From positions 93,734 through 157,733 of the forward strand of contig NZ_PQGG01000028.1 of assembly GCF_002915595.1 (NCBI RefSeq): a DNA stretch of 64,000 bases. The letters run 5' to 3'. Origin of the DNA: Zhongshania marina. Its GTDB lineage: Bacteria; Pseudomonadota; Gammaproteobacteria; Pseudomonadales; Spongiibacteraceae. Under the pieces are notes generated by a model, which did no database searches, was not told the DNA's origin, and saw only the letters and a list, made by a program, of their open reading frames with translations. Made by a program: the position numbers and the translations under genes. Shown here piece by piece: positions 1 to 64,000 of the stretch (position 1 is its first letter; every line of letters starts with the position of its first letter).

Positions 1-62
1 GTGGCCTAGGACACTGCCCTTTCACGGCAGTAACAGGGGTTCGAGTCCCCTAGGGGACGCCA
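1..62 (+). tRNA. tRNA-Glu (TTC), 5' end cut by window edge
   Basis: The 3' part of a tRNA. The anticodon stem CTGCC (14-18) pairs with GGCAG (26-30) around a loop holding TTC at 21-23. The T arm with TTCGA and the 3' acceptor strand GGGGAC followed by G and an encoded CCA (60-62) are present. The first bases of the 5' acceptor strand and D arm lie outside the window. Confidence 0.93.
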
Positions 63-118
63 ATTTCTACGTTACAGCGCGTAGAATACTGTCAGATAAA
101 TTGCCTGCCACGGCGGTG

Positions 119-147
119 TTGACAGTTTAAAGAAAACTTTTTATTAT
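119..147 (+). promoter_or_regulatory. sigma70 promoter for tRNA-Gly
   Basis: A consensus -35 TTGACA (119-124) and a -10 TATTAT (142-147) are separated by 17 bases. The -10 is followed directly by a GC-rich discriminator (GCGCCCC), the kind found at stable-RNA promoters under stringent control. Transcription would start near 154 and give a leader of roughly 77 bases before the tRNA. The role in stringent control is inferred from the discriminator only. Confidence 0.75.
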
Positions 148-230
148 GCGCCCCGTCTTGAAGAGGGCAGTAAAAAAGTGTTTTTTATCAAGGCTGTACG
201 GAATTTGTGATTAACAATATTCCGGAATTT

Positions 231-306
231 GCGGGAATAGCTCAGTTGGTAGAGCGCAACCTTGCCAAGGTTGAGGTCGGGAGTTCGAGCCTCCTTTCCC
301 GCTCCA
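231..306 (+). tRNA. tRNA-Gly (GCC)
   Basis: A complete cloverleaf. The acceptor stem GCGGGAA (231-237) pairs with TTCCCGC (296-302), the discriminator is T303 and CCA is encoded (304-306). The anticodon stem CAACC/GGTTG encloses a loop with GCC at 264-266. It has its own promoter upstream and a strong terminator just downstream, so it can be expressed apart from the preceding tRNA-Glu. Confidence 0.97.
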
Positions 307-312
307 AATTCT

Positions 313-343
313 AAAAAGCGAAGCAGATGCTTCGCTTTTTTTT
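313..343 (+). terminator. Rho-independent terminator after tRNA-Gly
   Basis: A perfect inverted repeat, AAAAAGCGAAGCA then GA then TGCTTCGCTTTTT, ends in a run of T. It lies seven bases after the tRNA CCA. Confidence 0.9.
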
Positions 344-387
344 CGCCTGTAATTTTCTTGTTTGTGATAAGCGACGCTTTTGCTCGC

Positions 388-780
388 TTAATGCATGTTA
401 AAGACCTGTGCGCGTAGATTGCGATAGCTGACGTTTTCGTCGGTATTCGTTAATTCGTAGTAGCGCTCTTCCAGCTCTTGGTATTTTTGTATTTCTTCGT
501 CCCCCAAAAAGTGCAGGCAGTCGCCACCAAAAAACCAGAGTAAGTCCCGGTGCACCTGCGGTGTGATGTCGGGGTAGTGGCTGACAATTTTGTTAATGAT
601 TTGCTGGCCAAGTAGTGCGTAATCTTCATTGTTGGCGAAGCAGTCGTCTAGCTGAGTGAATAACTCGAGTAATTCATTATTGCTTTCTTCGCTGTGATTT
701 GGGTGCTGGGCAACCACCTTGTTACATAGCTCGTTGAGTGCGTCGTTTAGGTGGCGGTAGTATTCTAAGCGCGTCGTCAC
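388..780 (-). CDS. PA2817 family protein (unknown function)
   Basis: A 130-residue acidic, mostly helical soluble protein with no signal peptide. The central segment WFFGGDCLHFL followed by an acidic stretch (DEEI) is the hallmark I associate with the PA2817 family of Pseudomonas, whose function is not established. It is read divergently from yadG, with about 230 bases between them. There are no catalytic motifs that I can name. Assignment to the family rests on recalled similarity of this central motif and on length. Confidence 0.75.
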   Translation of the reverse strand: MTTRLEYYRHLNDALNELCNKVVAQHPNHSEESNNELLELFTQLDDCFANNEDYALLGQQIINKIVSHYPDITPQVHRDLLWFFGGDCLHFLGDEEIQKYQELEERYYELTNTDENVSYRNLRAQVFNMH

Positions 781-1012
781 TGTGACTCCATTTCTCGTAG
801 ATTTAAGACTTTAGTGTATTCCACTGCGCGGGCGTGGCAAAATAAGCGGCTAACAGTAGGTGTTCTCGTCAGTTAATACATTTCATAAAGATGAGTATTG
901 TTTGCTTTGCAAGCGGTGCTTTTTAGTGATTGTTACGTTTCGTAAATCTAAGTCGCTTAAGTGACCGATTTGGTTTTGTACATTTCAGCAGCGAAAATTT
1001 TAGGCAGATACT

Positions 1013-1927
1013 ATGGCAATTGCCCTGCAAATTAAAGGATTGCGTAAGGTCTACGACAATGGTTTTGAAGCCTTAAAGGGTATTGACCTTGAGGTGAAGG
1101 AGGGTGATTTCTTTGCCCTGCTCGGTCCCAATGGGGCAGGTAAGTCGACGACTATCGGTATTGTTTCGTCTTTGGTTAAAAAAACGGCGGGCGATGTTCA
1201 TGTGTTTGGGCATTCCATTCAGACAGATTTAGCCGCGGCAAAGCGTGAGATTGGGGTTGTTCCTCAGGAATTTAACTTCTCTAATTTTGAAACGGTTTGG
1301 GATATTGTGGTTAACCAAGCTGGTTATTACGGCTTGAGCCGAGCAGTTGCCGGTGAGCGCGCCGAAAAATACTTAAAAAAGCTGGGCCTTTGGGATAAGC
1401 GCAAGGTGGCCTCGCGAATGCTGTCCGGTGGCATGAAGCGGCGTTTAATGATTGCCCGGGCGCTTATTCATGAACCCCGTCTTTTGATATTGGATGAGCC
1501 TACCGCAGGGGTAGATATTGAGTTGCGGCGCTCGATGTGGGAGTTCCTGACGGAGATTAATAAAAGCGGAACGACCATTATTTTAACTACCCACTATCTA
1601 GAAGAGGCGGAGAGCTTGTGCCGCCATATTGCCATTATCGACGGTGGTAATATCGTAGAAAATACCAGTATGAAGGCGCTATTGCGGCAGCTTCAAAAAG
1701 AAGTGTTTATTTTAGATACGCCGGAAGCGATTAGTCCCGATTTGGTGGTTGAGGGTTTTGATACTCGCTATATCGATGAGCATATGTTCGAGTTGGTGCT
1801 CAATAAAGGGAGTTCGTTAAACGAGGTATTTGCCGCCTTAAATAAACAAGGTCTGGTGATTAGTAGTATGCGTAATAAAGCGAATCGCTTAGAAGAGTTG
1901 TTTGTTGGTTTACTGAACGCGAAGTAA
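1013..1927 (+). CDS. yadG: ABC-2 transporter ATP-binding protein, YadG type
   Basis: ATPase subunit (304 aa; E. coli YadG is about 308) of an ABC-2 type exporter; the permease follows. Walker A GPNGAGKST is at about residues 38-46, the signature LSGGMKRRL near 140 and Walker B LLILDEPTAG near 160, followed by the switch histidine in TTHYLEEAE. The C-terminal 80 residues form the usual accessory region of this subfamily. The substrate is unknown; YadGH in E. coli is also uncharacterised. It starts at ATG 1013 and probably forms an operon with yadH and queF. Confidence 0.9.
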   Translation: MAIALQIKGLRKVYDNGFEALKGIDLEVKEGDFFALLGPNGAGKSTTIGIVSSLVKKTAGDVHVFGHSIQTDLAAAKREIGVVPQEFNFSNFETVWDIVVNQAGYYGLSRAVAGERAEKYLKKLGLWDKRKVASRMLSGGMKRRLMIARALIHEPRLLILDEPTAGVDIELRRSMWEFLTEINKSGTTIILTTHYLEEAESLCRHIAIIDGGNIVENTSMKALLRQLQKEVFILDTPEAISPDLVVEGFDTRYIDEHMFELVLNKGSSLNEVFAALNKQGLVISSMRNKANRLEELFVGLLNAK

Positions 1928-1988
1928 GTCAGACCCTGTAATTATGATTCCGTCGGTGCTGGCCGGCGCTGAAGATATGGAGTAGTGA

Positions 1989-2762
1989 ATGACATTAGCT
2001 GAACAGTGGGTGGCGTTTTACACTATTGTCCGCAAAGAAATCCGCCGCTTTTTGCGTATTTGGATGCAGACCTTATTGCCACCTGCCATCACCATGTCAC
2101 TGTATTTTGTGATATTTGGCGCGCTCATTGGCTCGCGTATTGGCCAAATGGGTGGTTTCACCTATATGGAATTTGTTGTGCCGGGTTTGATCATGATGTC
2201 GGTCATCACAAATGCGTATTCCAATGTCGTGTCGTCATTCTTTGGGGCTAAATTCCAGCGTTTTGTCGAGGAGATATTGGTTTCGCCAATGTCAAACAAT
2301 ACGGTTTTATGGGGTTTTGTGATCGGCGGAGTTGCGCGGGGTTTACTGGTAGGTTTAATTGTTACATTGCTGTCCTTATTTTTCACTAGCCTCCACATTC
2401 AACATATCGGCGTTACTATTGCGATTGTGTTAATGACCTCAATTATGTTTTCGTTAGCCGGTTTTATTAATGCGGTTTTTGCAAATAATTTTGATGATGT
2501 ATCCATCGTGCCGGTGTTTGTTCTAACGCCATTAACCTATCTTGGTGGCGTATTTTATTCGATAGATTTATTGCCGGATTTTTGGGCTGGCGTGTCGCGC
2601 TTAAATCCCATGCTTTATATTGTTAACGCTTTTCGTTACGGCGTGCTTGGTGTGTCAGATGTAAATGTTACGACGGCGTTTTTAATGGTTGGCGGATTTA
2701 CGATAGCTGCCTATGCATATTGTATGTATTTGTTGTCTAGCGGCACGCGTCTTCGCCAATAG
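1989..2762 (+). CDS. yadH: ABC-2 transporter permease, YadH type
   Basis: Inner-membrane permease of 257 aa with about six hydrophobic segments, matching YadH of E. coli in size. The N terminus carries the amphipathic, basic stretch (IVRKEIRRFLRIW) typical of ABC-2 permeases before the first membrane span, and the loop with FNNFDDVS/PLTYLGGVF-like residues near 165-190 is also family-typical. It lies 61 bases after the ATPase gene and 14 bases before queF. Together with YadG it should form a two-plus-two exporter of unknown cargo. Confidence 0.9.
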   Translation: MTLAEQWVAFYTIVRKEIRRFLRIWMQTLLPPAITMSLYFVIFGALIGSRIGQMGGFTYMEFVVPGLIMMSVITNAYSNVVSSFFGAKFQRFVEEILVSPMSNNTVLWGFVIGGVARGLLVGLIVTLLSLFFTSLHIQHIGVTIAIVLMTSIMFSLAGFINAVFANNFDDVSIVPVFVLTPLTYLGGVFYSIDLLPDFWAGVSRLNPMLYIVNAFRYGVLGVSDVNVTTAFLMVGGFTIAAYAYCMYLLSSGTRLRQ

Positions 2763-2776
2763 GGGCGTTAAGTAGT

Positions 2777-3613
2777 ATGAGTGATCATAAAAGCCACGGC
2801 CCGCTCGGCGAAAAAGTTACTTATCCTGACCAGTACGACCCGACATGTTTGCACGCTATTCCGCGTCAGCAGGGGCGGGGGGAGTTGGGTATCGATTCGG
2901 CAAAATCACTACCATTTAGCGGTGTGGATATTTGGAATGCCTACGAATTGTCGTGGTTAAACGCATCAGGAAAGCCGGTGGTTGCATGTGCCGAATTTCG
3001 ATTTGCCGCTGGCAGCCCAAATATTATCGAATCTAAGTCCTTTAAATTATATTTAAACTCGTTTAATCAAACGCGAATTGCGGACCTAGACATCTTAAAG
3101 CGAGCGCTAGAGCGCGATTTAAGTTTGGCAAGTGGCGCCGCGGTTGAGCTTAGTCTGTTTACCGCGGATCGCTGGGAAGACGCTTACGGGGTGTCTTGCC
3201 CTGAAGGTGAATGTTTGGATGATTTGGATATTTGTCCGACATCGTATAGCCCAAATTCAGACCTTCTTGTGGTGGAAAATACCGAAATTTGCAGCGAGCA
3301 CTTATATAGCAATTTACTGCGATCGCGGTGTCCCGTCACCTCGCAACCAGATTGGGCTAGTGTAGAAATTCGCTATACTGGGCCCAAAATTCAGCGCGAA
3401 AGTTTATTGGCTTATATCGTCTCGTTTCGCGAACATGATGAGTTTCATGAGCACTGTGTTGAGCGAATATTTAGCGATATCAGCAAGCGCTGCCAACCCA
3501 AATACCTGAGTGTTTATGCGCGCTATACCCGTCGAGGTGGATTGGATATCAATCCCTGGCGCAGCAGCGATAAATCGCTTACTCCTAACAACACGCGGGG
3601 CGTTCGTCAGTAG
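2777..3613 (+). CDS. queF: NADPH-dependent 7-cyano-7-deazaguanine reductase
   Basis: Reduces preQ0 to preQ1 in queuosine biosynthesis; preQ1 is then inserted into the wobble position of tRNAs with GUN anticodons. At 278 aa it is the long, two-domain (YqgF-length) QueF type. The nitrile-reductase signature ESKSFKLYLNSFNQTR lies near residue 85-100, and the active-site cysteine that forms the thioimide is in SRCPVTSQPDW, near residue 185. It starts 14 bases after yadH, suggesting cotranscription although the functions are not obviously linked. Confidence 0.96.
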   Translation: MSDHKSHGPLGEKVTYPDQYDPTCLHAIPRQQGRGELGIDSAKSLPFSGVDIWNAYELSWLNASGKPVVACAEFRFAAGSPNIIESKSFKLYLNSFNQTRIADLDILKRALERDLSLASGAAVELSLFTADRWEDAYGVSCPEGECLDDLDICPTSYSPNSDLLVVENTEICSEHLYSNLLRSRCPVTSQPDWASVEIRYTGPKIQRESLLAYIVSFREHDEFHEHCVERIFSDISKRCQPKYLSVYARYTRRGGLDINPWRSSDKSLTPNNTRGVRQ

Positions 3614-3718
3614 CAGCTAGGGGGGTAGCGCGTCGACATGATAGGTAATTCACCGGATAGTTTGCGGCCCCTGTAAGCGCATAATAGCTCTCATTCAATG
3701 ATGGAAAAGAGAGCCGCG

Positions 3719-4045
3719 ATGCTGATTGCTAGCTATTTACTTGGTTTTGACAATAAAGATACGGTAAAGCACCTTGCCGTTGATAATGTCTTGCCTGAGC
3801 AACTGCAGCACGTTGACATGCGCCTGTGCTCTAGAGGCCATGGTGCTGATGGCAGTTCTGCTATCGTTGATCTAGTTCTGCTGTTCCCTGAGGCTTGTGC
3901 GCCGAATAATATTGTGTGTTTACCTGCGATTCCTTCGAATACGGTGAGGCATTTATTGGCTGGCAAGGCTTTACAGCTTATTGATTTTGCCCACGGACGA
4001 AAGTTGTCATTGGTGTATACCATTGAGCAGCAACGGTGCGCTTAA
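3719..4045 (+). CDS. Hypothetical protein, first of a coupled pair
   Basis: I do not recognise this protein. The frame is open from ATG 3698, but no ribosome binding site precedes that codon; ATG 3719 is preceded by AAGAGAG at proper spacing and gives a 108-residue product beginning MLIASYLLGFDNKD. It has no signal peptide, membrane span or known motif. It contains three cysteines and one histidine-rich turn (SRGHGAD) but no paired zinc motif. Its TAA overlaps the ATG of the next gene by one base, indicating translational coupling. It lies on the queF strand after an 85-105 base gap. Confidence 0.5.
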   Translation: MLIASYLLGFDNKDTVKHLAVDNVLPEQLQHVDMRLCSRGHGADGSSAIVDLVLLFPEACAPNNIVCLPAIPSNTVRHLLAGKALQLIDFAHGRKLSLVYTIEQQRCA

Positions 4046-4275
4046 TGGGATATATGCAAAAAACTCGGCCCCTGGAATCGCGACATTATTCCGTTCACGG
4101 CCCGCAATCGACCATTAGCCTTTGTTTGCAGCAGCGTCGAGTGAGTTATGGTCCCAATTTTTTAGCGCAGATTCCTGACAGTATCGGAGATCGTCTAGGA
4201 GAGGATTGCCGAGAAATAGTTGGTGCAGATTTGTTGCATTACTTTATAGAATTGGGCGAAAACCTTTCCCAGTAA
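4045..4275 (+). CDS. Hypothetical small protein, second of a coupled pair
   Basis: A 76-residue frame starting at ATG 4045, which overlaps the stop of the preceding gene as TAATG. An in-frame GTG at 4036 is a possible earlier start. The product is soluble, mildly basic at the N terminus and acidic at the C terminus (LLHYFIELGENLSQ). I see no domain or motif. The coupling to the upstream frame is the main reason to believe that both are expressed. Function unknown. Confidence 0.45.
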   Translation: MGYMQKTRPLESRHYSVHGPQSTISLCLQQRRVSYGPNFLAQIPDSIGDRLGEDCREIVGADLLHYFIELGENLSQ

Positions 4276-4351
4276 GGTCGCTAGCTGGCGATCCCTCCAC
4301 ATTATAAAGCGGTAAATAGTCGCTGCTTAATACCTCGTCCTTGTTTATTAT

Positions 4352-5017
4352 GTGCACTCAGATTTTAGATGGGTGGGTTTAATAGTGTCTGATTCAACGC
4401 GTCGTCCAGCTTTTATCACTATGCTGGATTTGCAGAACCGCATGAACAGCAAGGTGAATAGCGATTGGATGAACCAAGGCAATGCGTGGTACCGCGCAGC
4501 TTGGATCGAATGTGGTGAACTAATGGATCACTACGGTTATAAATGGTGGAAAAAGCAGCAGCCTGATTTAGGTCAGGTTCAGCTAGAAGTCGTCGATATT
4601 TGGCACTTTGGTATGAGTGCGCTGTTTCGTGACGGTGTGGCAATTGAGTCGCTAGCGGATGAAATTATTGAGGCCTTGGCAGCACACGCTCCATCAGGCT
4701 TGGGAGTATTGGAGGCTACCGAGGCCTTGGCGGAACACTGTCTGCGAACAAAAGGATTTTCCGTGCCCTTGTTTTGGGACCTTATGGTGGCAGCCGAACT
4801 AAGTTTCGATGATCTTTATAAACAGTATGTCGGAAAAAATGTTTTAAATTTCTTTCGCCAAGATCATGGCTATAAAGACGGCAGCTATATAAAGATATGG
4901 CAGGGTGAAGAGGACAATGTGCATTTAGTGGATATTTTGGCTAAAGCCGATGCCCAATCTAGCCAATTCGCCGATGAGGTTTACCAGGGTTTAGCTGCGC
5001 GCTATCCCAAGACATAG
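4352..5017 (+). CDS. All-alpha dimeric-type dUTP diphosphatase
   Basis: Likely hydrolyses dUTP to dUMP and PPi, keeping uracil out of DNA. It belongs to the all-helical dUTPase_2 group related to MazG, not to the trimeric Dut fold. The metal-binding acidic signatures are visible as WIECGELMDHYGYKWWK (about residues 50-66) and QLEVVDIWHFGMSALF (about 77-92). The family usually begins near MLDLQNRMN, so the true start may be GTG 4385 or ATG 4421 rather than ATG 4352, none of which has a clear ribosome binding site. A 285-aa nuclease-like gene follows after 10 bases. Confidence 0.85.
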   Translation: MHSDFRWVGLIVSDSTRRPAFITMLDLQNRMNSKVNSDWMNQGNAWYRAAWIECGELMDHYGYKWWKKQQPDLGQVQLEVVDIWHFGMSALFRDGVAIESLADEIIEALAAHAPSGLGVLEATEALAEHCLRTKGFSVPLFWDLMVAAELSFDDLYKQYVGKNVLNFFRQDHGYKDGSYIKIWQGEEDNVHLVDILAKADAQSSQFADEVYQGLAARYPKT

Positions 5018-5027
5018 GTAATAAGGA

Positions 5028-5885
5028 ATGTCCTCCGACAAACTGTCTACGTCAGCATTAGCGAAGCAGGGTGAAATCCCTGTGCAGCAGCTTTTTTCTG
5101 TTCTCAAAGATTACGGCTGGATTCGCAAAGTAGATGAGGGTTGGGCACTCACTGCAAAAGGAGAATTTGAGGGCGGTAGTTACCAAAGCAGCAAACGCTA
5201 TGGCCGTTATATTGTGTGGCCACAGAATTTGCTAGAGCATCAGCTATTTAGGGCGATGGAAAGCAATAAGTTGCTGTCTGCGGTGGCGCTAGGGCGTTCT
5301 GAAGGCTTTAGTGGGCGAGAGTTGAACCGCCTATTCGTAGAGCTGGGCTGGCTAAAACCTAGCCCCCGAGGCTGGGAGCTCACCGCGACGGGGAGCGCAA
5401 TTGGCGGTCAGGTCTTCGAAAATCAGCAAAGCAGCCTAAGTTATGTGCTGTGGCCTGAGGATATTCGCGAGCGAGAGGCGTTTACTCGTCTAGTGCGGGA
5501 ATGCAAAATTGAGTCGCAGGTCACCGATGATTTATTCGCGGGCAGGGCGTCCGGCTGGACTGCTATTGATGGCGTGACTTGCAAGTCTCAGGAGCATTGT
5601 TGTATAGCCCAGTGGCTGTATTTAGCGGGGGTTCGTTACAGTATTTACCGCGCTTTGCCAGTTGATGAACATCTCGTTTGCGATTTTTATTTGCCCGACA
5701 GTGGAGTGTGCCTTGAATTTTGGGCTAGCGGTGAGCTTGCAGATGCAATATCGGCGCGAATGCGTCGCGCCGATGTTTGTAAGCAATTAAATATATCTGT
5801 ATTAGATATTCATCCGGAAGATATGCCGAATTTAGACGATTATCTAAGCCGCCATTTGCAGCAGCTTGGTGTTGCGTTTTATTAG
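5028..5885 (+). CDS. Tandem winged-helix-like repeats fused to a nuclease-like domain
   Basis: Uncharacterised 285-aa soluble protein. Residues about 5-65 and 88-145 are two copies of one unit: a short helix-turn-helix-like part ([13 protein letters not shown] / [11 protein letters not shown]), then GW.LT..G....G, then YIVWP or YVLWP. Such units resemble the winged-helix/KilA-C-like modules of phage antirepressors. Residues about 185-285 contain [11 protein letters not shown], then [15 protein letters not shown] and a later K, a layout like PD-(D/E)XK nucleases of the Vsr/DUF559 type, with W where K is common after the glutamate. The domain calls are inference. It follows the dUTPase by 10 bases and overlaps the convergent phhB end by four bases. 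Confidence 0.7.
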
Positions 5886-6169
5886 CGTCCAAACTCAATT
5901 TTAATCGCTTCGGCTAGGGCGAGATCTTTTGCAGTAAGGCCGCCGGCATCATGTGTTGTCAAGGCAATGGTAACGGTTTTGTATACATTGCTCCATTCGG
6001 GGTGGTGGTCAATCTTTTCAGCGCGAATTGCTACCCTCGTCATAAAGGCGAAGGCGCTAATAAAATCATCAAACTCAAACACGCGGCATAATTTGCCGTC
6101 TTTTAATTCCCAGTCTGGTAGATCGTTTAGTGCATTGCTAATTTCTAAATCGGTTAGCTTCACTGTCAT
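5882..6169 (-). CDS. phhB: Pterin-4a-carbinolamine dehydratase
   Basis: Dehydrates 4a-hydroxytetrahydrobiopterin/monapterin, recycling the pterin cofactor of aromatic amino acid hydroxylases. The product is 95 aa, the normal family length, with the family motif DHHPEW followed by NVYKTVTI and the C-terminal T-DAGGLT segment. The frame is open further upstream to 6202, but ATG 6169 overlaps the TGA of trmA as ATGA, so this start is preferred. No phenylalanine hydroxylase gene is in the window. It converges with the preceding plus-strand gene, overlapping by four bases. Confidence 0.93.
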
Positions 6170-7266
6170 GGCTGGACCCTTCTTTTTAAAAATACCCCAC
6201 ATTCCATATGATGAGTGTACGGGAACTGGTCGAACAGGGCGAAGGCATCTGCGGCATGAGTTTTGGTTAATATTTGCAAATCTCGGTGTAGCGTTTCTGG
6301 ATTGCAGGATATATAGACGATATTCTCAAAACTAGAAATCAATTCGCGGGTATTGTGATCTAGGCCTGCGCGAGGCGGATCTACTAACACCGTGTCGATA
6401 TTGTAGCTGTCTAAATCGACGTGCTCTAAACGGCGGAAGCTGCGTTCTTTGTTAAGCGCAGAGGTGAGCTCCTCGCTAGACATGCGCAACACTTCGATAT
6501 TGCTTACTTTATTTAAGGCGAAATTCTCGTGAGCGGCTTTAACTGAGGTTTTTGATATTTCTGTTGCCAGTACTTTTCTGAATTGCTTAGACAGCGGAAT
6601 GGTGAAATTACCGTTGCCACAATAAAGCTCTAATAAATCGCGGTCTAACTTCTCTTTAACTTGCTCTTTAGCCCAGCTAATCATAGTCGCATTGAGTATG
6701 CCATTAGGCTGGGTAAACCCACCCTCGTACTGCTTATAAATAAAGGTTTCGCCGTCTACCGGTAAATTTTCGACGACATAATCGCGGTCTAATACCAGCT
6801 TTTGCTTTTTACTGCGACCGATAATTTGAATGTTAAGCTCACTCGCTAAAGTCCTTGCTACAGCTTCCCACTCTTCATCTAGGCGTCGGTGATAAATCAG
6901 GCTAACGAGCATATCGCCGCTTAAGGTGCTGAGAAACTCAACTTGGAATAGGCGTTTGCTCAATACTGTTTGGCTATTAATCTTGTTTAACAGTAGCGGC
7001 ATCAAGTCGTCTATGGTCTTTGATGCAGTTGGGAATTTATCAATCCGCACAGGGGTTTTCGGTTCGGCGGGGTCGAACATTGCGTAGTAGGCTTCCGCAT
7101 TGTCGTGCCACAGTCGAAACTCAGCTCGCAGCCGGTAGTGGACGGCTTGAGATGGAAAGATCGTCGGTGCTGGCAGCGTTAAGTCCTTAAAAATCGATGC
7201 GACCTCTTGTGCTTTGTCTTGCAAAATAGCGGGGTAGTTGTCGATGTCGATAGGGTTAATGCTCAT
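6166..7266 (-). CDS. trmA: tRNA (uracil-54-C5)-methyltransferase
   Basis: Makes ribothymidine (m5U54) in the T loop of tRNAs using SAM. Length 366 aa equals the E. coli enzyme. Visible elements are [10 protein letters not shown] before the methylase domain, the SAM-binding [14 protein letters not shown] near residue 215, DPPRAGLD near 297, and the catalytic cysteine in [11 protein letters not shown] near 320. It lies 24 bases downstream of ybiB, and its stop overlaps the phhB start, so ybiB-trmA-phhB probably form one transcript. Confidence 0.97.
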
Positions 7267-7290
7267 ATTGTGTCCGTGGTGTAGCGCTTT

Positions 7291-8283
7291 TCAGCGTGGT
7301 GAGAGGCGCGCGCGATTTCGGCTCTGCCAAATGTCAGCTGCCTGGTCTAGGCATTGCTGTTGATCGAGTTCAGGGGATCTCAGTTGTATAACAATGGCGA
7401 TAGTGCCGAGAATGGCGAGGCGTCCGTATTCGTCGACGCTATCGTCGCGCCAAGCGTGAATAAGATCGTCAATATTCAGTGTTTCCAGCTTTTCTTGCCG
7501 GCCATCAACCAGCTTCGGCCATTCAGATTCAGATAGCTCCGAGTTGTGAACCATTTTCACCTTGCATAGCGCTTCTGGTTTTCGTTCTGCCTCACCAGCT
7601 TCACCTTTAAAGACCGCAGCGTGTGCTTGGCCGAGGAGGGCGGCGGCGCGCTGGTGATTTTCTGCATAGGCGGGATGAAAAATACTTTGCAGGGAGTAGG
7701 GTGCTGATAGCGGATTTAATAGTCGAGACAGTGTGTGCACTGGAGAGCGCAGCCCAAATTGATTGCGCAGGTCTATCATCCGCTGTAGCACCGGTGAAAA
7801 ATGGGCTAGTGGCAGATAAGCAAAATTCGATTGATCTAATTTGTCGCTAACTTCCTGCCAGTTTGCTGCAGCTGCTTCACCTAGTGACGCAAGCACGTGC
7901 TCGCTGTAAATCCGTTCTGCGGTGTGACCTGCCGCCCCGTGCATAAAGACCCGCAAGCCGCTATCGGCAAGTGCTAAGGCTGCGAGCAGATACCACGGTA
8001 ATTGTCGGCGTTTGCCTGCATAGCTTGCCCAGTCGATATCTACCGCTATCGCAGGTGCCGAAATGTCATCTCTTGCCGCTATTACAAAACCTGCGAGTTC
8101 TTCGTGACTTTCTTCTTTCACCCGGAGCAGCATAAGAAATGCGCCGAGTTGAACGTCTTCAACGTCACCTCGTAAAATCATGCCCATGGCTTGCTGCGCT
8201 TCGGTTTCGTTAAGCGATCGCGAACCTGTTTTTCCTTTGCCTAGAATCCGCACATACTGTGCGAAGGGATGTTCTACCGACAT
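7291..8283 (-). CDS. ybiB: YbiB, TrpD-like nucleic-acid-binding protein
   Basis: A 330-aa homologue of the anthranilate phosphoribosyltransferase fold (helical N-terminal domain with ILRGDVEDVQLGAFLMLLRVK, then an alpha/beta domain). YbiB proteins keep the TrpD2 fold but lack the glycine-rich PRPP loop of true TrpD; the E. coli protein is reported as a DNA/RNA-binding member of the LexA network. No trp genes are nearby. It is 17 bases downstream of tusE, suggesting it rides on the tus operon. A true glycosyltransferase role cannot be excluded from sequence. Confidence 0.9.
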   Translation of the reverse strand: MSVEHPFAQYVRILGKGKTGSRSLNETEAQQAMGMILRGDVEDVQLGAFLMLLRVKEESHEELAGFVIAARDDISAPAIAVDIDWASYAGKRRQLPWYLLAALALADSGLRVFMHGAAGHTAERIYSEHVLASLGEAAAANWQEVSDKLDQSNFAYLPLAHFSPVLQRMIDLRNQFGLRSPVHTLSRLLNPLSAPYSLQSIFHPAYAENHQRAAALLGQAHAAVFKGEAGEAERKPEALCKVKMVHNSELSESEWPKLVDGRQEKLETLNIDDLIHAWRDDSVDEYGRLAILGTIAIVIQLRSPELDQQQCLDQAADIWQSRNRARLSPR

Positions 8284-8300
8284 GATGTACTCATTGAGGT

Positions 8301-8636
8301 TTAGAGGCAGTTATCGGGTCGTGGAAGACCTGCGATTTTGCTGAGTATTTTTGCGGGGCTGCCAGGAAAGAGTGTTAAAAAATAGAGACTATTTCCTTTT
8401 TCGGGCCCCAGTGTAAGCTTTGCGTATTTTATCAGCGGCCGCATCGCTGGTGATAGGCCAAATTCTTGATAAAAGCGCTGCACCAGCTCAATTAGCTCCC
8501 AGTGTTCGCTCTCTAGGTGTATTTCACATTCGTTTGCTAGGGCGTTGGCGACATCTGGCGACCAGTCGCTTAGGTTTTTTAAAAAACCGTCTGGATCGGT
8601 GGCAATGTTTTGGCCTAGAACCGTAAGAGTTGCCAT
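8301..8636 (-). CDS. tusE: Sulfur relay protein TusE (DsrC-like)
   Basis: Accepts persulfide sulfur from the TusBCD complex and passes it to MnmA for 2-thiolation of U34 in Lys, Glu and Gln tRNAs. The 111-aa product has the conserved DsrC/TusE core (DWSPDVANALA, then REFY-like RFYQEFGLSPAMRPLIKY) and ends in GLPRPDNCL, with the reactive cysteine in the usual penultimate position. It is the last tus gene of the cluster, one base after tusB. The partner mnmA is in this window at 60.7-61.8 kb. Confidence 0.96.
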   Translation of the reverse strand: MATLTVLGQNIATDPDGFLKNLSDWSPDVANALANECEIHLESEHWELIELVQRFYQEFGLSPAMRPLIKYAKLTLGPEKGNSLYFLTLFPGSPAKILSKIAGLPRPDNCL

Positions 8637-8637
8637 T

Positions 8638-8901
8638 TTACCAGCTTAGGCATTGTGTGTGATCGGCACATAGATCGACGAATTCGCTAAAGCTTAGCGC
8701 TTTAATGCGGTCTGGTGGGTTAATGCCTCTGCGTGCGAGATCGTCATTTAAGGCGAAAACCGCAATACTTGCGCTTACTTTCTGCAAAATCGAGGTCGAT
8801 AGCACAACGGCGTCTTCAATTAATATTATTGAATCCGTGTCAGAAATACTGCTTTGGCATCGGCTCAGGCTAGCGCTGCTATTAAGAATATGGAGCTGCA
8901 T
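8638..8901 (-). CDS. tusB: Sulfur relay protein TusB (DsrH-like)
   Basis: An 87-aa DsrH/TusB family subunit of the TusBCD heterohexamer. Seen features are the N-terminal MQLHILNSS strand, the SDTDSIILIEDAVV segment and the C-terminal SFSEFVDLCADHTQCLSW with its terminal tryptophan, all family-typical. It overlaps the tusC stop by one base (8901), so translation is coupled. TusB is thought to be structural rather than the sulfur carrier. Confidence 0.94.
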   Translation of the reverse strand: MQLHILNSSASLSRCQSSISDTDSIILIEDAVVLSTSILQKVSASIAVFALNDDLARRGINPPDRIKALSFSEFVDLCADHTQCLSW

Positions 8902-9254
8902 TAGAAACTTTGTACCCGATCTGCGGCGGCTATCAATTGCTGTAGTGCCGGGCGCGTTATAGCCGTCGCGTGTGTCAGAAGACTGCTTTCACTTATGGCG
9001 CGATGTTGGCGGTCATCATCTAGGTAATAGATATTCTCTATATCGTACAAGGGCAGGGCATTTATTACGCCGGTATGCGGTTTGGCCTCGACACTCTGAG
9101 CATCTGTGGCGTTTAGGAGCTGATATATAGCATCCTCTAAAAACACGATGCTCACCTTTTGATCAAAAGCTGCCGTCGCTAAAGCCATATCTAGAGCTTC
9201 ACGCGCCAGGCTGTGCCCGTAGGCCTGCCGGCTAAATAAATAAAGGAAATGCAT
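8901..9254 (-). CDS. tusC: Sulfur relay protein TusC (DsrF-like)
   Basis: A 117-aa DsrE/F-like subunit of TusBCD. The N terminus MHFLYLFSRQAYGHSLAREALDMALATAAF matches the DsrF pattern of a first strand followed by a helix containing G-S-A-R-E-A-L, and VSIVFLEDAIYQLL forms the second strand. It abuts tusD directly (9254/9255) and overlaps tusB by one base, giving a tightly coupled DCB set. Confidence 0.95.
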   Translation of the reverse strand: MHFLYLFSRQAYGHSLAREALDMALATAAFDQKVSIVFLEDAIYQLLNATDAQSVEAKPHTGVINALPLYDIENIYYLDDDRQHRAISESSLLTHATAITRPALQQLIAAADRVQSF

Positions 9255-9653
9255 TTAACTTCCAAACCGAATGACGCGATCGGCATTAATACAGGCATCT
9301 ACCCACTGGCCTAATCCGCCGATATTAAAACCTTCTGCCATATTATGGCCAGTTACGTCATAGCGATGCGCTTCTTTTTGATCGATAACGCCGCGACGCA
9401 ATGCGCTGGAAACGCAGATAACTAAATCGAGATCGTGTTCCTTCTGAAGTGCCTGCCACTGTCTTGGGATGGCTTGCTCGTCTTGCGGAGGGGTAATAAA
9501 GCTATTGGCGCAATGTACACCATCGTTAAAGAAGAAGACGCGATAAATACTATGCTGGCGTTCGATTAAGGCTTTGCAAAACTGCAGTGCAGTTCTGCTG
9601 GATTGATCTGAATAGGGCTGACCCGTGACTAATATAGCAAAACAGAGGCTCAT
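9255..9653 (-). CDS. tusD: Sulfurtransferase TusD (DsrE-like)
   Basis: The sulfur-accepting subunit of TusBCD, receiving persulfide from TusA. The 132-aa product has the DsrE fold with the active cysteine in VICVSSALRRGVID (about residue 80) and the usual AEGFNIGGLGQWVDA near the C terminus. It is the first tus gene, 45 bases after yccA, and transcription may begin at either gene. The yccA-tusDCB-tusE order is the same as in Pseudomonas. Confidence 0.96.
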   Translation of the reverse strand: MSLCFAILVTGQPYSDQSSRTALQFCKALIERQHSIYRVFFFNDGVHCANSFITPPQDEQAIPRQWQALQKEHDLDLVICVSSALRRGVIDQKEAHRYDVTGHNMAEGFNIGGLGQWVDACINADRVIRFGS

Positions 9654-9698
9654 AAGAGCCCCTGTTCGGTGATATTCAAATCAATGTTAGGGGTGTGA

Positions 9699-10370
9699 TT
9701 AGTCATCACCACTAAATACACCTAATAAATGCAGCAGGTGAACAAATAAATTATAAATGTCGAGGTATAGGGCGACTGTGGCGCGAATATAATTGGTTTC
9801 GCCACCGTGAATGATACGGCTAGTATCAAATAGGATGAGCCCAGACATAATAAATACCGCAGCTGCTGAAATAGCTAGCGAAGCGGCGGGGACTTGGAAG
9901 AACAGATTCGCAATGCTGGCGACAACCATCACAAGCAAGCCGATCATCAAAAAGCCGCCAAGGAATGAGAAGTCTTTACGGGTAGTTAAAACATAGGCAG
10001 AAAGGCCAAAGAATACTAAGGCGGTGCCACCAAGTGCCTGCATAACCAGCTCGCCTCCATTGGGCAGAGCAAGATAGGCCTTCAGCATTGGTCCCAAGGC
10101 TGCGCCAAGCAGGCCAGTGAAGACGAAAATGGCAAGAATGCCTTTGCTTGAGTCGGCGGTTTTGTTCACGACAAACAGCATTACAAAGCCGAGGAGTGAA
10201 AGAACAAGTCCAGTGCCGTGGCCAATATTCATTGCCATAGCTAAACCAGCACACAATGCGCTAGTTACTAGTGTCATGCCTAGCAGCATGTAGGTGTTGC
10301 GAAGAACTTTACTAGTTTCCAGTGCCGCTAAGGGCTGCGTATGCGCCTGAAAGACCGATTTGTCTTGCAT
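9699..10370 (-). CDS. yccA: Bax1-I/YccA family inner-membrane protein (FtsH modulator)
   Basis: A 223-aa polytopic membrane protein of the Bax inhibitor-1/YccA family with about seven hydrophobic helices. In E. coli YccA is a substrate and inhibitor of the FtsH-HflKC protease. The C-terminal part contains the conserved acidic DTSRIIHGGETNYIRA and LYLDIYNLFVHLL segments of the family. It starts at ATG 10370, just downstream of tRNA-Ser, and precedes the tus genes. Confidence 0.93.
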   Translation of the reverse strand: MQDKSVFQAHTQPLAALETSKVLRNTYMLLGMTLVTSALCAGLAMAMNIGHGTGLVLSLLGFVMLFVVNKTADSSKGILAIFVFTGLLGAALGPMLKAYLALPNGGELVMQALGGTALVFFGLSAYVLTTRKDFSFLGGFLMIGLLVMVVASIANLFFQVPAASLAISAAAVFIMSGLILFDTSRIIHGGETNYIRATVALYLDIYNLFVHLLHLLGVFSGDD

Positions 10371-10478
10371 GTCTTACTCCGTTAATTACTAAACAAAGAT
10401 AGTGTAAACAGAGCTTATCATACTGGGTGTGGAGTGACTTGGAAAGGAAGATCGGATGTTGAAACGTGGTGGATAAAG

Positions 10479-10568
10479 TGGCGGAGGGGCAGGGATTTGA
10501 ACCCTGGGTTGGGATGAACCAACGCCGGTTTTCAAGACCGGTGCAATCGACCACTCTGCCACCCCTCC
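10479..10568 (-). tRNA. tRNA-Ser (TGA)
   Basis: A complete 90-base tRNA with a long variable arm. The acceptor stem GGAGGGG pairs with CCCCTCC, followed by discriminator G and an encoded CCA. The D arm starts TGGCAGAGTGG, the anticodon stem CCGGT/ACCGG flanks TGA, and the T arm carries GGTTCAAATC. The long variable arm together with the TGA anticodon identifies the serine species that reads UCA. Confidence 0.97.
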
Positions 10569-10671
10569 GCAGCAGTTGCGAATTATACATAGCTTGTTTA
10601 GCGAAACAAGCAGTATTATAAAAAAGACTTATAAATCAGTTTGATGACGTGCAGATTGGCTGAAATTTAGA

Positions 10672-10702
10672 CAAAAAAAGCCCAGCGTATAAGCTGGGCT
10701 TG
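10672..10702 (-). terminator. Rho-independent terminator of rne
   Basis: On the minus strand AAGCCCAGC, a six-base loop and GCTGGGCTT are followed by a run of T (the A run at 10673-10679 on the plus strand). It lies about 25 bases after the rne stop codon. Confidence 0.9.
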
Positions 10703-10725
10703 GATTTAGCTAAAGAAGGTAGCTA

Positions 10726-13500
10726 TTAGTTGCGTGGATCGTTAGCGGCTCTTGGCATTTTTGGCCGGTTTGGATCCGGCATAGCGACGATATTCGCGTC
10801 GAGTGCCGGTGGCATTGGCCGCGCTGTGCTAATTTGTAAATTTTGAACTGGCTGCGGCGCAATTCGAGGATCGTTTGCTGCGCGACCAACAGGTTTTACC
10901 TTTTTGACTGTATTGCTAGTGTCATCGCTCTTCTCAGCAGCTTTCTCCACAGCGGGTTTGGCTGGGGGCACAGTTTCTTTGCTCTCTGTTTTTACGGGCT
11001 CAGTAATTGGTGCGGCTTTAACTTCATCAACTTCTTCGGCAGTGGTTTGCTCGTTTGCTTGGTCTTGTTCTTGGGTCGCTGTCGAAGCAGTTTCCTCAGT
11101 CTTCTTCTCTTTAAGGTCCTCATTTGCGGCAGGACTCGCTGTAGCTTCAGATATAACTGGCGCGCTGAGCTCCTCCTTAGCAAGCTCGGTTTCAACTGGT
11201 GCTATTTCTGCGGCGCTAGTTTCCTTTGGCGCAATTGATTCCGGTTGCTCTAGTTTGGTGATGTCACTTGTTTGATCAATTGTTGTTTCGGCAACTGTAT
11301 CTGCTTTGGCAGCGGTGTTGTCGCTGCTTTGGCGTTTGGGCTGCTCGACCTTTGTACTCGACGCTTCACTTGCGGATTGTGTTTCGGCGTTAAGCGGCTT
11401 CTGTGCCTCATTTACGGGCTCAGCTGCGTTATTTTCCTCGCTAACGGGTGCAGGAGTACGTTTGCGCTCCTGTGAGTTGCGGGGCTTGCGATTACCTGGG
11501 CGACGTTTTGGTCTGTTATTGTTTTCGTTGCTGTTATTCTGCTCGTTGTTTGTGGAAGCTGTATCTGCAACGACTTCATCTTGTTTTGGCGTGTTATCAG
11601 CTTTATTGCTGCGATTATCTGTAACGCGTTTGTCGTCGCGAGGGCCGCGCTGATCCGGGTTGCGACGGTTGCGGCCGCCACGATTGTTATTGCGGTTGCC
11701 TGAGCGATTGTTATTGCGCGGGTTGTTGTTGCGCTGGCGCGGTGCCGGAGTTGGCTCGGGCTCTGGTTCGGGCTCGGCTGATTTGAATAGACCGCTAATT
11801 GCCTTACCTAGCTTGCTGAAAAAGCCTTCTTCGCTTTCGGTATTAGATTTGTCTTTCGCTTTTTCGCTGCGATTTTCTGCAGGAGCCGGTGTCGGTTTCT
11901 TGGGTGCAAGCGTACGCACAACGGCTGCGGGCGCGGGAGCGCTAGTCGTTACTTCATCTAAAGCTTCAGCTTGCGCTTCAAGGTCGGCAACGATTTTATA
12001 GCTAATTTCCTTTTCATCACCAATATCGCTGTCTCGCAGACGCATTACTTCAAAATGCGGTGTGTCTAGTGCAGGAGTGGGGATGACGACTACTCGTACG
12101 CCGCTGCGTTGCTCTACTTCATAAATAGCGGTGCGTTTTTCATTTAGTAGGTAAGACGCGACATTGACGGGCACGACTACGCGTATTTCGGCGCTTTTTT
12201 CCTTGTTAGCTTCTTCTTCGACAAGGCGAAGTATAGAGAGGGCAAGTGAGTTGGTGTCGCGGATAGTGCCTTGGCCGCTGCAGCGCGGGCAGACTTTTGC
12301 GCTGGTTTCGCCTAGTGATGGGCGCAGGCGTTGGCGGGACATTTCTAACAGTCCAAAACGCGAGATACGACCAATTTGGATGCGGGCGCGGTCAGGTTCC
12401 ATTGCGTCACGTACGCGATTTTCGACTTCGCGCTGGTTTTTTGCCGCCAGCATGTCGATGAAGTCAACGACGATTAGGCCGCCGATGTCCCGCAGGCGTA
12501 GCTGGCGGGCAATTTCGTCAGCAGCTTCAAGGTTGGTTTGTAGTGCTGTCTCTTCAATATCGCCACCTTTGGTTGCACGGGCGGAGTTGATATCGATAGA
12601 GACAAGGGCTTCAGTGGGATCGATAACGATGGAGCCGCCTGATGGCAGTTGCACTTCGCGTTGAAACGCTGATTCGATCTGGCTTTCAATCTGGTAGCGA
12701 TTAAATAGAGGGACTTGGTCCTTATAAAGACGAATCTTGTTCTTAAAATGCGGCATAACCTGTTCAACAAAGTGCATGGCTTCGTTGAAGGATTCTTCGG
12801 CATCTATCAAAACTTGGTCGATATCGTCTCGTAAATAGTCGCGAATTGCGCGGATAATAACATTGCTTTCTTGCAGGATCAGGATGGGCGCCTTGCGTTC
12901 ATCTGAAGCTTGCTTGATCGCCGACCAGAGGTGCAGGAGGTAGTCTAGATCCCATTGTAGCTCTTCTGAGCTGCGACCCACGCCTGCGGTGCGAACAATG
13001 ACGCCCATTGAGTCTGGAATATTGATTGAGCTAAGTGCGTCGCGCAGTTCGCTGCGCTCGTCACCCTCAATGCGGCGAGAAATGCCGCCAGCGCGCGGAT
13101 TGTTCGGCATTAACACCATATAGCGGCCGGCGAGGCTGATAAATGTTGTTAAGGCCGCGCCTTTATTGCCGCGTTCTTCTTTTTCAACTTGGACGATGAC
13201 TTGGGTGCCTTCCTTGACCAAATCTTTGATTTTGGCGCGACCACTGACATCGGAAGGATTGCGGTAAAAGTATTCTTTAGAGATTTCTTTGAGGGGGAGG
13301 AAGCCGTGGCGTTCAGCGCCAAAATCGACAAAAGCCGCTTCTAGGCTGGGTTCTACGCGGGTAATGGTGCCTTTGTAGACGTTGGCTTTTTTCTGTACAC
13401 GTGTACGGTTTTCTATATCCAGATCAAATAAGCGTTGGCCGTCTACGAGGGCAACGCGCAACTCTTCTGGCTGAGTTGCGTTTATAAGCATTCTTTTCAT
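10726..13500 (-). CDS. rne: Ribonuclease E
   Basis: The essential endoribonuclease that organises the RNA degradosome and processes rRNA and tRNA. The N-terminal half (about 1-520) is the catalytic core: S1 domain near 38-120, active-site aspartates in SIDINSARA (about 303) and VVDFIDM (about 346), and the Zn-link CPRCSGQG near 404. After about 520 the protein becomes disordered and low-complexity, with PEPEPEP, Arg/Asn-rich RNNNPRNNN segments and long Glu/Ala/Thr stretches, the usual scaffold region. Two NDPR motifs, one being the last residues of the protein, match the PNPase-binding linear motifs described for Pseudomonas RNase E. Length 924 aa is ordinary. The leader is long and structured. 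Confidence 0.97.
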
Positions 13501-13506
13501 GAGCTA

Positions 13507-13528
13507 AAAATCCCAAAAGCCGGGATTT
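13507..13528 (-). promoter_or_regulatory. Hairpin covering the rne ribosome binding site
   Basis: Read on the minus strand, AAATCCC, a seven-base loop GGCTTTT and GGGATTT form a perfect 7-bp stem that ends only six to seven bases before the rne ATG. The GGGA in its 3' arm is the only Shine-Dalgarno-like sequence, so folding would hide it. The stem is also followed by a short T run. RNase E leaders are known to mediate autoregulation; that this hairpin does so here is inference. Confidence 0.6.
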
Positions 13529-13565
13529 GTCGCGCCACTCGTGCGATCGAGCATCTTTAAGCGTT

Positions 13566-13631
13566 CTGATGTACGCTGCATTACCTTGTGGGTGCGGCAG
13601 TAGTTTATGCTGCGTTGCACGGGTACATCAG
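13566..13631 (-). promoter_or_regulatory. Large leader hairpin, candidate rne5 autoregulatory element
   Basis: The 9-base arms CTGATGTAC and GTACATCAG pair perfectly and close a 66-base structure 66 to 131 bases upstream of the rne start. The interior contains GCAGC/GCTGC-type short pairs around an ACTACTGCCGCACC segment. E. coli rne has a 5' UTR hairpin (Rfam rne5) that RNase E binds to control its own mRNA decay. The position and form fit that element; sequence identity to it was not tested. Confidence 0.6.
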
Positions 13632-14034
13632 TGTGGCCTGTAACCTGGCCTTTATATTCCAGTTCGCTAGGGTCTATATCTTTATGATCCCGCGCTGGGC
13701 GTCTTTCATCTATTACTGTTGGGCGCTTATCTACTGCGCCAGTATTGGTAACGTTCTTTACGTCGCTTTCTCAGAGTTCTTTCACAGCCGTGGTGCAAAC
13801 AAATATCGGCAGTACTATTAATTAATGTACCGACACTGCGTTAGAATGCCGCCGGTACACTGCTATTCACTGATGGAAATAAGGCTATGCGTCTTAATCG
13901 CGGTCTTTGCCTTAGTAGATGGCCGGCGGTCTTCCCTCACGTCACAGCCATGCTGTGGCGGGAACCGGACCCGGTAGCTACCGGGCGACTATATCAGTAT
14001 TCAATAACTAACTCAATGAGTTACGGGAGTGTAA

Positions 14035-14988
14035 GTGAGTCCAGAAACTGTCATCAATCCGACTGTGCGCTTGGTGGCTGTCGAGGCTGATTATGCGGGT
14101 CAGCGTATCGATAATTTCTTAATGCGAGAATTAAAAGGCGTCCCTAAGTCACGGATTTATAACCTTTTGCGTCGTGGCGAGGTTAGGCTAAATAAGGCCC
14201 GGGTTAAGCCTGATCAAAAGCTGGCTTTTGGCGATATAGTGCGTGTTCCGCCGGTTAGGGTTGCGGTGCGCGAGGGGGTTGTAGTGCCAGGGGGCTTGGA
14301 TTCCAGTCTTCGGTCCGCCGTTTTGTATGAAGACGAGGGCTTGATCATTATTAACAAGCCTTCAGGCTTGGCAGTTCATGGCGGTAGCGGTATTTCCTTA
14401 GGTTTAATTGAGGCGCTGCGGCAAATGTATCCTGAGCAGCGCAGCCTGGAATTAGTTCATCGCTTGGACCGCGATACCTCTGGCTGTGTGATGGTCGCTA
14501 AAAGGCGCAGTGTTTTAAAGCAGCTCCACGAGTTGCTAAAAGCGCGGAAGGGAGTTGATAAGCGCTATTTGGCTTTGGTGGCGGGTAAGTGGCCGGTAAG
14601 GAAGCAGCAAGTGAATGCGCCCTTGCAGAAGAATGTATTGAATTCCGGCGAGCGAATGGTACGGGTTGAGCTGGAGGGTAAGAAGTCGCTCACCGAATAC
14701 ACCGTAATCAGTCGTATATCTGGTGCCACCTTGGTCGAAGCGCGGCCTGTTTCCGGTAGGACTCATCAGATTAGGGTTCACTGCCAATATGCGGGTTATC
14801 CAATCCTAGGTGATGATAAATATGGTGACGATCAGGCAAATGCAAATTTTAAGCAGTTGGGCTTGAAGCGCTTGTTTCTTCACGCCCACTCTTTGGCTTT
14901 TACTTTGGATGGGCGGCGAATTAACGTTCAGGCGCCTTTGCCGCCTGATCTAGAAAAAATATTAGAAATAGGTGGTAGTGAGCTGTAA
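14035..14988 (+). CDS. rluC: 23S rRNA pseudouridine(955/2504/2580) synthase
   Basis: Isomerises three uridines in 23S rRNA, near the peptidyl-transferase centre. The 317-aa product has an N-terminal S4 RNA-binding domain (about 15-75, with RIYNLLRRGEVRLN) and the RluA-type catalytic domain with the active aspartate in HRLDRDTSGC near 142-150 and the RTHQIRVH motif near 242. The start is GTG 14035 behind GGGAG. Its TAA overlaps the ATG of the HAD gene by one base. Confidence 0.96.
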   Translation: MSPETVINPTVRLVAVEADYAGQRIDNFLMRELKGVPKSRIYNLLRRGEVRLNKARVKPDQKLAFGDIVRVPPVRVAVREGVVVPGGLDSSLRSAVLYEDEGLIIINKPSGLAVHGGSGISLGLIEALRQMYPEQRSLELVHRLDRDTSGCVMVAKRRSVLKQLHELLKARKGVDKRYLALVAGKWPVRKQQVNAPLQKNVLNSGERMVRVELEGKKSLTEYTVISRISGATLVEARPVSGRTHQIRVHCQYAGYPILGDDKYGDDQANANFKQLGLKRLFLHAHSLAFTLDGRRINVQAPLPPDLEKILEIGGSEL

Positions 14989-15644
14989 TGCTTATAATTT
15001 TTGATTGGGATGGTACGATTTTAGATTCTAGCGATAAGATTGTGTTTTGCATGCAGCAGGGGGCAAGGGATTTTGGTGTTGCAGAGCGAAGTGCTGACGA
15101 GATACGAAATATAATTGGTTTGGAACTCAGCTTGGCCATAGCCTATTTGTATCCTGAGCTAGATGCGAAAGGGGTGGAGGGAATGCGCGGGCATTATGTG
15201 CGCTGCTTTATTGACGCTGATCGCAGGCCTTGCCAGTTATTCCCCGGCGTGACTGAAACGCTATATGCCCTAAAAGACGCTGGGCACGATTTGTGTGTGG
15301 CGACAGGCAAAAGTCGCCGAGGATTGGATAGGGTTTTTGCCAGCTTGGATATCTGTTCGCTGTTCAGTGCTAGTCGCTGCGCAGATGAAACTGCGTCTAA
15401 GCCCGATCCCTTAATGCTTCGCGAATTGTGCGCTGAACGTTCGGTGAACCCAAGTGATGCGGTTATGGTGGGTGACACTGAATATGACCTGGAGATGGCC
15501 AGCCGTATTGCTATGCCACGTATCGGTGTTTCTTACGGTGCCCACAGCGTAGAGCGCTTATTGCGTTGGGAGCCGCTGTCGGTGCTGGATGAGTTTTCCG
15601 AGTTATTGTCAGAAATTGAGCGACATAAGCGCTCTTTTAAATAA
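14988..15644 (+). CDS. HAD-IA family phosphatase, phosphoglycolate-phosphatase-like
   Basis: A 218-aa haloacid-dehalogenase hydrolase. Motif I is FDWDGTILDSS at residues 4-14, motif II is around VATGKSRRG (about 105), and the C-terminal motif III/IV is K-PDP then GDTEYDLEMA near 160. A helical cap follows motif I, so it is subclass IA, as in Gph-type and YfdR-like phosphatases that commonly follow rluC. The natural substrate cannot be told from sequence. It is translationally coupled to rluC and overlaps the convergent yceF end by eight bases. Confidence 0.9.
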   Translation: MLIIFDWDGTILDSSDKIVFCMQQGARDFGVAERSADEIRNIIGLELSLAIAYLYPELDAKGVEGMRGHYVRCFIDADRRPCQLFPGVTETLYALKDAGHDLCVATGKSRRGLDRVFASLDICSLFSASRCADETASKPDPLMLRELCAERSVNPSDAVMVGDTEYDLEMASRIAMPRIGVSYGAHSVERLLRWEPLSVLDEFSELLSEIERHKRSFK

Positions 15645-16236
15645 TAGATAATCCTTCGTTTCTAAGAAACTCGCAGACTGTAATAAGGGGGAGGCCGATT
15701 AAGGCGTTGGGGTCGTCGCTCCGAATGTGCTTAAAAAGACTGATGCCTAAGCCCTCCATTTTAAAGCTGCCTGCGCAATCGAAAGCAGGCTCCTTCTTTA
15801 TATACCTTTCAATTTCGCTGCTGCTTAGATTTCTGAAGTGAACAAATACCTCCGCAATGCGGTGTTGCAGTTGTTTGGTGGCGGAGTTTAATACGCAGAC
15901 TCCGGTGTGAAAGACAATTTCGCGGCCTGAACAATAAGTTAATTGCTGTTTTGCGGTATCGGCATTCCCAGGTTTGCCTAAAATCACGCCGCCGGCATCG
16001 CAAACTTGATCGCCCGCGATAATAATAGCGTTGCTGTGACTTTTTGCGATCTTGTGTGCTTTTTCTATGCTTAATCGACTTGCTAGCTCCCCAGCGCTTT
16101 CACCTGAGTGGGGCGTCTCATCTATATCGGGGGAAATGCAAAGTGGGTCTAAGCCTATTTGCTGTAATAGCTTTTGCCGATATTTGGAGCCCGAGGCTAA
16201 AATTAAATAAGGGGGAACTTGGGTGCCGATTTGCAT
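15637..16236 (-). CDS. yceF: Maf-like 7-methyl-GTP pyrophosphatase (house-cleaning)
   Basis: A nucleotide pyrophosphatase of the Maf fold; the E. coli YceF subgroup prefers 7-methyl-GTP. Seen are ASGSKYRQKLLQQIG near the N terminus, the DIDETP segment, GDQVCDAGGVILGKPG and the C-terminal SDDPNALIGLPL. The frame stays open up to 16347, but that requires a TTG start and a non-homologous 37-residue extension; ATG 16236 gives 199 aa, the normal length, although no good ribosome binding site precedes it. It is divergent from yceD, as in E. coli. Confidence 0.92.
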   Translation of the reverse strand: MQIGTQVPPYLILASGSKYRQKLLQQIGLDPLCISPDIDETPHSGESAGELASRLSIEKAHKIAKSHSNAIIIAGDQVCDAGGVILGKPGNADTAKQQLTYCSGREIVFHTGVCVLNSATKQLQHRIAEVFVHFRNLSSSEIERYIKKEPAFDCAGSFKMEGLGISLFKHIRSDDPNALIGLPLITVCEFLRNEGLSII

Positions 16237-16340
16237 TGGAGGGGGTGTCCTGTTTGTTGGGCGTGGGCCGAATTCTGCTTGCAAACACAAGGTGTAGTGC
16301 TTTATAGCCCTAAGCCCCCAATAATACGGGTGTTTTTGCT

Positions 16341-16369
16341 TTGACAATAGACTGCGAAGTCCCTATGAT
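16341..16369 (+). promoter_or_regulatory. Sigma70 promoter giving a near-leaderless yceD mRNA
   Basis: A perfect -35 TTGACA (16341-16346), a 17-base spacer and -10 TATGAT (16364-16369). The expected start of transcription is about 16376, only two or three bases before the yceD ATG at 16379, and no ribosome binding site precedes that ATG. It would drive the whole yceD-rpmF-plsX-fab transcript. Confidence 0.75.
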
Positions 16370-16378
16370 TGCGCGCCT

Positions 16379-16900
16379 ATGCAAAGACAGCCCCTGCCCA
16401 AGTTTGTTGATGCTCGTAAATTTGTTGCGTCTGGCATGGAAATTCATGCTTATCGACAAGTTGATGGCCTCGATCTTTTCGTTGCCGGTCTCGCCAATAA
16501 CAGCGGCTCGGTAGACGTTGATTTGCGTTTTTTTCGAGATGAGCAGGGGTTTAAGTGCATACAAGGCAACGCGGTTGCGCAGGTTGAAGTTATTTGTCAG
16601 CGCTGCTTAAACCCGATGCCTATATGCATTGAAGCTGAATTTAATTTAGCTATCGTGTGGACGGATGAGCAGGCCAAGGCGCTGCCAAAATCATTGGATC
16701 CTTTGATTTTGGAAGAGGAAAGTCTAGTGCTCGCTGATTTGTTGCAAGAAGAGTTAATCATAAATACTCCCTTTGTCAGTTTTCATGACGAAGAGTGTCG
16801 CGAATTTATACCTGAGCCCGAACCGGTTGAGGTTGTTCAAGACGTAGAGGAAGGTGATAAGCCGTTTGCTATATTGGGGCAATTAAAGCCCCGCGATTAA
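16379..16900 (+). CDS. yceD: YceD (DUF177) large-subunit rRNA accumulation protein
   Basis: A 173-aa DUF177 protein, in E. coli needed for normal 23S rRNA levels and always next to rpmF. It has the typical N terminus (MQRQPLPKFVDARK), a central CQRCLNPMPIC zinc-like cysteine pair near residue 77, an acidic C-terminal half with DPLILEEESLVLADLLQEEL, and the final FAILGQLK. An ATG almost at the predicted transcription start implies leaderless or near-leaderless translation. It is 26 bases upstream of rpmF. Confidence 0.94.
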   Translation: MQRQPLPKFVDARKFVASGMEIHAYRQVDGLDLFVAGLANNSGSVDVDLRFFRDEQGFKCIQGNAVAQVEVICQRCLNPMPICIEAEFNLAIVWTDEQAKALPKSLDPLILEEESLVLADLLQEELIINTPFVSFHDEECREFIPEPEPVEVVQDVEEGDKPFAILGQLKPRD

Positions 16901-16926
16901 TCTTTAGTACGAGGAATTTTTAGGCC

Positions 16927-17106
16927 ATGGCTGTTCAAAAAAGTAAAGTGACCCGTTCACGTCGCGGTCAGCGTCGTTCACATGATGCACTGACTGGTGC
17001 AACTCTGTCTGTTGATCAGACTAGCGGCGAAAAGCATCTTCGTCACAATGTGACTGCGGACGGATTTTTCCGCGGCCGCAAAGTTGTTGCTGGTAAAGAC
17101 GACTAA
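16927..17106 (+). CDS. rpmF: 50S ribosomal protein L32
   Basis: A 59-residue basic ribosomal protein. The translation begins [20 protein letters not shown] and ends [13 protein letters not shown], a clear L32. It lacks the CxxC zinc pairs found in some L32 variants, so it is the zinc-free form. AGGAATTTTTAGGCC supplies the ribosome binding site. It sits between yceD and plsX as in E. coli. Confidence 0.97.
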
Positions 17107-17114
17107 ATATTTGC

Positions 17115-18128
17115 GTGGCATCGCAGCTGCGATTAGCCGTTGATGCAATGAGCGGAGACCACGGTCTTCGCTCATCTATTTCTGCCTCGCTCAATGCGCT
17201 GAATCAAAATTCAGCCCTTCATATTTGTTTGGTCGGTGATGAAGCCGCCATTCGATCATCTCTACTTGCTAGCAATTACGACAGCGCGAGACTGTCAATT
17301 TGTCATAGCCCCGATGTTGTGGCCATGGACGATCTGCCCTCTAAAGCCCTTAGATACAAAAAACAATCTTCTATGTACCGTGCCCTTGAACTCCTTCGTG
17401 ACGGCAATGTTGCAGGTGTTGTCAGTGCAGGTAATACCGGTGCGTTAGTGGCGATGGGGTGTATTATTTTGGATCGTTTGCCGGGTGTTCGTCGTCCAGC
17501 TATCTGTGCACCGGTTCCCGCTAAAAACGGCTATACCCTCATGCTTGATTTGGGTGCGAATATTGAGTGTGATGCTGAGCATTTATACCAATTTGCGGTG
17601 ATGGGAGCGGCGCTATCTAATGCATTAGATGGGCGCGATGCACCGCGCTTGGCTTTGTTAAATGTCGGTGCAGAATTAATTAAAGGCACGTCTGTAGTAA
17701 AAGAAGCGGCCGAGCTGATATCTGCCGATTCCCGTCTCAATTACATTGGCTTTGCCGAAGGGAACGATATTTTTTCTGAAAATATCGACGTTATGGTGTG
17801 CGATGGGTTCACCGGTAATGTTGCTCTTAAGGTTTGTGAGGGCACGGCTAATTTTATACGCGGCCAATTAAAAGAAACCTTTATGAAAAGCCTGTATGGC
17901 AGGTTGGCGGCGCTGGTGGTTAAGCCGGTATTAAATGCATTTCAAAAAGACATTAATCCCGAGCGTTACAATGGCGCTGCTCTATTAGGCTTAAATGGCG
18001 TGGTCATAAAAAGCCATGGCGGTTCTAGTGTAAAAAGTTTTGAGGCAGCAATTCACCAAGCAGCGCGCGCGGTGGATGGTGATTTGACGCAGGCTATTGC
18101 TCGCCAATTACACACAACTGAATCTTAA
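17115..18128 (+). CDS. plsX: Phosphate acyltransferase PlsX
   Basis: Converts acyl-ACP and phosphate to acyl-phosphate, the donor for PlsY in phospholipid synthesis; a peripheral membrane enzyme. The 337-aa product starts at GTG 17115, eight bases after rpmF, and shows LAVDAMSGDHG at the N terminus, SAGNTGALVAMG near residue 97 and the C-terminal GLNGVVIKSHGGS. It is followed directly by fabD; the fabH gene that lies here in E. coli is absent. Confidence 0.97.
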   Translation: MASQLRLAVDAMSGDHGLRSSISASLNALNQNSALHICLVGDEAAIRSSLLASNYDSARLSICHSPDVVAMDDLPSKALRYKKQSSMYRALELLRDGNVAGVVSAGNTGALVAMGCIILDRLPGVRRPAICAPVPAKNGYTLMLDLGANIECDAEHLYQFAVMGAALSNALDGRDAPRLALLNVGAELIKGTSVVKEAAELISADSRLNYIGFAEGNDIFSENIDVMVCDGFTGNVALKVCEGTANFIRGQLKETFMKSLYGRLAALVVKPVLNAFQKDINPERYNGAALLGLNGVVIKSHGGSSVKSFEAAIHQAARAVDGDLTQAIARQLHTTES

Positions 18129-18155
18129 TAACTCGACGTTAAAAAGGAAGACATA

Positions 18156-19097
18156 ATGGATACTCAGCAGCTTGCACTGGTTTTTCCAGGTCAGGGTTCT
18201 CAGAAAGTCGGTATGCTGGCCGAATTAGGTGAGTCATTTAGTATAATTAAAGACACGTTTGCAGAGGCGTCGGAAGCGCTTGCTTACGATATGTGGGATC
18301 TGATTCAGAACGGCGAGCAAGAACAGCTTAATCTTACCGAAACTACTCAGCCAGTTTTGTTGACCGCGAGCGTTGCAGTATGGCGCTTATGGTGCGAGCA
18401 GGGTGGATTGCGGCCTTCATTATTAGCAGGGCATAGTTTGGGTGAGTTTTCTGCGCTGGTGTGTGCTGGTGCCTTGAATTTTGCTGATGCGGTGCGCTTG
18501 GTACGTGCGCGTGGTCAATATATGCAAACGGCGGTACCGGTAGGTGAGGGTGCGATGGCTGCGGTATTGGGTTTGGAAGACGCGCAGATTGTCGAAATTT
18601 GCGCTCAGGCATCCGGCACTGGAGTGGTTGAGGCGGTGAATTTTAACTCGCCAGGTCAGGTGGTCATTGCTGGGCAGGTAGCGGCCGTTGATCAGGCAAT
18701 TGAGCTATTGAAGGCCGCAGGCGCAAAGCGTGCCATGCCGCTACCTGTAAGCGCACCGTTCCATACGTCTTTGATGCGTCCTGCGGGCGATAAATTGGCC
18801 TTGGCACTTGCTGATATTAGCGTGCAACAACCTAACATTCCTGTTGTGCACAATGTGCATGGCAAAACCGAATCTGATCCAGCGGTGATTAAAGCTCTTT
18901 TGGTAGAGCAAATTTACAGCGCGGTTAAGTGGGTTGATTGTGTCGAAACGATGCTTGCCGCAGGAATTACTCACACAATTGAATGCGGCCCAGGCAAAGT
19001 GCTTAGCGGCTTGAATAAGCGCATTAACAAATCACTGAATTGCAGCAATATCGATTCACCAGAAAGCCTTAGCGCAGCCTTGGAATCTATCGCCTAA
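18156..19097 (+). CDS. fabD: Malonyl-CoA:ACP transacylase
   Basis: Loads malonate onto ACP for type II fatty acid synthesis. The 313-aa product has the FPGQGSQ N-terminal motif, the catalytic serine in GHSLGEFSA (about 91-99), the conserved arginine in VRARGQYMQ (about 117) and the active-site histidine in PVSAPFHTSLM near 200. It lies 27 bases after plsX with AAGGAAG as ribosome binding site. Confidence 0.97.
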   Translation: MDTQQLALVFPGQGSQKVGMLAELGESFSIIKDTFAEASEALAYDMWDLIQNGEQEQLNLTETTQPVLLTASVAVWRLWCEQGGLRPSLLAGHSLGEFSALVCAGALNFADAVRLVRARGQYMQTAVPVGEGAMAAVLGLEDAQIVEICAQASGTGVVEAVNFNSPGQVVIAGQVAAVDQAIELLKAAGAKRAMPLPVSAPFHTSLMRPAGDKLALALADISVQQPNIPVVHNVHGKTESDPAVIKALLVEQIYSAVKWVDCVETMLAAGITHTIECGPGKVLSGLNKRINKSLNCSNIDSPESLSAALESIA

Positions 19098-19136
19098 TTT
19101 GTTGTTTGGGAAAATAAATTTATTAAGGAGTTTGGC

Positions 19137-19874
19137 ATGACTGCAAAAATTGCATTAGTAACCGGCGCTAGCCGCGGAATAGGGCAGGCCATTGCGATTG
19201 CCGTCGGAAAAATGGGCTATACGGTTGTTGGTACAGCAACCTCGCAAAATGGCGCCGATGCTATTAGCGCTCATTTTAAAGAGTCAGGTGTTGAAGGTGT
19301 GGGCATGTTGTTGAATGTTGCCGACTCTGAGTCAGTAGAGACCGTGGTTAAGGCGATCGGCGAGCAATACGGTGCACCATCGGTATTGATTAATAATGCC
19401 GGTATTACCAAAGACAATATTATGCTGCGTATGAAAGATGACGAATGGTATGACGTTATCGATACCAACCTCAATTCGCTTTACCGTTTAAGTAAGGCAT
19501 GTCTGCGCGGTATGACCAAGGCGCGTTGGGGTCGTATAGTTAATATAAGCTCTGTTGTCGGTGCGATGGGTAATGCAGGTCAAGCGAACTATGCGGCGGC
19601 TAAAGCAGGTATGGATGGCTTTACCCGTGCTTTAGCCCGTGAAATTGGCTCACGTGGTATTACCGTGAATGGTGTGGCACCGGGGTTTATCGATACCGAT
19701 ATGACCAAAAAGCTGGGCGATGATCAGCGTGATGCGCTAAAGACCCAGATTCCATTACAGCGTCTTGGTAGCCCAGAGGAAATCGCAGCTGTTGTTGCCT
19801 TTTTGGTAAGTGATGCTGCGGGCTACGTTACCGGTGAAACGATCCATGTAAACGGTGGCATGTATATGGCGTAA
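19137..19874 (+). CDS. fabG: 3-oxoacyl-ACP reductase
   Basis: NADPH-dependent ketoreductase of the fatty-acid elongation cycle. A 245-aa short-chain dehydrogenase with the cofactor loop TGASRGIG (about 10-17), NNAGIT (about 88), the catalytic serine in NISSVVGAMGNAGQ and the YAAAK catalytic tyrosine/lysine near 152-156. A strong ribosome binding site (AAGGAG) precedes ATG 19137. Confidence 0.97.
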   Translation: MTAKIALVTGASRGIGQAIAIAVGKMGYTVVGTATSQNGADAISAHFKESGVEGVGMLLNVADSESVETVVKAIGEQYGAPSVLINNAGITKDNIMLRMKDDEWYDVIDTNLNSLYRLSKACLRGMTKARWGRIVNISSVVGAMGNAGQANYAAAKAGMDGFTRALAREIGSRGITVNGVAPGFIDTDMTKKLGDDQRDALKTQIPLQRLGSPEEIAAVVAFLVSDAAGYVTGETIHVNGGMYMA

Positions 19875-19930
19875 ACATTTGTTCAGGAAGGGTTTTTTTG
19901 TCCTGAATGTGAATTTTTCATATTTTGCTA

Positions 19931-19959
19931 TGCACAAGCGGCATTAGTCGCGGTAGAAT
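19931..19959 (+). promoter_or_regulatory. Candidate acpP promoter
   Basis: TGCACA (19931-19936), a 17-base spacer and TAGAAT (19954-19959) followed by a GC-rich GAGCGCCC. Two of six -35 bases differ from consensus. It lies in the 211-base gap between fabG and acpP and would let the abundant ACP be made at a higher level than the upstream genes. Confidence 0.45.
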
Positions 19960-20085
19960 GAGCGCCCAAGTGCTAGCAGTATGAAACACGATTTCGGCGG
20001 CTGCGGTTTTGTATAGGGTTTTACCCTTCTGCAAAATAAACAGCAGCCCTAAAATTTTAATTTTAATTAGGAGTCACCAACGACC

Positions 20086-20322
20086 ATGAGTAGCATTGAA
20101 GAGCGCGTCAAGAAGATTGTTGCAGAGCAACTAGGTGTTAAAGAAGAAGATGTGTCAGAGTCTGCATCATTCGTAGAAGACCTGGGCGCGGATTCTCTGG
20201 ATACTGTTGAGCTGGTAATGGCTCTCGAAGAGGAATTCGAAACTGAGATTCCTGACGAAGAAGCAGAAAAAATTACTACTGTTCGTTTAGCTATTGATTA
20301 CATCAAAGAAAACCTACAGTAA
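20086..20322 (+). CDS. acpP: Acyl carrier protein
   Basis: The 78-aa acidic carrier that holds growing acyl chains on 4'-phosphopantetheine. The attachment serine is in [10 protein letters not shown] (about residue 37). The rest of the sequence is nearly canonical, and the AGGAGT ribosome binding site is strong. The preceding gap holds a candidate promoter and a 7-bp hairpin (19882-19907) without a T tract; a terminator follows the gene, so acpP is probably transcribed both with the fab operon and alone. An Sfp-type PPTase that could prime it is at 41.1 kb. Confidence 0.98.
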
Positions 20323-20347
20323 GTATAATATAACGGCCTAGCCGTTT

Positions 20348-20385
20348 AAAAAGCCGTTTCTATGTAATGTAGGGCGGCTTTTTTT
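20348..20385 (+). terminator. Terminator between acpP and fabF
   Basis: AAAAAGCCG and CGGCTTTTTTT form an A/T-flanked stem across a loop of about 18 bases, followed by a T run. A second small stem, AACGGC-CTA-GCCGTT (20332-20346), precedes it. Confidence 0.7.
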
Positions 20386-20455
20386 ATGCCCGAACGCATA
20401 ACATCCACAGGGAGAATATTGCGTATAATGGCATAAAGGGATTACGGGGGGATTT

Positions 20456-21700
20456 ATGGCAAAAAGAAGAGTTGTCGTCACTGGCATGGGTATGATCAGC
20501 CCGCTAGGAAATTCAGTGGCAGAGACATGGCAAAACATTTTGGCAGCCAAAAGTGGTATTGCCATGATAGACCGCTTTGATGTATCTGAATTCGCTACCC
20601 GTATTGGCGGCGCAATTAAGAATTTTGACATCGCAAGCTATATGTCACCAAAAGAGGCTAAACGCTTCGATCCGTTTATCCATTATGGTGTGGCAGCAGC
20701 CGAGCAGGCCTTATCTGATTCTGGTATCGAAATTAACGACGCGAATGCTCATCGTATTGGTACTGCTATTGGCTCCGGTATCGGTGGTATTGGCTTAATT
20801 GAAAATAGCCGCGTTACCATCGACAAAAGCGGCCCCCGCAAATTGTCTCCCTTTACGGTACCCGGAGCCATTATCAATATGGTGGCTGGTGTATTAGCGA
20901 TTAAACATAATTTACAAGGTCCGAGCGTCGCCATCACTACGGCGTGTACCACCGGTACTCATAATATTGGGGTCGCTGCACGGATGATTTCCTACGGCGA
21001 TGCCGACGCGATGTTAGTGGGGGGCGCTGAAATGGCGACCACTCCGGTTGGCTTAGGTGGCTTTGCCGCTGCTCGAGCTATGTCTACCCGCAACGACGAT
21101 CCCCAGGCAGCTAGTCGCCCCTGGGACAAACAGCGCGATGGTTTTGTTTTGGGTGACGGTGCGGGCATGTTGATGCTGGAGGAATACGAATTTGCCAAGC
21201 GTCGCGGTGCACGTATTCACGCTGAATTATTAGGTTTTGGTATGAGTTGCGATGCTTTTCATATGACATCGCCGCCAGAAGATGGCCGAGGTGCTCGCGC
21301 GGCGATGCAGAATGCACTTCATGATGCCGAATTAAATGCTGAGCAAATTGATTACATTAACGCCCACGGCACCTCAACCGTGGCTGGCGATATAGCAGAA
21401 AGTAAGGCTATTGAGCAGTTGATGGGGTCAGCCGCTGCAAAGGTGGCGGTGAGTTCAACAAAATCGATGATTGGTCATTTGCTCGGCGCTGCCGGTGCCG
21501 TTGAGGCGATATTTTCTATATTGGCTCTAAAGGATCAAGTGGCACCGCCAACGATTAATTTGGGCGAGGCTGACGATGGCTGTAACTTGAATTACGTTCC
21601 TAATACCGCCCAGCAACGCAAAATCGCTTACGTCCTGTCTAATTCCTTTGGCTTTGGCGGCACTAATGGCAGCTTATTGTTTGGTCAATTACAAAACTAA
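20456..21700 (+). CDS. fabF: 3-oxoacyl-ACP synthase II
   Basis: Condensing enzyme that extends acyl-ACP with malonyl-ACP. The 414-aa KAS II has the nucleophile in [12 protein letters not shown] (Cys near 164) and the two catalytic histidines in [11 protein letters not shown] (about 304) and [12 protein letters not shown] (about 340). It has a likely -10 box TATAAT at 20424-20429 just upstream, after the acpP terminator, and a strong G-rich ribosome binding site. Its stop overlaps the pabC ATG by one base. Confidence 0.97.
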
Positions 21701-22527
21701 TGGCAGGGGCGCTGGGCTTAACGCTGATTAATGGTCAGTTTCAAGAGCATATCTCAGCAGAAAACCGTGGTTTAGCCTACGGTGACGGCCTGTTTGAGAC
21801 GATACTTGTTCGAGACTCTAGGCCATTGTGGTTGGAAGATCATTTGTGCCGGCTGTCCGAGGCTGCAAAGCAGTTAGCTATTCCCTGCGACCTCGTTAAA
21901 TTAAAGCGGGATTGTGCATTATTATTGACGCGTATTGACCAGCCATTCGCAGTGTTAAAAATTGTGCTTACTCGCGGCCATGTTTCGCGGGGCTATACGC
22001 CTCATCATGCGCCCTCCGAGCGTATTGTTAGCGTGTCTAATTACACACAAAACCGCAATGCTTGGGAGCGGGGGATAGATTTAGCAATTTGCCAAACTTC
22101 GCTTTCAGAGCAGACCCAGTTGGCGGGAATTAAGCACTTAAATCGCTTAGAGCAGGTGCTCGCAGCGGAAGAGCTTTTGCGGCGCGGTTATCCCGAGGGC
22201 CTTATGATGCAGCGGGGATTAATTGTGGAAGGTAGTCGCAGCAATGTGTTTTGTGTTGCTAACGATGTCTTGATAACGCCATCCTTGAGTCAGGGTGGCG
22301 TACGCGGCATTATGCGGCAGCATATTATAAAACACGCAATTAAGCTGGGAATCGAAGTTCGCATTCGCGATATTGGTATTTCCACACTGCAGCGCGCTGA
22401 AGAGGTTTTTGTCTGTAATAGCGTTTTTGGACTTTGGCCTGTTAAAAAAATAGAGTGTATGCATAAATCCATAGGCCCAGTAAGCCGACTATTGCAGCGG
22501 GAATTTGATACCTACTTCTATGTTTAA
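21700..22527 (+). CDS. pabC: Aminodeoxychorismate lyase
   Basis: A PLP enzyme that releases pyruvate from aminodeoxychorismate to give p-aminobenzoate for folate. A 275-aa class IV aminotransferase-fold protein with GDGLFETI near residue 28, the PLP lysine in GIKHLNRLEQVLA (about 146) and the family segment EGSRSNVF near 177. It is coupled to fabF through a TAATG overlap and overlaps the mltG start by eight bases, the same order as in E. coli. Confidence 0.95.
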   Translation: MAGALGLTLINGQFQEHISAENRGLAYGDGLFETILVRDSRPLWLEDHLCRLSEAAKQLAIPCDLVKLKRDCALLLTRIDQPFAVLKIVLTRGHVSRGYTPHHAPSERIVSVSNYTQNRNAWERGIDLAICQTSLSEQTQLAGIKHLNRLEQVLAAEELLRRGYPEGLMMQRGLIVEGSRSNVFCVANDVLITPSLSQGGVRGIMRQHIIKHAIKLGIEVRIRDIGISTLQRAEEVFVCNSVFGLWPVKKIECMHKSIGPVSRLLQREFDTYFYV

Positions 22528-23575
22528 ACTATTCAAGGCTGCTTTGGCGGTCATTTTTCCGCTCATTTTGACAATGCTCGCTGCCGCGTGGTATTTGAAT
22601 ACCAATCTAAATAAAGAGCTGCCTTTGGCCGATGCAAGTGAAGTGTTTGTTTTGGCCCCAGGCACCGGATATTCCGCGATGATCAATCAGTTGCATCAGC
22701 GTGATTGGATAAGCAATCCGCAGCTTCTGAAGTTATATGGGCGTATAAATCCTGCGGTTGCTGAAATCAAAGCTGGGGAATACCGTTTTGAGCAGGGCAT
22801 TAGCCTTGGGGAAAGTTTGGCGATGATGCGGGCTGGCGATGTTGTTCGTCATCAGCTTACCTTGTTAGAGGGTTGGACGGTCGCTCAGGTATTTATCCAT
22901 TTAAATAATCAGAGCCTGTTAAAGCAGCAAGAGCTGATAAATGATGAAAGTATTTGGGAGCTGCTCGGCATTGCCGAACCGCTGTCGCCAAAACCTGAAG
23001 GCTTATTCTTCCCCGATACTTACGATTACCATCTTGGCGACGAACCTAGCGCGATTTTACTCAGGGCCTATAAGCGCTTGGAGCGTGTATTGAACGATGA
23101 GTGGCAGGCCCGCGACGCTAATCTTCCCTATAAAAGTGCTTATGAAGCACTAATTATGGCCTCGATTATTGAGAAAGAAACTGGCGTGCCTGAAGAGCGT
23201 GCTGAAATCGCTGGGGTCTTTGTGCGTAGGCTGCGATTGGGCATGCGCTTGCAAACTGATCCCACGGTTATTTATGGTTTGGGCACTAGTTTTGACGGGA
23301 ATCTACGCGGCTCCCATTTGCGCGACGATGGCAATATTTACAACACCTATCGCCAAGTTGGCTTGCCGCCAACTCCGATTGCCTTGGCGGGGCGGGAGGC
23401 TATTCATGCGGCCTTACATCCAGCTGAGGGCGATGCCATTTTCTTTGTTGCGAAGGGCGATGGTACACATGCTTTTTCGGCAACTTTGAAGGAACATGAG
23501 GCGGCGGTGAGGCACTATCAGCTGAACCGACGCAAGGCTAATTACCGTTCCGCACCACCTGCCCCGGAGAAATAA
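22520..23575 (+). CDS. mltG: Endolytic murein transglycosylase MltG
   Basis: Inner-membrane lytic transglycosylase that cuts nascent glycan strands and limits their length. The frame is open from TTG 22505, but ATG 22520, overlapping the pabC stop, gives a normal N terminus: a short basic start and one membrane helix (about 5-25). The YceG catalytic region follows, with the active glutamate in ASIIEKETGVPEER near residue 215-228, and DPTVIYGL and YNTYRQVGLPPTPI further on. About 351 aa, the usual length. Confidence 0.95.
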   Translation: MFKLFKAALAVIFPLILTMLAAAWYLNTNLNKELPLADASEVFVLAPGTGYSAMINQLHQRDWISNPQLLKLYGRINPAVAEIKAGEYRFEQGISLGESLAMMRAGDVVRHQLTLLEGWTVAQVFIHLNNQSLLKQQELINDESIWELLGIAEPLSPKPEGLFFPDTYDYHLGDEPSAILLRAYKRLERVLNDEWQARDANLPYKSAYEALIMASIIEKETGVPEERAEIAGVFVRRLRLGMRLQTDPTVIYGLGTSFDGNLRGSHLRDDGNIYNTYRQVGLPPTPIALAGREAIHAALHPAEGDAIFFVAKGDGTHAFSATLKEHEAAVRHYQLNRRKANYRSAPPAPEK

Positions 23576-24232
23576 ATGAGCGAGCAAGTGAGAGGGCGTT
23601 TTATCACGGTCGAAGGCACGGAAGGTGTTGGAAAATCGACCAATATTGCGTTTATTCAAACCTTATTGGATAAGGCTAATATTCCTCATATCGTCAGTAG
23701 AGAACCGGGTGGCACACCTTTGGCTGAAGAGATTCGCAATGTGCTGGTCGTGCCTCGTGATGAGTCTATGAGTGAGCTCACCGAGTTATTGCTGGTGTTT
23801 GCAGCGCGAGCGCAACATTTAAAAAGTCTGATTGAGCCGGCGTTGGCAAAGGGTGTATGGGTGTTGTGTGACCGATTCACAGATGCCACATTTGCCTATC
23901 AAGGTGGTGGTCGCGGTTTGTCCGAGGCGGCGATAGAACAGCTACAAGAATTAGTGCAAGGTAGTTTAAGGCCAGACTGTACGCTCTTATTGGATGCGCC
24001 GGTTGATATCGGTATGGCTAGAGCCGGTGCGCGGGGCGCGCTAGATCGCTTCGAGCAGGAAAAGCAGGTGTTTTTTGACAAGGTTCGCAGTGCCTATTTG
24101 CAGCGGGTTGAGCGGGAGCCGGCTCGGTTTGCTGTGGTTGATGCCAGCGCCGAACTGGACACAGTGCAGCGTGAAATAGCGCTGGCCTTAAAACCGCTAA
24201 TCGAACGCTATAATGGCGGTGCTCATGGCTGA
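23576..24232 (+). CDS. tmk: Thymidylate kinase
   Basis: Phosphorylates dTMP to dTDP. The 218-aa enzyme has the P loop GTEGVGKST (about 13-21), the REPGGTP substrate loop, the DRF motif in CDRFTDATFAYQGGGRG (about 100-116) and a lid region with RAGARGALDRFE. It begins directly after the mltG stop and overlaps holB by eight bases. Confidence 0.97.
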   Translation: MSEQVRGRFITVEGTEGVGKSTNIAFIQTLLDKANIPHIVSREPGGTPLAEEIRNVLVVPRDESMSELTELLLVFAARAQHLKSLIEPALAKGVWVLCDRFTDATFAYQGGGRGLSEAAIEQLQELVQGSLRPDCTLLLDAPVDIGMARAGARGALDRFEQEKQVFFDKVRSAYLQRVEREPARFAVVDASAELDTVQREIALALKPLIERYNGGAHG

Positions 24233-25214
24233 GCCGGTGGTGGCCTATTCCTGGCAAATGAATCAATGGCAGGATTTGCAGCGCTTAATTGAATCCGGAC
24301 GTTTGCCCCACGCCTTATTGCTGGCGGGCCCAGATTCCATTGGTAAGCTTAGATTTGCTAAGGCGCTGGCGGGATTTTTACTGTGTGAGTCACCTAGCAA
24401 ATTAGCGGCCTGCGGTGAATGTCGAAGCTGTCATTTTCAAATTGATGCTAGCCACCCCGATTATCGGGAAATCTGTCCGGAAGAGGGCAAGCGTCAAATC
24501 GGTATTGATCAAGTACGAAGCCTGCAAAATTTTTCTGCCCAGCATGCTCACCGTGACAACGGTAAGAAAATAGTCGTTATTCATCCCGCCGAGGCGATGA
24601 ATGTATTTACCGCTAATGCCTTGCTTAAAACACTAGAAGAACCAAGCGCGGGAACGCTGTTAGTGTTGGTAAGCCATAGCAGCAGCCAGCTGTTACCCAC
24701 CATTCGATCACGTTGCGTTCAACTGCGGTTTGGCATACCAGATGCAGGATTAGCAGAGTCTTGGTTGCGCGATTATGTTGGCGATCAGGCTTTAGCTAAT
24801 AAATTGCTAATGGAAACCGGTGGTCGCCCCTTGGCCGCTCGGCAAACTTTTGAAAATGATGGCTTGGCTCTCAGAGATCGTTACGATGCAGGCTTGCTAG
24901 CGATGTATGAGGGGCGCAAAACAGCTCTGCAAATCGCTGATGAATTGCTTGATCAGGACATTGTGCAGTTACTAGACTGGTGGTGCGCACGTTTAATGGA
25001 ATTATCGCGGCATCAGCTTGCCTCCCAGCCCTTACAGTCAGAGATATGGCATTCTTTCAAAGCGCTACCCAGTAAATTGGTCATGCATACCCTGCAGCGG
25101 GGCTTGGAGTTGCGGGCCAGCTTTGCGCGTGGGGTGGCGCTGAATAAACGTTTGATTTTAGAAACGCTCTTTTTAGAGTGGATGGCCTTGTGCCAAAATC
25201 GTGCGGCATCGTAA
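24225..25214 (+). CDS. holB: DNA polymerase III subunit delta'
   Basis: Stator subunit of the clamp loader, which opens beta clamps on primed DNA. A AAA+ fold protein of about 329 aa. The P loop is degenerate (GPDSIGK, about residue 30), as expected for the non-ATPase delta' subunit, and the zinc site is visible as C-x8-C-x2-C-x2-C between about 50 and 64. The SRC motif is in IRSRCVQL. An ATG at 24213 is also in frame; ATG 24225 overlapping the tmk stop fits the family N terminus better. Confidence 0.95.
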   Translation: MAEPVVAYSWQMNQWQDLQRLIESGRLPHALLLAGPDSIGKLRFAKALAGFLLCESPSKLAACGECRSCHFQIDASHPDYREICPEEGKRQIGIDQVRSLQNFSAQHAHRDNGKKIVVIHPAEAMNVFTANALLKTLEEPSAGTLLVLVSHSSSQLLPTIRSRCVQLRFGIPDAGLAESWLRDYVGDQALANKLLMETGGRPLAARQTFENDGLALRDRYDAGLLAMYEGRKTALQIADELLDQDIVQLLDWWCARLMELSRHQLASQPLQSEIWHSFKALPSKLVMHTLQRGLELRASFARGVALNKRLILETLFLEWMALCQNRAAS

Positions 25215-25267
25215 GCATATTGGTATAGTGTCGGCACAACCGCAATTGGCTGAATGAGGTTAGATCT

Positions 25268-25618
25268 ATGAGTGGTGCGCAAGGTGCACGTAACGGTATT
25301 TTATCTCTCACGATCAGAGACAAGGCTGTTCTCTACGCTGCGTATATGCCATTCATTCGCGACGGCGGTTTGTTCGTACCAACCACTAAGCCTTATCGAG
25401 TAGGCGACGAAGTATTTATGTTGCTTACTCTGATGGATGAGCCAGAAAAGCTGCCTATCGCCGGTAAAGTAGTGTGGATTACACCGCGGGGCGCCCAGAG
25501 TAATCGGGCAGCCGGAATAGGTGTGCAATTCGTTGGTGGCGACGGCGTTGCGAATAAAAAAATTGAATCCTATCTTGCCGGTATTATCGAGTCAGACAAG
25601 CCCACCCACACAATGTAA
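25268..25618 (+). CDS. pilZ: Type IV pilus assembly protein PilZ
   Basis: A 116-aa single-domain PilZ protein very like the founding P. aeruginosa PilZ (ILSLTIRDKAVLYAAYMPF, GDEVFMLLTLMDEPEKLP, KVVWITPRGAQ, C-terminal PTHTM). This branch lacks the RxxxR and D/NxSxxG residues needed to bind cyclic di-GMP; it works by contacting PilB and FimX in pilus extension. Its place after holB is the same as in Pseudomonas and implies that pil genes exist elsewhere on the chromosome. Confidence 0.96.
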   Translation: MSGAQGARNGILSLTIRDKAVLYAAYMPFIRDGGLFVPTTKPYRVGDEVFMLLTLMDEPEKLPIAGKVVWITPRGAQSNRAAGIGVQFVGGDGVANKKIESYLAGIIESDKPTHTM

Positions 25619-25662
25619 ATTCATCGCTGACCGGTTCCGGTCGGCAAATAATTGGATATTTC

Positions 25663-26439
25663 ATGCTCGTAGACAGTCATTGTCATCTAGATCGTATTGA
25701 TTTGAAGCCCTACGGCGGTGATTTGAACTTAGCTGTTCAAGCCGCAGCTGAGCGCGGTGTTTCTAAAATGCTGTGCATTGGGATAGATCTAAATAACGCG
25801 CCTGCAGTTGTGGGTATTGCTGAGCGTTTCCCGCAGATATACGCCTCGGTTGGGGTGCATCCCTTAGATATTAGCGACGAGATCTGCTCGGTAAAAACCT
25901 TGAGCGAACTTGCCGATCACCCCAAGGTGGTTGCGATTGGCGAAACGGGCTTGGATTACTATTACAGCAGTGAGCGCAAGGAAGATCAGCAGCGTAGTTT
26001 TGCCCAGCATTTGCAGGTTTCCGCCACCTGCGGCAAACCGACAATAGTGCATACCCGTGATGCCCGCGAAGATACTTTGGCGATTATTGCTGAGCACGGC
26101 AAGCCAGAGGTGGGTGGTGTTTTGCATTGCTTTACCGAATCTTGGGAAATGGCAGAGGCGGCAATGGCGATGGGTTACTACATTTCCTTCTCGGGCATTA
26201 TCACCTTCAAAAATGCCGACGAGCTACGCGAGGTTGTGCGGCGCGTTCCCATAGAGCGCTTATTAGTCGAAACCGACTCGCCGTATCTTGCCCCCGTGCC
26301 ATACCGCGGCAAAAAGAACGAGCCCAAATACGTGGTTGAGGTGGCGGAATGTGTGGCTGAGTTAAAAGGTCTGTCCTACCAGCAGGTATTGCAGCACACC
26401 ACTCAGAATTTCGAGCGGCTTTTTCCGCTAGCCAAATAA
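25663..26439 (+). CDS. tatD: TatD family metal-dependent deoxyribonuclease
   Basis: A 258-aa TIM-barrel hydrolase of the YcfH/TatD group. Metal ligands are seen in DSHCHLDRID (residues 4-13), the glutamate of AIGETGLDYYY (about 92), HTRDA (about 128), VLHCFTES (about 153) and the C-terminal ETDSPYLAPVPYRGKKNEP. TatD proteins show 3'-5' exonuclease activity; the physiological role is not settled. It holds the same position as ycfH after holB in E. coli. Confidence 0.95.
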   Translation: MLVDSHCHLDRIDLKPYGGDLNLAVQAAAERGVSKMLCIGIDLNNAPAVVGIAERFPQIYASVGVHPLDISDEICSVKTLSELADHPKVVAIGETGLDYYYSSERKEDQQRSFAQHLQVSATCGKPTIVHTRDAREDTLAIIAEHGKPEVGGVLHCFTESWEMAEAAMAMGYYISFSGIITFKNADELREVVRRVPIERLLVETDSPYLAPVPYRGKKNEPKYVVEVAECVAELKGLSYQQVLQHTTQNFERLFPLAK

Positions 26440-26486
26440 AATTTCATCTATATTTACTTGTTCATTCCAGTTTGGGAGATAGTGCA

Positions 26487-27605
26487 TTGAGCACCGAGAG
26501 TTTGTTGCTTACCCCCTTGAATGCCTTGCATCGCGAGCTATCGGCAAAAATGGTTCCCTTTGCCGGTTATGACATGCCGGTGCAATATCCATTGGGGGTG
26601 CTGAAAGAGCATTTGCATGTACGCAGTGCCGCGGGCTTATTTGATGTTTCCCACATGGGGCAAATTAAAGTAAGTGGCAAAAATGTCGCCGCAGAGCTAG
26701 AGAAGCTCATGCCGCAGGACATTATTGGGCTACCCTTGAATCGCCAGCGCTATGGTTTGCTTACCAATGAGCACGGCGGTATTTTGGATGATTTGATGTT
26801 TGCGAACTGTGGCGATCACTATTTATTAATTGTGAATGCGGCTTGTAAGCAACAAGATTTTGCCTGGCTGAGAAAGCATCTCCCAGCTGATATAGAAATG
26901 ACCATGCTCGACGATCAGGCTTTGTTGGCGCTTCAGGGGCCTCTTGCGCGCCAAGTTATGAAGCGCCTAGCGCCAGAAACGGCCACAATGACGTTTATGG
27001 ATACGGCTAGCTGCGAAATCGAGGGTATTTCCTGTTGGTTAAGTTGTTCTGGTTATACCGGCGAAGATGGTTTTGAAATTTCGCTTAGCGCCGCTGACGC
27101 AGAGGCTTTGGCCCGTATATTACTGTCGCAGCCTGAGGTGGAATTTATTGGTTTAGGTGCGAGAGACTCACTGCGTTTAGAGGCAGGCTTATGCCTTTAT
27201 GGCCACGATATGGACGATACAATCAGCCCGATATCTGCCAATCTCCTGTGGTCTATTTCCAAGGTTCGGCGCCCGGGTGGTGAGCGCAGCGGAGGCTACC
27301 CCGGCGCGGCGGTCATCGAAGCGCAACTTAGTCATGGTACAAAGGACAAGCGCGTACTCATCGACGTTGAAGGGCGGGCTCCGGTGCGGGAGGGTGTTGA
27401 GATTGTTGACGCCAGCGGCATTGTTGTTGGTCGCGTTAGTAGCGGTGGTTTTGGTCCCAGTATCGGGCGGCCTATGGTGATGGCGTATGTGTCCACTGCG
27501 GCCATGGATTCCGGTGATGCCATATTTGCAAGCGTGAGAGGCAAGCAAATACCGCTTACTATCAGGCAGTCGCCCTTTGTAGAGCAGCGTTATTATCGCG
27601 GATAA
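26487..27605 (+). CDS. gcvT: Glycine cleavage system aminomethyltransferase (T protein)
   Basis: Transfers the aminomethyl carbon from lipoyl-H protein to tetrahydrofolate, releasing ammonia. The frame opens at TTG 26472, but GGGAG (26474-26478) positions the ribosome at TTG 26487, giving about 372 aa starting MSTESLLLTPLNAL. Diagnostic residues are FAGYDMPVQYP (about 28), FDVSHMGQ (about 54), GYTGEDGFEI near 190 and GLGARDSLRLEAG near 222. The H and P protein genes are not adjacent, which is uncommon. Confidence 0.93.
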   Translation: MSTESLLLTPLNALHRELSAKMVPFAGYDMPVQYPLGVLKEHLHVRSAAGLFDVSHMGQIKVSGKNVAAELEKLMPQDIIGLPLNRQRYGLLTNEHGGILDDLMFANCGDHYLLIVNAACKQQDFAWLRKHLPADIEMTMLDDQALLALQGPLARQVMKRLAPETATMTFMDTASCEIEGISCWLSCSGYTGEDGFEISLSAADAEALARILLSQPEVEFIGLGARDSLRLEAGLCLYGHDMDDTISPISANLLWSISKVRRPGGERSGGYPGAAVIEAQLSHGTKDKRVLIDVEGRAPVREGVEIVDASGIVVGRVSSGGFGPSIGRPMVMAYVSTAAMDSGDAIFASVRGKQIPLTIRQSPFVEQRYYRG

Positions 27606-27625
27606 TTTCTAAACTGTGGGGCTCT

Positions 27626-28693
27626 ATGAGTAAACCTTTTACGCGGTCGATTATTGAAGGTTTTTATGGTCGCCAATGGAGCTGGGTGCAACGTTTTGCG
27701 TTGCCGGAATTACTTGCACAATGGCAGTACGCGAGTTACATCTACGCGCCAAAAGGCGATGCGAGTCTGCGCAATAACTGGGCACAGCCATTTACTACAA
27801 GCCATCGCGCGAATTTAGAAAACCTTGCGCAGCATTGCCACGCCGCTGGATTGAAGTGGGGGCTGGGCTTGTCACCGGTAGGTTTGCAAGCTGAGTACGA
27901 TGTTGATAAACAGCTTGCACTAGAAAATAAAATTAAAGAAATTCAATCTCTTAAACCCGATATATTATGGGTTTTATTCGATGATCTGCCCGCAGGAAAC
28001 CGGCATTTAGCGCGAAATCAGATCGCAGTGGTCAATGATATTCAGCGCTTAATGCCTGGCGTCGAGTTGGCGATGTGCCCAAGTTATTACAGTTTCGATC
28101 CCATATTGGAGGAGCTGTTTGGCGCCTGTCCTGAAAATTATTTCAAGGATTTGAATGCGGGACTTTCTCAAGAAGTTGAGCTGCTGTGGACGGGGAATCG
28201 CGTCATCAGTAGCGGCTATTCAGCAGAGGACTGCCGCCGTGCGACGGAGGTTTTGGGCAGAAAACCCTTGATTTGGGATAACTATCCCGTCAATGACGGC
28301 CGTAAAACCAGTCGATTTTTGCATCTTGCTGCATTTGACGGGCGCCCATATGAAATGGCGCAGTGGTGCAGCGGGCATGCTATAAATCCGATGAACCAGT
28401 TTCATTTATCACTGCTCGTTTTGCCCACCCTAGCGGAGGTTTATACGAGAGAGGCGGGCTACGACCCGATAGCGGCGTTTAATAATGTATTAGAAGGTTT
28501 GCCGCCGGCACTTTCCGAACTGTTAAAACGTGACGCTGGCTTATTTCAGTATTCTGGCCTAGATGCCATGAACCTTGAGCAAAAACAAAACCTAATTAAA
28601 ACATACAGTGAAATACAGCATCCGGTAGCCAACGAAATTTGCGCATGGTTGCAGGAGGAGTACCGTTTCGATCCGGCGTGTTTAACGGATTAA
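27626..28693 (+). CDS. GH84-like beta-N-acetylglucosaminidase-type protein
   Basis: A 355-aa single-domain protein resembling the catalytic domain of GH84 O-GlcNAcase/NagJ-type enzymes. It begins with the family's EGFYGRQWSW strand (about 11-20), then YIYAPKGD (about 38-45), and has the paired catalytic aspartates in WVLFDDLPAG (119-120) and a WDNYPVNDG motif near 220. There is no signal peptide, and the extra domains of secreted GH84 enzymes are missing, so the enzyme appears cytosolic. It starts 20 bases after gcvT. Substrate unknown: cell-wall or imported GlcNAc conjugates are possible. Confidence 0.82.
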   Translation: MSKPFTRSIIEGFYGRQWSWVQRFALPELLAQWQYASYIYAPKGDASLRNNWAQPFTTSHRANLENLAQHCHAAGLKWGLGLSPVGLQAEYDVDKQLALENKIKEIQSLKPDILWVLFDDLPAGNRHLARNQIAVVNDIQRLMPGVELAMCPSYYSFDPILEELFGACPENYFKDLNAGLSQEVELLWTGNRVISSGYSAEDCRRATEVLGRKPLIWDNYPVNDGRKTSRFLHLAAFDGRPYEMAQWCSGHAINPMNQFHLSLLVLPTLAEVYTREAGYDPIAAFNNVLEGLPPALSELLKRDAGLFQYSGLDAMNLEQKQNLIKTYSEIQHPVANEICAWLQEEYRFDPACLTD

Positions 28694-28706
28694 ATTGCGG
28701 CTTTGC

Positions 28707-28735
28707 TTGCCAAGAATTTCCGAATACGGTAGTTT
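28707..28735 (+). promoter_or_regulatory. Candidate fadB promoter
   Basis: TTGCCA (28707-28712), a 17-base spacer and TAGTTT (28730-28735). Transcription would start near 28742, placing the palindrome at 28745-28763 immediately downstream. Confidence 0.5.
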
Positions 28736-28744
28736 TAGCATCCA

Positions 28745-28763
28745 ATGTTTACATGGTAAACAT
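28745..28763. promoter_or_regulatory. 19-bp palindrome upstream of fadB, candidate repressor operator
   Basis: ATGTTTAC, ATG, GTAAACAT: perfect 8-base arms around a 3-base centre, 49 bases before the fadB ATG and just after the candidate -10 box. It is not the E. coli FadR consensus. It is a likely binding site for a dimeric fatty-acid-responsive repressor; the regulator is not identified. Confidence 0.6.
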
Positions 28764-28811
28764 GAAATATATGGCAAATGCCGCCGCCACCACTCACTTT
28801 GAGGAAATAAA

Positions 28812-30959
28812 ATGATTTATCAAGGCAAGGCGTTAACTGCAAAGTACCTAGAAGAAGGCATTGCGGAACTCTGTTTCGACCTAGAGGGCGATTCAGTAAA
28901 CAAATTTAATCGCGTAACCCTGCAAGAGTTGGGCGAAGCGACTGCGGCTTTAGCGGCCGAGCCCAAGTTGACCGGTGTTCTTGTTACCAGCGGTAAATCA
29001 GTATTCATCGTTGGTGCAGACATCACCGAGTTTACCGAATTATTTAAATTGCCAGATGCGGATTTGCGCGATTGGGCAAGCAAGGCTAATGATGTGTTTA
29101 ATGCCTTTGAGGATCTGCCTGTTCCAACCGTAGTGGCCATCAATGGTGTCGCTCTGGGTGGCGGTTTTGAAATGTGTTTGGCCTGTGACTTCCGCGTGAT
29201 GTCATCAGCGGCGATAGTGGGATTGCCAGAGGTGAAGCTGGGTATTAATCCAGGCTTTGGCGGCACAGTGCGCTTGCCCCGTGTTATCGGTTGCGATAAC
29301 GCAATGATGTGGGTGGCGACCGGTAATCATCAGAAGCCAGATGCGGCACTTAAAGACGGCGGTGTTGATGCCGTAGTTGCCCCGGATGCGCTTCGCGATG
29401 CGTCGCTAGATCTGCTGAAAAACACGATTGCGGGTGAGTTTGATTACAAAGCGCGCCGCATCGAGAAAACCTCACCGGTTAAGTTAAATGACATTGAGCG
29501 CATGATGTCGTTTACAACCGGTAAGGCAATGGTTGCGCAACAGGCGGGGCGTCATATGCCAGCGCCGTTGACAGCGGCTAAATCGATGGAGCGTAACGCT
29601 GGCTTAAGTCGAGCTGAAGCCATCGAGGTTGAAATTGATCATTTTATTAAATTGGTGCGTACGCCCCAGTCTGCGGCCTTGGTCGGATTGTTTTTGAGCG
29701 AGCAGGCGGTGAGCAAGGCCGCCCGTGGCTTTGCCAAAACTGGTGGCGAGATTAAACAAGCTGCTGTTTTGGGTGCGGGCATTATGGGTGGCGGTATTGC
29801 TTATCAGTCGGCCTATAAGGGCACGCCTATTTTAATGAAAGATATCGCCGAGGCCGGTATTGAGCTGGGCATGAAGGAGGCGGGTAAATTGCTTGCCAAG
29901 CGCGTATCCCGCGGTCGGATGTCTGCTGATAAGATGTCAGCGGTACTAAATAGCATTCGCCCCTCGCTGACTTACGACGGTTTTGATAAGGCTGATGTAG
30001 TTGTCGAAGCGGTTGTCGAGAACGCCAAAGTTAAGCGTGCGGTACTTGCAGAGACAGAGAAACATATTCGTAAGGATGCGGTACTCGCATCAAATACTTC
30101 CACAATTTCTATTACTCACCTAGGCGAAGCGCTGGAGCGTCCAGAAAACTTCTGCGGTATGCATTTTTTTAACCCAGTGCACGCAATGCCACTTGTAGAG
30201 GTTATTCGCGGCGAAAAAACCAGCGATGAAACTATTGCCAAAGTTGTGAAATACGCCTTGCAGATGGGTAAAACCCCGATTGTTGTTAATGATTGCCCAG
30301 GCTTCTATGTGAACCGCGTGCTGTTCCCGTATTTTGCCGGCTTTGACATGTTGGTGAGAGATGGTGGCGACTTCCGCAAAATAGACAAGGTAATGGAAGG
30401 CTTCGGTATGCCAATGGGGCCTGCCTATCTTATGGACGTTGTGGGTATCGACACCGGCTACCACGCTGCGGAAGTCATGGCTGAAGGTTTCCCTGACCGT
30501 ATGCGTCACGGTTTTACCGGTATTTCGCAACTTATGTTTGAAGCCAAACGCTATGGCCAGAAAAACGGTATTGGCTTTTATCGCTACGAAGAGGATGCCA
30601 AGGGCAAGCCCAAGAAGTGCGAGGACGACACCGCGCTGGCAATGGCTGAATCCGCTAAGCAATCTGCCGTGGAATTGTCTGATGATGACATTATCGCGCG
30701 CATGATGATCCCCATGTGTATTGAAACAGTACGCTGCATTGATGAGGGTATTTTACGAGATCCGGCTGATGCTGATATGGGTTTGATTATGGGGATTGGT
30801 TTCCCTGTATTCCGCGGTGGCGCATTGCGCTATATCGACCAAATGGGTGTGAAAGCGTTTTGTGAAATGGCCGATCGCTATGCGGCGCTTGGGCCTTTAT
30901 ATCACCCAACAGAAAGCCTTCGCCAAATGGCGGCAAATGGCGACTCTTTTTTTAAATAA
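28812..30959 (+). CDS. fadB: Fatty acid oxidation complex alpha subunit
   Basis: Multifunctional beta-oxidation enzyme of 715 aa. Residues about 1-190 are the enoyl-CoA hydratase/isomerase domain (oxyanion-hole segments GADITEFTE and [15 protein letters not shown], then [19 protein letters not shown]). Residues about 315-710 are the 3-hydroxyacyl-CoA dehydrogenase, with the NAD loop [11 protein letters not shown] near 319-329 and catalytic [14 protein letters not shown] near 450. It forms an alpha2beta2 complex with FadA, encoded 18 bases downstream, and is preceded by a palindromic operator candidate. Confidence 0.97.
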
Positions 30960-32153
<1,194 letters not shown>

Positions 32154-32163
32154 GTCGCCAAAA

Positions 32164-32202
32164 GGCCGATATTGGTGGTTTTATGCGCAATATCGGTCTT
32201 TC
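32164..32202 (+). terminator. Terminator after fadA
   Basis: GGCCGATATTG and CAATATCGGTC pair over 11 bases with one G-U, loop of about 13 bases, then CTTTC. The T run is short. Confidence 0.65.
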
Positions 32203-32225
32203 ACAATAAATGTTTGTAGGTCTGC

Positions 32226-32254
32226 TTGATCGCGCCCATGTGCTGTGGCACAAT
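32226..32254 (+). promoter_or_regulatory. Weak candidate promoter for tRNA-Leu
   Basis: TTGATC (32226-32231), a 17-base spacer and CACAAT (32249-32254). The spacing is ideal but both boxes are imperfect. It would give a leader of about 75 bases before the tRNA. Confidence 0.35.
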
Positions 32255-32336
32255 CTCGTTCCTCGCGGAGCCAAGGCTTTGCGATATCATTTGTAAACCG
32301 TGATAATTCAATACCTTAAGGCGGTTTTACAAGTGT

Positions 32337-32421
32337 GCGGATGTGGTGAAATTGGTATACACGCCAGATTTAGGTTCTGGTGCCGCAAGGCGTGAGAGTT
32401 CGAGTCTCTCCATCCGCACCA
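32337..32421 (+). tRNA. tRNA-Leu (TAG)
   Basis: A complete 85-base tRNA with a long variable arm. The acceptor stem GCGGATG pairs with CATCCGC (32411-32417), with discriminator A and an encoded CCA. The anticodon stem CCAGA/TCTGG encloses TTTAGGT with anticodon TAG, which reads CUA-type leucine codons. It is not an amber suppressor, whose anticodon would be CTA. It lies 80 bases upstream of tig. Confidence 0.97.
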
Positions 32422-32501
32422 TTTCATAGAATTCTTTTAAATGGCCGCTTTGAATTCATAGTGGCCATTTGTGTTTAACAGCCCTGTTTTGAGGACCCCC
32501 C

Positions 32502-33830
32502 ATGCAAGTCTCAGTTGAAACGACTTCTGGCCTAGAACGTCGCCTGATAGTAGGCGTTCCTGCTGCGCGCATTGATAGTGCAGTTGATTCACGTCTGCAA
32601 AATGCAGCGCGTACTATCAAGCTAGACGGCTTTCGCCCAGGCAAGGTACCAATGCGTGTCGTTCGTCAGCGTTTTGGCGAGTCCGTGCGTATGGAAGTGC
32701 TTGGCGAAGTAATGAACGAAAGTTTTTACGAGGCTATTCAGCAGCAAGGTCTAAAACCGGCTGGTCGTCCAAATATTGAGCCAAAGAGCCTAGAGGCTGG
32801 TAAAGACGTAGAGTTTGTAGCGACGTTTGAGGTTTTCCCAGAGGTTGAGGCAAAAGATTACAGCTCAATTGAGGTTAAAAAGCCGGTATCTGAGATTACA
32901 GCGGCCGATATCGACAAGATGATCGAAAATCTGCGTCAGCAGCGTGCTGAGTGGCAGCCTGTTGAGCGTGCTGCGGCAAGCGGCGACAAAGCAAATATCG
33001 ACTACCTCGGTACAAAAGGTGGCGTTGCTTTTGATGGCGGCAAGGCCGAAGGAAGTGATTTGGAGCTGGGTTCTGGTCGCATGATTCCAGGCTTTGAAGA
33101 TGGCATTGTTGGCATGTCTGCCGGCGAAGAAAAAGTGCTTGCCTTGTCTTTCCCTGATGATTATCACAGCGAAGACCTTAAAGGTGCTGCGGTAGAATTT
33201 AAAATCACCGTGAATAGCGTTAGTGAGAAAAAGCTTCCAGAATTGGACGAAGCATTGTTTGAAGCCTTTGGTGTTAAAGAGGGTGGTGAAGAGGCATTTC
33301 GCGCTGAAGTAGAAAAAAATATGGCGCGCGAGTTGAAAAATGCCACTAAGTCCCGCATTAAGAATCAAGTGATGGAAGGTGTTCTTGCCATCCATTCTGA
33401 TTTACAAGTACCAAAAGCATTGGTTTCTCAAGAGATTGACGCATTGCGCAACCAGCAAATGCAGCAGTTTGGCGCAATGGCAGAAAAATTGAATGCCGCT
33501 GATATCCTGCCTGATGAGCTGTTTCGTGAAAATGCAGAGCGTCGCGTTAAGTTGGGCCTAGTGCTAAATGAGTTGATTAGCATTGAAGGTATTAAGGCTG
33601 AAGAAGACAAAGTACGCGCTGCTTTAGAAGAAATGGCTGCTAGCTTTGAAGACAAAGACGAAATTATTAATTGGTATATGAGCAACCCACAACAGCTTCA
33701 ACAAATCGAAGGTATGGTTATTGAAGAGGAAGTGGTTGAAAAATTGCTTGAAAAATCGAAGGTTAGCGAAGAAACTTTAAGCTACGAAGAAGTTATGTCG
33801 CCACCAGCGAAAGAGGCAGAAGAATCCTAA
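32502..33830 (+). CDS. tig: Trigger factor
   Basis: Ribosome-bound chaperone and prolyl isomerase of 442 aa. The N-terminal ribosome-docking domain contains the signature GFRPGKVPMRVVRQRFG (about 44-60). The FKBP-type PPIase domain spans about 150-240 (GDKANIDYLG, PGFEDGIVGMSAGEEK), and the long helical C-terminal domain follows. It precedes clpP-clpX-lon in the usual order, but a strong terminator separates it from clpP. Confidence 0.97.
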   Translation: MQVSVETTSGLERRLIVGVPAARIDSAVDSRLQNAARTIKLDGFRPGKVPMRVVRQRFGESVRMEVLGEVMNESFYEAIQQQGLKPAGRPNIEPKSLEAGKDVEFVATFEVFPEVEAKDYSSIEVKKPVSEITAADIDKMIENLRQQRAEWQPVERAAASGDKANIDYLGTKGGVAFDGGKAEGSDLELGSGRMIPGFEDGIVGMSAGEEKVLALSFPDDYHSEDLKGAAVEFKITVNSVSEKKLPELDEALFEAFGVKEGGEEAFRAEVEKNMARELKNATKSRIKNQVMEGVLAIHSDLQVPKALVSQEIDALRNQQMQQFGAMAEKLNAADILPDELFRENAERRVKLGLVLNELISIEGIKAEEDKVRAALEEMAASFEDKDEIINWYMSNPQQLQQIEGMVIEEEVVEKLLEKSKVSEETLSYEEVMSPPAKEAEES

Positions 33831-33860
33831 TCTGAATAAGGATACTCTGGTTTTTTCCGC

Positions 33861-33899
33861 TCAAGCGACTGAACGAAGGTTCCGTCGCTTGATTTTTTT
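33861..33899 (+). terminator. Terminator after tig
   Basis: TCAAGCGAC and GTCGCTTGA form a perfect 9-bp stem followed by seven T. It implies that clpP has its own promoter in the 50 bases that follow. Confidence 0.85.
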
Positions 33900-33949
33900 C
33901 CGCTGGCCGTAAATTTAGAACATTAATTACGTACGGAAGAGTATTCAAT

Positions 33950-34582
33950 ATGTCGCGCAATTCGATTGATGGTTTGAACAATAATACTGTAACCAATCTG
34001 GGCTTGGTGCCTATGGTTGTAGAGCAAACGGCCCGTGGTGAGCGCTCCTACGATATTTATTCCCGGTTGCTAAAAGAGCGCGTTATTTTTTGCGTGGGCC
34101 AAGTAGAAGATCATATGGCCAACCTCATTGTGGCTCAGCTACTTTTCCTTGAGTCAGAAAACCCTGATAAAGATATCCACCTTTATATCAATTCTCCAGG
34201 TGGCTCGGTGACGGCGGGCTTGTCAATTTATGACACCATGAAGTTCATCAAGCCTGACGTGAGCACTATGTGTATCGGTCAGGCGGCCAGTATGGGTGCA
34301 TTTTTGCTGAGTGGCGGCGCCAAAGGTAAGCGATTTATCGTGCCTAATGCCCGCACCATGATTCACCAGCCAAGTGGCGGGGCTCAAGGGCAGGCAACGG
34401 ATATCGACATTCAGGCGCGTGAAATCTTGATTATTCGCGAAAAGCTGAATCATTTGATGGCCGAGCACACAGGGCAAACTTACGAGACTATCGCGCGGGA
34501 TACCGAGCGCGATAACTTCATGAATGCACAGCAATCCTGCGATTACGGTCTCGTTGATGAGGTTTTAACTTCTCGCGGATAA
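33950..34582 (+). CDS. clpP: ATP-dependent Clp protease proteolytic subunit
   Basis: Serine protease of 210 aa that forms tetradecameric chambers. The catalytic serine is in [12 protein letters not shown] (about 111), the histidine in MIHQPSGG (about 136) and the aspartate in ARDTERDNF (about 185). It is preceded by a short propeptide-like N terminus. The gap to clpX (125 bases) contains hairpins at 34575-34601 and 34638-34661 without strong T tracts. ClpP needs an ATPase partner; the adjacent clpX is interrupted. Confidence 0.97.
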
Positions 34583-34707
34583 GGCATTTAGCGGTGTTAT
34601 CCGTACTAGCTTGCGGATAATGCAAACTTGCAAAAGTGGGTAAAAGGCGTCATCTTTACCCCAAGGTGCTTCGAACACCCTGCAAAATCAGAACAAGGTA
34701 GGTATGA

Positions 34708-35988
34708 ATGAGTAGTAAAGACGGCACAGATGATAACGGCAAACTGCTGTACTGTTCCTTCTGTGGTAAAAGCCAGCACGAAGTCCGCAAATTAATTGCC
34801 GGACCGTCTGTCTTTATCTGTGATGAGTGTGTCGATCTTTGTAATGACATCATTCGCGAAGAAGTTCAGGAAGCTGCCAGCGAAGCGGGGCGCGATAAGC
34901 TGCCAACGCCGCAGGAAATTAATAACACTCTAGATCAGTATGTAATAGGGCAAAAACGCGCTAAGCGGGTTTTGGCAGTTGCGGTATACAACCATTACAA
35001 GCGTCTGCGGTACGGCGACAAGCACAAAGACGAAGTTGAGTTGGGCAAAAGTAATATTTTGTTGGTTGGGCCAACGGGTAGCGGTAAAACACTGCTAGCT
35101 GAAACGCTTGCGCGCCTGCTTGATGTTCCATTTACCATTGCAGATGCTACAACGCTGACTGAAGCGGGTTATGTCGGTGAGGATGTTGAAAATATCATCC
35201 AAAAGCTGCTGCAAAAATGCGATTACGATGTGGAAAAAGCCCAAATGGGCATTGTTTACATCGATGAGATCGACAAGATTTCACGCAAATCAGACAACCC
35301 CTCAATTACCCGTGACGTATCGGGTGAGGGCGTTCAGCAGGCACTTCTAAAGCTTATAGAAGGCACTGTAGCCTCGGTTCCTCCTCAGGGTGGGCGTAAA
35401 CATCCGCAGCAGGAGTTTTAGCAGGTAGATACCTCAAATATTCTGTTTATCTGTGGCGGTGCATTTGCCGGCTTGGATCGCGTTATTCGCGACCGTTCAG
35501 AAAAAGGCGGAATCGGTTTTGGCGCTGAAGTGAAAAGTAAAAACGAGGCGCGTAACGTGGGCGAGATACTTGCTGATGTTGAGCCAGATGATTTGGTGCG
35601 CTACGGTCTGATTCCCGAGTTTGTTGGTCGTTTGCCGGTTATTGCCACCTTGGAAGAGCTGGATATTGATGCGCTAGTAAGCATTTTGACCGAGCCTAAA
35701 AACGCCTTAACCAAGCAATATGCCAAACTTTTCGATATGGAAGGTGTTGAAGTAGACTTCCGCGAAGACGGCTTGCGCTCAGTGGCTGAGAAAGCCATGA
35801 CGCGCAAAACAGGTGCTCGTGGTCTGCGTTCGATACTTGAGTCAGTACTACTGGATACGATGTATGATCTGCCATCTATGGATAATGTCAGCAAAGTCGT
35901 TATCGATGATTCGGTAATCAAAGGCGACTCGACGCCAATACTTGTGTATCACAATAGTGAGCAGCGCAAAGCGGCTCCTAAAGAGTAG
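34708..35988 (+). pseudogene. clpX: clpX, ATP-dependent unfoldase, interrupted by an in-frame amber codon
   Basis: Would encode the 426-aa Clp unfoldase that feeds ClpP. The N-terminal zinc domain (Cys 16, 19, 38, 41), Walker A GPTGSGKT (121-128), Walker B IVYIDEID (182-189) and the [10 protein letters not shown] loop are intact. Codon 238 (35419-35421) is TAG where the family has leucine (EF-L-QVDTS). The same frame then continues with [19 protein letters not shown] through the sensor and C-terminal domains to TAG at 35986-35988, with no frameshift. The first part alone (237 aa) lacks sensor 1 and 2 and the arginine finger and should be inactive. A TTG-to-TAG single change explains it. Sequencing error is the simplest alternative. 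Confidence 0.85.
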
Positions 35989-36001
35989 TTCCCGCTAGTC
36001 T

Positions 36002-36035
36002 AAACGCCGCAAAAGTCCTTTTTTGCGGCGTTTTT
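36002..36035 (+). terminator. Terminator after clpX
   Basis: AACGCCGCAAAA and TTTTTTGCGGCGTT form a long stem over a GTCC loop, followed by TTT. It separates clpX from lon. Confidence 0.92.
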
Positions 36036-36064
36036 CTTTTTTGTCAGTTTCTTTACAGTCAAGT

Positions 36065-36093
36065 CTTGTTTTTAACTCTGCAAATCCCCATCT
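36065..36093 (+). promoter_or_regulatory. Heat-shock (sigma32-type) promoter of lon
   Basis: CTTGTTT (36065-36071), a 14-base spacer and CCCCATCT (36086-36093) closely match the sigma32 pattern CTTGAAA, 11-15 bases, CCCCATNT. Transcription would start near 36100, 70 bases before the lon ATG. E. coli lon is a known sigma32 gene. Confidence 0.75.
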
Positions 36094-36169
36094 TAGAACT
36101 ATGCTGTCTTTAATACAGGCAAATATCCGCTGCGGGCGGATTGAACCGAATTAACTAAGAGGAAAAGTA

Positions 36170-38596
36170 ATGGCTGATACAAACGAGATACTGGAATTGC
36201 CACTGCTTCCTTTGCGCGATGTGGTCGTTTATCCCCATATGGTCATCCCACTATTTGTGGGGCGGGATAAATCAATTAGAGCGCTTGAGCTGGCTATGGC
36301 TAGTAATAAGGAAATCGTACTAGCTGCCCAGCGCAATCCGGATTTGGACGAGCCGGGCACCGACGATCTATACGATATTGGGACCGTGGCCAATATTCTT
36401 CAGTTGCTTAAACTTCCAGATGGCACGGTTAAAGTGCTGGTAGAGGGTAGCTACCGTGCGCAGCTTAATGCAGTTACCGCAGAAGAAGATTACTTCAGTG
36501 CTGAAATTACTGCTTTAGAAGGCGAGCGGATTGCCGCAGAAGAGTCTGAGGTGATGCTGCGCTCTGCTATTTCTCAGTTTGAAAAATACATCAATTTAAG
36601 TAAAAAAATTCCCGCTGAAGTGCTCACTTCTTTGTCCGGTATCGATGATCCTGGTCGTTTGGCAGACACCATCGCTGCGCATATGACAATGGAGTTAGAG
36701 CAGAAGCAAACTGTGCTTGAAATGGTAAACGAGCGCGAGCGCCTTGAACATTTGATGGGCCTGATGGAGTCGGAGATCGACCTCTTTCAGGTTGAAAAGC
36801 GCATTCGTGGTCGTGTTAAAAAGCAAATGGAGAAAAGCCAGCGCGAATATTATTTAAATGAACAAATGAAAGCGATTCAACGTGAGCTTGGCGAGTCCGA
36901 AGAGGGCGTCAATGAGCTTGAAGAGCTGGAAAATCGCGTTCAAAAAGCTGGCATGAGCAAAGAGGCGCTAGAAAAAGCCAAGGCCGAGTTAGCGAAACTG
37001 AAGATGATGTCGCCGATGTCAGCAGAAGCCTCGGTCGTGCGCGGCTATATCGATTGGCTAGTCAACATTCCCTGGCAGAAGCGCTCGCGGGTCAAGCATG
37101 ATTTAAAGCGTGCACAAGAGATTTTAGATGAAGATCACTACGGCTTAGAGGAAGTAAAAGACCGAATTCTTGAGTATCTCGCGGTGCAAAAGCGGGTGAA
37201 AAAAGTAAAAGGTCCTGTACTTTGTCTAGTTGGACCGCCAGGTGTAGGTAAAACCTCCTTGGGTGAGTCTATCGCCCGCGCAACCAACCGTAAGTTTGTG
37301 CGTATGGCCTTGGGCGGTGTTCGGGATGAAGCGGAAATTCGCGGTCATCGCAGAACCTACATTGGCTCTATGCCGGGTAAGGTCATTCAAAAAATGTCTA
37401 AAACTGCGGTACGTAACCCATTATTTTTGTTAGATGAAATCGACAAAATGGGTATGGATCATCGCGGTGATCCGGCCTCAGCTTTGCTAGAAGTGTTAGA
37501 CCCCGAGCAAAATCATGCCTTTAATGATCATTACCTCGAAGTCGATTACGACCTGTCAGATATTATGTTTATCTGTACGTCTAACTCTTTGAATATCCCA
37601 CCGGCCTTAATGGATCGTATGGAAGTTATTCGTATACCTGGCTATACGGAAGACGAAAAAATCAATATCGCTCGTCGATACCTCATACCTAAACAGTTGA
37701 AAAACAATGGCTTGAAGGAAACTGAGGCTGAGATCGATGAGGAAGCCTTGCAAGATATCGTTCGCTATTACACCCGAGAAGCGGGTGTGCGTGGTTTGGA
37801 GCGTCAAGTTGCCAAGGTATGTCGCAAAGTTGTTAAAAGCGTCGCATTAAACGGCGATAGCGGCATAATTTCGGTCACTAGCGCGAATTTAGAAGACTAT
37901 CTCGGTGTGCGCCGCTATACCTTTGGCAAGGCTGAGGAAGAAAATAAAGTTGGGCAAGTTACCGGCTTGGCTTGGACGCAGGTGGGTGGTGAGCTGCTGA
38001 CTATCGAAGCGGTTTCCGTCGTTGGTAAAGGTCGTCATATCAAAACTGGCTCTCTTGGCGATGTGATGCAGGAGTCGATTCAGGCAGCTACGACAGTGGT
38101 GAGAAGTCGTTCTAAGCGTTTAGGCATCCCTGCACGCTACCACGACCGCCACGATATCCATATCCATATGCCAGAAGGGGCAACACCAAAGGACGGGCCA
38201 TCTGCCGGTATTGGCATGTGTACCGCTTTGGTTTCTGTCATAACTGGTATACCCGTGCGCTCTGATGTGGCTATGACCGGAGAAATCACGCTTCGGGGGC
38301 AGGTGTTGGCAATTGGCGGTTTAAAAGAAAAACTGCTTGCGGCTCACCGTGGCGGTATAAAAACCGTTATAATCCCGATGGAAAACGAAAGGGATCTGAA
38401 AGAAATTCCGGAAAACATAAAAGCGGATTTAGAAATTCGTCCGGTCAAGTGGATTGACGAGGTTCTAGATATAGCGCTCGAAAGTCTTCCTGAAGAAATT
38501 TCTGAAGAAGCTTACCTTGCGGGTATTGACGACAGCCATAAAAACGTGGATGCGAATGGCGATATTCTTGGTGAGTCCCGTGCAAACGCACACTAG
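36170..38596 (+). CDS. lon: ATP-dependent protease La
   Basis: Hexameric AAA+ protease that removes damaged and short-lived proteins. The 808-aa product has the LonN substrate domain (about 10-205), a coiled middle region, Walker A GPPGVGKTS near 356-364, Walker B FLLDEIDKMG near 420 and the C-terminal serine-lysine dyad in KDGPSAGIGM (about 680) and LKEKLLAAHRGG (about 722). It is intact and heat-shock controlled by its promoter, which may matter because the neighbouring clpX is broken. Confidence 0.98.
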   Translation: MADTNEILELPLLPLRDVVVYPHMVIPLFVGRDKSIRALELAMASNKEIVLAAQRNPDLDEPGTDDLYDIGTVANILQLLKLPDGTVKVLVEGSYRAQLNAVTAEEDYFSAEITALEGERIAAEESEVMLRSAISQFEKYINLSKKIPAEVLTSLSGIDDPGRLADTIAAHMTMELEQKQTVLEMVNERERLEHLMGLMESEIDLFQVEKRIRGRVKKQMEKSQREYYLNEQMKAIQRELGESEEGVNELEELENRVQKAGMSKEALEKAKAELAKLKMMSPMSAEASVVRGYIDWLVNIPWQKRSRVKHDLKRAQEILDEDHYGLEEVKDRILEYLAVQKRVKKVKGPVLCLVGPPGVGKTSLGESIARATNRKFVRMALGGVRDEAEIRGHRRTYIGSMPGKVIQKMSKTAVRNPLFLLDEIDKMGMDHRGDPASALLEVLDPEQNHAFNDHYLEVDYDLSDIMFICTSNSLNIPPALMDRMEVIRIPGYTEDEKINIARRYLIPKQLKNNGLKETEAEIDEEALQDIVRYYTREAGVRGLERQVAKVCRKVVKSVALNGDSGIISVTSANLEDYLGVRRYTFGKAEEENKVGQVTGLAWTQVGGELLTIEAVSVVGKGRHIKTGSLGDVMQESIQAATTVVRSRSKRLGIPARYHDRHDIHIHMPEGATPKDGPSAGIGMCTALVSVITGIPVRSDVAMTGEITLRGQVLAIGGLKEKLLAAHRGGIKTVIIPMENERDLKEIPENIKADLEIRPVKWIDEVLDIALESLPEEISEEAYLAGIDDSHKNVDANGDILGESRANAH

Positions 38597-38746
38597 ACGC
38601 AGAGATATCTTGACCATATACGGCGCAGTTGGTATAAATCCCACTCTTTACGCATACGGCTTTTGAAGCCGATGCGTATGTTTGTGACGGTCACCAGTCA
38701 GTTAATGTAAAAATATTTTTTATAACAATTTGAAGGGGAAGAATAA

Positions 38747-39019
38747 GTGAATAAATCTGAGCTAATCGACGCTATCGCAGAATCTGCAGATTTGTCTAAA
38801 GCAGCGGCAGGACGTGCATTGGATGCAGCCGTAGAAGCAATTACTAATGCACTGAAATCAGATGATTCAGTATCTTTAGTTGGCTTTGGTACTTTCAGTG
38901 TTAAAGACCGCGCAGCTCGCACTGGTCGCAACCCACAGACTGGCGCACCGATTGAAATTTCAGCTGCTAAAATTCCAAGCTTCAAAGCTGGTAAGGCGCT
39001 GAAGGATGCCTGTAACTAA
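38747..39019 (+). CDS. hupB: DNA-binding protein HU-beta
   Basis: A 90-aa nucleoid protein, beginning [27 protein letters not shown]-type helices from GTG 38747 behind AAGGGGA. The DNA-contact arm carries [21 protein letters not shown], and the C terminus is [10 protein letters not shown]. It follows lon as in E. coli. A stem with a bulged base (38650-38682) lies in the lon-hupB gap, but its T tract is poor, so readthrough from lon is possible. Confidence 0.97.
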
Positions 39020-39078
39020 GGTATAGGCCGCCATTCCCGTTTTACGGGGGGCCGTAGGGGTAAAACCTCTTACAGAAG

Positions 39079-39105
39079 GCGCATCGAGAGGTGCGCTTTT
39101 TTTTT
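39079..39105 (+). terminator. Terminator after hupB
   Basis: GCGCATC, loop GAGA and GGTGCGC (one G-U pair), then nine T. A longer reading of the next gene from 39091 would start inside this stem, which argues for the later ppiD start. Confidence 0.88.
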
Positions 39106-39129
39106 GATTCGGAATCAGGTTTAGCATCA

Positions 39130-41007
39130 ATGCTGCAAAATATTCGCAATAATATCCAAGGAACAGCGGCCAAAGTTATCATCGCGATAATTGTAGTGCC
39201 GTTTGCACTATTCGGGATCGACAGTTTATTCACTAGCTCAGGGCCCGCTGCGGCAGCGGTGGTGAACGGTGAAAAGATTTCAGAGGCGGAGTTGCAGCAG
39301 GCTATTAGTCTGCAGAAACGTCGCCTATTAGGCATGATGGGTGATCAAATAGACCCTGCGATGCTAGACGATGCAATTCTGCGTAAACCAGCGCTCAATA
39401 CGCTGATTAAGCAGCAATTATTATTGCAGGCTGCAAAAGACGAAGGCATAGAGGTATCAGACCAACAACTGAATGCCACAATTGCTGCAATGCCTCAGTT
39501 TCAAGAAGATGGTCGTTTTTCTCAGGAGCGCTATCAGCAAGTACTTCGCCTGCAAGGATATAGCGGCAGCTTTTTTAAACAGCTACTTAAATCTGATTTA
39601 ACGATTCAGCAATTATCTACTGCGGTCGCGGGCTCCGCCTTTATTAGCGATGCAGAGTTATCTCGCAGTGTTGGTTTGTTGTACGAGTCGCGGGATTACC
39701 ATTACATTGATATTCCTCTCGCCAACTACAGTAAAAATGTCAGTGTCAGCGATAAAGAAATAGCCGATTATTACGCTAATAACGTCGAATCATTTTTGAC
39801 CGATGAACAGGTTCGCTTTTCATATATAGAGCTAACGGAAGAGCAATTTTTTGAGCCGGTTTCAGAGGATCAGGTGCTTGCTGAGTATCAGCGATTGGTC
39901 GATACCAATAACGCACAAATTGAACGCGAGGCGGCGCACATACTTCTAGATATCACTGATGACAGAAGCAGAGAACAAGCGTTTGAGCAGCTTGAAAAAG
40001 TACGTAGCGATATTAATGCAGGCACTGACTTTGCCGAAGCAGCAAAGCAGGTCTCTGTTGATGCTGGCTCCGCTGCGAGTGGCGGTGTTTTAGGATTTAC
40101 AAGCGGTGACAGCTTTCCTGCTGAATTTGAAGAGACACTGTCTGGCTTAAATGTCGGGGACGTGTCGCCGGTTGTTGAAACCGAGGCCGGTCTACACTTG
40201 ATTAAATTGCTTAGTATTCGAAAGCCCGAGCTACCTAGTCTAGATGAGGCCCGCTTACAGATTACTGAGCAACTGCGTGCGCAAAAAGCACAGCCTCGTT
40301 TGGTGGGTGCCGTCGATACACTGAAAGATTTGGTGTTCAATGCAGAAAGTCTAGCAATGCCAGCAAAAGAAATGGCGTTAGAAGTCAAACAAGGTGATTG
40401 GCTGAGTAAATCTTCTGATGAGGGGCTGTTCGCCTACCAAGCTGTTAAGGAGGCCGCATTTAATGCTGAGTTGCGCAGCCAGGGTTTGAATAGTGATGTC
40501 ATCGAACTTGCACCAGATCGTTATGTTGTTATTCACATCGAAGAACACAAAGCTCCGCAGGTTCAAGATTTAGAAAATGTACGGAATGATATTCAATCAA
40601 TTTTGTCTGAGAATAAGGCTGAATCTGCAGCGCTGTCCAAGGCGGAAGAGTTGCAACTTGCTCTTTCATCTGGCGAGCGTGTCGAAGACGTGGCGAAAAA
40701 GCATGATCTCAAGTGGAATGCCATCGTAGACGGCAAACGAAGCGATATTGCCGTTGAAGCCGCTATACGGAATCAGGCATTTGCCATGCCTCGTCCGGAG
40801 GCGAGTGCTTCAATCAGCACTCTCCGTAAAAGCAATGGCGATTGTGCTGTAGTGCAGTTATTTGATGTTCGCTACGGTAATCTCGCCGCATTAAATGCAG
40901 ATATTGTACAAGAGGCGGAAAAGAGCGCTTATAGAAATAAATCATCCCAGGAATTTTCTGCTTACTTTAATAGTTTGTGGGAAAGCGCTGAGATTAAAAT
41001 TAATTGA
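39130..41007 (+). CDS. ppiD: Periplasmic folding chaperone PpiD (SurA/PPIC family)
   Basis: Membrane-anchored periplasmic chaperone near the SecYEG exit. ATG 39130 gives 625 aa beginning MLQNIRNNIQGTAAK with a single membrane helix (about 15-35). A SurA_N-like region follows, then a PPIC-type domain near 250-350 (REAAHILLDI, SAASGGVLGFTSGD, PVVETEAGLHLIKL) and a C-terminal helical domain. The reading frame is open back to 39091, but that lies within the hupB terminator. Order lon-hupB-ppiD is as in E. coli. Confidence 0.95.
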   Translation: MLQNIRNNIQGTAAKVIIAIIVVPFALFGIDSLFTSSGPAAAAVVNGEKISEAELQQAISLQKRRLLGMMGDQIDPAMLDDAILRKPALNTLIKQQLLLQAAKDEGIEVSDQQLNATIAAMPQFQEDGRFSQERYQQVLRLQGYSGSFFKQLLKSDLTIQQLSTAVAGSAFISDAELSRSVGLLYESRDYHYIDIPLANYSKNVSVSDKEIADYYANNVESFLTDEQVRFSYIELTEEQFFEPVSEDQVLAEYQRLVDTNNAQIEREAAHILLDITDDRSREQAFEQLEKVRSDINAGTDFAEAAKQVSVDAGSAASGGVLGFTSGDSFPAEFEETLSGLNVGDVSPVVETEAGLHLIKLLSIRKPELPSLDEARLQITEQLRAQKAQPRLVGAVDTLKDLVFNAESLAMPAKEMALEVKQGDWLSKSSDEGLFAYQAVKEAAFNAELRSQGLNSDVIELAPDRYVVIHIEEHKAPQVQDLENVRNDIQSILSENKAESAALSKAEELQLALSSGERVEDVAKKHDLKWNAIVDGKRSDIAVEAAIRNQAFAMPRPEASASISTLRKSNGDCAVVQLFDVRYGNLAALNADIVQEAEKSAYRNKSSQEFSAYFNSLWESAEIKIN

Positions 41008-41018
41008 TATTATGCACT

Positions 41019-41048
41019 CACTCCTCGGTACTTTGGGGCCGAGGAGTG
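41019..41048. repeat. Perfect 10-bp inverted repeat between ppiD and PPTase gene
   Basis: CACTCCTCGG and CCGAGGAGTG around a 10-base loop, 12 bases after the ppiD stop. The stem is strong, but it is followed by AATGCTTGG, not a T tract, so it is not a standard terminator. It could stabilise the ppiD mRNA end or be an operator. Confidence 0.6.
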
Positions 41049-41070
41049 AATGCTTGGATAAATAAAAATA

Positions 41071-41880
41071 ATGATTTCTGCTGTAGAAAAAAGACAGTCG
41101 GTAGCGGGCCACGTTGATGTTTGGTATTGCTTTACCGACGATCACCGTCTGAATAGCCGACTCGATCAATACGAAACCATGTTGTCTTCTGCTGAATTGC
41201 AGCAGTATCAACAACTGATGCATGGTAGCAATGGTAGAGATTACCTTATTAGTAGGGCGTTACTACGCACAGTGCTGTCGGAATATTGTGGTTATTCTCC
41301 TGAAAAAATCAGTTTTTGCGTCAATGCATATGGCAAGCCCGAACTTATTAATGGTGAGGGGCAAGGCCAAATTCAATTTAATACCGCCCACACCAGTGGT
41401 CTTACGGTATGTGTTGTTACCCGCGACAATGATGTTGGCGTCGACGTTGAAAGCCGAGCTGAAAACCGCGGTGTTTTAAATATGGCAGATGATTATTTCT
41501 CTGCGCTTGAGCTACAAGCTCTGAATGCACGGTCAGATGATCAGCAGTTAGATTATTTTTACCGCTATTGGACTTTGAAAGAAGCTTATATCAAAGCGCG
41601 GGGAGAGGGACTTTCTATCCCTCTACATGATTTTTCTGTAGTACTGGATGAAAAAGGTGTCTTTAGCGAATTTGTTGGCCCAGAGGCTGATCGCTGGGAT
41701 TTCGATATCTTGTGTAAAAATCCTAATTACACTGCGGCATTAGCCATGGGCGGCAAAATAAATAGCATAGCGTATTTTCATAGTATTCCGCTTGGGCAGG
41801 AAGTTGAGCTGAGTGCTGAAGATGCATTCAATCATTTTCCAAATAACGTCAGCGGGCAACGCAACCGAATGATTGGATGA
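41071..41880 (+). CDS. Sfp-type 4'-phosphopantetheinyl transferase
   Basis: Transfers phosphopantetheine from CoA to a carrier-protein serine. The 269-aa, two-lobed Sfp type is shown by KPELINGEGQGQIQFNTAHTSG (given here only as landmarks KPEL and FNTAH), by DVGVDVESR near residue 125 with the Mg-binding aspartate and glutamate, and by YWTLKEAYIKARGEG near 170. Sfp-type enzymes serve polyketide/peptide synthetases or, in some Pseudomonas-like bacteria, ACP itself. No such synthetase is in the window. No good ribosome binding site precedes ATG 41071. Confidence 0.92.
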   Translation: MISAVEKRQSVAGHVDVWYCFTDDHRLNSRLDQYETMLSSAELQQYQQLMHGSNGRDYLISRALLRTVLSEYCGYSPEKISFCVNAYGKPELINGEGQGQIQFNTAHTSGLTVCVVTRDNDVGVDVESRAENRGVLNMADDYFSALELQALNARSDDQQLDYFYRYWTLKEAYIKARGEGLSIPLHDFSVVLDEKGVFSEFVGPEADRWDFDILCKNPNYTAALAMGGKINSIAYFHSIPLGQEVELSAEDAFNHFPNNVSGQRNRMIG

Positions 41881-41899
41881 CAAATTCGAGGATTAATTT

Positions 41900-43072
41900 G
41901 TGTATAAAGTATTAACCTTAAATCAAATTTCTACAAAAGGTTTGGAACGTTTACCACGCGAAAGCTACGAGATTGCCAGTGAGTTTAGCTCGCCAGATGC
42001 GATTCTACTGCGCAGCCATAAGCTACAAGCTGAGGATATCGCAAAGTCGGTAAAAGCAATTGGCCGCGCCGGTGCGGGAACCAATAATATACCCGTGGGA
42101 GCTTGCACGGAGCGTGGAATTCCGGTGTTTAACAGCCCTGGTGCAAACGCTAATGCAGTAAAGGAATTGGTGATTGCTGGTCTTGCACTTGGCTCGCGAG
42201 GCATTTTACCAGGTATTGCCTACGTCAACTCCCTTGGGCATATGAATGATGCCGGCGAAATGGCGAAATTGCTTGAGAAAGAAAAGAAGCGTTTTAAAGG
42301 TAATGAGTTAGCAGGAAGAACCTTAGGTGTCGTCGGCTTGGGTGCAATTGGTTCAATGATCGCCAATGCCGCGCTTAATTTGGGTATGGAAGTTGTCGGC
42401 TATGACCCGGCACTTTCAGTTGATGCAGCATGGCGTTTGCCAAGTTCTGTGAAGAAAATGGAAAACATCAACAGTCTTTTTGCTAAGGCTGACTACATCA
42501 CCTTGCATTTGCCGGTATTAGATTCGACTCGGGGCATGGTTAATGCAGACTTATTATCTGCCTGTAAGCCAGGATGTTGTTTATTGAATTTTGCCCGCGA
42601 AGAGATTGTGAATGTTGACGCGGTTATTGCCGCCCTTGATAAAGGCCAACTCCGTCAATTTATTACTGATTTCCCAGTGCCGTCTTTGATTGGTCGTGAG
42701 GACGTAGTGCTTATGCCACATATTGGCGCTAGCACCGATGAAGCCGAGGATAATTGCGCGGTGATGGCTGCCGAACAGATTGATGATTTTCTGAAAAACG
42801 GCAATATCAAAAATTCGGTTAATTTTCCAAACCTTCAGCTAGAGCGAAGCGGGCATTGCCGTTTGGCGATAGCTAATCACAACGTGCCTAAGATCCTTGG
42901 TAGCATTTTAGGTATTTTGGCTGAGGCCAATATCAATATCGTCGATATGTTAAACAAGAGCAGGAATGAAATTGCGTACAACCTTATCGATTTGGGTGGC
43001 GACGTAAGCTCTGACTTATTGGCTGAGTTGGCTGCTCTTGAAGGTGTAATCAACGTAAGATTGATTCATTAA
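41900..43072 (+). CDS. serA: D-3-phosphoglycerate dehydrogenase
   Basis: First step of serine synthesis, oxidising 3-phosphoglycerate with NAD. The 390-aa product starts at GTG 41900 behind GAGGATT. Landmarks are GRAGAGTNNIPV near 55, the NAD loop LGVVGLGAIGSMIAN near 142, the substrate arginine in NFAREEIVN near 233, the histidine in MPHIGAST near 275, and a C-terminal ACT domain (about 318-390) for serine sensing. It has the shorter ACT-only architecture. Confidence 0.95.
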   Translation: MYKVLTLNQISTKGLERLPRESYEIASEFSSPDAILLRSHKLQAEDIAKSVKAIGRAGAGTNNIPVGACTERGIPVFNSPGANANAVKELVIAGLALGSRGILPGIAYVNSLGHMNDAGEMAKLLEKEKKRFKGNELAGRTLGVVGLGAIGSMIANAALNLGMEVVGYDPALSVDAAWRLPSSVKKMENINSLFAKADYITLHLPVLDSTRGMVNADLLSACKPGCCLLNFAREEIVNVDAVIAALDKGQLRQFITDFPVPSLIGREDVVLMPHIGASTDEAEDNCAVMAAEQIDDFLKNGNIKNSVNFPNLQLERSGHCRLAIANHNVPKILGSILGILAEANINIVDMLNKSRNEIAYNLIDLGGDVSSDLLAELAALEGVINVRLIH

Positions 43073-43113
43073 GCGTTTTTTGCGTAAGCTTTTCAATTCG
43101 CTGGGGGGTATTA

Positions 43114-43653
43114 ATGGCGACATTAGCAGATATTGAAAGCTTGCTGAGTAATCAACGCGGCTCGCCGCCAATTGAAAACTGGCACCCAGATCTGAGTGGC
43201 GATATTGATATCGTCATTCGCAGCGATGGTCGATGGATTCATGAAGGCGGCGAAATAAAACGCCATAAACTCGTTAAATTATTTGCCTCTATACTCCGCC
43301 GTGAAGATGACGGTGAGTATTATTTAGTGACACCGATTGAAAAATGGCGTGTCACTGTCGAAGATTTACCTCTGCAGGTTGTCGATTTTGAGCTTAGCTC
43401 TTCTGGGGCAGCGCAGCGTATTGCCGTTAAGACCAATGTCGACACCTGGTTAGAACTCGGTAAAGAGCATCCACTACAGGTTAAAACCGATGCACTTACC
43501 CAAGAGCCTAAGCCATCGGTATTGTTGAATCATGGATTATCCGCAAGGGTTAATCGGGCGAGCTTTTATAAGCTTGTTGAGTTGGCTGAATGCCGTGACG
43601 ATCAGATGATTCTTCATGCGGGCGGCGAGGAATTTGTGCTAGGGAAAACCTAA
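43114..43653 (+). CDS. DUF1285 domain protein
   Basis: A 179-aa cytosolic protein of the DUF1285 family, common in proteobacteria and of unknown function. The family-typical parts are IVIRSDGRWIHEGGEIKRHKLVKLFASILRRE and YYLVTPIEKWRVTVEDLPL, shown here as the landmarks GRWIHEGGEI and LVTPIEKW. It follows serA by 41 bases with GGGGGG as ribosome binding site and ends at a strong bidirectional terminator. Confidence 0.88.
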   Translation: MATLADIESLLSNQRGSPPIENWHPDLSGDIDIVIRSDGRWIHEGGEIKRHKLVKLFASILRREDDGEYYLVTPIEKWRVTVEDLPLQVVDFELSSSGAAQRIAVKTNVDTWLELGKEHPLQVKTDALTQEPKPSVLLNHGLSARVNRASFYKLVELAECRDDQMILHAGGEEFVLGKT

Positions 43654-43677
43654 TCACGATGGATGTCACAAGGAAAC

Positions 43678-43711
43678 AAAAAAAGGCAGCTATCTTTAGC
43701 TGCCTTTTTTT
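43678..43711. terminator. Bidirectional terminator between the DUF1285 gene and lpxD
   Basis: AAAAAAAGGCAGCTA and TAGCTGCCTTTTTTT form a long perfect stem over a TCTT loop, flanked by A and T runs on both sides. It ends transcription of both convergent genes. Confidence 0.93.
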
Positions 43712-43715
43712 GACC

Positions 43716-44768
43716 TTATTTTTCTTCTGGCTCAGCTGGTAATAAGCTTTTTAATTGCTTTTCTAACTGCTTTATCCGGTTAGACATCTCATCCAACTGG
43801 GTATAGCGGACGGAGTTGCGGCGCCATTTTTTGACATCTTGCATAGGTGGCGTAGAGGCAAAGACGCCGGCTTCGGTATTGCCTTTGGTGACGATGGTGC
43901 CACCGTGGAAATGACTATTGTCGGCAATGCTAATATGGCCGTTAATGGCGACGGCACCTGCGACTGTACAATTTTCACCAATGATGGCGCTTCCTGCAAT
44001 TCCGACACAGCCCGCAATCGCCGAGCGCTTGCCAATCTTTACGTTGTGAGCGATATGCACGAGATTGTCGATAATAACGCCGTCTGCGATAACAGTGTTA
44101 CCCAGCGCGCCGCGATCAATTGAACAGTTAGACCCAACTTCAACCTTATCGCCAATAATAACGCCGCCGAGTTGATGTATTTTCGTCCAACCGTCACGGC
44201 TTGGCGCAAAACCAAAACCGTCAGACCCGATAACTGTACCACTGTGAATGACGCAGTTTTTGCCAATACTAACCCCGTGGTAAACCACGACATTGGGATG
44301 GACGAGGGTGTTGCTGTCAATACTCGCGCGATCTCCAACGGAGACACCTGAATAAAGACGCACGCCACTGGCAATGTGCGCCTGTTCACCGATGACGCAA
44401 TGAGCGCCAATGGCTGCATCGGAGGCGATATTGGCACTAGATGCCACAACGGCAGTAGGATGGATTCCCACCGGCAGTTCCGATAGCGATTCAAATAAAG
44501 CCGATACTTTCGCGTACGCTAAATAGGTATTGGCGACAACAAGCTTATTGCCGGCGTATTTATCAGCAAAATCAGCGTTAAGGATGACCGCCCCAGTTGC
44601 AGACTGGGGGAGATACTGTAAATAGGATTCTTGATTTACAAAGGACAGTTCAGATGTAGAAGCACACTGTAAGTCGGCAATGCCCGAAATTCGGTGCTCG
44701 GCGTCGCCGATTAATTCCGCATCAAGGTATTCCGCCAGCTCCGACAAACTTCGTTCGGTATTACCCAT
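43716..44768 (-). CDS. lpxD: UDP-3-O-(3-hydroxyacyl)glucosamine N-acyltransferase
   Basis: Third step of lipid A synthesis: N-acylation of UDP-3-O-acylglucosamine from hydroxyacyl-ACP. The 350-aa protein has an N-terminal uridine-binding domain (ISGIADLQCASTSELSF), a long left-handed beta helix of hexapeptide repeats (about 100-300) and a C-terminal helix (LDEMSNRIKQLEKQL). Most gammaproteobacteria keep lpxD with bamA-skp-fabZ-lpxA; here it stands alone and may be a second copy or a paralogue with different acyl-chain preference. Confidence 0.93.
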   Translation of the reverse strand: MGNTERSLSELAEYLDAELIGDAEHRISGIADLQCASTSELSFVNQESYLQYLPQSATGAVILNADFADKYAGNKLVVANTYLAYAKVSALFESLSELPVGIHPTAVVASSANIASDAAIGAHCVIGEQAHIASGVRLYSGVSVGDRASIDSNTLVHPNVVVYHGVSIGKNCVIHSGTVIGSDGFGFAPSRDGWTKIHQLGGVIIGDKVEVGSNCSIDRGALGNTVIADGVIIDNLVHIAHNVKIGKRSAIAGCVGIAGSAIIGENCTVAGAVAINGHISIADNSHFHGGTIVTKGNTEAGVFASTPPMQDVKKWRRNSVRYTQLDEMSNRIKQLEKQLKSLLPAEPEEK

Positions 44769-44994
44769 AGGGTTCGCTCCGTTGCTACCCTGCTAGGGTA
44801 TAAATTAATTTCATGCTGAATACGGAATATAAAACTGCATGTGAGTATGCTTCAGGTTATTTAGCTAGTACGCTTATCGTCATCCTGAAATTTGTAGCGG
44901 TATTGTACATTTGCAGTGTGTTAATTGAATGAAAATGTTTTGTTGGCGTTAACCTACTTATTTTTTCAATACGGCATGAGTTGGCCAGCCTATC

Positions 44995-45900
44995 TTAATG
45001 CTCTTCTTTACCCCTTAAGTTTACGAGGCAGACGATGATTGCTCCAGCTGCTGCGCCGACAAGGCCATTAAATAAGGTCTGCGTAAGGCCGTCGGCAAGG
45101 GCGCTATTGAAAAGGTGTAAATGGGAGAGGGCGATCGCAAGCTCTAAATAGTGATCTGCGCCGTGGCTTAATATACCGCCACCGACCAAGAACATCGCTA
45201 TTGTCCCCACGACGGTTAGCGTTTTCATGAGCGCAGGTGCCAGCCAAAGCAAAAATCTACCAATACTAAGTAGTGCTGAGGTGCTAGATTTAAGCAAATA
45301 CAGCCCAAGGTCATCGATCTTTACAATGACGGCAACTAAGCCGTACACAGCTAAGGTAATTCCGAGCGCGACTATGGATAACACCAAAGCCTGCTTAGCA
45401 AATGGTGCGTCTTGCATGGTGCTCAGGGCAATAACAATAATTTCTAGACTTAAGATAAAGTCAGTCCGAATCGCACCTTTAACACGATCTGCCTCTATTG
45501 CCAGCAAATCTGCTTCGCTGTCTACAATGAGTGCCTTTGTTTGTGAATGGTCTTTGGCGTGGCGATGAATAATGCTGTGCCAGACTTTTTCTGCGCCTTC
45601 AAAACATAAAAATAGACCACCAAGCATCAGTACTGGGGTAATTAACCATGGCATAAATAGGCTAGCCAAGAGGACAATCGGCACAATAATAACTTTATTA
45701 ATTAAAGAGCCTTTAGCGACAGCCCAGACTACCGGCAACTCGCGCTCAGCGCGAACATTGCCAACCTGCTCAGCATTTACGGCCAAATCATCGCCTAATA
45801 CGCCGGCTGTCTTTTTTACAGCGAGTTTAGACATGACGGAAATATCATCTAATAGGGTCGCAATATCGTCAAAAAGAGCTAAAAGAGAAGCTGCGGCCAT
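44995..45900 (-). CDS. yedI: DUF808 family inner-membrane protein YedI
   Basis: A 301-aa polytopic membrane protein with about eight hydrophobic segments. The N terminus MAAASLLALFDDIATLLDDISVM followed by KLAVKKTAGVLGDDLAVNAEQV is the clear DUF808/YedI signature (short landmarks LFDDIATLLDD and TAGVLGDDLAVNA). The function is unknown. It is monocistronic, with no linked gene within 200 bases on either side. Confidence 0.92.
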   Translation of the reverse strand: MAAASLLALFDDIATLLDDISVMSKLAVKKTAGVLGDDLAVNAEQVGNVRAERELPVVWAVAKGSLINKVIIVPIVLLASLFMPWLITPVLMLGGLFLCFEGAEKVWHSIIHRHAKDHSQTKALIVDSEADLLAIEADRVKGAIRTDFILSLEIIVIALSTMQDAPFAKQALVLSIVALGITLAVYGLVAVIVKIDDLGLYLLKSSTSALLSIGRFLLWLAPALMKTLTVVGTIAMFLVGGGILSHGADHYLELAIALSHLHLFNSALADGLTQTLFNGLVGAAAGAIIVCLVNLRGKEEH

Positions 45901-46104
45901 CGAGGCTACCTTTCAAATAGGAGTCATCACATAAATATACGGAAAGCATACTACAAGGAGACGCTCGAATATCGGCTATAGGACTAAGAATTGGCTGGCA
46001 GATTTATATGTTTGGCACTTATCTGAGCCTGCAAAAGATGAGGTTGTGCGAAGAGCAGGGTTTATCAGTGATCTTTCGGCAAAGCTATTAGGCGCAATTG
46101 AGTG

Positions 46105-46152
46105 GAGTAAAAACAAAAAGGCCGGCTTTGAGCGTCCGAACTCAAAACCGGC
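46105..46152 (-). terminator. Terminator after the TonB-dependent receptor gene
   Basis: On the minus strand GCCGGTTTTGAG and CTCAAAGCCGGC form a 12-bp stem (one G-U) followed by CTTTTTGTTTTT. It lies 19 bases after the receptor stop and explains most of the 270-base gap to yedI. Confidence 0.9.
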
Positions 46153-46170
46153 AAGCAGGTTTTTGTGGCA

Positions 46171-48723
46171 TTACCAGCGATATGACGCTTGCAGTGCAAA
46201 AGTCCTAGGAGGGTTGGTGAAACCGTGATGGGTGGTCGTGCCCGCAATGACTTTCTTAGCTACGGGGGTATCGACGGCGTATAAAATAATCAGCTCGTCG
46301 CTAAGGTTTTTACCGAGCAATGCCACTTCCCACTGGCCATCATTAGATGACAAGGAAATTCGTCCGTTGTATTGAATAAAAGCATCCTGTTTAACGCGAT
46401 CGTCTAAATTCGGAGACGGATGATATTCGTCGCTGAATATAGCGTCGAGATTGGCGCGTAATATTAATGTATTAGCAATTTCACGCTCGTAGCCAAGTAA
46501 GATATTCCCAGAATAGTCGGCAGCGTACTGATTGGTTTTACCACTATAGTCGCAGTTTATGCCGTTCGGGTTGTCGGGTAATTGGTCTTGAATGCAGGTA
46601 CCAAATTTATGGTCCTGAAATTCAAAATCTAAAAACGCTAAACCAGCGCCCAAAATAATGTGTTCGCTTAATGCCACGCGTCCGTCAAACTCCATGCCTT
46701 GGGTTACAGCACCCGCAGCATTCCCGACGTTAAATCCCAGTGTGCCATCAAATACGCTGACCTGAAGATTATCGAATTGGGTGTAAAATAGTGCGGAATT
46801 TAGTTCAGCGATGCCGTCGAATAAAGTGGTTTTTAAACCAAGTTCATAGGAGGTTGCGCGCTCTTCCTCGAACTCGAAACTACCAATTAATACTCTAGGG
46901 TTTGCAGACGTTGCAGTAGGGTTAGTGGGAGTAGGGTCTGCACTGGGAGAGGAATTAGATCGCGCATCATAACCACCTGATTTAAAACCACGTCGTGCAG
47001 AGAAATATGCCATGGCCTCGTCGTTGACATCCCATTGCAGATTTAACAAAGGTGCAAACTGGGATTCGCTTCGTTTCCCTGCTAGGTCGTGGCGTTCTGC
47101 TGCAAATGTTACCGCTGCGGCGGTATCGGTTTCACCAATAGGCAAGATTGATCCATCGGGTAAGCCGAATTCTAGTTTACGACTACCACTCTTCTTTTCG
47201 TAGGTGTACCTGCCGCCAAGTGTTAGGCGCAGAGTATCGGTCATTATCCAAGTGCCCTGTATAAATGCAGAAGCAATAATGGAATCGCTTTTAAAATCCC
47301 GTGGCGATCGAATATCTATAAGTGAATTCCCAGCATCACCGATACCTAGTAGTTCAAAACCAGTGCTACCGTTTGCACCGGGATCAATATCCCCACGAGC
47401 ACCTCCTTCTAGTATGTCGGCGGCGTTGATTAGCTGTGGTATAAGGGTAGATGGCAAAACAATCGAGTCAAAAAAGTAGAGTTCGTTGTACTGAAAATAA
47501 GTCCCTGCGATTAAGTCAAAGTTTTCACCAGGTGCAGATACCCAACGAAATTCTTGACTATATTGTTCGTACTCTTCTTCAAAGACCACCTGAAATAATG
47601 GTGCGCCGGTAAAATCACAGTCACACTCTTCGTCATATTGATAAGCCATGTAACCAGTAATCGATGTGAAAGTATTACCATTGGAATACCAGTTCATATT
47701 GACGGTAATATTTTGAGTATCGTTATTACTGAAGTCGCCGTTAGAAGAGCGCTTACGATCTGCTTTGCTATCCAATACCGAATCATCGGCCTGCATGTTA
47801 AGAATAGAACCGTTTGGTTGCAGCTGAATTAGATTGCGAATACCTGCGGGTAAAGAGCCTAACAATCCGCCAACGGCGCCCAGATCTGGAAACACGGTGT
47901 CGTTTAATATTTCACCGTAGGTGCGATCCGTGAACAAAAAAATGTCAGAATCGGAGGGGTAATCGGTCAAAATTTCTGACTGTCTCCCAACGACATCAAA
48001 GCTACCCATTTCAAGTTTTAACTTTGCATCAAAATCACTGCCTGCATCCCAGGAAAATTTCAATCGGTAGGTCGCTTCATTTCGCTCTGCCTCATCACGG
48101 TTTAAAACTTGGTTTTTAACAAAACCGTCGGTATGTCGTTGGCGCATGGCAAAGCGTGCAGTGAGTTCGTCGTTTATCGGGCCAGAGGCAACGAAATCTA
48201 TTACTTGCTCGTTAAGGTCGGGTTCGTAAGTCCCTTGAACAAAGAACTCTGCTTCATTGCTTGGCGATGCGGTCCCGATATTTATTGCACCGGCTATACT
48301 GTTTTTGCCAAGTAGAATATTTTGCGGGCCGCGTAGTATTTCAACACGCTCAAGATCCAAAAAAGGTGCGCGGGCGAGCTGGGCGCGGCCATAGTAAATA
48401 CCATCTACGTACATACCAACAGATTGCTCAAACCCCTGGTTCTCACCTGAGCCGATCCCTCGAATATAGATATCAGTGCCGATACTTGACTCGGTCATTG
48501 TAAAATTAGGAACGTAAGCTTGCAGATCCTCAATTTTAGAGAGGCCGGCCTCCATCATTTTTTCGCCGCTAATCGCACTAACCGACACCGGTACATCTTG
48601 GAGGCTTTGTGCTCTTATTTGAGCGGTAACAATCACCTCCTCAAGCTGGGGTGCTGCGTAGACCAATGCGCTTTGCATTGCAGTGAGGGAAATTGTGCTT
48701 AGCAATGTTGCTTTCTTAATCAT
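46171..48723 (-). CDS. TonB-dependent outer-membrane receptor, candidate alkane/lipid uptake
   Basis: An 850-aa outer-membrane receptor. ATG 48723 behind AGAGGTAAT gives a signal peptide (basic start, hydrophobic core, cut near YAAPQ), then the plug with EEVIVTAQ at the mature start, YIRGIGSGENQGFEQSVG and VEILRGPQNILLGKNSIAG. A 22-strand barrel with tyrosine-rich strands follows and ends in SYRW, a normal outer-membrane terminus. The frame is open a few codons further upstream (48747). It follows alkB by 64 bases on the same strand, so its ligand may be an alkane or a related hydrophobic compound rather than iron; this is inference from context. Confidence 0.93.
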   Translation of the reverse strand: MIKKATLLSTISLTAMQSALVYAAPQLEEVIVTAQIRAQSLQDVPVSVSAISGEKMMEAGLSKIEDLQAYVPNFTMTESSIGTDIYIRGIGSGENQGFEQSVGMYVDGIYYGRAQLARAPFLDLERVEILRGPQNILLGKNSIAGAINIGTASPSNEAEFFVQGTYEPDLNEQVIDFVASGPINDELTARFAMRQRHTDGFVKNQVLNRDEAERNEATYRLKFSWDAGSDFDAKLKLEMGSFDVVGRQSEILTDYPSDSDIFLFTDRTYGEILNDTVFPDLGAVGGLLGSLPAGIRNLIQLQPNGSILNMQADDSVLDSKADRKRSSNGDFSNNDTQNITVNMNWYSNGNTFTSITGYMAYQYDEECDCDFTGAPLFQVVFEEEYEQYSQEFRWVSAPGENFDLIAGTYFQYNELYFFDSIVLPSTLIPQLINAADILEGGARGDIDPGANGSTGFELLGIGDAGNSLIDIRSPRDFKSDSIIASAFIQGTWIMTDTLRLTLGGRYTYEKKSGSRKLEFGLPDGSILPIGETDTAAAVTFAAERHDLAGKRSESQFAPLLNLQWDVNDEAMAYFSARRGFKSGGYDARSNSSPSADPTPTNPTATSANPRVLIGSFEFEEERATSYELGLKTTLFDGIAELNSALFYTQFDNLQVSVFDGTLGFNVGNAAGAVTQGMEFDGRVALSEHIILGAGLAFLDFEFQDHKFGTCIQDQLPDNPNGINCDYSGKTNQYAADYSGNILLGYEREIANTLILRANLDAIFSDEYHPSPNLDDRVKQDAFIQYNGRISLSSNDGQWEVALLGKNLSDELIILYAVDTPVAKKVIAGTTTHHGFTNPPRTFALQASYRW

Positions 48724-48787
48724 AATATTACCTCTGTGGTGAGGCATGACGCGCCCACCTCGATCTAGTTATTGGATTGTTCGCGCG

Positions 48788-49954
48788 TTATGCGCTGAGG
48801 CCTTGATTAAAGCTATTGAAATAAGGTTTTAAAGTTTTAACTTTACGTGGATGAACATTTGCCTTGTTAAAATCTCCGCGATGATGCTCCACGACAAGCG
48901 GGTCCATGACCTTAAACCATAGCGGGGGAAAGTACGCTAACATCATCATTGAGGCGTAACCTGAAGGTAATTGCGGACTATCCTCGAAGTGCCGTAGCGC
49001 TTGAAAGGCACGATTTGGGTGGGCATGATGATCTGAGTGGCGTTGCAATTGATACAGAACAAGGTTGGTTACGATGTGATTACTATTCCACGAATGCTTA
49101 GGTAAGCATCGTTCGTAGCGCCCGTGGGCATCTTTCTGTCGTAACAAGCCATAGTGCTCAACATAGTTAATTACCTCAAGTAACGATGCGCCGAGTACAG
49201 CTTGTATTAAGAGGAAGGCTAGTGCTGACCAACCCAGTACAATTGTGCAAGCGCTATACAGAACGACGGTCATAGCCCAGGCTTGTAGAACGTCATTTCG
49301 CCACGTCCAAAATCCCATACCTTTACGGTAAAGTCGTTGGCGTTCAATCTCGCAGGCGGATTTAATACTTCCCACTACTGTGCGAGGCAGGAATTGCCAA
49401 AAATTCTCTCCCATTTTTGAGCTTGCGGGGTCTTCCGGTGTCGCGACTCTGCGGTGATGTCCAAAATTATGTTCCACGTAGAAATGCCCATAGGCGACGG
49501 GTGCAAGTGCTATTTTTGCTAAGAATTGACTTAAGGCGTCGCGTTTATGGCCGAGTTCATGCCCCGTATTAATGCCGATTCCGTTTACGTAAGCACAGCT
49601 GAATAGGCCGGCGATAATTCCTAGTGGGCCAAGTTCAGTGCAGGCAAACCATAAGGTAATTAACGTGCCTGCATACTGAAGTGGAATGTAGGCGTAGACG
49701 ATATAGCGATAATAATTGTCGCTTTCTAATTGTTTAACCGCAGATTCTGGTGGGTTAGAGCGATCAGTTCCGATTAAAAAATCTAAGGCAGGGATGATTG
49801 CATACACGATGACGGGTGTTAGCCACCAACCCCAAATTTGTCCGGTCTGCATATAAATTATGGCGCCGAAGATTGGGAATAGAGGCACTAAAAGCCCCAG
49901 TGACCATAAATAGCGTTTCGGATCGTGCCATTGTAGTTCAGCGCTAGTATCCAC
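48788..49954 (-). CDS. alkB: AlkB-type alkane 1-monooxygenase
   Basis: Integral-membrane non-haem di-iron enzyme that hydroxylates terminal carbons of medium-chain alkanes. The 388-aa product has about six membrane helices and all the histidine motifs: HELGHK (132-137), EHNFGHH (161-167), the alkane signature NYVEHYG (263-269) and LQRHSDHHAHP (303-313). It starts at GTG 49954 behind AAAGGGG. No rubredoxin domain is fused and no rubredoxin or rubredoxin-reductase gene is adjacent, so electrons must come from genes elsewhere. A FabR-like regulator is divergent and a TonB receptor follows. Confidence 0.97.
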   Translation of the reverse strand: MDTSAELQWHDPKRYLWSLGLLVPLFPIFGAIIYMQTGQIWGWWLTPVIVYAIIPALDFLIGTDRSNPPESAVKQLESDNYYRYIVYAYIPLQYAGTLITLWFACTELGPLGIIAGLFSCAYVNGIGINTGHELGHKRDALSQFLAKIALAPVAYGHFYVEHNFGHHRRVATPEDPASSKMGENFWQFLPRTVVGSIKSACEIERQRLYRKGMGFWTWRNDVLQAWAMTVVLYSACTIVLGWSALAFLLIQAVLGASLLEVINYVEHYGLLRQKDAHGRYERCLPKHSWNSNHIVTNLVLYQLQRHSDHHAHPNRAFQALRHFEDSPQLPSGYASMMMLAYFPPLWFKVMDPLVVEHHRGDFNKANVHPRKVKTLKPYFNSFNQGLSA

Positions 49955-49971
49955 TTTTTAACCCCTTTATT

Positions 49972-49990
49972 ATGTTTACAAGTGTTAAGT
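49972..49990. promoter_or_regulatory. Candidate operator overlapping the alkB transcription start
   Basis: The stretch TTTACA-AG-TGTTAA (49975-49988) is a near-palindrome of the TACA-N2-TGTA style known for FabR. A second, overlapping exact repeat is TTACAA, 8 bases, TTGTAA (49976-49995). It lies directly downstream of the predicted -10 box, where a bound repressor would block the polymerase. Confidence 0.55.
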
Positions 49991-49993
49991 TGT

Positions 49994-50022
49994 AATTTAT
50001 GGCATAACTTTACGGGTGTCAA
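49994..50022 (-). promoter_or_regulatory. Sigma70-type promoter of alkB
   Basis: On the minus strand TTGACA (50022-50017), a 17-base spacer and TAAATT (49999-49994). The predicted start is about 49987, 33 bases before the GTG start codon. Confidence 0.65.
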
Positions 50023-50099
50023 GTTGGGGTTTGTGTTATTTTCTGCGCTCAGAAATATTATTGATTTGCCGTAAATTCGGCGCATCGTCATACTATTCA

Positions 50100-50113
50100 A
50101 CAGCAAATGCTGT
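50100..50113. promoter_or_regulatory. Palindrome before the TetR gene
   Basis: ACAGCA-AA-TGCTGT, perfect 6-base arms, ending 18 bases before the ATG of the TetR-type regulator and next to its ribosome binding site. It is a possible autoregulatory operator. Confidence 0.4.
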
Positions 50114-50131
50114 ATTGATATTGAGGAAGGT

Positions 50132-50734
50132 ATGAGTTCGAGTAAGACCAAGCAGAGTCGAAAGGGTAATCGCGAAAAGTTAATGAATGCGGCTCTAGAG
50201 TTATTATTAGAGGATCAGAGTGGCTTGTCTGGTATCAGCCTGCGTCGTATTACTAAAGCTTGTGACTTGAGTCCACCAGCGTTTTACAGTCATTTTTCAT
50301 CAATGGAAGAATTGGGTTTAGCGCTTGTTAACGAGGTTGGTAGCACGCTTAGAAGTATCTTAAAGGGTGTGAGAGATGCCGATACAGAGGCATTAGTTAT
50401 TGCTGCGTCTGTTGAAGCCGCATTTGGGTATATTCGCGGCAATGAGTCTTTGTTTATATTAATTGCACGAGAAAGAGCAGGGAGTTCTGCTCTAATTCGA
50501 GGTGCAATTCGAAATGAAGTTCGCCAAATAGTTGAAGAAATGGCTAGTGACTTTCACTCGCGGGGGCTTTTCGCCCAATTTAGTTTGCCTGAAAAACAGG
50601 CGGCAGTAGCTGCGATAGTGTCTTTAGGTTTAGGCTTAATTCCAGATCTATTAGATTTGTCCCGAGAATCCGCTGCTGAGGGCGATGCGCTTTTGTCGCA
50701 ATTTGAATCTCAAGTGCAGTTTATTTTCTCTTAA
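50132..50734 (+). CDS. TetR-family regulator, FabR/DesT-like
   Basis: A 200-aa repressor-type protein. The N-terminal helix-turn-helix (about 12-60) reads GISLRRITKACDLSPPAFYSHFSSMEELGLALV, with landmarks LSPPAFYSHF and MEELGLALV; this is the FabR/DesT pattern of fatty-acid-composition regulators rather than that of the drug-efflux TetRs. The C-terminal helical domain should bind an acyl-CoA-like ligand and mediate dimerisation. It is divergent from alkB across a 177-base gap holding two palindromes, so control of alkB and of itself is likely. The ligand is inferred. Confidence 0.85.
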   Translation: MSSSKTKQSRKGNREKLMNAALELLLEDQSGLSGISLRRITKACDLSPPAFYSHFSSMEELGLALVNEVGSTLRSILKGVRDADTEALVIAASVEAAFGYIRGNESLFILIARERAGSSALIRGAIRNEVRQIVEEMASDFHSRGLFAQFSLPEKQAAVAAIVSLGLGLIPDLLDLSRESAAEGDALLSQFESQVQFIFS

Positions 50735-50773
50735 TGGATGAATGGTTGGTGTTTGAAACCCTGCGCGCTTTAA

Positions 50774-51517
50774 TTATATTTTTACACAAACGAAAAGTGC
50801 ATTACCGGATTGGCCATTCCAAGGTAGTAATTTTTCATAATCGTGCTCAAATATATGGACTTCGAAGTAGGGTGAGAGAAGATTTTGAAGTTCAGCAAAA
50901 CTTACCGCAACCATTGTATGTTCGTCCTGCCATAGCTGCTGGGTATTTTGCGTGGTTTTTTGAATGCTAAGTTTTAGACATTGTTGTTCACCTTTGCCGC
51001 AGTAATACCACCTAGAGCTAAATATGAATTGGCTGCCATCTTGTTCAGCACTGTGACGTGTAAATGAGTTATTGTCGATTTTATTTTTATCAACAGCGTT
51101 AAAGCAAAGCATACCATCCGGTTTTAGTGTTTTGTATGCACTCAGAATACAGCTTTTTAGATTGTCTATGCTGCCGCTATAGTGAATGGAATATAGAAAG
51201 CAACTAATTACATCGACGGATTCAGAAATTGTAAAATCGCACATGTTTTGGCGACTGAACAGGGCTTCTGGGCAACGTCGCTGCGCGATATCGAGCATTG
51301 CTTGGTTTAAATCAAGTCCTTGGCAGTGATAGCCAAGATCAATGAAATGCCTAATATGAGGCCCAGTGCCGCAGCCCAAATCTAAAAGGTTTTTCCCTTG
51401 GTTTCCAAAAATGTGTTGCAGCCTGTGGGCGGTATTGCTTTGTGCAAGGTAGTCGATATCTGCACACATTAGGTCGTAATATGCCGACAGGTCGGAGTAG
51501 AGAATGGTGTCGGTCAT
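50774..51517 (-). CDS. Class I SAM-dependent methyltransferase
   Basis: A 247-aa soluble methyltransferase. Motif I is LLDLGCGTGPHIRHF (about 38-52), the acidic end of strand 2 is in GLDLNQAML, and motif post-I/IV is around VDVISCFLYSIHYSG near 105. The architecture resembles Methyltransf_25/31 enzymes that act on small molecules; the substrate cannot be assigned. It converges with the TetR gene and follows the beta-propeller gene by 98 bases. Confidence 0.85.
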   Translation of the reverse strand: MTDTILYSDLSAYYDLMCADIDYLAQSNTAHRLQHIFGNQGKNLLDLGCGTGPHIRHFIDLGYHCQGLDLNQAMLDIAQRRCPEALFSRQNMCDFTISESVDVISCFLYSIHYSGSIDNLKSCILSAYKTLKPDGMLCFNAVDKNKIDNNSFTRHSAEQDGSQFIFSSRWYYCGKGEQQCLKLSIQKTTQNTQQLWQDEHTMVAVSFAELQNLLSPYFEVHIFEHDYEKLLPWNGQSGNALFVCVKI

Positions 51518-51615
51518 GAGTGTTTGCGCGGCGGTATAGATGGGGCCGCGCAGTATAGCAATTGCGCGAATTAAGGGAAGAAAAAGTGGCGGCGTAGCGC
51601 CGCCTTACTGGGTGC

Positions 51616-53643
51616 TTACTGCGGCCCTGTTTGTTGGCTGGGGGCAGTCCATAAGGCTGACCAAATATAATCTCCGGATAAAAAGTAGACGGCGTCGTCG
51701 TGAATAACTGAACGATGCTGTCCACCGTACCAATTTTCATTGGGAGCGGGGCTGGCGATAATATCGCCGATCAAGTCGAGGCTGGCGGCTGCAGCGTTTT
51801 CTTTGCCGTTAATTTCCATGAGATATAAGCGGTTCTCGTTTACGTAGCCGTTTTCTTCGCTGTTGTACGAGGACTGAACAGGCACCGTAAGACGGTCGCT
51901 GCCATCGGCTTGTTGAAGATAGGTAAACGCGTGGCGGTTGTACTGAGCCTCTGAGTAATTCCAGCCATCTTCCTTGCCTAATAGCAGGGTAGTGAGTTCG
52001 CTTGGATTACTAATATCAGTCACGTTGAATAGGCTGAGTTTTACTAAACCTTGATTCTGGGCAGATTGACCAACGCCGAGTAAAAGATTGTTATTTACTG
52101 GGTGTAAGAAATCTGAAAAGCCGGGAATTTCTAGCTCGCCTGCGATATATGGGTCCGCTGGGTTAGTGAGGTCGAGCACGTATAAAGGGTCAATCTGCTC
52201 AAAGCTCACAAGATAGAGGCGGTCGTCTAAAAATCTCACGCCATATAGATCTTCATTTGGTTTGCCGATTTCAGCAGGTCTATTTTTATTGGGTAAAACA
52301 GATATTTGCTCTAGGCGTAAGTCGTTCGACGCTTCTTGTAAGATCGTTAATTGGTGGTCGCGAATATCGCTGCTGTCGCCTGTATAGAGGGTGGTAACCA
52401 CGCGCAACATATCGTCTTTCTCAGATAATCTAAAGTCGACTTGACCGCGATTCCATAAATACCCCATTAAATCTGCGGAACCGCGATAGGCAGGTTTGCC
52501 GCTTCCCAGTGCAAATTTATGTATACGGGTTTGGCCCTCGCTATTCCCGTAGCGAGCTTGACTTAGATAAAGCGCTTGGGCAGACATATATACACCGCTG
52601 GCGTCTTCGTTGTAACAGGTGGTTTGGGCGTTACTGGGGTTGCTTAATGGGACCGCAGTAATGCTAGTAATAACGGGATATGCATATTCGTCGCTGGGGT
52701 CGTCGCGGGTAATTAAACAGTCTTTTGCCGCAAATAGCGGCCGAGTCTGCTCGTTGACGGTGATATTGGGAATAATGTCTGCTGGCGTCGTATTGGCTAA
52801 GGTCTCTTTGTTTGCGTCAGCTTCTTGTTTATTTGCTGGATAGTAATAAATATTATCCCAGTGGGGGGTGTGACGGCTAATAAGGTACAGCGTGTCGCCA
52901 ATGCGGCGACTATCCACAAAGCCTCCTTCAATCCTCAGATCCCAAGTTTTTTCGATATTATCTATATCTGCCGTATCGTAAATTTTAATGGCCAGCGCCT
53001 GCTGTCCCCAAGGCGCGATTTGTTGCCAAACATCGCCGTAGGTGCCGTAGTATTGGCTGGTGGCGATACTGATTAGGCTGTCGTTTTGGATGAATAATCC
53101 CTGTACATACTCACCATCTTCCAGCGGTATTGTCGCTACCTGTTGCGCTGTTGCGGCGTCTGGATTGGTACTTAAAATCCGAATACTGCCGGGGTTCTGT
53201 GGGTTTGGTGGTGGCACTAGGGCGTCGCTAGCAAAAGCCGCATCGGTGACAAAACAACAGCTGTGCTGGATGGTCGGTACGATATATAGATAGTCGCCGT
53301 CGTATTTGAGTACATCAAATTCATCAACATCAGTTTCTAATGTGTAAGTGCTCGAATATCCACCGGCAGATGCGTCATCAGCGGTGACACCTCCTACGGG
53401 CTGCTGCGCAGACAGTTCCTGTTCGTTGCGAGTAGTTTGGGTGTACGCGGCTTTAAAGCGCGAAACGAATTCCTCTTCGCTATTCACCGCGCGTAATAAG
53501 CTGCTTGATTGATCATCGTTGTTATTCGGAGGAGTGCTTGAACCGCCAGAGCCGCCTCCACAGGAGGCCACACTGATGGAAAGTATTGCCAAGTATAGGT
53601 ACGTCGCTTTGCTTCTAAGGTGTCTGATGACATTGTTATTCAT
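51616..53643 (-). CDS. Beta-propeller domain lipoprotein
   Basis: A 675-aa secreted protein of the Beta_propel family (function unknown). The N terminus is a lipoprotein signal with lipobox SVASC followed by a GGGSGGSS linker, so the protein should be attached to a membrane. After an acidic, low-complexity region (about 30-90) come repeated beta-strand units with landmarks such as DVLKYDGDYLYIVP, IYDTADIDNIEKTWDLRIEGG, GVRFLDDRLYLVSFEQIDPLYVLDLT and LFNVTDISNPSEL. These give a propeller with regularly spaced aromatic strands. Two central cysteines (in DCLITRDD and TCYNED) could form a disulfide. Confidence 0.82.
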   Translation of the reverse strand: MNNNVIRHLRSKATYLYLAILSISVASCGGGSGGSSTPPNNNDDQSSSLLRAVNSEEEFVSRFKAAYTQTTRNEQELSAQQPVGGVTADDASAGGYSSTYTLETDVDEFDVLKYDGDYLYIVPTIQHSCCFVTDAAFASDALVPPPNPQNPGSIRILSTNPDAATAQQVATIPLEDGEYVQGLFIQNDSLISIATSQYYGTYGDVWQQIAPWGQQALAIKIYDTADIDNIEKTWDLRIEGGFVDSRRIGDTLYLISRHTPHWDNIYYYPANKQEADANKETLANTTPADIIPNITVNEQTRPLFAAKDCLITRDDPSDEYAYPVITSITAVPLSNPSNAQTTCYNEDASGVYMSAQALYLSQARYGNSEGQTRIHKFALGSGKPAYRGSADLMGYLWNRGQVDFRLSEKDDMLRVVTTLYTGDSSDIRDHQLTILQEASNDLRLEQISVLPNKNRPAEIGKPNEDLYGVRFLDDRLYLVSFEQIDPLYVLDLTNPADPYIAGELEIPGFSDFLHPVNNNLLLGVGQSAQNQGLVKLSLFNVTDISNPSELTTLLLGKEDGWNYSEAQYNRHAFTYLQQADGSDRLTVPVQSSYNSEENGYVNENRLYLMEINGKENAAAASLDLIGDIIASPAPNENWYGGQHRSVIHDDAVYFLSGDYIWSALWTAPSQQTGPQ

Positions 53644-53839
53644 GGTGATACCCTTTGCACTCTACAGTATGTGGATTTTGTGCCGCTGGTGTGCCTACTA
53701 TCAGTTTAGCGCTCCTGTAGCCCATGTAAATTGGTAGAAGCACTTAATTTACTGGAAATGCGAGGGAGTACACTGAAATACTTAACCTAGTCTCAGTGTA
53801 TACGTTAAGCTTTGAAAACACTTACGAAACTCTAAAACT

Positions 53840-54157
53840 ATGCGTTACTACAGCTTAGAAAAATACATCAATTTATTTGACGGCTACCGAAAGGTTTTTA
53901 AAATTGATAGCCATAATTTAATGCTGTTGCAAACAGATGGCGCCCGCTATTTGATTGAGAGCAGTTGTCCGCACCGAGAGTACCCGCTGAGTAGCTCAGA
54001 TGTTGAGGGTTTAGAGTTGGTTTGCCCCCAACACGGCTACCGCTTTGATATACAGAGTGGCGCTCTCAAACACTATAGCGAAGAGTTATGTCGCAATTTG
54101 CGGTGTTATGAGCTGGTTGATCGAGATACTGAGGTGGGGGTTATGCTTGAGTATTAA
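53840..54157 (+). CDS. Small Rieske [2Fe-2S] protein
   Basis: A 105-aa single-domain Rieske protein. The two cluster-binding boxes are SSCPHRE (Cys-x-His, about residue 45) and LVCPQHGYRFDIQSG (Cys-x2-His, about 63). There is no signal, membrane anchor or fused oxygenase domain, so it is likely a soluble ferredoxin-type electron carrier. No oxygenase alpha subunit or reductase gene is adjacent. It could serve an oxygenase elsewhere; a link to the AlkB system 4 kb away is only speculative. Confidence 0.85.
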   Translation: MRYYSLEKYINLFDGYRKVFKIDSHNLMLLQTDGARYLIESSCPHREYPLSSSDVEGLELVCPQHGYRFDIQSGALKHYSEELCRNLRCYELVDRDTEVGVMLEY

Positions 54158-54177
54158 ACTGTAAAACCGATATAAAC

Positions 54178-54215
54178 AAAAAAGCCCTGACAAGGTTTGT
54201 TGTCAGGGCTTTTTT
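54178..54215. terminator. Bidirectional terminator between the Rieske gene and fusA
   Basis: AAAAAAGCCCTGACA and TGTCAGGGCTTTTTT flank a loop of about eight bases, with A and T runs on both sides, between two convergent genes. Confidence 0.92.
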
Positions 54216-54233
54216 AGGGCTTAGCTAAGTGTA

Positions 54234-56324
54234 TTACTTAGCGGCAGCAGCTTTCTTTTCTTTCTCTTTCGCGATAACAGCTTCAGCTACGTTCATTGGG
54301 CATGGTGCGTAGTGAGAAAACTCCATCGAGAATTGGCCACGACCAGAGGTCATAGTACGCAGAGTACTGATGTAACCAAACATTTCTGAAAGTGGTACAT
54401 CTGACTTGATACGCACGCCAGTAGCGTTTGGCTCCTGGCCAGAGATCATGCCGCGACGACGGTTCAAGTCACCAATAACATCACCAACGTGATCTTCTGG
54501 GCTGTATACGTCAACTTTCATCACTGGCTCTAGAAGCTGTGGGCCAGCCTTAGGCATAGACTGACGGAATGCACCTTTAGCGGCGATTTCGAAAGCAATC
54601 GCTGAAGAGTCAACTGCGTGGTAACCACCGTCTACTAGTTCAACTTCAACGTCTAATACTGGGAAACCGGCAAGTGGGCCAGTCGTCATCATAGACTTAA
54701 AGCCTTTCTCGATGGCGGGGAAGAATTCCTTAGGAACGTTACCACCAACAACAGAAGAGCTAAATGTGAAGCCAGTATTAGGCTCACCTGGACGGATCTT
54801 ATAGTCGATTTTACCGTATTGACCAGAACCACCAGACTGCTTCTTGTGAGTGTAACTGTCTTCAATTGGCATAGAGATGGTTTCGCGGTAGGCGACCTGT
54901 GGCTGACCTACAACCAAATCAACACCGTAAGTACGCTTCAAAATGTCTACTTTGATATCAAGGTGAAGTTCACCCATACCTTTAAGGATGGTTTCGCCTG
55001 AATCAACGTCAGTTTCAACACGGAAAGTAGGATCTTCTGCAACCATTTTACCGATGGCGATACCCATTTTCTCAGTAGAGCCTTTATCTTTTGGCGTTAC
55101 AGAGATAGAGATAACTGGCTCAGGGAAAACCATCGCTTCTAGAGTACATGGGTGCTTAACATCGCAAAGGGTGTGACCAGTTTGCACGTTCTTCATGCCC
55201 ACGATTGCGATAATGTCACCAGCTTGCGCAAAGCTTAATTCGTTGCGCTCGTCAGCTTGCATCTCAACCATACGGCCAACACGCTCAGACTTGCCGGTGA
55301 AGGAGTTAAGGATGGTGTCGCCTTTGTTCAATTTACCGGAGTAAATACGAACGAAGGTCAGGGCGCCGAAACGGTCGTCCATGATTTTGAAGGCTAGTGC
55401 GCGGAATGGCTCGTCTGCAGAAACAATGGCGTGCTCGCCATTTGGATTACCTTCTTCATCGGTGAGTGGTTGTGGGTTAACTTCCGTTGGCGACGGTAGG
55501 TAATCAACAACAGCGTCTAAAAGTAACTGCATGCCTTTGTTTTTGAAGGCAGATCCACAGTATGTTGGGAAGAACGCCAGCTCCAGAGTACCTTTGCGGA
55601 TGCAGCGTTTGATGTCGTCTTCAGAAGGTTGCTCACCTTCCATGTACGCCATCATGATGTCATCGTCCATTTCAACTGCATTTTCTATCAGTTGCTCACG
55701 GTACATTTCAACGTCATCAACCATATCGGCTGGAACGTCTTCAACGGTGTAGTTTTCTGGCTGTCCAGTCTCATCCCAAATGTAAGCTTTGCGGCTTAGC
55801 AGATCGACAACACCTTTGAAGGTGTCTTCACGGCCGATAGGCAGGGTCATGATGAGCGGGGTGGCGCCAAGTACGTTTTTAACTTGATCAGTTACACGAA
55901 GGAAATCTGCGCCAATGCGGTCAAGTTTGTTTACAAAGATAAGACGCGATACTTTTGAGTCGTTCGCGTAGCGCCAGTTGGTTTCTGACTGGGGCTCAAC
56001 ACCACCAGAGCCACAGAAAACACCAACACCGCCATCAAGAACTTTTAGCGAGCGGTAAACTTCGACAGTAAAGTCAACGTGGCCCGGTGTGTCGATGACG
56101 TTGAAACGGTGCCCTTTCCAGAAGCAGCTAACGGCCGCTGATTGGATGGTAATACCACGCTCAGCTTCTTGCTCCATGAAGTCGGTTGTTGATTCACCTT
56201 CGTGAACCTCTCCCAGCTTATGAATTTTACCAGTTAGCTTCAGGATACGCTCGGTAGTCGTAGTTTTACCGGCATCAACGTGGGCGAAAATACCAATATT
56301 TCTGTAAAGGGATAGATCAGTCAT
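54234..56324 (-). CDS. fusA: Elongation factor G, solitary copy (EF-G2/FusA2-type)
   Basis: A translocation GTPase of 696 aa. The G domain shows [15 protein letters not shown] (about 13-27), DTPGHVDFT (about 80) and NKLDRIGAD (about 134). Domain II, the III-V modules ([21 protein letters not shown]) and a C terminus rich in lysine and alanine follow. It stands alone, not in the rpsL-rpsG-fusA-tuf operon, and resembles the second EF-G copy of Pseudomonas and Vibrio. Whether it is the housekeeping factor or a specialised copy cannot be decided here. Confidence 0.93.
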
Positions 56325-56595
56325 AGCGCTCTCTAGATAAGCTGGGTTGAAAATAGGCGGGTAATGTACAGCAAATTAGTCAATTTTGCTCGTGTAAAAG
56401 TAAAGAAGAAGGGTATTAGAGCGATTTTTTTGCGTGAAAATGCCCATATGCGCGAAAAAGTTGGAGTTGCGAATCGTGTTTCCTTGTAAATGTAAGAAAT
56501 CTGTCACGTTATCAGGGGCTTGGCAGGACTGGAGAGGCCCTCGAAATAGTAATCTGTGGCTGTATTAAGCTTTACAATGCTTGTAGCTTAGATGA

Positions 56596-57501
56596 TTAGT
56601 AGAGCTTTCGCAGATAGCGTGGTGTCTCAGCAAATTCCCACATATGATCAAAGCGATTTTGGTAATCCCTCACCTTTGGCGGCAGATGGTAACTACACCA
56701 CGCTGCGTCCGCTGGTAGCGTGGTGTAGGTGAGTATTCCACTGTTGTCGGCGATGAGAAAATATTCGTCTATTGCTACCTTGGCACCCCGCGGTAATACC
56801 CGCAGCGGGATCGCCGACGGAAGTCGTTGGCTGAGCGCTACTAATGGGTGGCGTTGTTCCCTTAGCGCAGACTCGTCGCAAATAAGCAGCTGAAGCTGAT
56901 TTTGATGATGTATTCTGGCGAAGGCAGATAAGGTCTGAACGAGCTCGTCCTGGGCGTAAAAATCGGCTTCTAATGCGTGGCTAAAAATACGGATTGTCCT
57001 GCGCGCTTGGCCACATAGGTCGAGAACTGCCGCTGCCGGGTTTTCTGGCCTAAAGCTTTGACTATCCCTGCCGAGTTTACGCTCTTTACGCAGAAGCAAT
57101 TGCATTGATTGATGGGGAATACCTGCGTCCATAAACAGGTCACCGTGGGCTACAAAGCCCGCTGCGGCATAAAAATCAATTGCGTGGTCTTGCGCGGCGA
57201 GCTTAAGCTCCCGCCAATCTTGGTCCTTTGCGTATGTTATGGCGGCTTGCAAGAGGGCTTTGCCAATACCGCGGTTGCGATAAGCTTTGCTTACCGCCAT
57301 ACGGCCGATGCTACCATTATTTCGCATTCTGACTGTGCCCACAGCTTGCCCGTCAACTAAGGCCAGCCAGTGGTGGCAGTAGGGGTCGTGTTCGTCGAGT
57401 TCTAACTCAAGCGGCACGGCTTGTTCGTCGACAAAAACTTCATGACGTATGCGGGTTAGTAAGGCCTTATCGGTTTGCCAATCAGTCTTGCGTATCATCA
57501 T
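56596..57501 (-). CDS. GNAT N-acetyltransferase fused to a PLD-like domain (DUF7931)
   Basis: A 301-aa two-domain protein. Residues about 1-145 are a GNAT acetyltransferase of the ElaA type, with the acetyl-CoA loop MAVSKAYRNRGIGKALL near 70-86. Residues about 160-300 resemble a phospholipase-D-like or DUF7931 region (RRTIRIFSHALEADFY, LLICDESALRE), with no complete HKD motif. The frame is open to 57519; ATG 57501, reading MMIRKTD and overlapping roxA by 20 bases, fits the family. It is the last gene of the mnmA-hflD-purB-roxA row. Confidence 0.82.
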   Translation of the reverse strand: MMIRKTDWQTDKALLTRIRHEVFVDEQAVPLELELDEHDPYCHHWLALVDGQAVGTVRMRNNGSIGRMAVSKAYRNRGIGKALLQAAITYAKDQDWRELKLAAQDHAIDFYAAAGFVAHGDLFMDAGIPHQSMQLLLRKERKLGRDSQSFRPENPAAAVLDLCGQARRTIRIFSHALEADFYAQDELVQTLSAFARIHHQNQLQLLICDESALREQRHPLVALSQRLPSAIPLRVLPRGAKVAIDEYFLIADNSGILTYTTLPADAAWCSYHLPPKVRDYQNRFDHMWEFAETPRYLRKLY

Positions 57502-58612
57502 AAAAACACAGGGTGCCATTGCAAAATAATGCGTAGATCATGTCTGGGCTGAGGCGATGGGCTGTGTCGATGGTGATGCCACTTTCAATTTCACAGAGTG
57601 ACTTAACGTCGTCCCGCTGTTCTGGCGGGTAGGGGAAGGCGAGACCATCGGCGAACAAATAGGTGTCATCAAAGGCCAGCCTTGCCCCTAGTCTTAGTTG
57701 TAATACGGCACCTTCGGCTAACTCCAGCAGAAATGCTTCTGGGCTTAGGGAGTCGTCAATCATGCTCTCTTGGTCGGGAATGCGGGTCATCATTTCGCCG
57801 AACCAGCGGGCCAAGTGTGCGTCATTATCTATATGACGCATAATCAGGGATTTCACGTGTTGGCGGACGTCGGCCGAAATTTCTGCAGGGTGGGCCTTTG
57901 CGTCGAGTTGGGGATCTTGGTAGCGGATCGATTCATCGAGAAAGCTGGCAATATCATCGCCAAAATCGCTGACTAAAGCAGCTTCCGATGGGGCGCGAAA
58001 CCCAACTGACATGGTAATACAGTCATCGCCCTCGGCTACTCCCCAGTGCGCTACCCCTGGCGGCACATAAAGCACGTCGCCTGCTTCGAGCAGGTATTCT
58101 TCTTCGGCAGTAAAGTCTTGTAGCAGGCGCAAACCAGAGTGGTTGGAAATTGCGGTGTCAGCAGAGCAATGGGCACCGATTTTCCAGCGCCGGCGACCGC
58201 TACCTTGTACCAAAAATACGTCGTATTGGTCGAAGTGGGGGCCTACATTGCCGCCATCGCAGGCATAGCTGACCATGATATCTTCGGTGCGCCAGCGCGG
58301 AATGAAGCGGAATTGCGCCAGTAACTCAGACAACTCTGGCAGGTAGTGATCTACACTTTGCACTAGCAGCGTCCAATTGGACGCGGGCAGGGCGCTAAAA
58401 TCCTCTTCTTCAAAGGGGCCGTTACGCAATTCCCAGCCGCCATTTTTTTCAAGAATAATGCGGCTATCGACGCCGTCTTCGCAGGCTAGGCCCGCGAGGT
58501 CGTTGCCGTCTAGCGGGCACTCATAGTCTGGCAGTGCCGCTTTTAATAGCAGGGCCTTGCGCTGCCAAACCTGATCTAGAAACCATTGTGGATCAAAATT
58601 TTGCAGCGCCAC
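57482..58612 (-). CDS. roxA: 50S ribosomal protein L16 arginine hydroxylase (cupin/JmjC)
   Basis: A 2-oxoglutarate/Fe(II) oxygenase of the YcfD/RoxA group that hydroxylates an arginine of ribosomal protein L16. The iron site is seen in GPHFDQYDVFLVQGSGRRRW (His and Asp of HxD) and a later histidine in YVPPGVAHWG. The C-terminal winged-helix region follows. The frame is open from TTG 58639, 23 bases into purB; GTG 58612, just after the purB stop, gives a typical N terminus of about 376 aa. The start is uncertain. Confidence 0.9.
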   Translation of the reverse strand: MALQNFDPQWFLDQVWQRKALLLKAALPDYECPLDGNDLAGLACEDGVDSRIILEKNGGWELRNGPFEEEDFSALPASNWTLLVQSVDHYLPELSELLAQFRFIPRWRTEDIMVSYACDGGNVGPHFDQYDVFLVQGSGRRRWKIGAHCSADTAISNHSGLRLLQDFTAEEEYLLEAGDVLYVPPGVAHWGVAEGDDCITMSVGFRAPSEAALVSDFGDDIASFLDESIRYQDPQLDAKAHPAEISADVRQHVKSLIMRHIDNDAHLARWFGEMMTRIPDQESMIDDSLSPEAFLLELAEGAVLQLRLGARLAFDDTYLFADGLAFPYPPEQRDDVKSLCEIESGITIDTAHRLSPDMIYALFCNGTLCFYDDTQD

Positions 58613-58616
58613 GGAG

Positions 58617-60705
<2,089 letters not shown>

Positions 60706-60706
<1 letters not shown>

Positions 60707-61809
60707 TAATATTGGTATCCCGCCTCAATAATACCGCCACCTAGACAAACCTCATCGTCGTAAAACACGACCGATTGCCCCGGGGTGATAGCGCGCTGAG
60801 GTTCTACAAAGTGCACATCAAAGCCATTGCTTGTTGGGCGAATTTCGCAAGCTTGATCCGCTTGGCGGTAGCGGGTTTTGGCTTTGCATATAAGGGGGAG
60901 TTTGGGGGCTTCGCCGCTAATCCAGTGAATTTCGCTCACCTGTAGGGCTTGTTTAAACAGCGCGGGATGCTGGCTACCTTGGGCTACCAAAAGCACGTTG
61001 CGCTCTAAGTCCTTTTCGATCACATACCACGGTTCTTCGCCACCGCCTTTTACGCCGCCAATGCCGAGGCCTTGGCGCTGGCCAATGGTGTGATACATCA
61101 AGCCACTGTGTTGGCCCAAATCCTGTCCATCTAGTGTTTCAATGCGGCCGGGTTTGGCGGGTAGATACTGCTGTAAGAAATCTTTGAAGCGGCGCTCGCC
61201 AATAAAGCAGATGCCGGTGCTGTCTTTTTTGTCGTGGGTAACAAGGTCGTGTTTTTCGGCAAGGGCTCGAACTTGTGGTTTTTCAATTTCGCCGACAGGG
61301 AATAGTGTTTTGGCTAATTGCTCGCTTCCCACTGCATGCAGGAAGTAGCTCTGATCCTTGTTGGGGTCTAGGCCCTTTAATAGTTGGATTGTGCCGTTAA
61401 TATCCCTGCGCCGAGTGTAATGGCCAGTGGCAATATAATCGGCGCCGAGCACAATGGCGTAGTCTAGAAACGCCTTAAACTTAATCTCGCGGTTACACAA
61501 AATATCAGGATTTGGTGTGCGGCCGGCTTGGTATTCTGCCAAAAAGTGCTCAAATACATTGTCCCAATATTCGGCGGCAAAATTCGCCGTGTGCAGATGA
61601 ATACCGAGCTTTTCACAGACCGCGCTAGCATCCGCTAAATCGTCTTTAGCTGTGCAGTATTCGGTGCCGTCGTCTTCATCCCAGTTTTTCATGAACAGGC
61701 CTTCAACCTGATAACCTTGTTGCATGAGGAGTAGGGCTGAAACTGAGGAGTCCACGCCGCCGGACATACCGACGATAACTTTGGTGTCATTTGGGTGGTG
61801 CTGATTCAT
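60706..61809 (-). CDS. mnmA: tRNA-specific 2-thiouridylase
   Basis: Adenylates U34 and inserts sulfur supplied by TusE to form s2U34 in Lys, Glu and Gln tRNAs. The 367-aa enzyme has the PP-loop GMSGGVDSS (about 14-22), the catalytic cysteines in [12 protein letters not shown] (about 102) and [10 protein letters not shown] (about 200), and the C-terminal barrel with [17 protein letters not shown]. The TusBCDE donors are in this same window at 8.3-9.7 kb. Confidence 0.97.
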
Positions 61810-61838
61810 TCACATAATCCGTTAAGCGGTGTATTGCC

Positions 61839-62276
61839 TTAATAAATCATGGTCAGCGGGTAGCGCTGGCCATCTAAATATCGCTCTAAACACTCTAATA
61901 CCAGTGGGCTGCGGAGCTGGTGCCGGCGTTTTCGTAATTCGTCAGGCGTCAGCCAAATGGCCTGTTCAATATCGCTGTCTAGTTTTTGCTCTGGGCAAAA
62001 CGCTATTGGACGCGCAAAAAAACTGGTTCGATGATAGGTCACGCCGTTGGCTGGTGCAGTGTATAAGCCTATGCCGACGACACCTAATATTTCAACGCGC
62101 CACTGGGTTTCTTCTAGCGTTTCTCGGTAGGCCGCTTCAAGCAAGCTTTCGTCTTTCTCAAGGTGCCCTGCGGGCTGGTTTAGCACTCTACGGCCGTGTT
62201 TGATTTCTTCAACAAATAAAAATTTACCGTCGTTTTCCACCAGGGTTGCGACAGTAACATGGGGGTGCCAATCCAT
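61839..62276 (-). CDS. nudJ: NUDIX hydrolase (phosphatase NudJ-like)
   Basis: A 145-aa NUDIX enzyme. The box GHLEKDESLLEAAYRETLEE followed by TQW (about 37-59) has all catalytic glutamates. NudJ-type proteins hydrolyse nucleoside tri- and diphosphates and HMP-PP, and frequently lie upstream of mnmA as here (30 bases). The exact substrate is not deducible. Confidence 0.9.
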   Translation of the reverse strand: MDWHPHVTVATLVENDGKFLFVEEIKHGRRVLNQPAGHLEKDESLLEAAYRETLEETQWRVEILGVVGIGLYTAPANGVTYHRTSFFARPIAFCPEQKLDSDIEQAIWLTPDELRKRRHQLRSPLVLECLERYLDGQRYPLTMIY

Positions 62277-62424
62277 AGGGTGTTCCGATCACAAAAGGGT
62301 TGTGGGTTTTTCGTATCTCAATGTTATCTATATCGAATCCCTCGCGCTTTGTGCGCAAGCCGACCGACAAGGGTGAGGTGCCACCGATATGTATAGTGGG
62401 CGTAATTGTAACAGGGGCGAGGCT

Positions 62425-63063
62425 TTAAGGACTATATTTACGCCTTGTATGCGCTTTTGGTTTGCGCCGATTGATGCTTGGTTTGCTATTCTTATTCGAT
62501 TTATAGCGAATAAATTCTGGGCCAAGACTAAGGGTTTTGTGTTCGCCAGGAGCCAAATTATCAATGCTCCAATCACCAATTTGGGTGCGAATGAGGCGTA
62601 AAGTCGGGAAGCCAACCGCTGCCGTCATCCGCCTGACTTGGCGATTTCGCCCTTCACTTATGGTTAGGCTTAGCCAGCTAGTGGGAATGTTAGCCCTAAA
62701 ACGCACCGGTGGCGTTCGCGGCCAAAGCATGTCTGGTTCGTCAATTTTTTCTGCCGCTGCTGGGAGCGTAGGACCGTCGTTGAGCTGGACGCCATTTTTT
62801 AGCCTATCGATTGCATCTTGATCTATTTCGCCGTCTACCTGTACCCAATATGTTTTTGCCAGTTTGTGGCGCGGATGGCTTATTTGGTGCTGGAGTTCGC
62901 CATCTCCGGTCAAAATCATTAAGCCTTCGGAGTCATAATCTAGTCTACCGGCTGGATATATCTTTGGGATCCTGATGTAATCAGAGAGGTTCGCTCGTCC
63001 GTCGTTGTCGGTAAATTGACTCATGACTTGGAAGGGCTTGTTAAATAAAAATATGTCGCTCAC
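62425..63063 (-). CDS. rluE: 23S rRNA pseudouridine(2457) synthase
   Basis: An RsuA-family pseudouridine synthase lacking an S4 domain, as expected for RluE. The 212-aa product has FNKPFQVMSQFT at the N terminus, the catalytic aspartate in YPAGRLDYDSEGLMILTGDG (about 36-55) and EGRNRQVRRM near 133. The C terminus is a basic tail with KSNKNSKPSINRRK that probably contacts RNA. It starts at GTG 63063 and is divergent from icd. Confidence 0.92.
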   Translation of the reverse strand: MSDIFLFNKPFQVMSQFTDNDGRANLSDYIRIPKIYPAGRLDYDSEGLMILTGDGELQHQISHPRHKLAKTYWVQVDGEIDQDAIDRLKNGVQLNDGPTLPAAAEKIDEPDMLWPRTPPVRFRANIPTSWLSLTISEGRNRQVRRMTAAVGFPTLRLIRTQIGDWSIDNLAPGEHKTLSLGPEFIRYKSNKNSKPSINRRKPKAHTRRKYSP

Positions 63064-63214
63064 GCTAAAATAGGCTCATTCATAGAAGAAATCTCGGTAT
63101 AAAGTGTTATAATGCCGCGCTTTTTACAGAAGCTGTCATTGTAGCAAATTGCTTTGTTTTCGTTTGTGAGCGAGCACGAGCACAGATACTAACTGATAAA
63201 CCATGGAGTCAAAA

Positions 63215-64000
63215 ATGGGATACCAACATATCAAGGTACCTACTGCGGGCGAGAAAATCACCGTTAATGCGGATCTTTCCCTCAATGTACCCGATCGGCC
63301 AATTATTCCTTTTATCGAAGGTGATGGCATCGGGGTCGACATTACTCCGGTGATGATCAACGTAGTTGATGCAGCCGTTGAAAAAGCCTACTCAGGCGCT
63401 AAGAAAATCAGCTGGATGGAAATTTATACCGGCGAAAAAGCAGCAGAGCTATACGACGGTGACTGGTTCCCCGCCGAAACGCTAGATGCGATTAAAGACT
63501 ATGTAGTAGGCATTAAAGGTCCACTGACTACACCTGTTGGCGGTGGCTTCCGTTCTTTGAACGTAGCGCTGCGTCAAGAATTAGATTTGTATGTTTGTCA
63601 GCGTCCAGTGCGTTGGTTTGAAGGCGTGCCTTCTCCGGTAAAAGAGCCGGGTAAAACCAATATGGTGATTTTCCGCGAAAACTCAGAAGATATTTATGCT
63701 GGTATCGAGTGGAAAGCGGGTACACCAGAAGCGAATAAGGTGATTGAATTCTTCCAAGAAGAAATGGGTGTAACTAAAATCCGTTTCCCGCAGGAATGCG
63801 GTATTGGTGTTAAGCCAGTTTCTAAAGAAGGTACTCAGCGTCTGGTTCGCAAGGCCATTCAATACACAATCGATCAAGATTTGCCGTCACTGACCATCGT
63901 GCATAAAGGCAATATCATGAAATTCACCGAAGGTGCTTTCAAAAACTGGGCTTACGAGCTGGCGATGGAAGAGTTTGGTGGTTCACTGATTGACGGTGGC
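63215..64000 (+). CDS. icd: NADP-dependent isocitrate dehydrogenase, 3' end outside window
   Basis: TCA-cycle enzyme converting isocitrate to 2-oxoglutarate. The first 262 codons are present, starting ATG 63215 behind GGAG. Landmarks are [14 protein letters not shown] (about 34), the substrate loop [20 protein letters not shown] with the serine that AceK phosphorylates in E. coli (about 112), [14 protein letters not shown] and [21 protein letters not shown] box lies at 63108-63113 with no clear -35. The product is the homodimeric short type. No stop codon is seen because the window ends. Confidence 0.96.

Follow-up and report, generated by a model that had tools for sequence, protein, structure and literature searches.

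An amber codon within the only detected clpX gene of Zhongshania marina, probably a recent nonsense allele

The clpX frame and its neighbourhood

The window analysed in the present study is a stretch of 64,000 nucleotides from Zhongshania marina, which carries clpX flanked by clpP and lon on the same strand (Table 1). Translation of the clpX frame revealed a sole internal stop in the context PQQEF-stop-QVDTS, with no frameshift on either side of it, and the residual sequence was that of ClpX. This agrees with the preliminary description of this DNA, which had read the frame as a full ClpX save for the TAG at codon 238. The stop was a substitution and not an indel, and it was found in the middle of a contig of 217,693 bases (C21), immediately 3' of a run of four T. 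The open reading frames flanking it were 34708-35421 and 35473-35988.

Table 1. Features of the clpX locus of Z. marina, in window positions
Feature	Position	Strand	Basis or remark
clpP, intact upstream neighbour, 210 aa	33950..34582	+	ORF; unflagged in the sister comparison
clpX frame	34708..35988	+	426 codons and a final TAG, with one interruption (translation)
Predicted 237-residue ClpX fragment	34708..35421	+	Translation, ORF and PDB match of the N half
In-frame TAG, codon 238	35419..35421	+	Shortly after GGRKH
clpX remainder	35422..35988	+	188 codons and a stop; translation not expected
Terminator-like hairpin with T run, clpX-lon gap	36002..36033	+	Fold of 35989-36060, -19.7 kcal/mol
lon, intact; name from the preliminary description	36170..38596	+	ORF; TAG end here and in the sister G003

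When the N and C halves of the frame were searched separately against the PDB, the same 15 distinct sequences were recovered at E 1e-40, and all of them were named ClpX or ClpX-like. In chain 9ndj_F the N half ended at residue 236 and the C half started at 238, and in chain 8e91_A the corresponding residues were 235 and 237. Because the two halves lie one residue apart in the best chains, one residue was replaced and nothing was lost, and the earlier reading of the locus as free of frameshifts is confirmed. Moreover, in a search that reads through stops, the gene scored above the TIGR00382 cut-off (E 1.2e-204). Orthologue-level ClpX sequence was thus present over the whole length (TIGR00382, both halves against ClpX chains, and 426 codons as in the nearest sister), while a single uninterrupted frame for the full protein was not, owing to the TAG at codon 238.

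The 237-residue product ends a few residues past the RKH motif of the GGRKH stretch, which we take to be the RKH loop. The match range of 8e91_A places these residues at 228-230 of the chain, presumably in agreement with the E. coli ClpX numbering of this loop. The zinc-binding N domain, Walker A and Walker B are presumably included in the fragment. The IGF motif was visible in the translation downstream of the stop; in ClpX, the IGF loop docks ClpP.

The upstream neighbour is presumably clpP, as judged from its sequence and context. One terminator-like hairpin was found in the gap between clpX and lon, as against 0.2 expected in shuffles, so that polarity on lon is unlikely. The preliminary description had proposed a search for a second clpX, and only a single match was detected: no second copy was found in the 4.13 Mb genome, the next best match covering 104 residues of a 452-aa frame at 44% identity. 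Elsewhere in the genome, four equal-scoring matches (C15:431-793, C20:2388-2750, C42:431-793 and C42:75065-75427) belonged to a 375-aa frame that weakly resembles AAA+ ATPases. All four were located within about 2.8 kb of a contig end, and this repeated frame is probably a mobile-element gene that breaks the assembly.

Orthologues in relatives and constraint downstream of the stop

The clpX gene was present in all 18 genomes of the genus (that of Z. marina and 17 others), with an open frame of 237 aa in Z. marina and of 424-431 aa in the others. Read from the same ATG, the gene was uninterrupted over 424-428 codons in 17 of 17 congeners, and codon 238 was a leucine codon in each of them, which answers the comparison with sister clpX genes that had been suggested at the outset. 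Among more distant named loci, taken as the best 80 of 592 relatives and all at 82% identity or less, residue 238 was Leu in 78 and Ile in 2; these loci came from gammaproteobacterial or proteobacterial records, for example Alcanivorax, Haliea and Microbulbifer. Residue 238 was therefore Leu or Ile in all 97 relatives examined (17 congeners and the best 80 of 592), and a stop at this codon was shared by none of the 17 congeners and none of those 80 named relatives.

In an even sample of the order, a clpX match at E 1e-150 was obtained in 368 of 390 genomes, and in 344 of the 351 genomes of good quality, that of Z. marina included. No internal stops were seen among the matches listed, the Z. 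marina match not being one of them. Because 368 of the 390 genomes have such a match, loss of clpX is expected to be rare, which counts against a null allele.

The nearest sister by protein identity is G003, whose DNA can be aligned to most of the window with an identity of about 84-87%. In the comparison of the two clpX genes, 61.0 synonymous and 2.0 non-synonymous differences were counted upstream of the stop, and 59.0 and 1.0 downstream of it. The sole downstream residue difference was Ile/Val at column 320, a column occupied among the other 16 congeners by Val (7), Ile (5) and Ala (4). Furthermore, all 146 downstream columns that are invariant among the 17 congeners were kept in this clpX. 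The downstream half is thus conserved like the upstream half (59/1 against 61/2), as was to be expected from the earlier proposal that it had been under recent selection, and an old pseudogene is ruled out by the 59.0 synonymous against 1.0 non-synonymous differences.

Synonymous divergence in the downstream part was 0.666, and approximately 143 amino-acid changes would be expected had it been neutral for one whole branch. If branch lengths are taken as equal, the Poisson 95% bound on the neutral time is at most 2.1% or 3.3% of the branch for 0 or 1 observed changes, respectively. From these substitution counts, the stop would have arisen in about the last 2-3% of the branch of this lineage, provided that the downstream part has been neutral since. 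Since constraint downstream shows no relaxation, the stop is either very recent or an artefact, or the protein is made in spite of it; the synthesis of some full-length ClpX would predict the conservation downstream equally well. The locus has two marks of a recent nonsense pseudogene, namely intact orthologues in close relatives (17/17) and no downstream relaxation (59 against 1).

Soundness of the sequence, decoding of TAG and competing explanations

A single-base error of the consensus, in a strain whose clpX is intact, is the competing explanation that deserves most weight, and we consider it rather unlikely. It predicts the same data as a null allele: the rest of the gene is well kept, the stop is absent from the 17 congeners and directly follows the four-T run, and one wrong base is plausible in a 4.13 Mb draft of 46 contigs. 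However, errors of homopolymer-prone platforms would be expected to be indels. Moreover, the neighbourhood is without signs of poor sequence, as judged from a comparison of the ORFs of G003 with 123,960 bases made up of the window and the stretch that follows it.

In that comparison, any ORF that overlapped a longer one by more than 30% was discarded before the count, as was any match below 60% identity, and an ORF was flagged when a stop lay inside its match or its coverage was under 90%; a frame break within the final 10% of an ORF escapes such flagging. Six of the 94 non-overlapping ORFs matched (32,427 residues) were flagged, and clpX was the only one with a stop deep inside an otherwise full-length match. 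Of the other five, a 235-aa ORF had a stop at residue 9, probably a matter of start choice, and a 90-aa ORF had one within a match of 26 residues. The match of a 72-aa ORF fell short of its full length, that of a 97-aa ORF consisted of two segments lying in different frames, and a rearrangement had split a 426-aa gene. For the window alone, 5 of the 58 sister ORFs compared were flagged. When the ORFs of this genome were in turn compared with G003, 8 of 100 were flagged, neither clpX piece being among them; one was the ORF at 15637-16347 described below, and in four more the start was poorly covered or had stops close to it. Without the overlap filter (at least 90 aa and at least 55% identity), 22 of 78 sister ORFs and 15 of 78 window ORFs were flagged, many of which were judged from their coordinates to be shadow ORFs. 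The 94-ORF comparison lends no support to a low-quality stretch around clpX and, at the level of sequence, argues against a generally poor assembly; a single wrong base is compatible with it.

Two observations outside clpX arose from the same comparisons. A 236-aa ORF at 15637-16347 on the minus strand has a match in G003 (74.8% identity) with a stop at residue 45, so that either it is no gene or the gene is broken in the sister. Outside the window, at about 198849-213155 of contig C21, the split 426-aa gene of G003 was found in two pieces about 14.3 kb apart. Between them were a further nearly full-length match on the other strand and paired long ORFs (1038 and 1002 aa; 423 and 416 aa), and the region looks like a duplication, insertion or inversion between paralogous operons.

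A second explanation, which we regard as improbable, is readthrough of the stop, whether by means of a suppressor tRNA, natural near-cognate decoding or programmed recoding, so that a little full-length ClpX is produced with another residue at position 238. The unrelaxed downstream half is consistent with this, as is the low-level TAG readthrough seen with E. coli reporters. In the available extract of that report, the mean signal was 0.01%-0.80% of wild type depending on temperature and medium, was highest at 18-25 C, and involved insertion of Tyr, Gln or Lys (PMC11126739). On the other side, all 97 relatives have Leu or Ile at this residue, and Tyr, Gln or Lys may fail there; low readthrough together with a foreign residue at a Leu/Ile position makes useful ClpX unlikely. 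No examined relative has the stop (0/17 congeners and 0/80 of the best 80 of 592 named relatives), which speaks against programmed recoding and leaves no conserved readthrough site.

The decoding apparatus of the genome also argues against readthrough. Release factor 1 (prfA) was intact, scoring 552.9 bits and containing no stops, and TAG terminates conserved ORFs: lon ends in it here and in G003, with 37 further codons to the next stop, and a 285-aa ORF at 5028-5885 has TAG at the position of a TAA in G003, the next stop being 149 codons further on. TAG ended 8 of the 64 non-overlapping window ORFs matched in G003, a count that includes the two clpX pieces and some short ORFs that may not be genes. 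The search for a tRNA with a CTA anticodon, another check named in the preliminary description, found none among the 36 of 37 tRNA matches typed by ARAGORN. The 37th match was weak (29.9 bits), and ARAGORN sees no tRNA there. The tRNA list is incomplete, because 150 of 169 candidates were scored and tRNA-Ile (GAT) and tRNA-Ala (TGC), which commonly lie within rRNA operons, were absent from the typed set. With the same search, G003 had 37 matches and three other congeners had 38, 36 and 41.

A tRNA-Leu with the anticodon TAG was located at 32337-32421 on the plus strand, just upstream of a 442-aa ORF preceding clpP. It could easily be mistaken for an amber suppressor and was rejected as such, since a tRNA with the anticodon TAG decodes CUA leucine codons and not the UAG stop. 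Global recoding of TAG, which had been thought unlikely from the start, is ruled out by the intact release factor 1, the conserved ORFs that end in TAG (lon and ORF 5028-5885 among them) and the lack of a CTA anticodon among the 36 typed tRNAs. The signs of a reassigned or suppressed codon, that is, a tRNA reading UAG in this incomplete list, loss of release factor 1 and disuse of TAG as a terminator, were therefore not observed.

It may further be imagined that the stop is bypassed often enough, by cold-enhanced near-cognate decoding or by an unassembled suppressor tRNA, for ClpX to be made at a low, temperature-dependent level, the amber codon acting as a crude dial on ClpXP activity; this is highly improbable. 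The least probable explanation is a split ClpX in which the downstream part, made from its own start, complements the fragment: a 171-aa ORF with a TTG start is available at 35473-35988, but this TTG is the Leu codon of the conserved GGAFAGLD, a start there would omit 17 residues, the gene is one uninterrupted frame in 17 of 17 congeners, and re-initiation is thus unsupported.

Origin and predicted consequences of the stop

The reading favoured here, with a probability of roughly 0.7, is that the TAG is a recent amber nonsense allele in the only detected clpX of the sequenced strain or culture. The preliminary description had offered three options, and the checks that could be run support the recent null allele among them: each of the 17 congeners has an intact gene, the search detected no second clpX, no CTA anticodon occurs among the 36 typed tRNAs, release factor 1 is intact and the downstream part is conserved. 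We infer that the base is truly in the DNA, and the stop is probably a mutation at the level of the strain or culture.

According to this nonsense-allele reading, translation would stop after residue 237 through normal termination by release factor 1. The fragment would comprise the N domain plus the front part of the large AAA+ domain; sensors 1 and 2, the arginine finger, the small AAA+ domain and the IGF loop used to dock ClpP would all be absent. As these rear parts of the ATPase would be missing, no working ClpX hexamer and no ClpXP protease are expected, and we infer the fragment to be inactive. In that case the load would fall on Lon and other AAA+ proteases.

Recent nonsense pseudogenes in draft genomes are a known kind of event. 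The present allele resembles them in having one stop, an intact frame on both sides, no relaxed constraint as yet and intact genes in 17 congeners, and differs in that the gene is a highly conserved core ATPase (a strong match in 344 of 351 good-quality genomes of the order). It was not named in the literature searched, which comprised titles and the beginnings of abstracts with incomplete coverage. Mutations of clpX have been selected in cultures of other bacteria. In the accessible portion of a study of Staphylococcus aureus under oxacillin, clpX was mutated in 4 of 26 selected mutants and a large deletion was among the selection events (PMC7733948); the likeness is that clpX is hit by independent mutations in cultured strains, whereas that case concerns a different phylum and a known selection and the present one a nonsense codon with no known selection. 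Similarly, as far as the available text goes, clpX was a target of laboratory evolution in heat-evolved Legionella, a gammaproteobacterium, where the changes were missense (G202A and E203D) and not a truncation as here (PMC10537758). Given such selected mutations, the Z. marina allele represents a known kind of event, albeit in an unusual location, and no new biology or mechanism is needed to account for it.

In conclusion, the genome that represents this species may be that of a mutant or may contain a sequence error within a core gene. Should the base prove real, Z. marina provides a natural or culture-derived clpX null in a genus whose 17 other species searched have all retained the gene, and it could reveal the gains and losses of such a bacterium in living without ClpXP.
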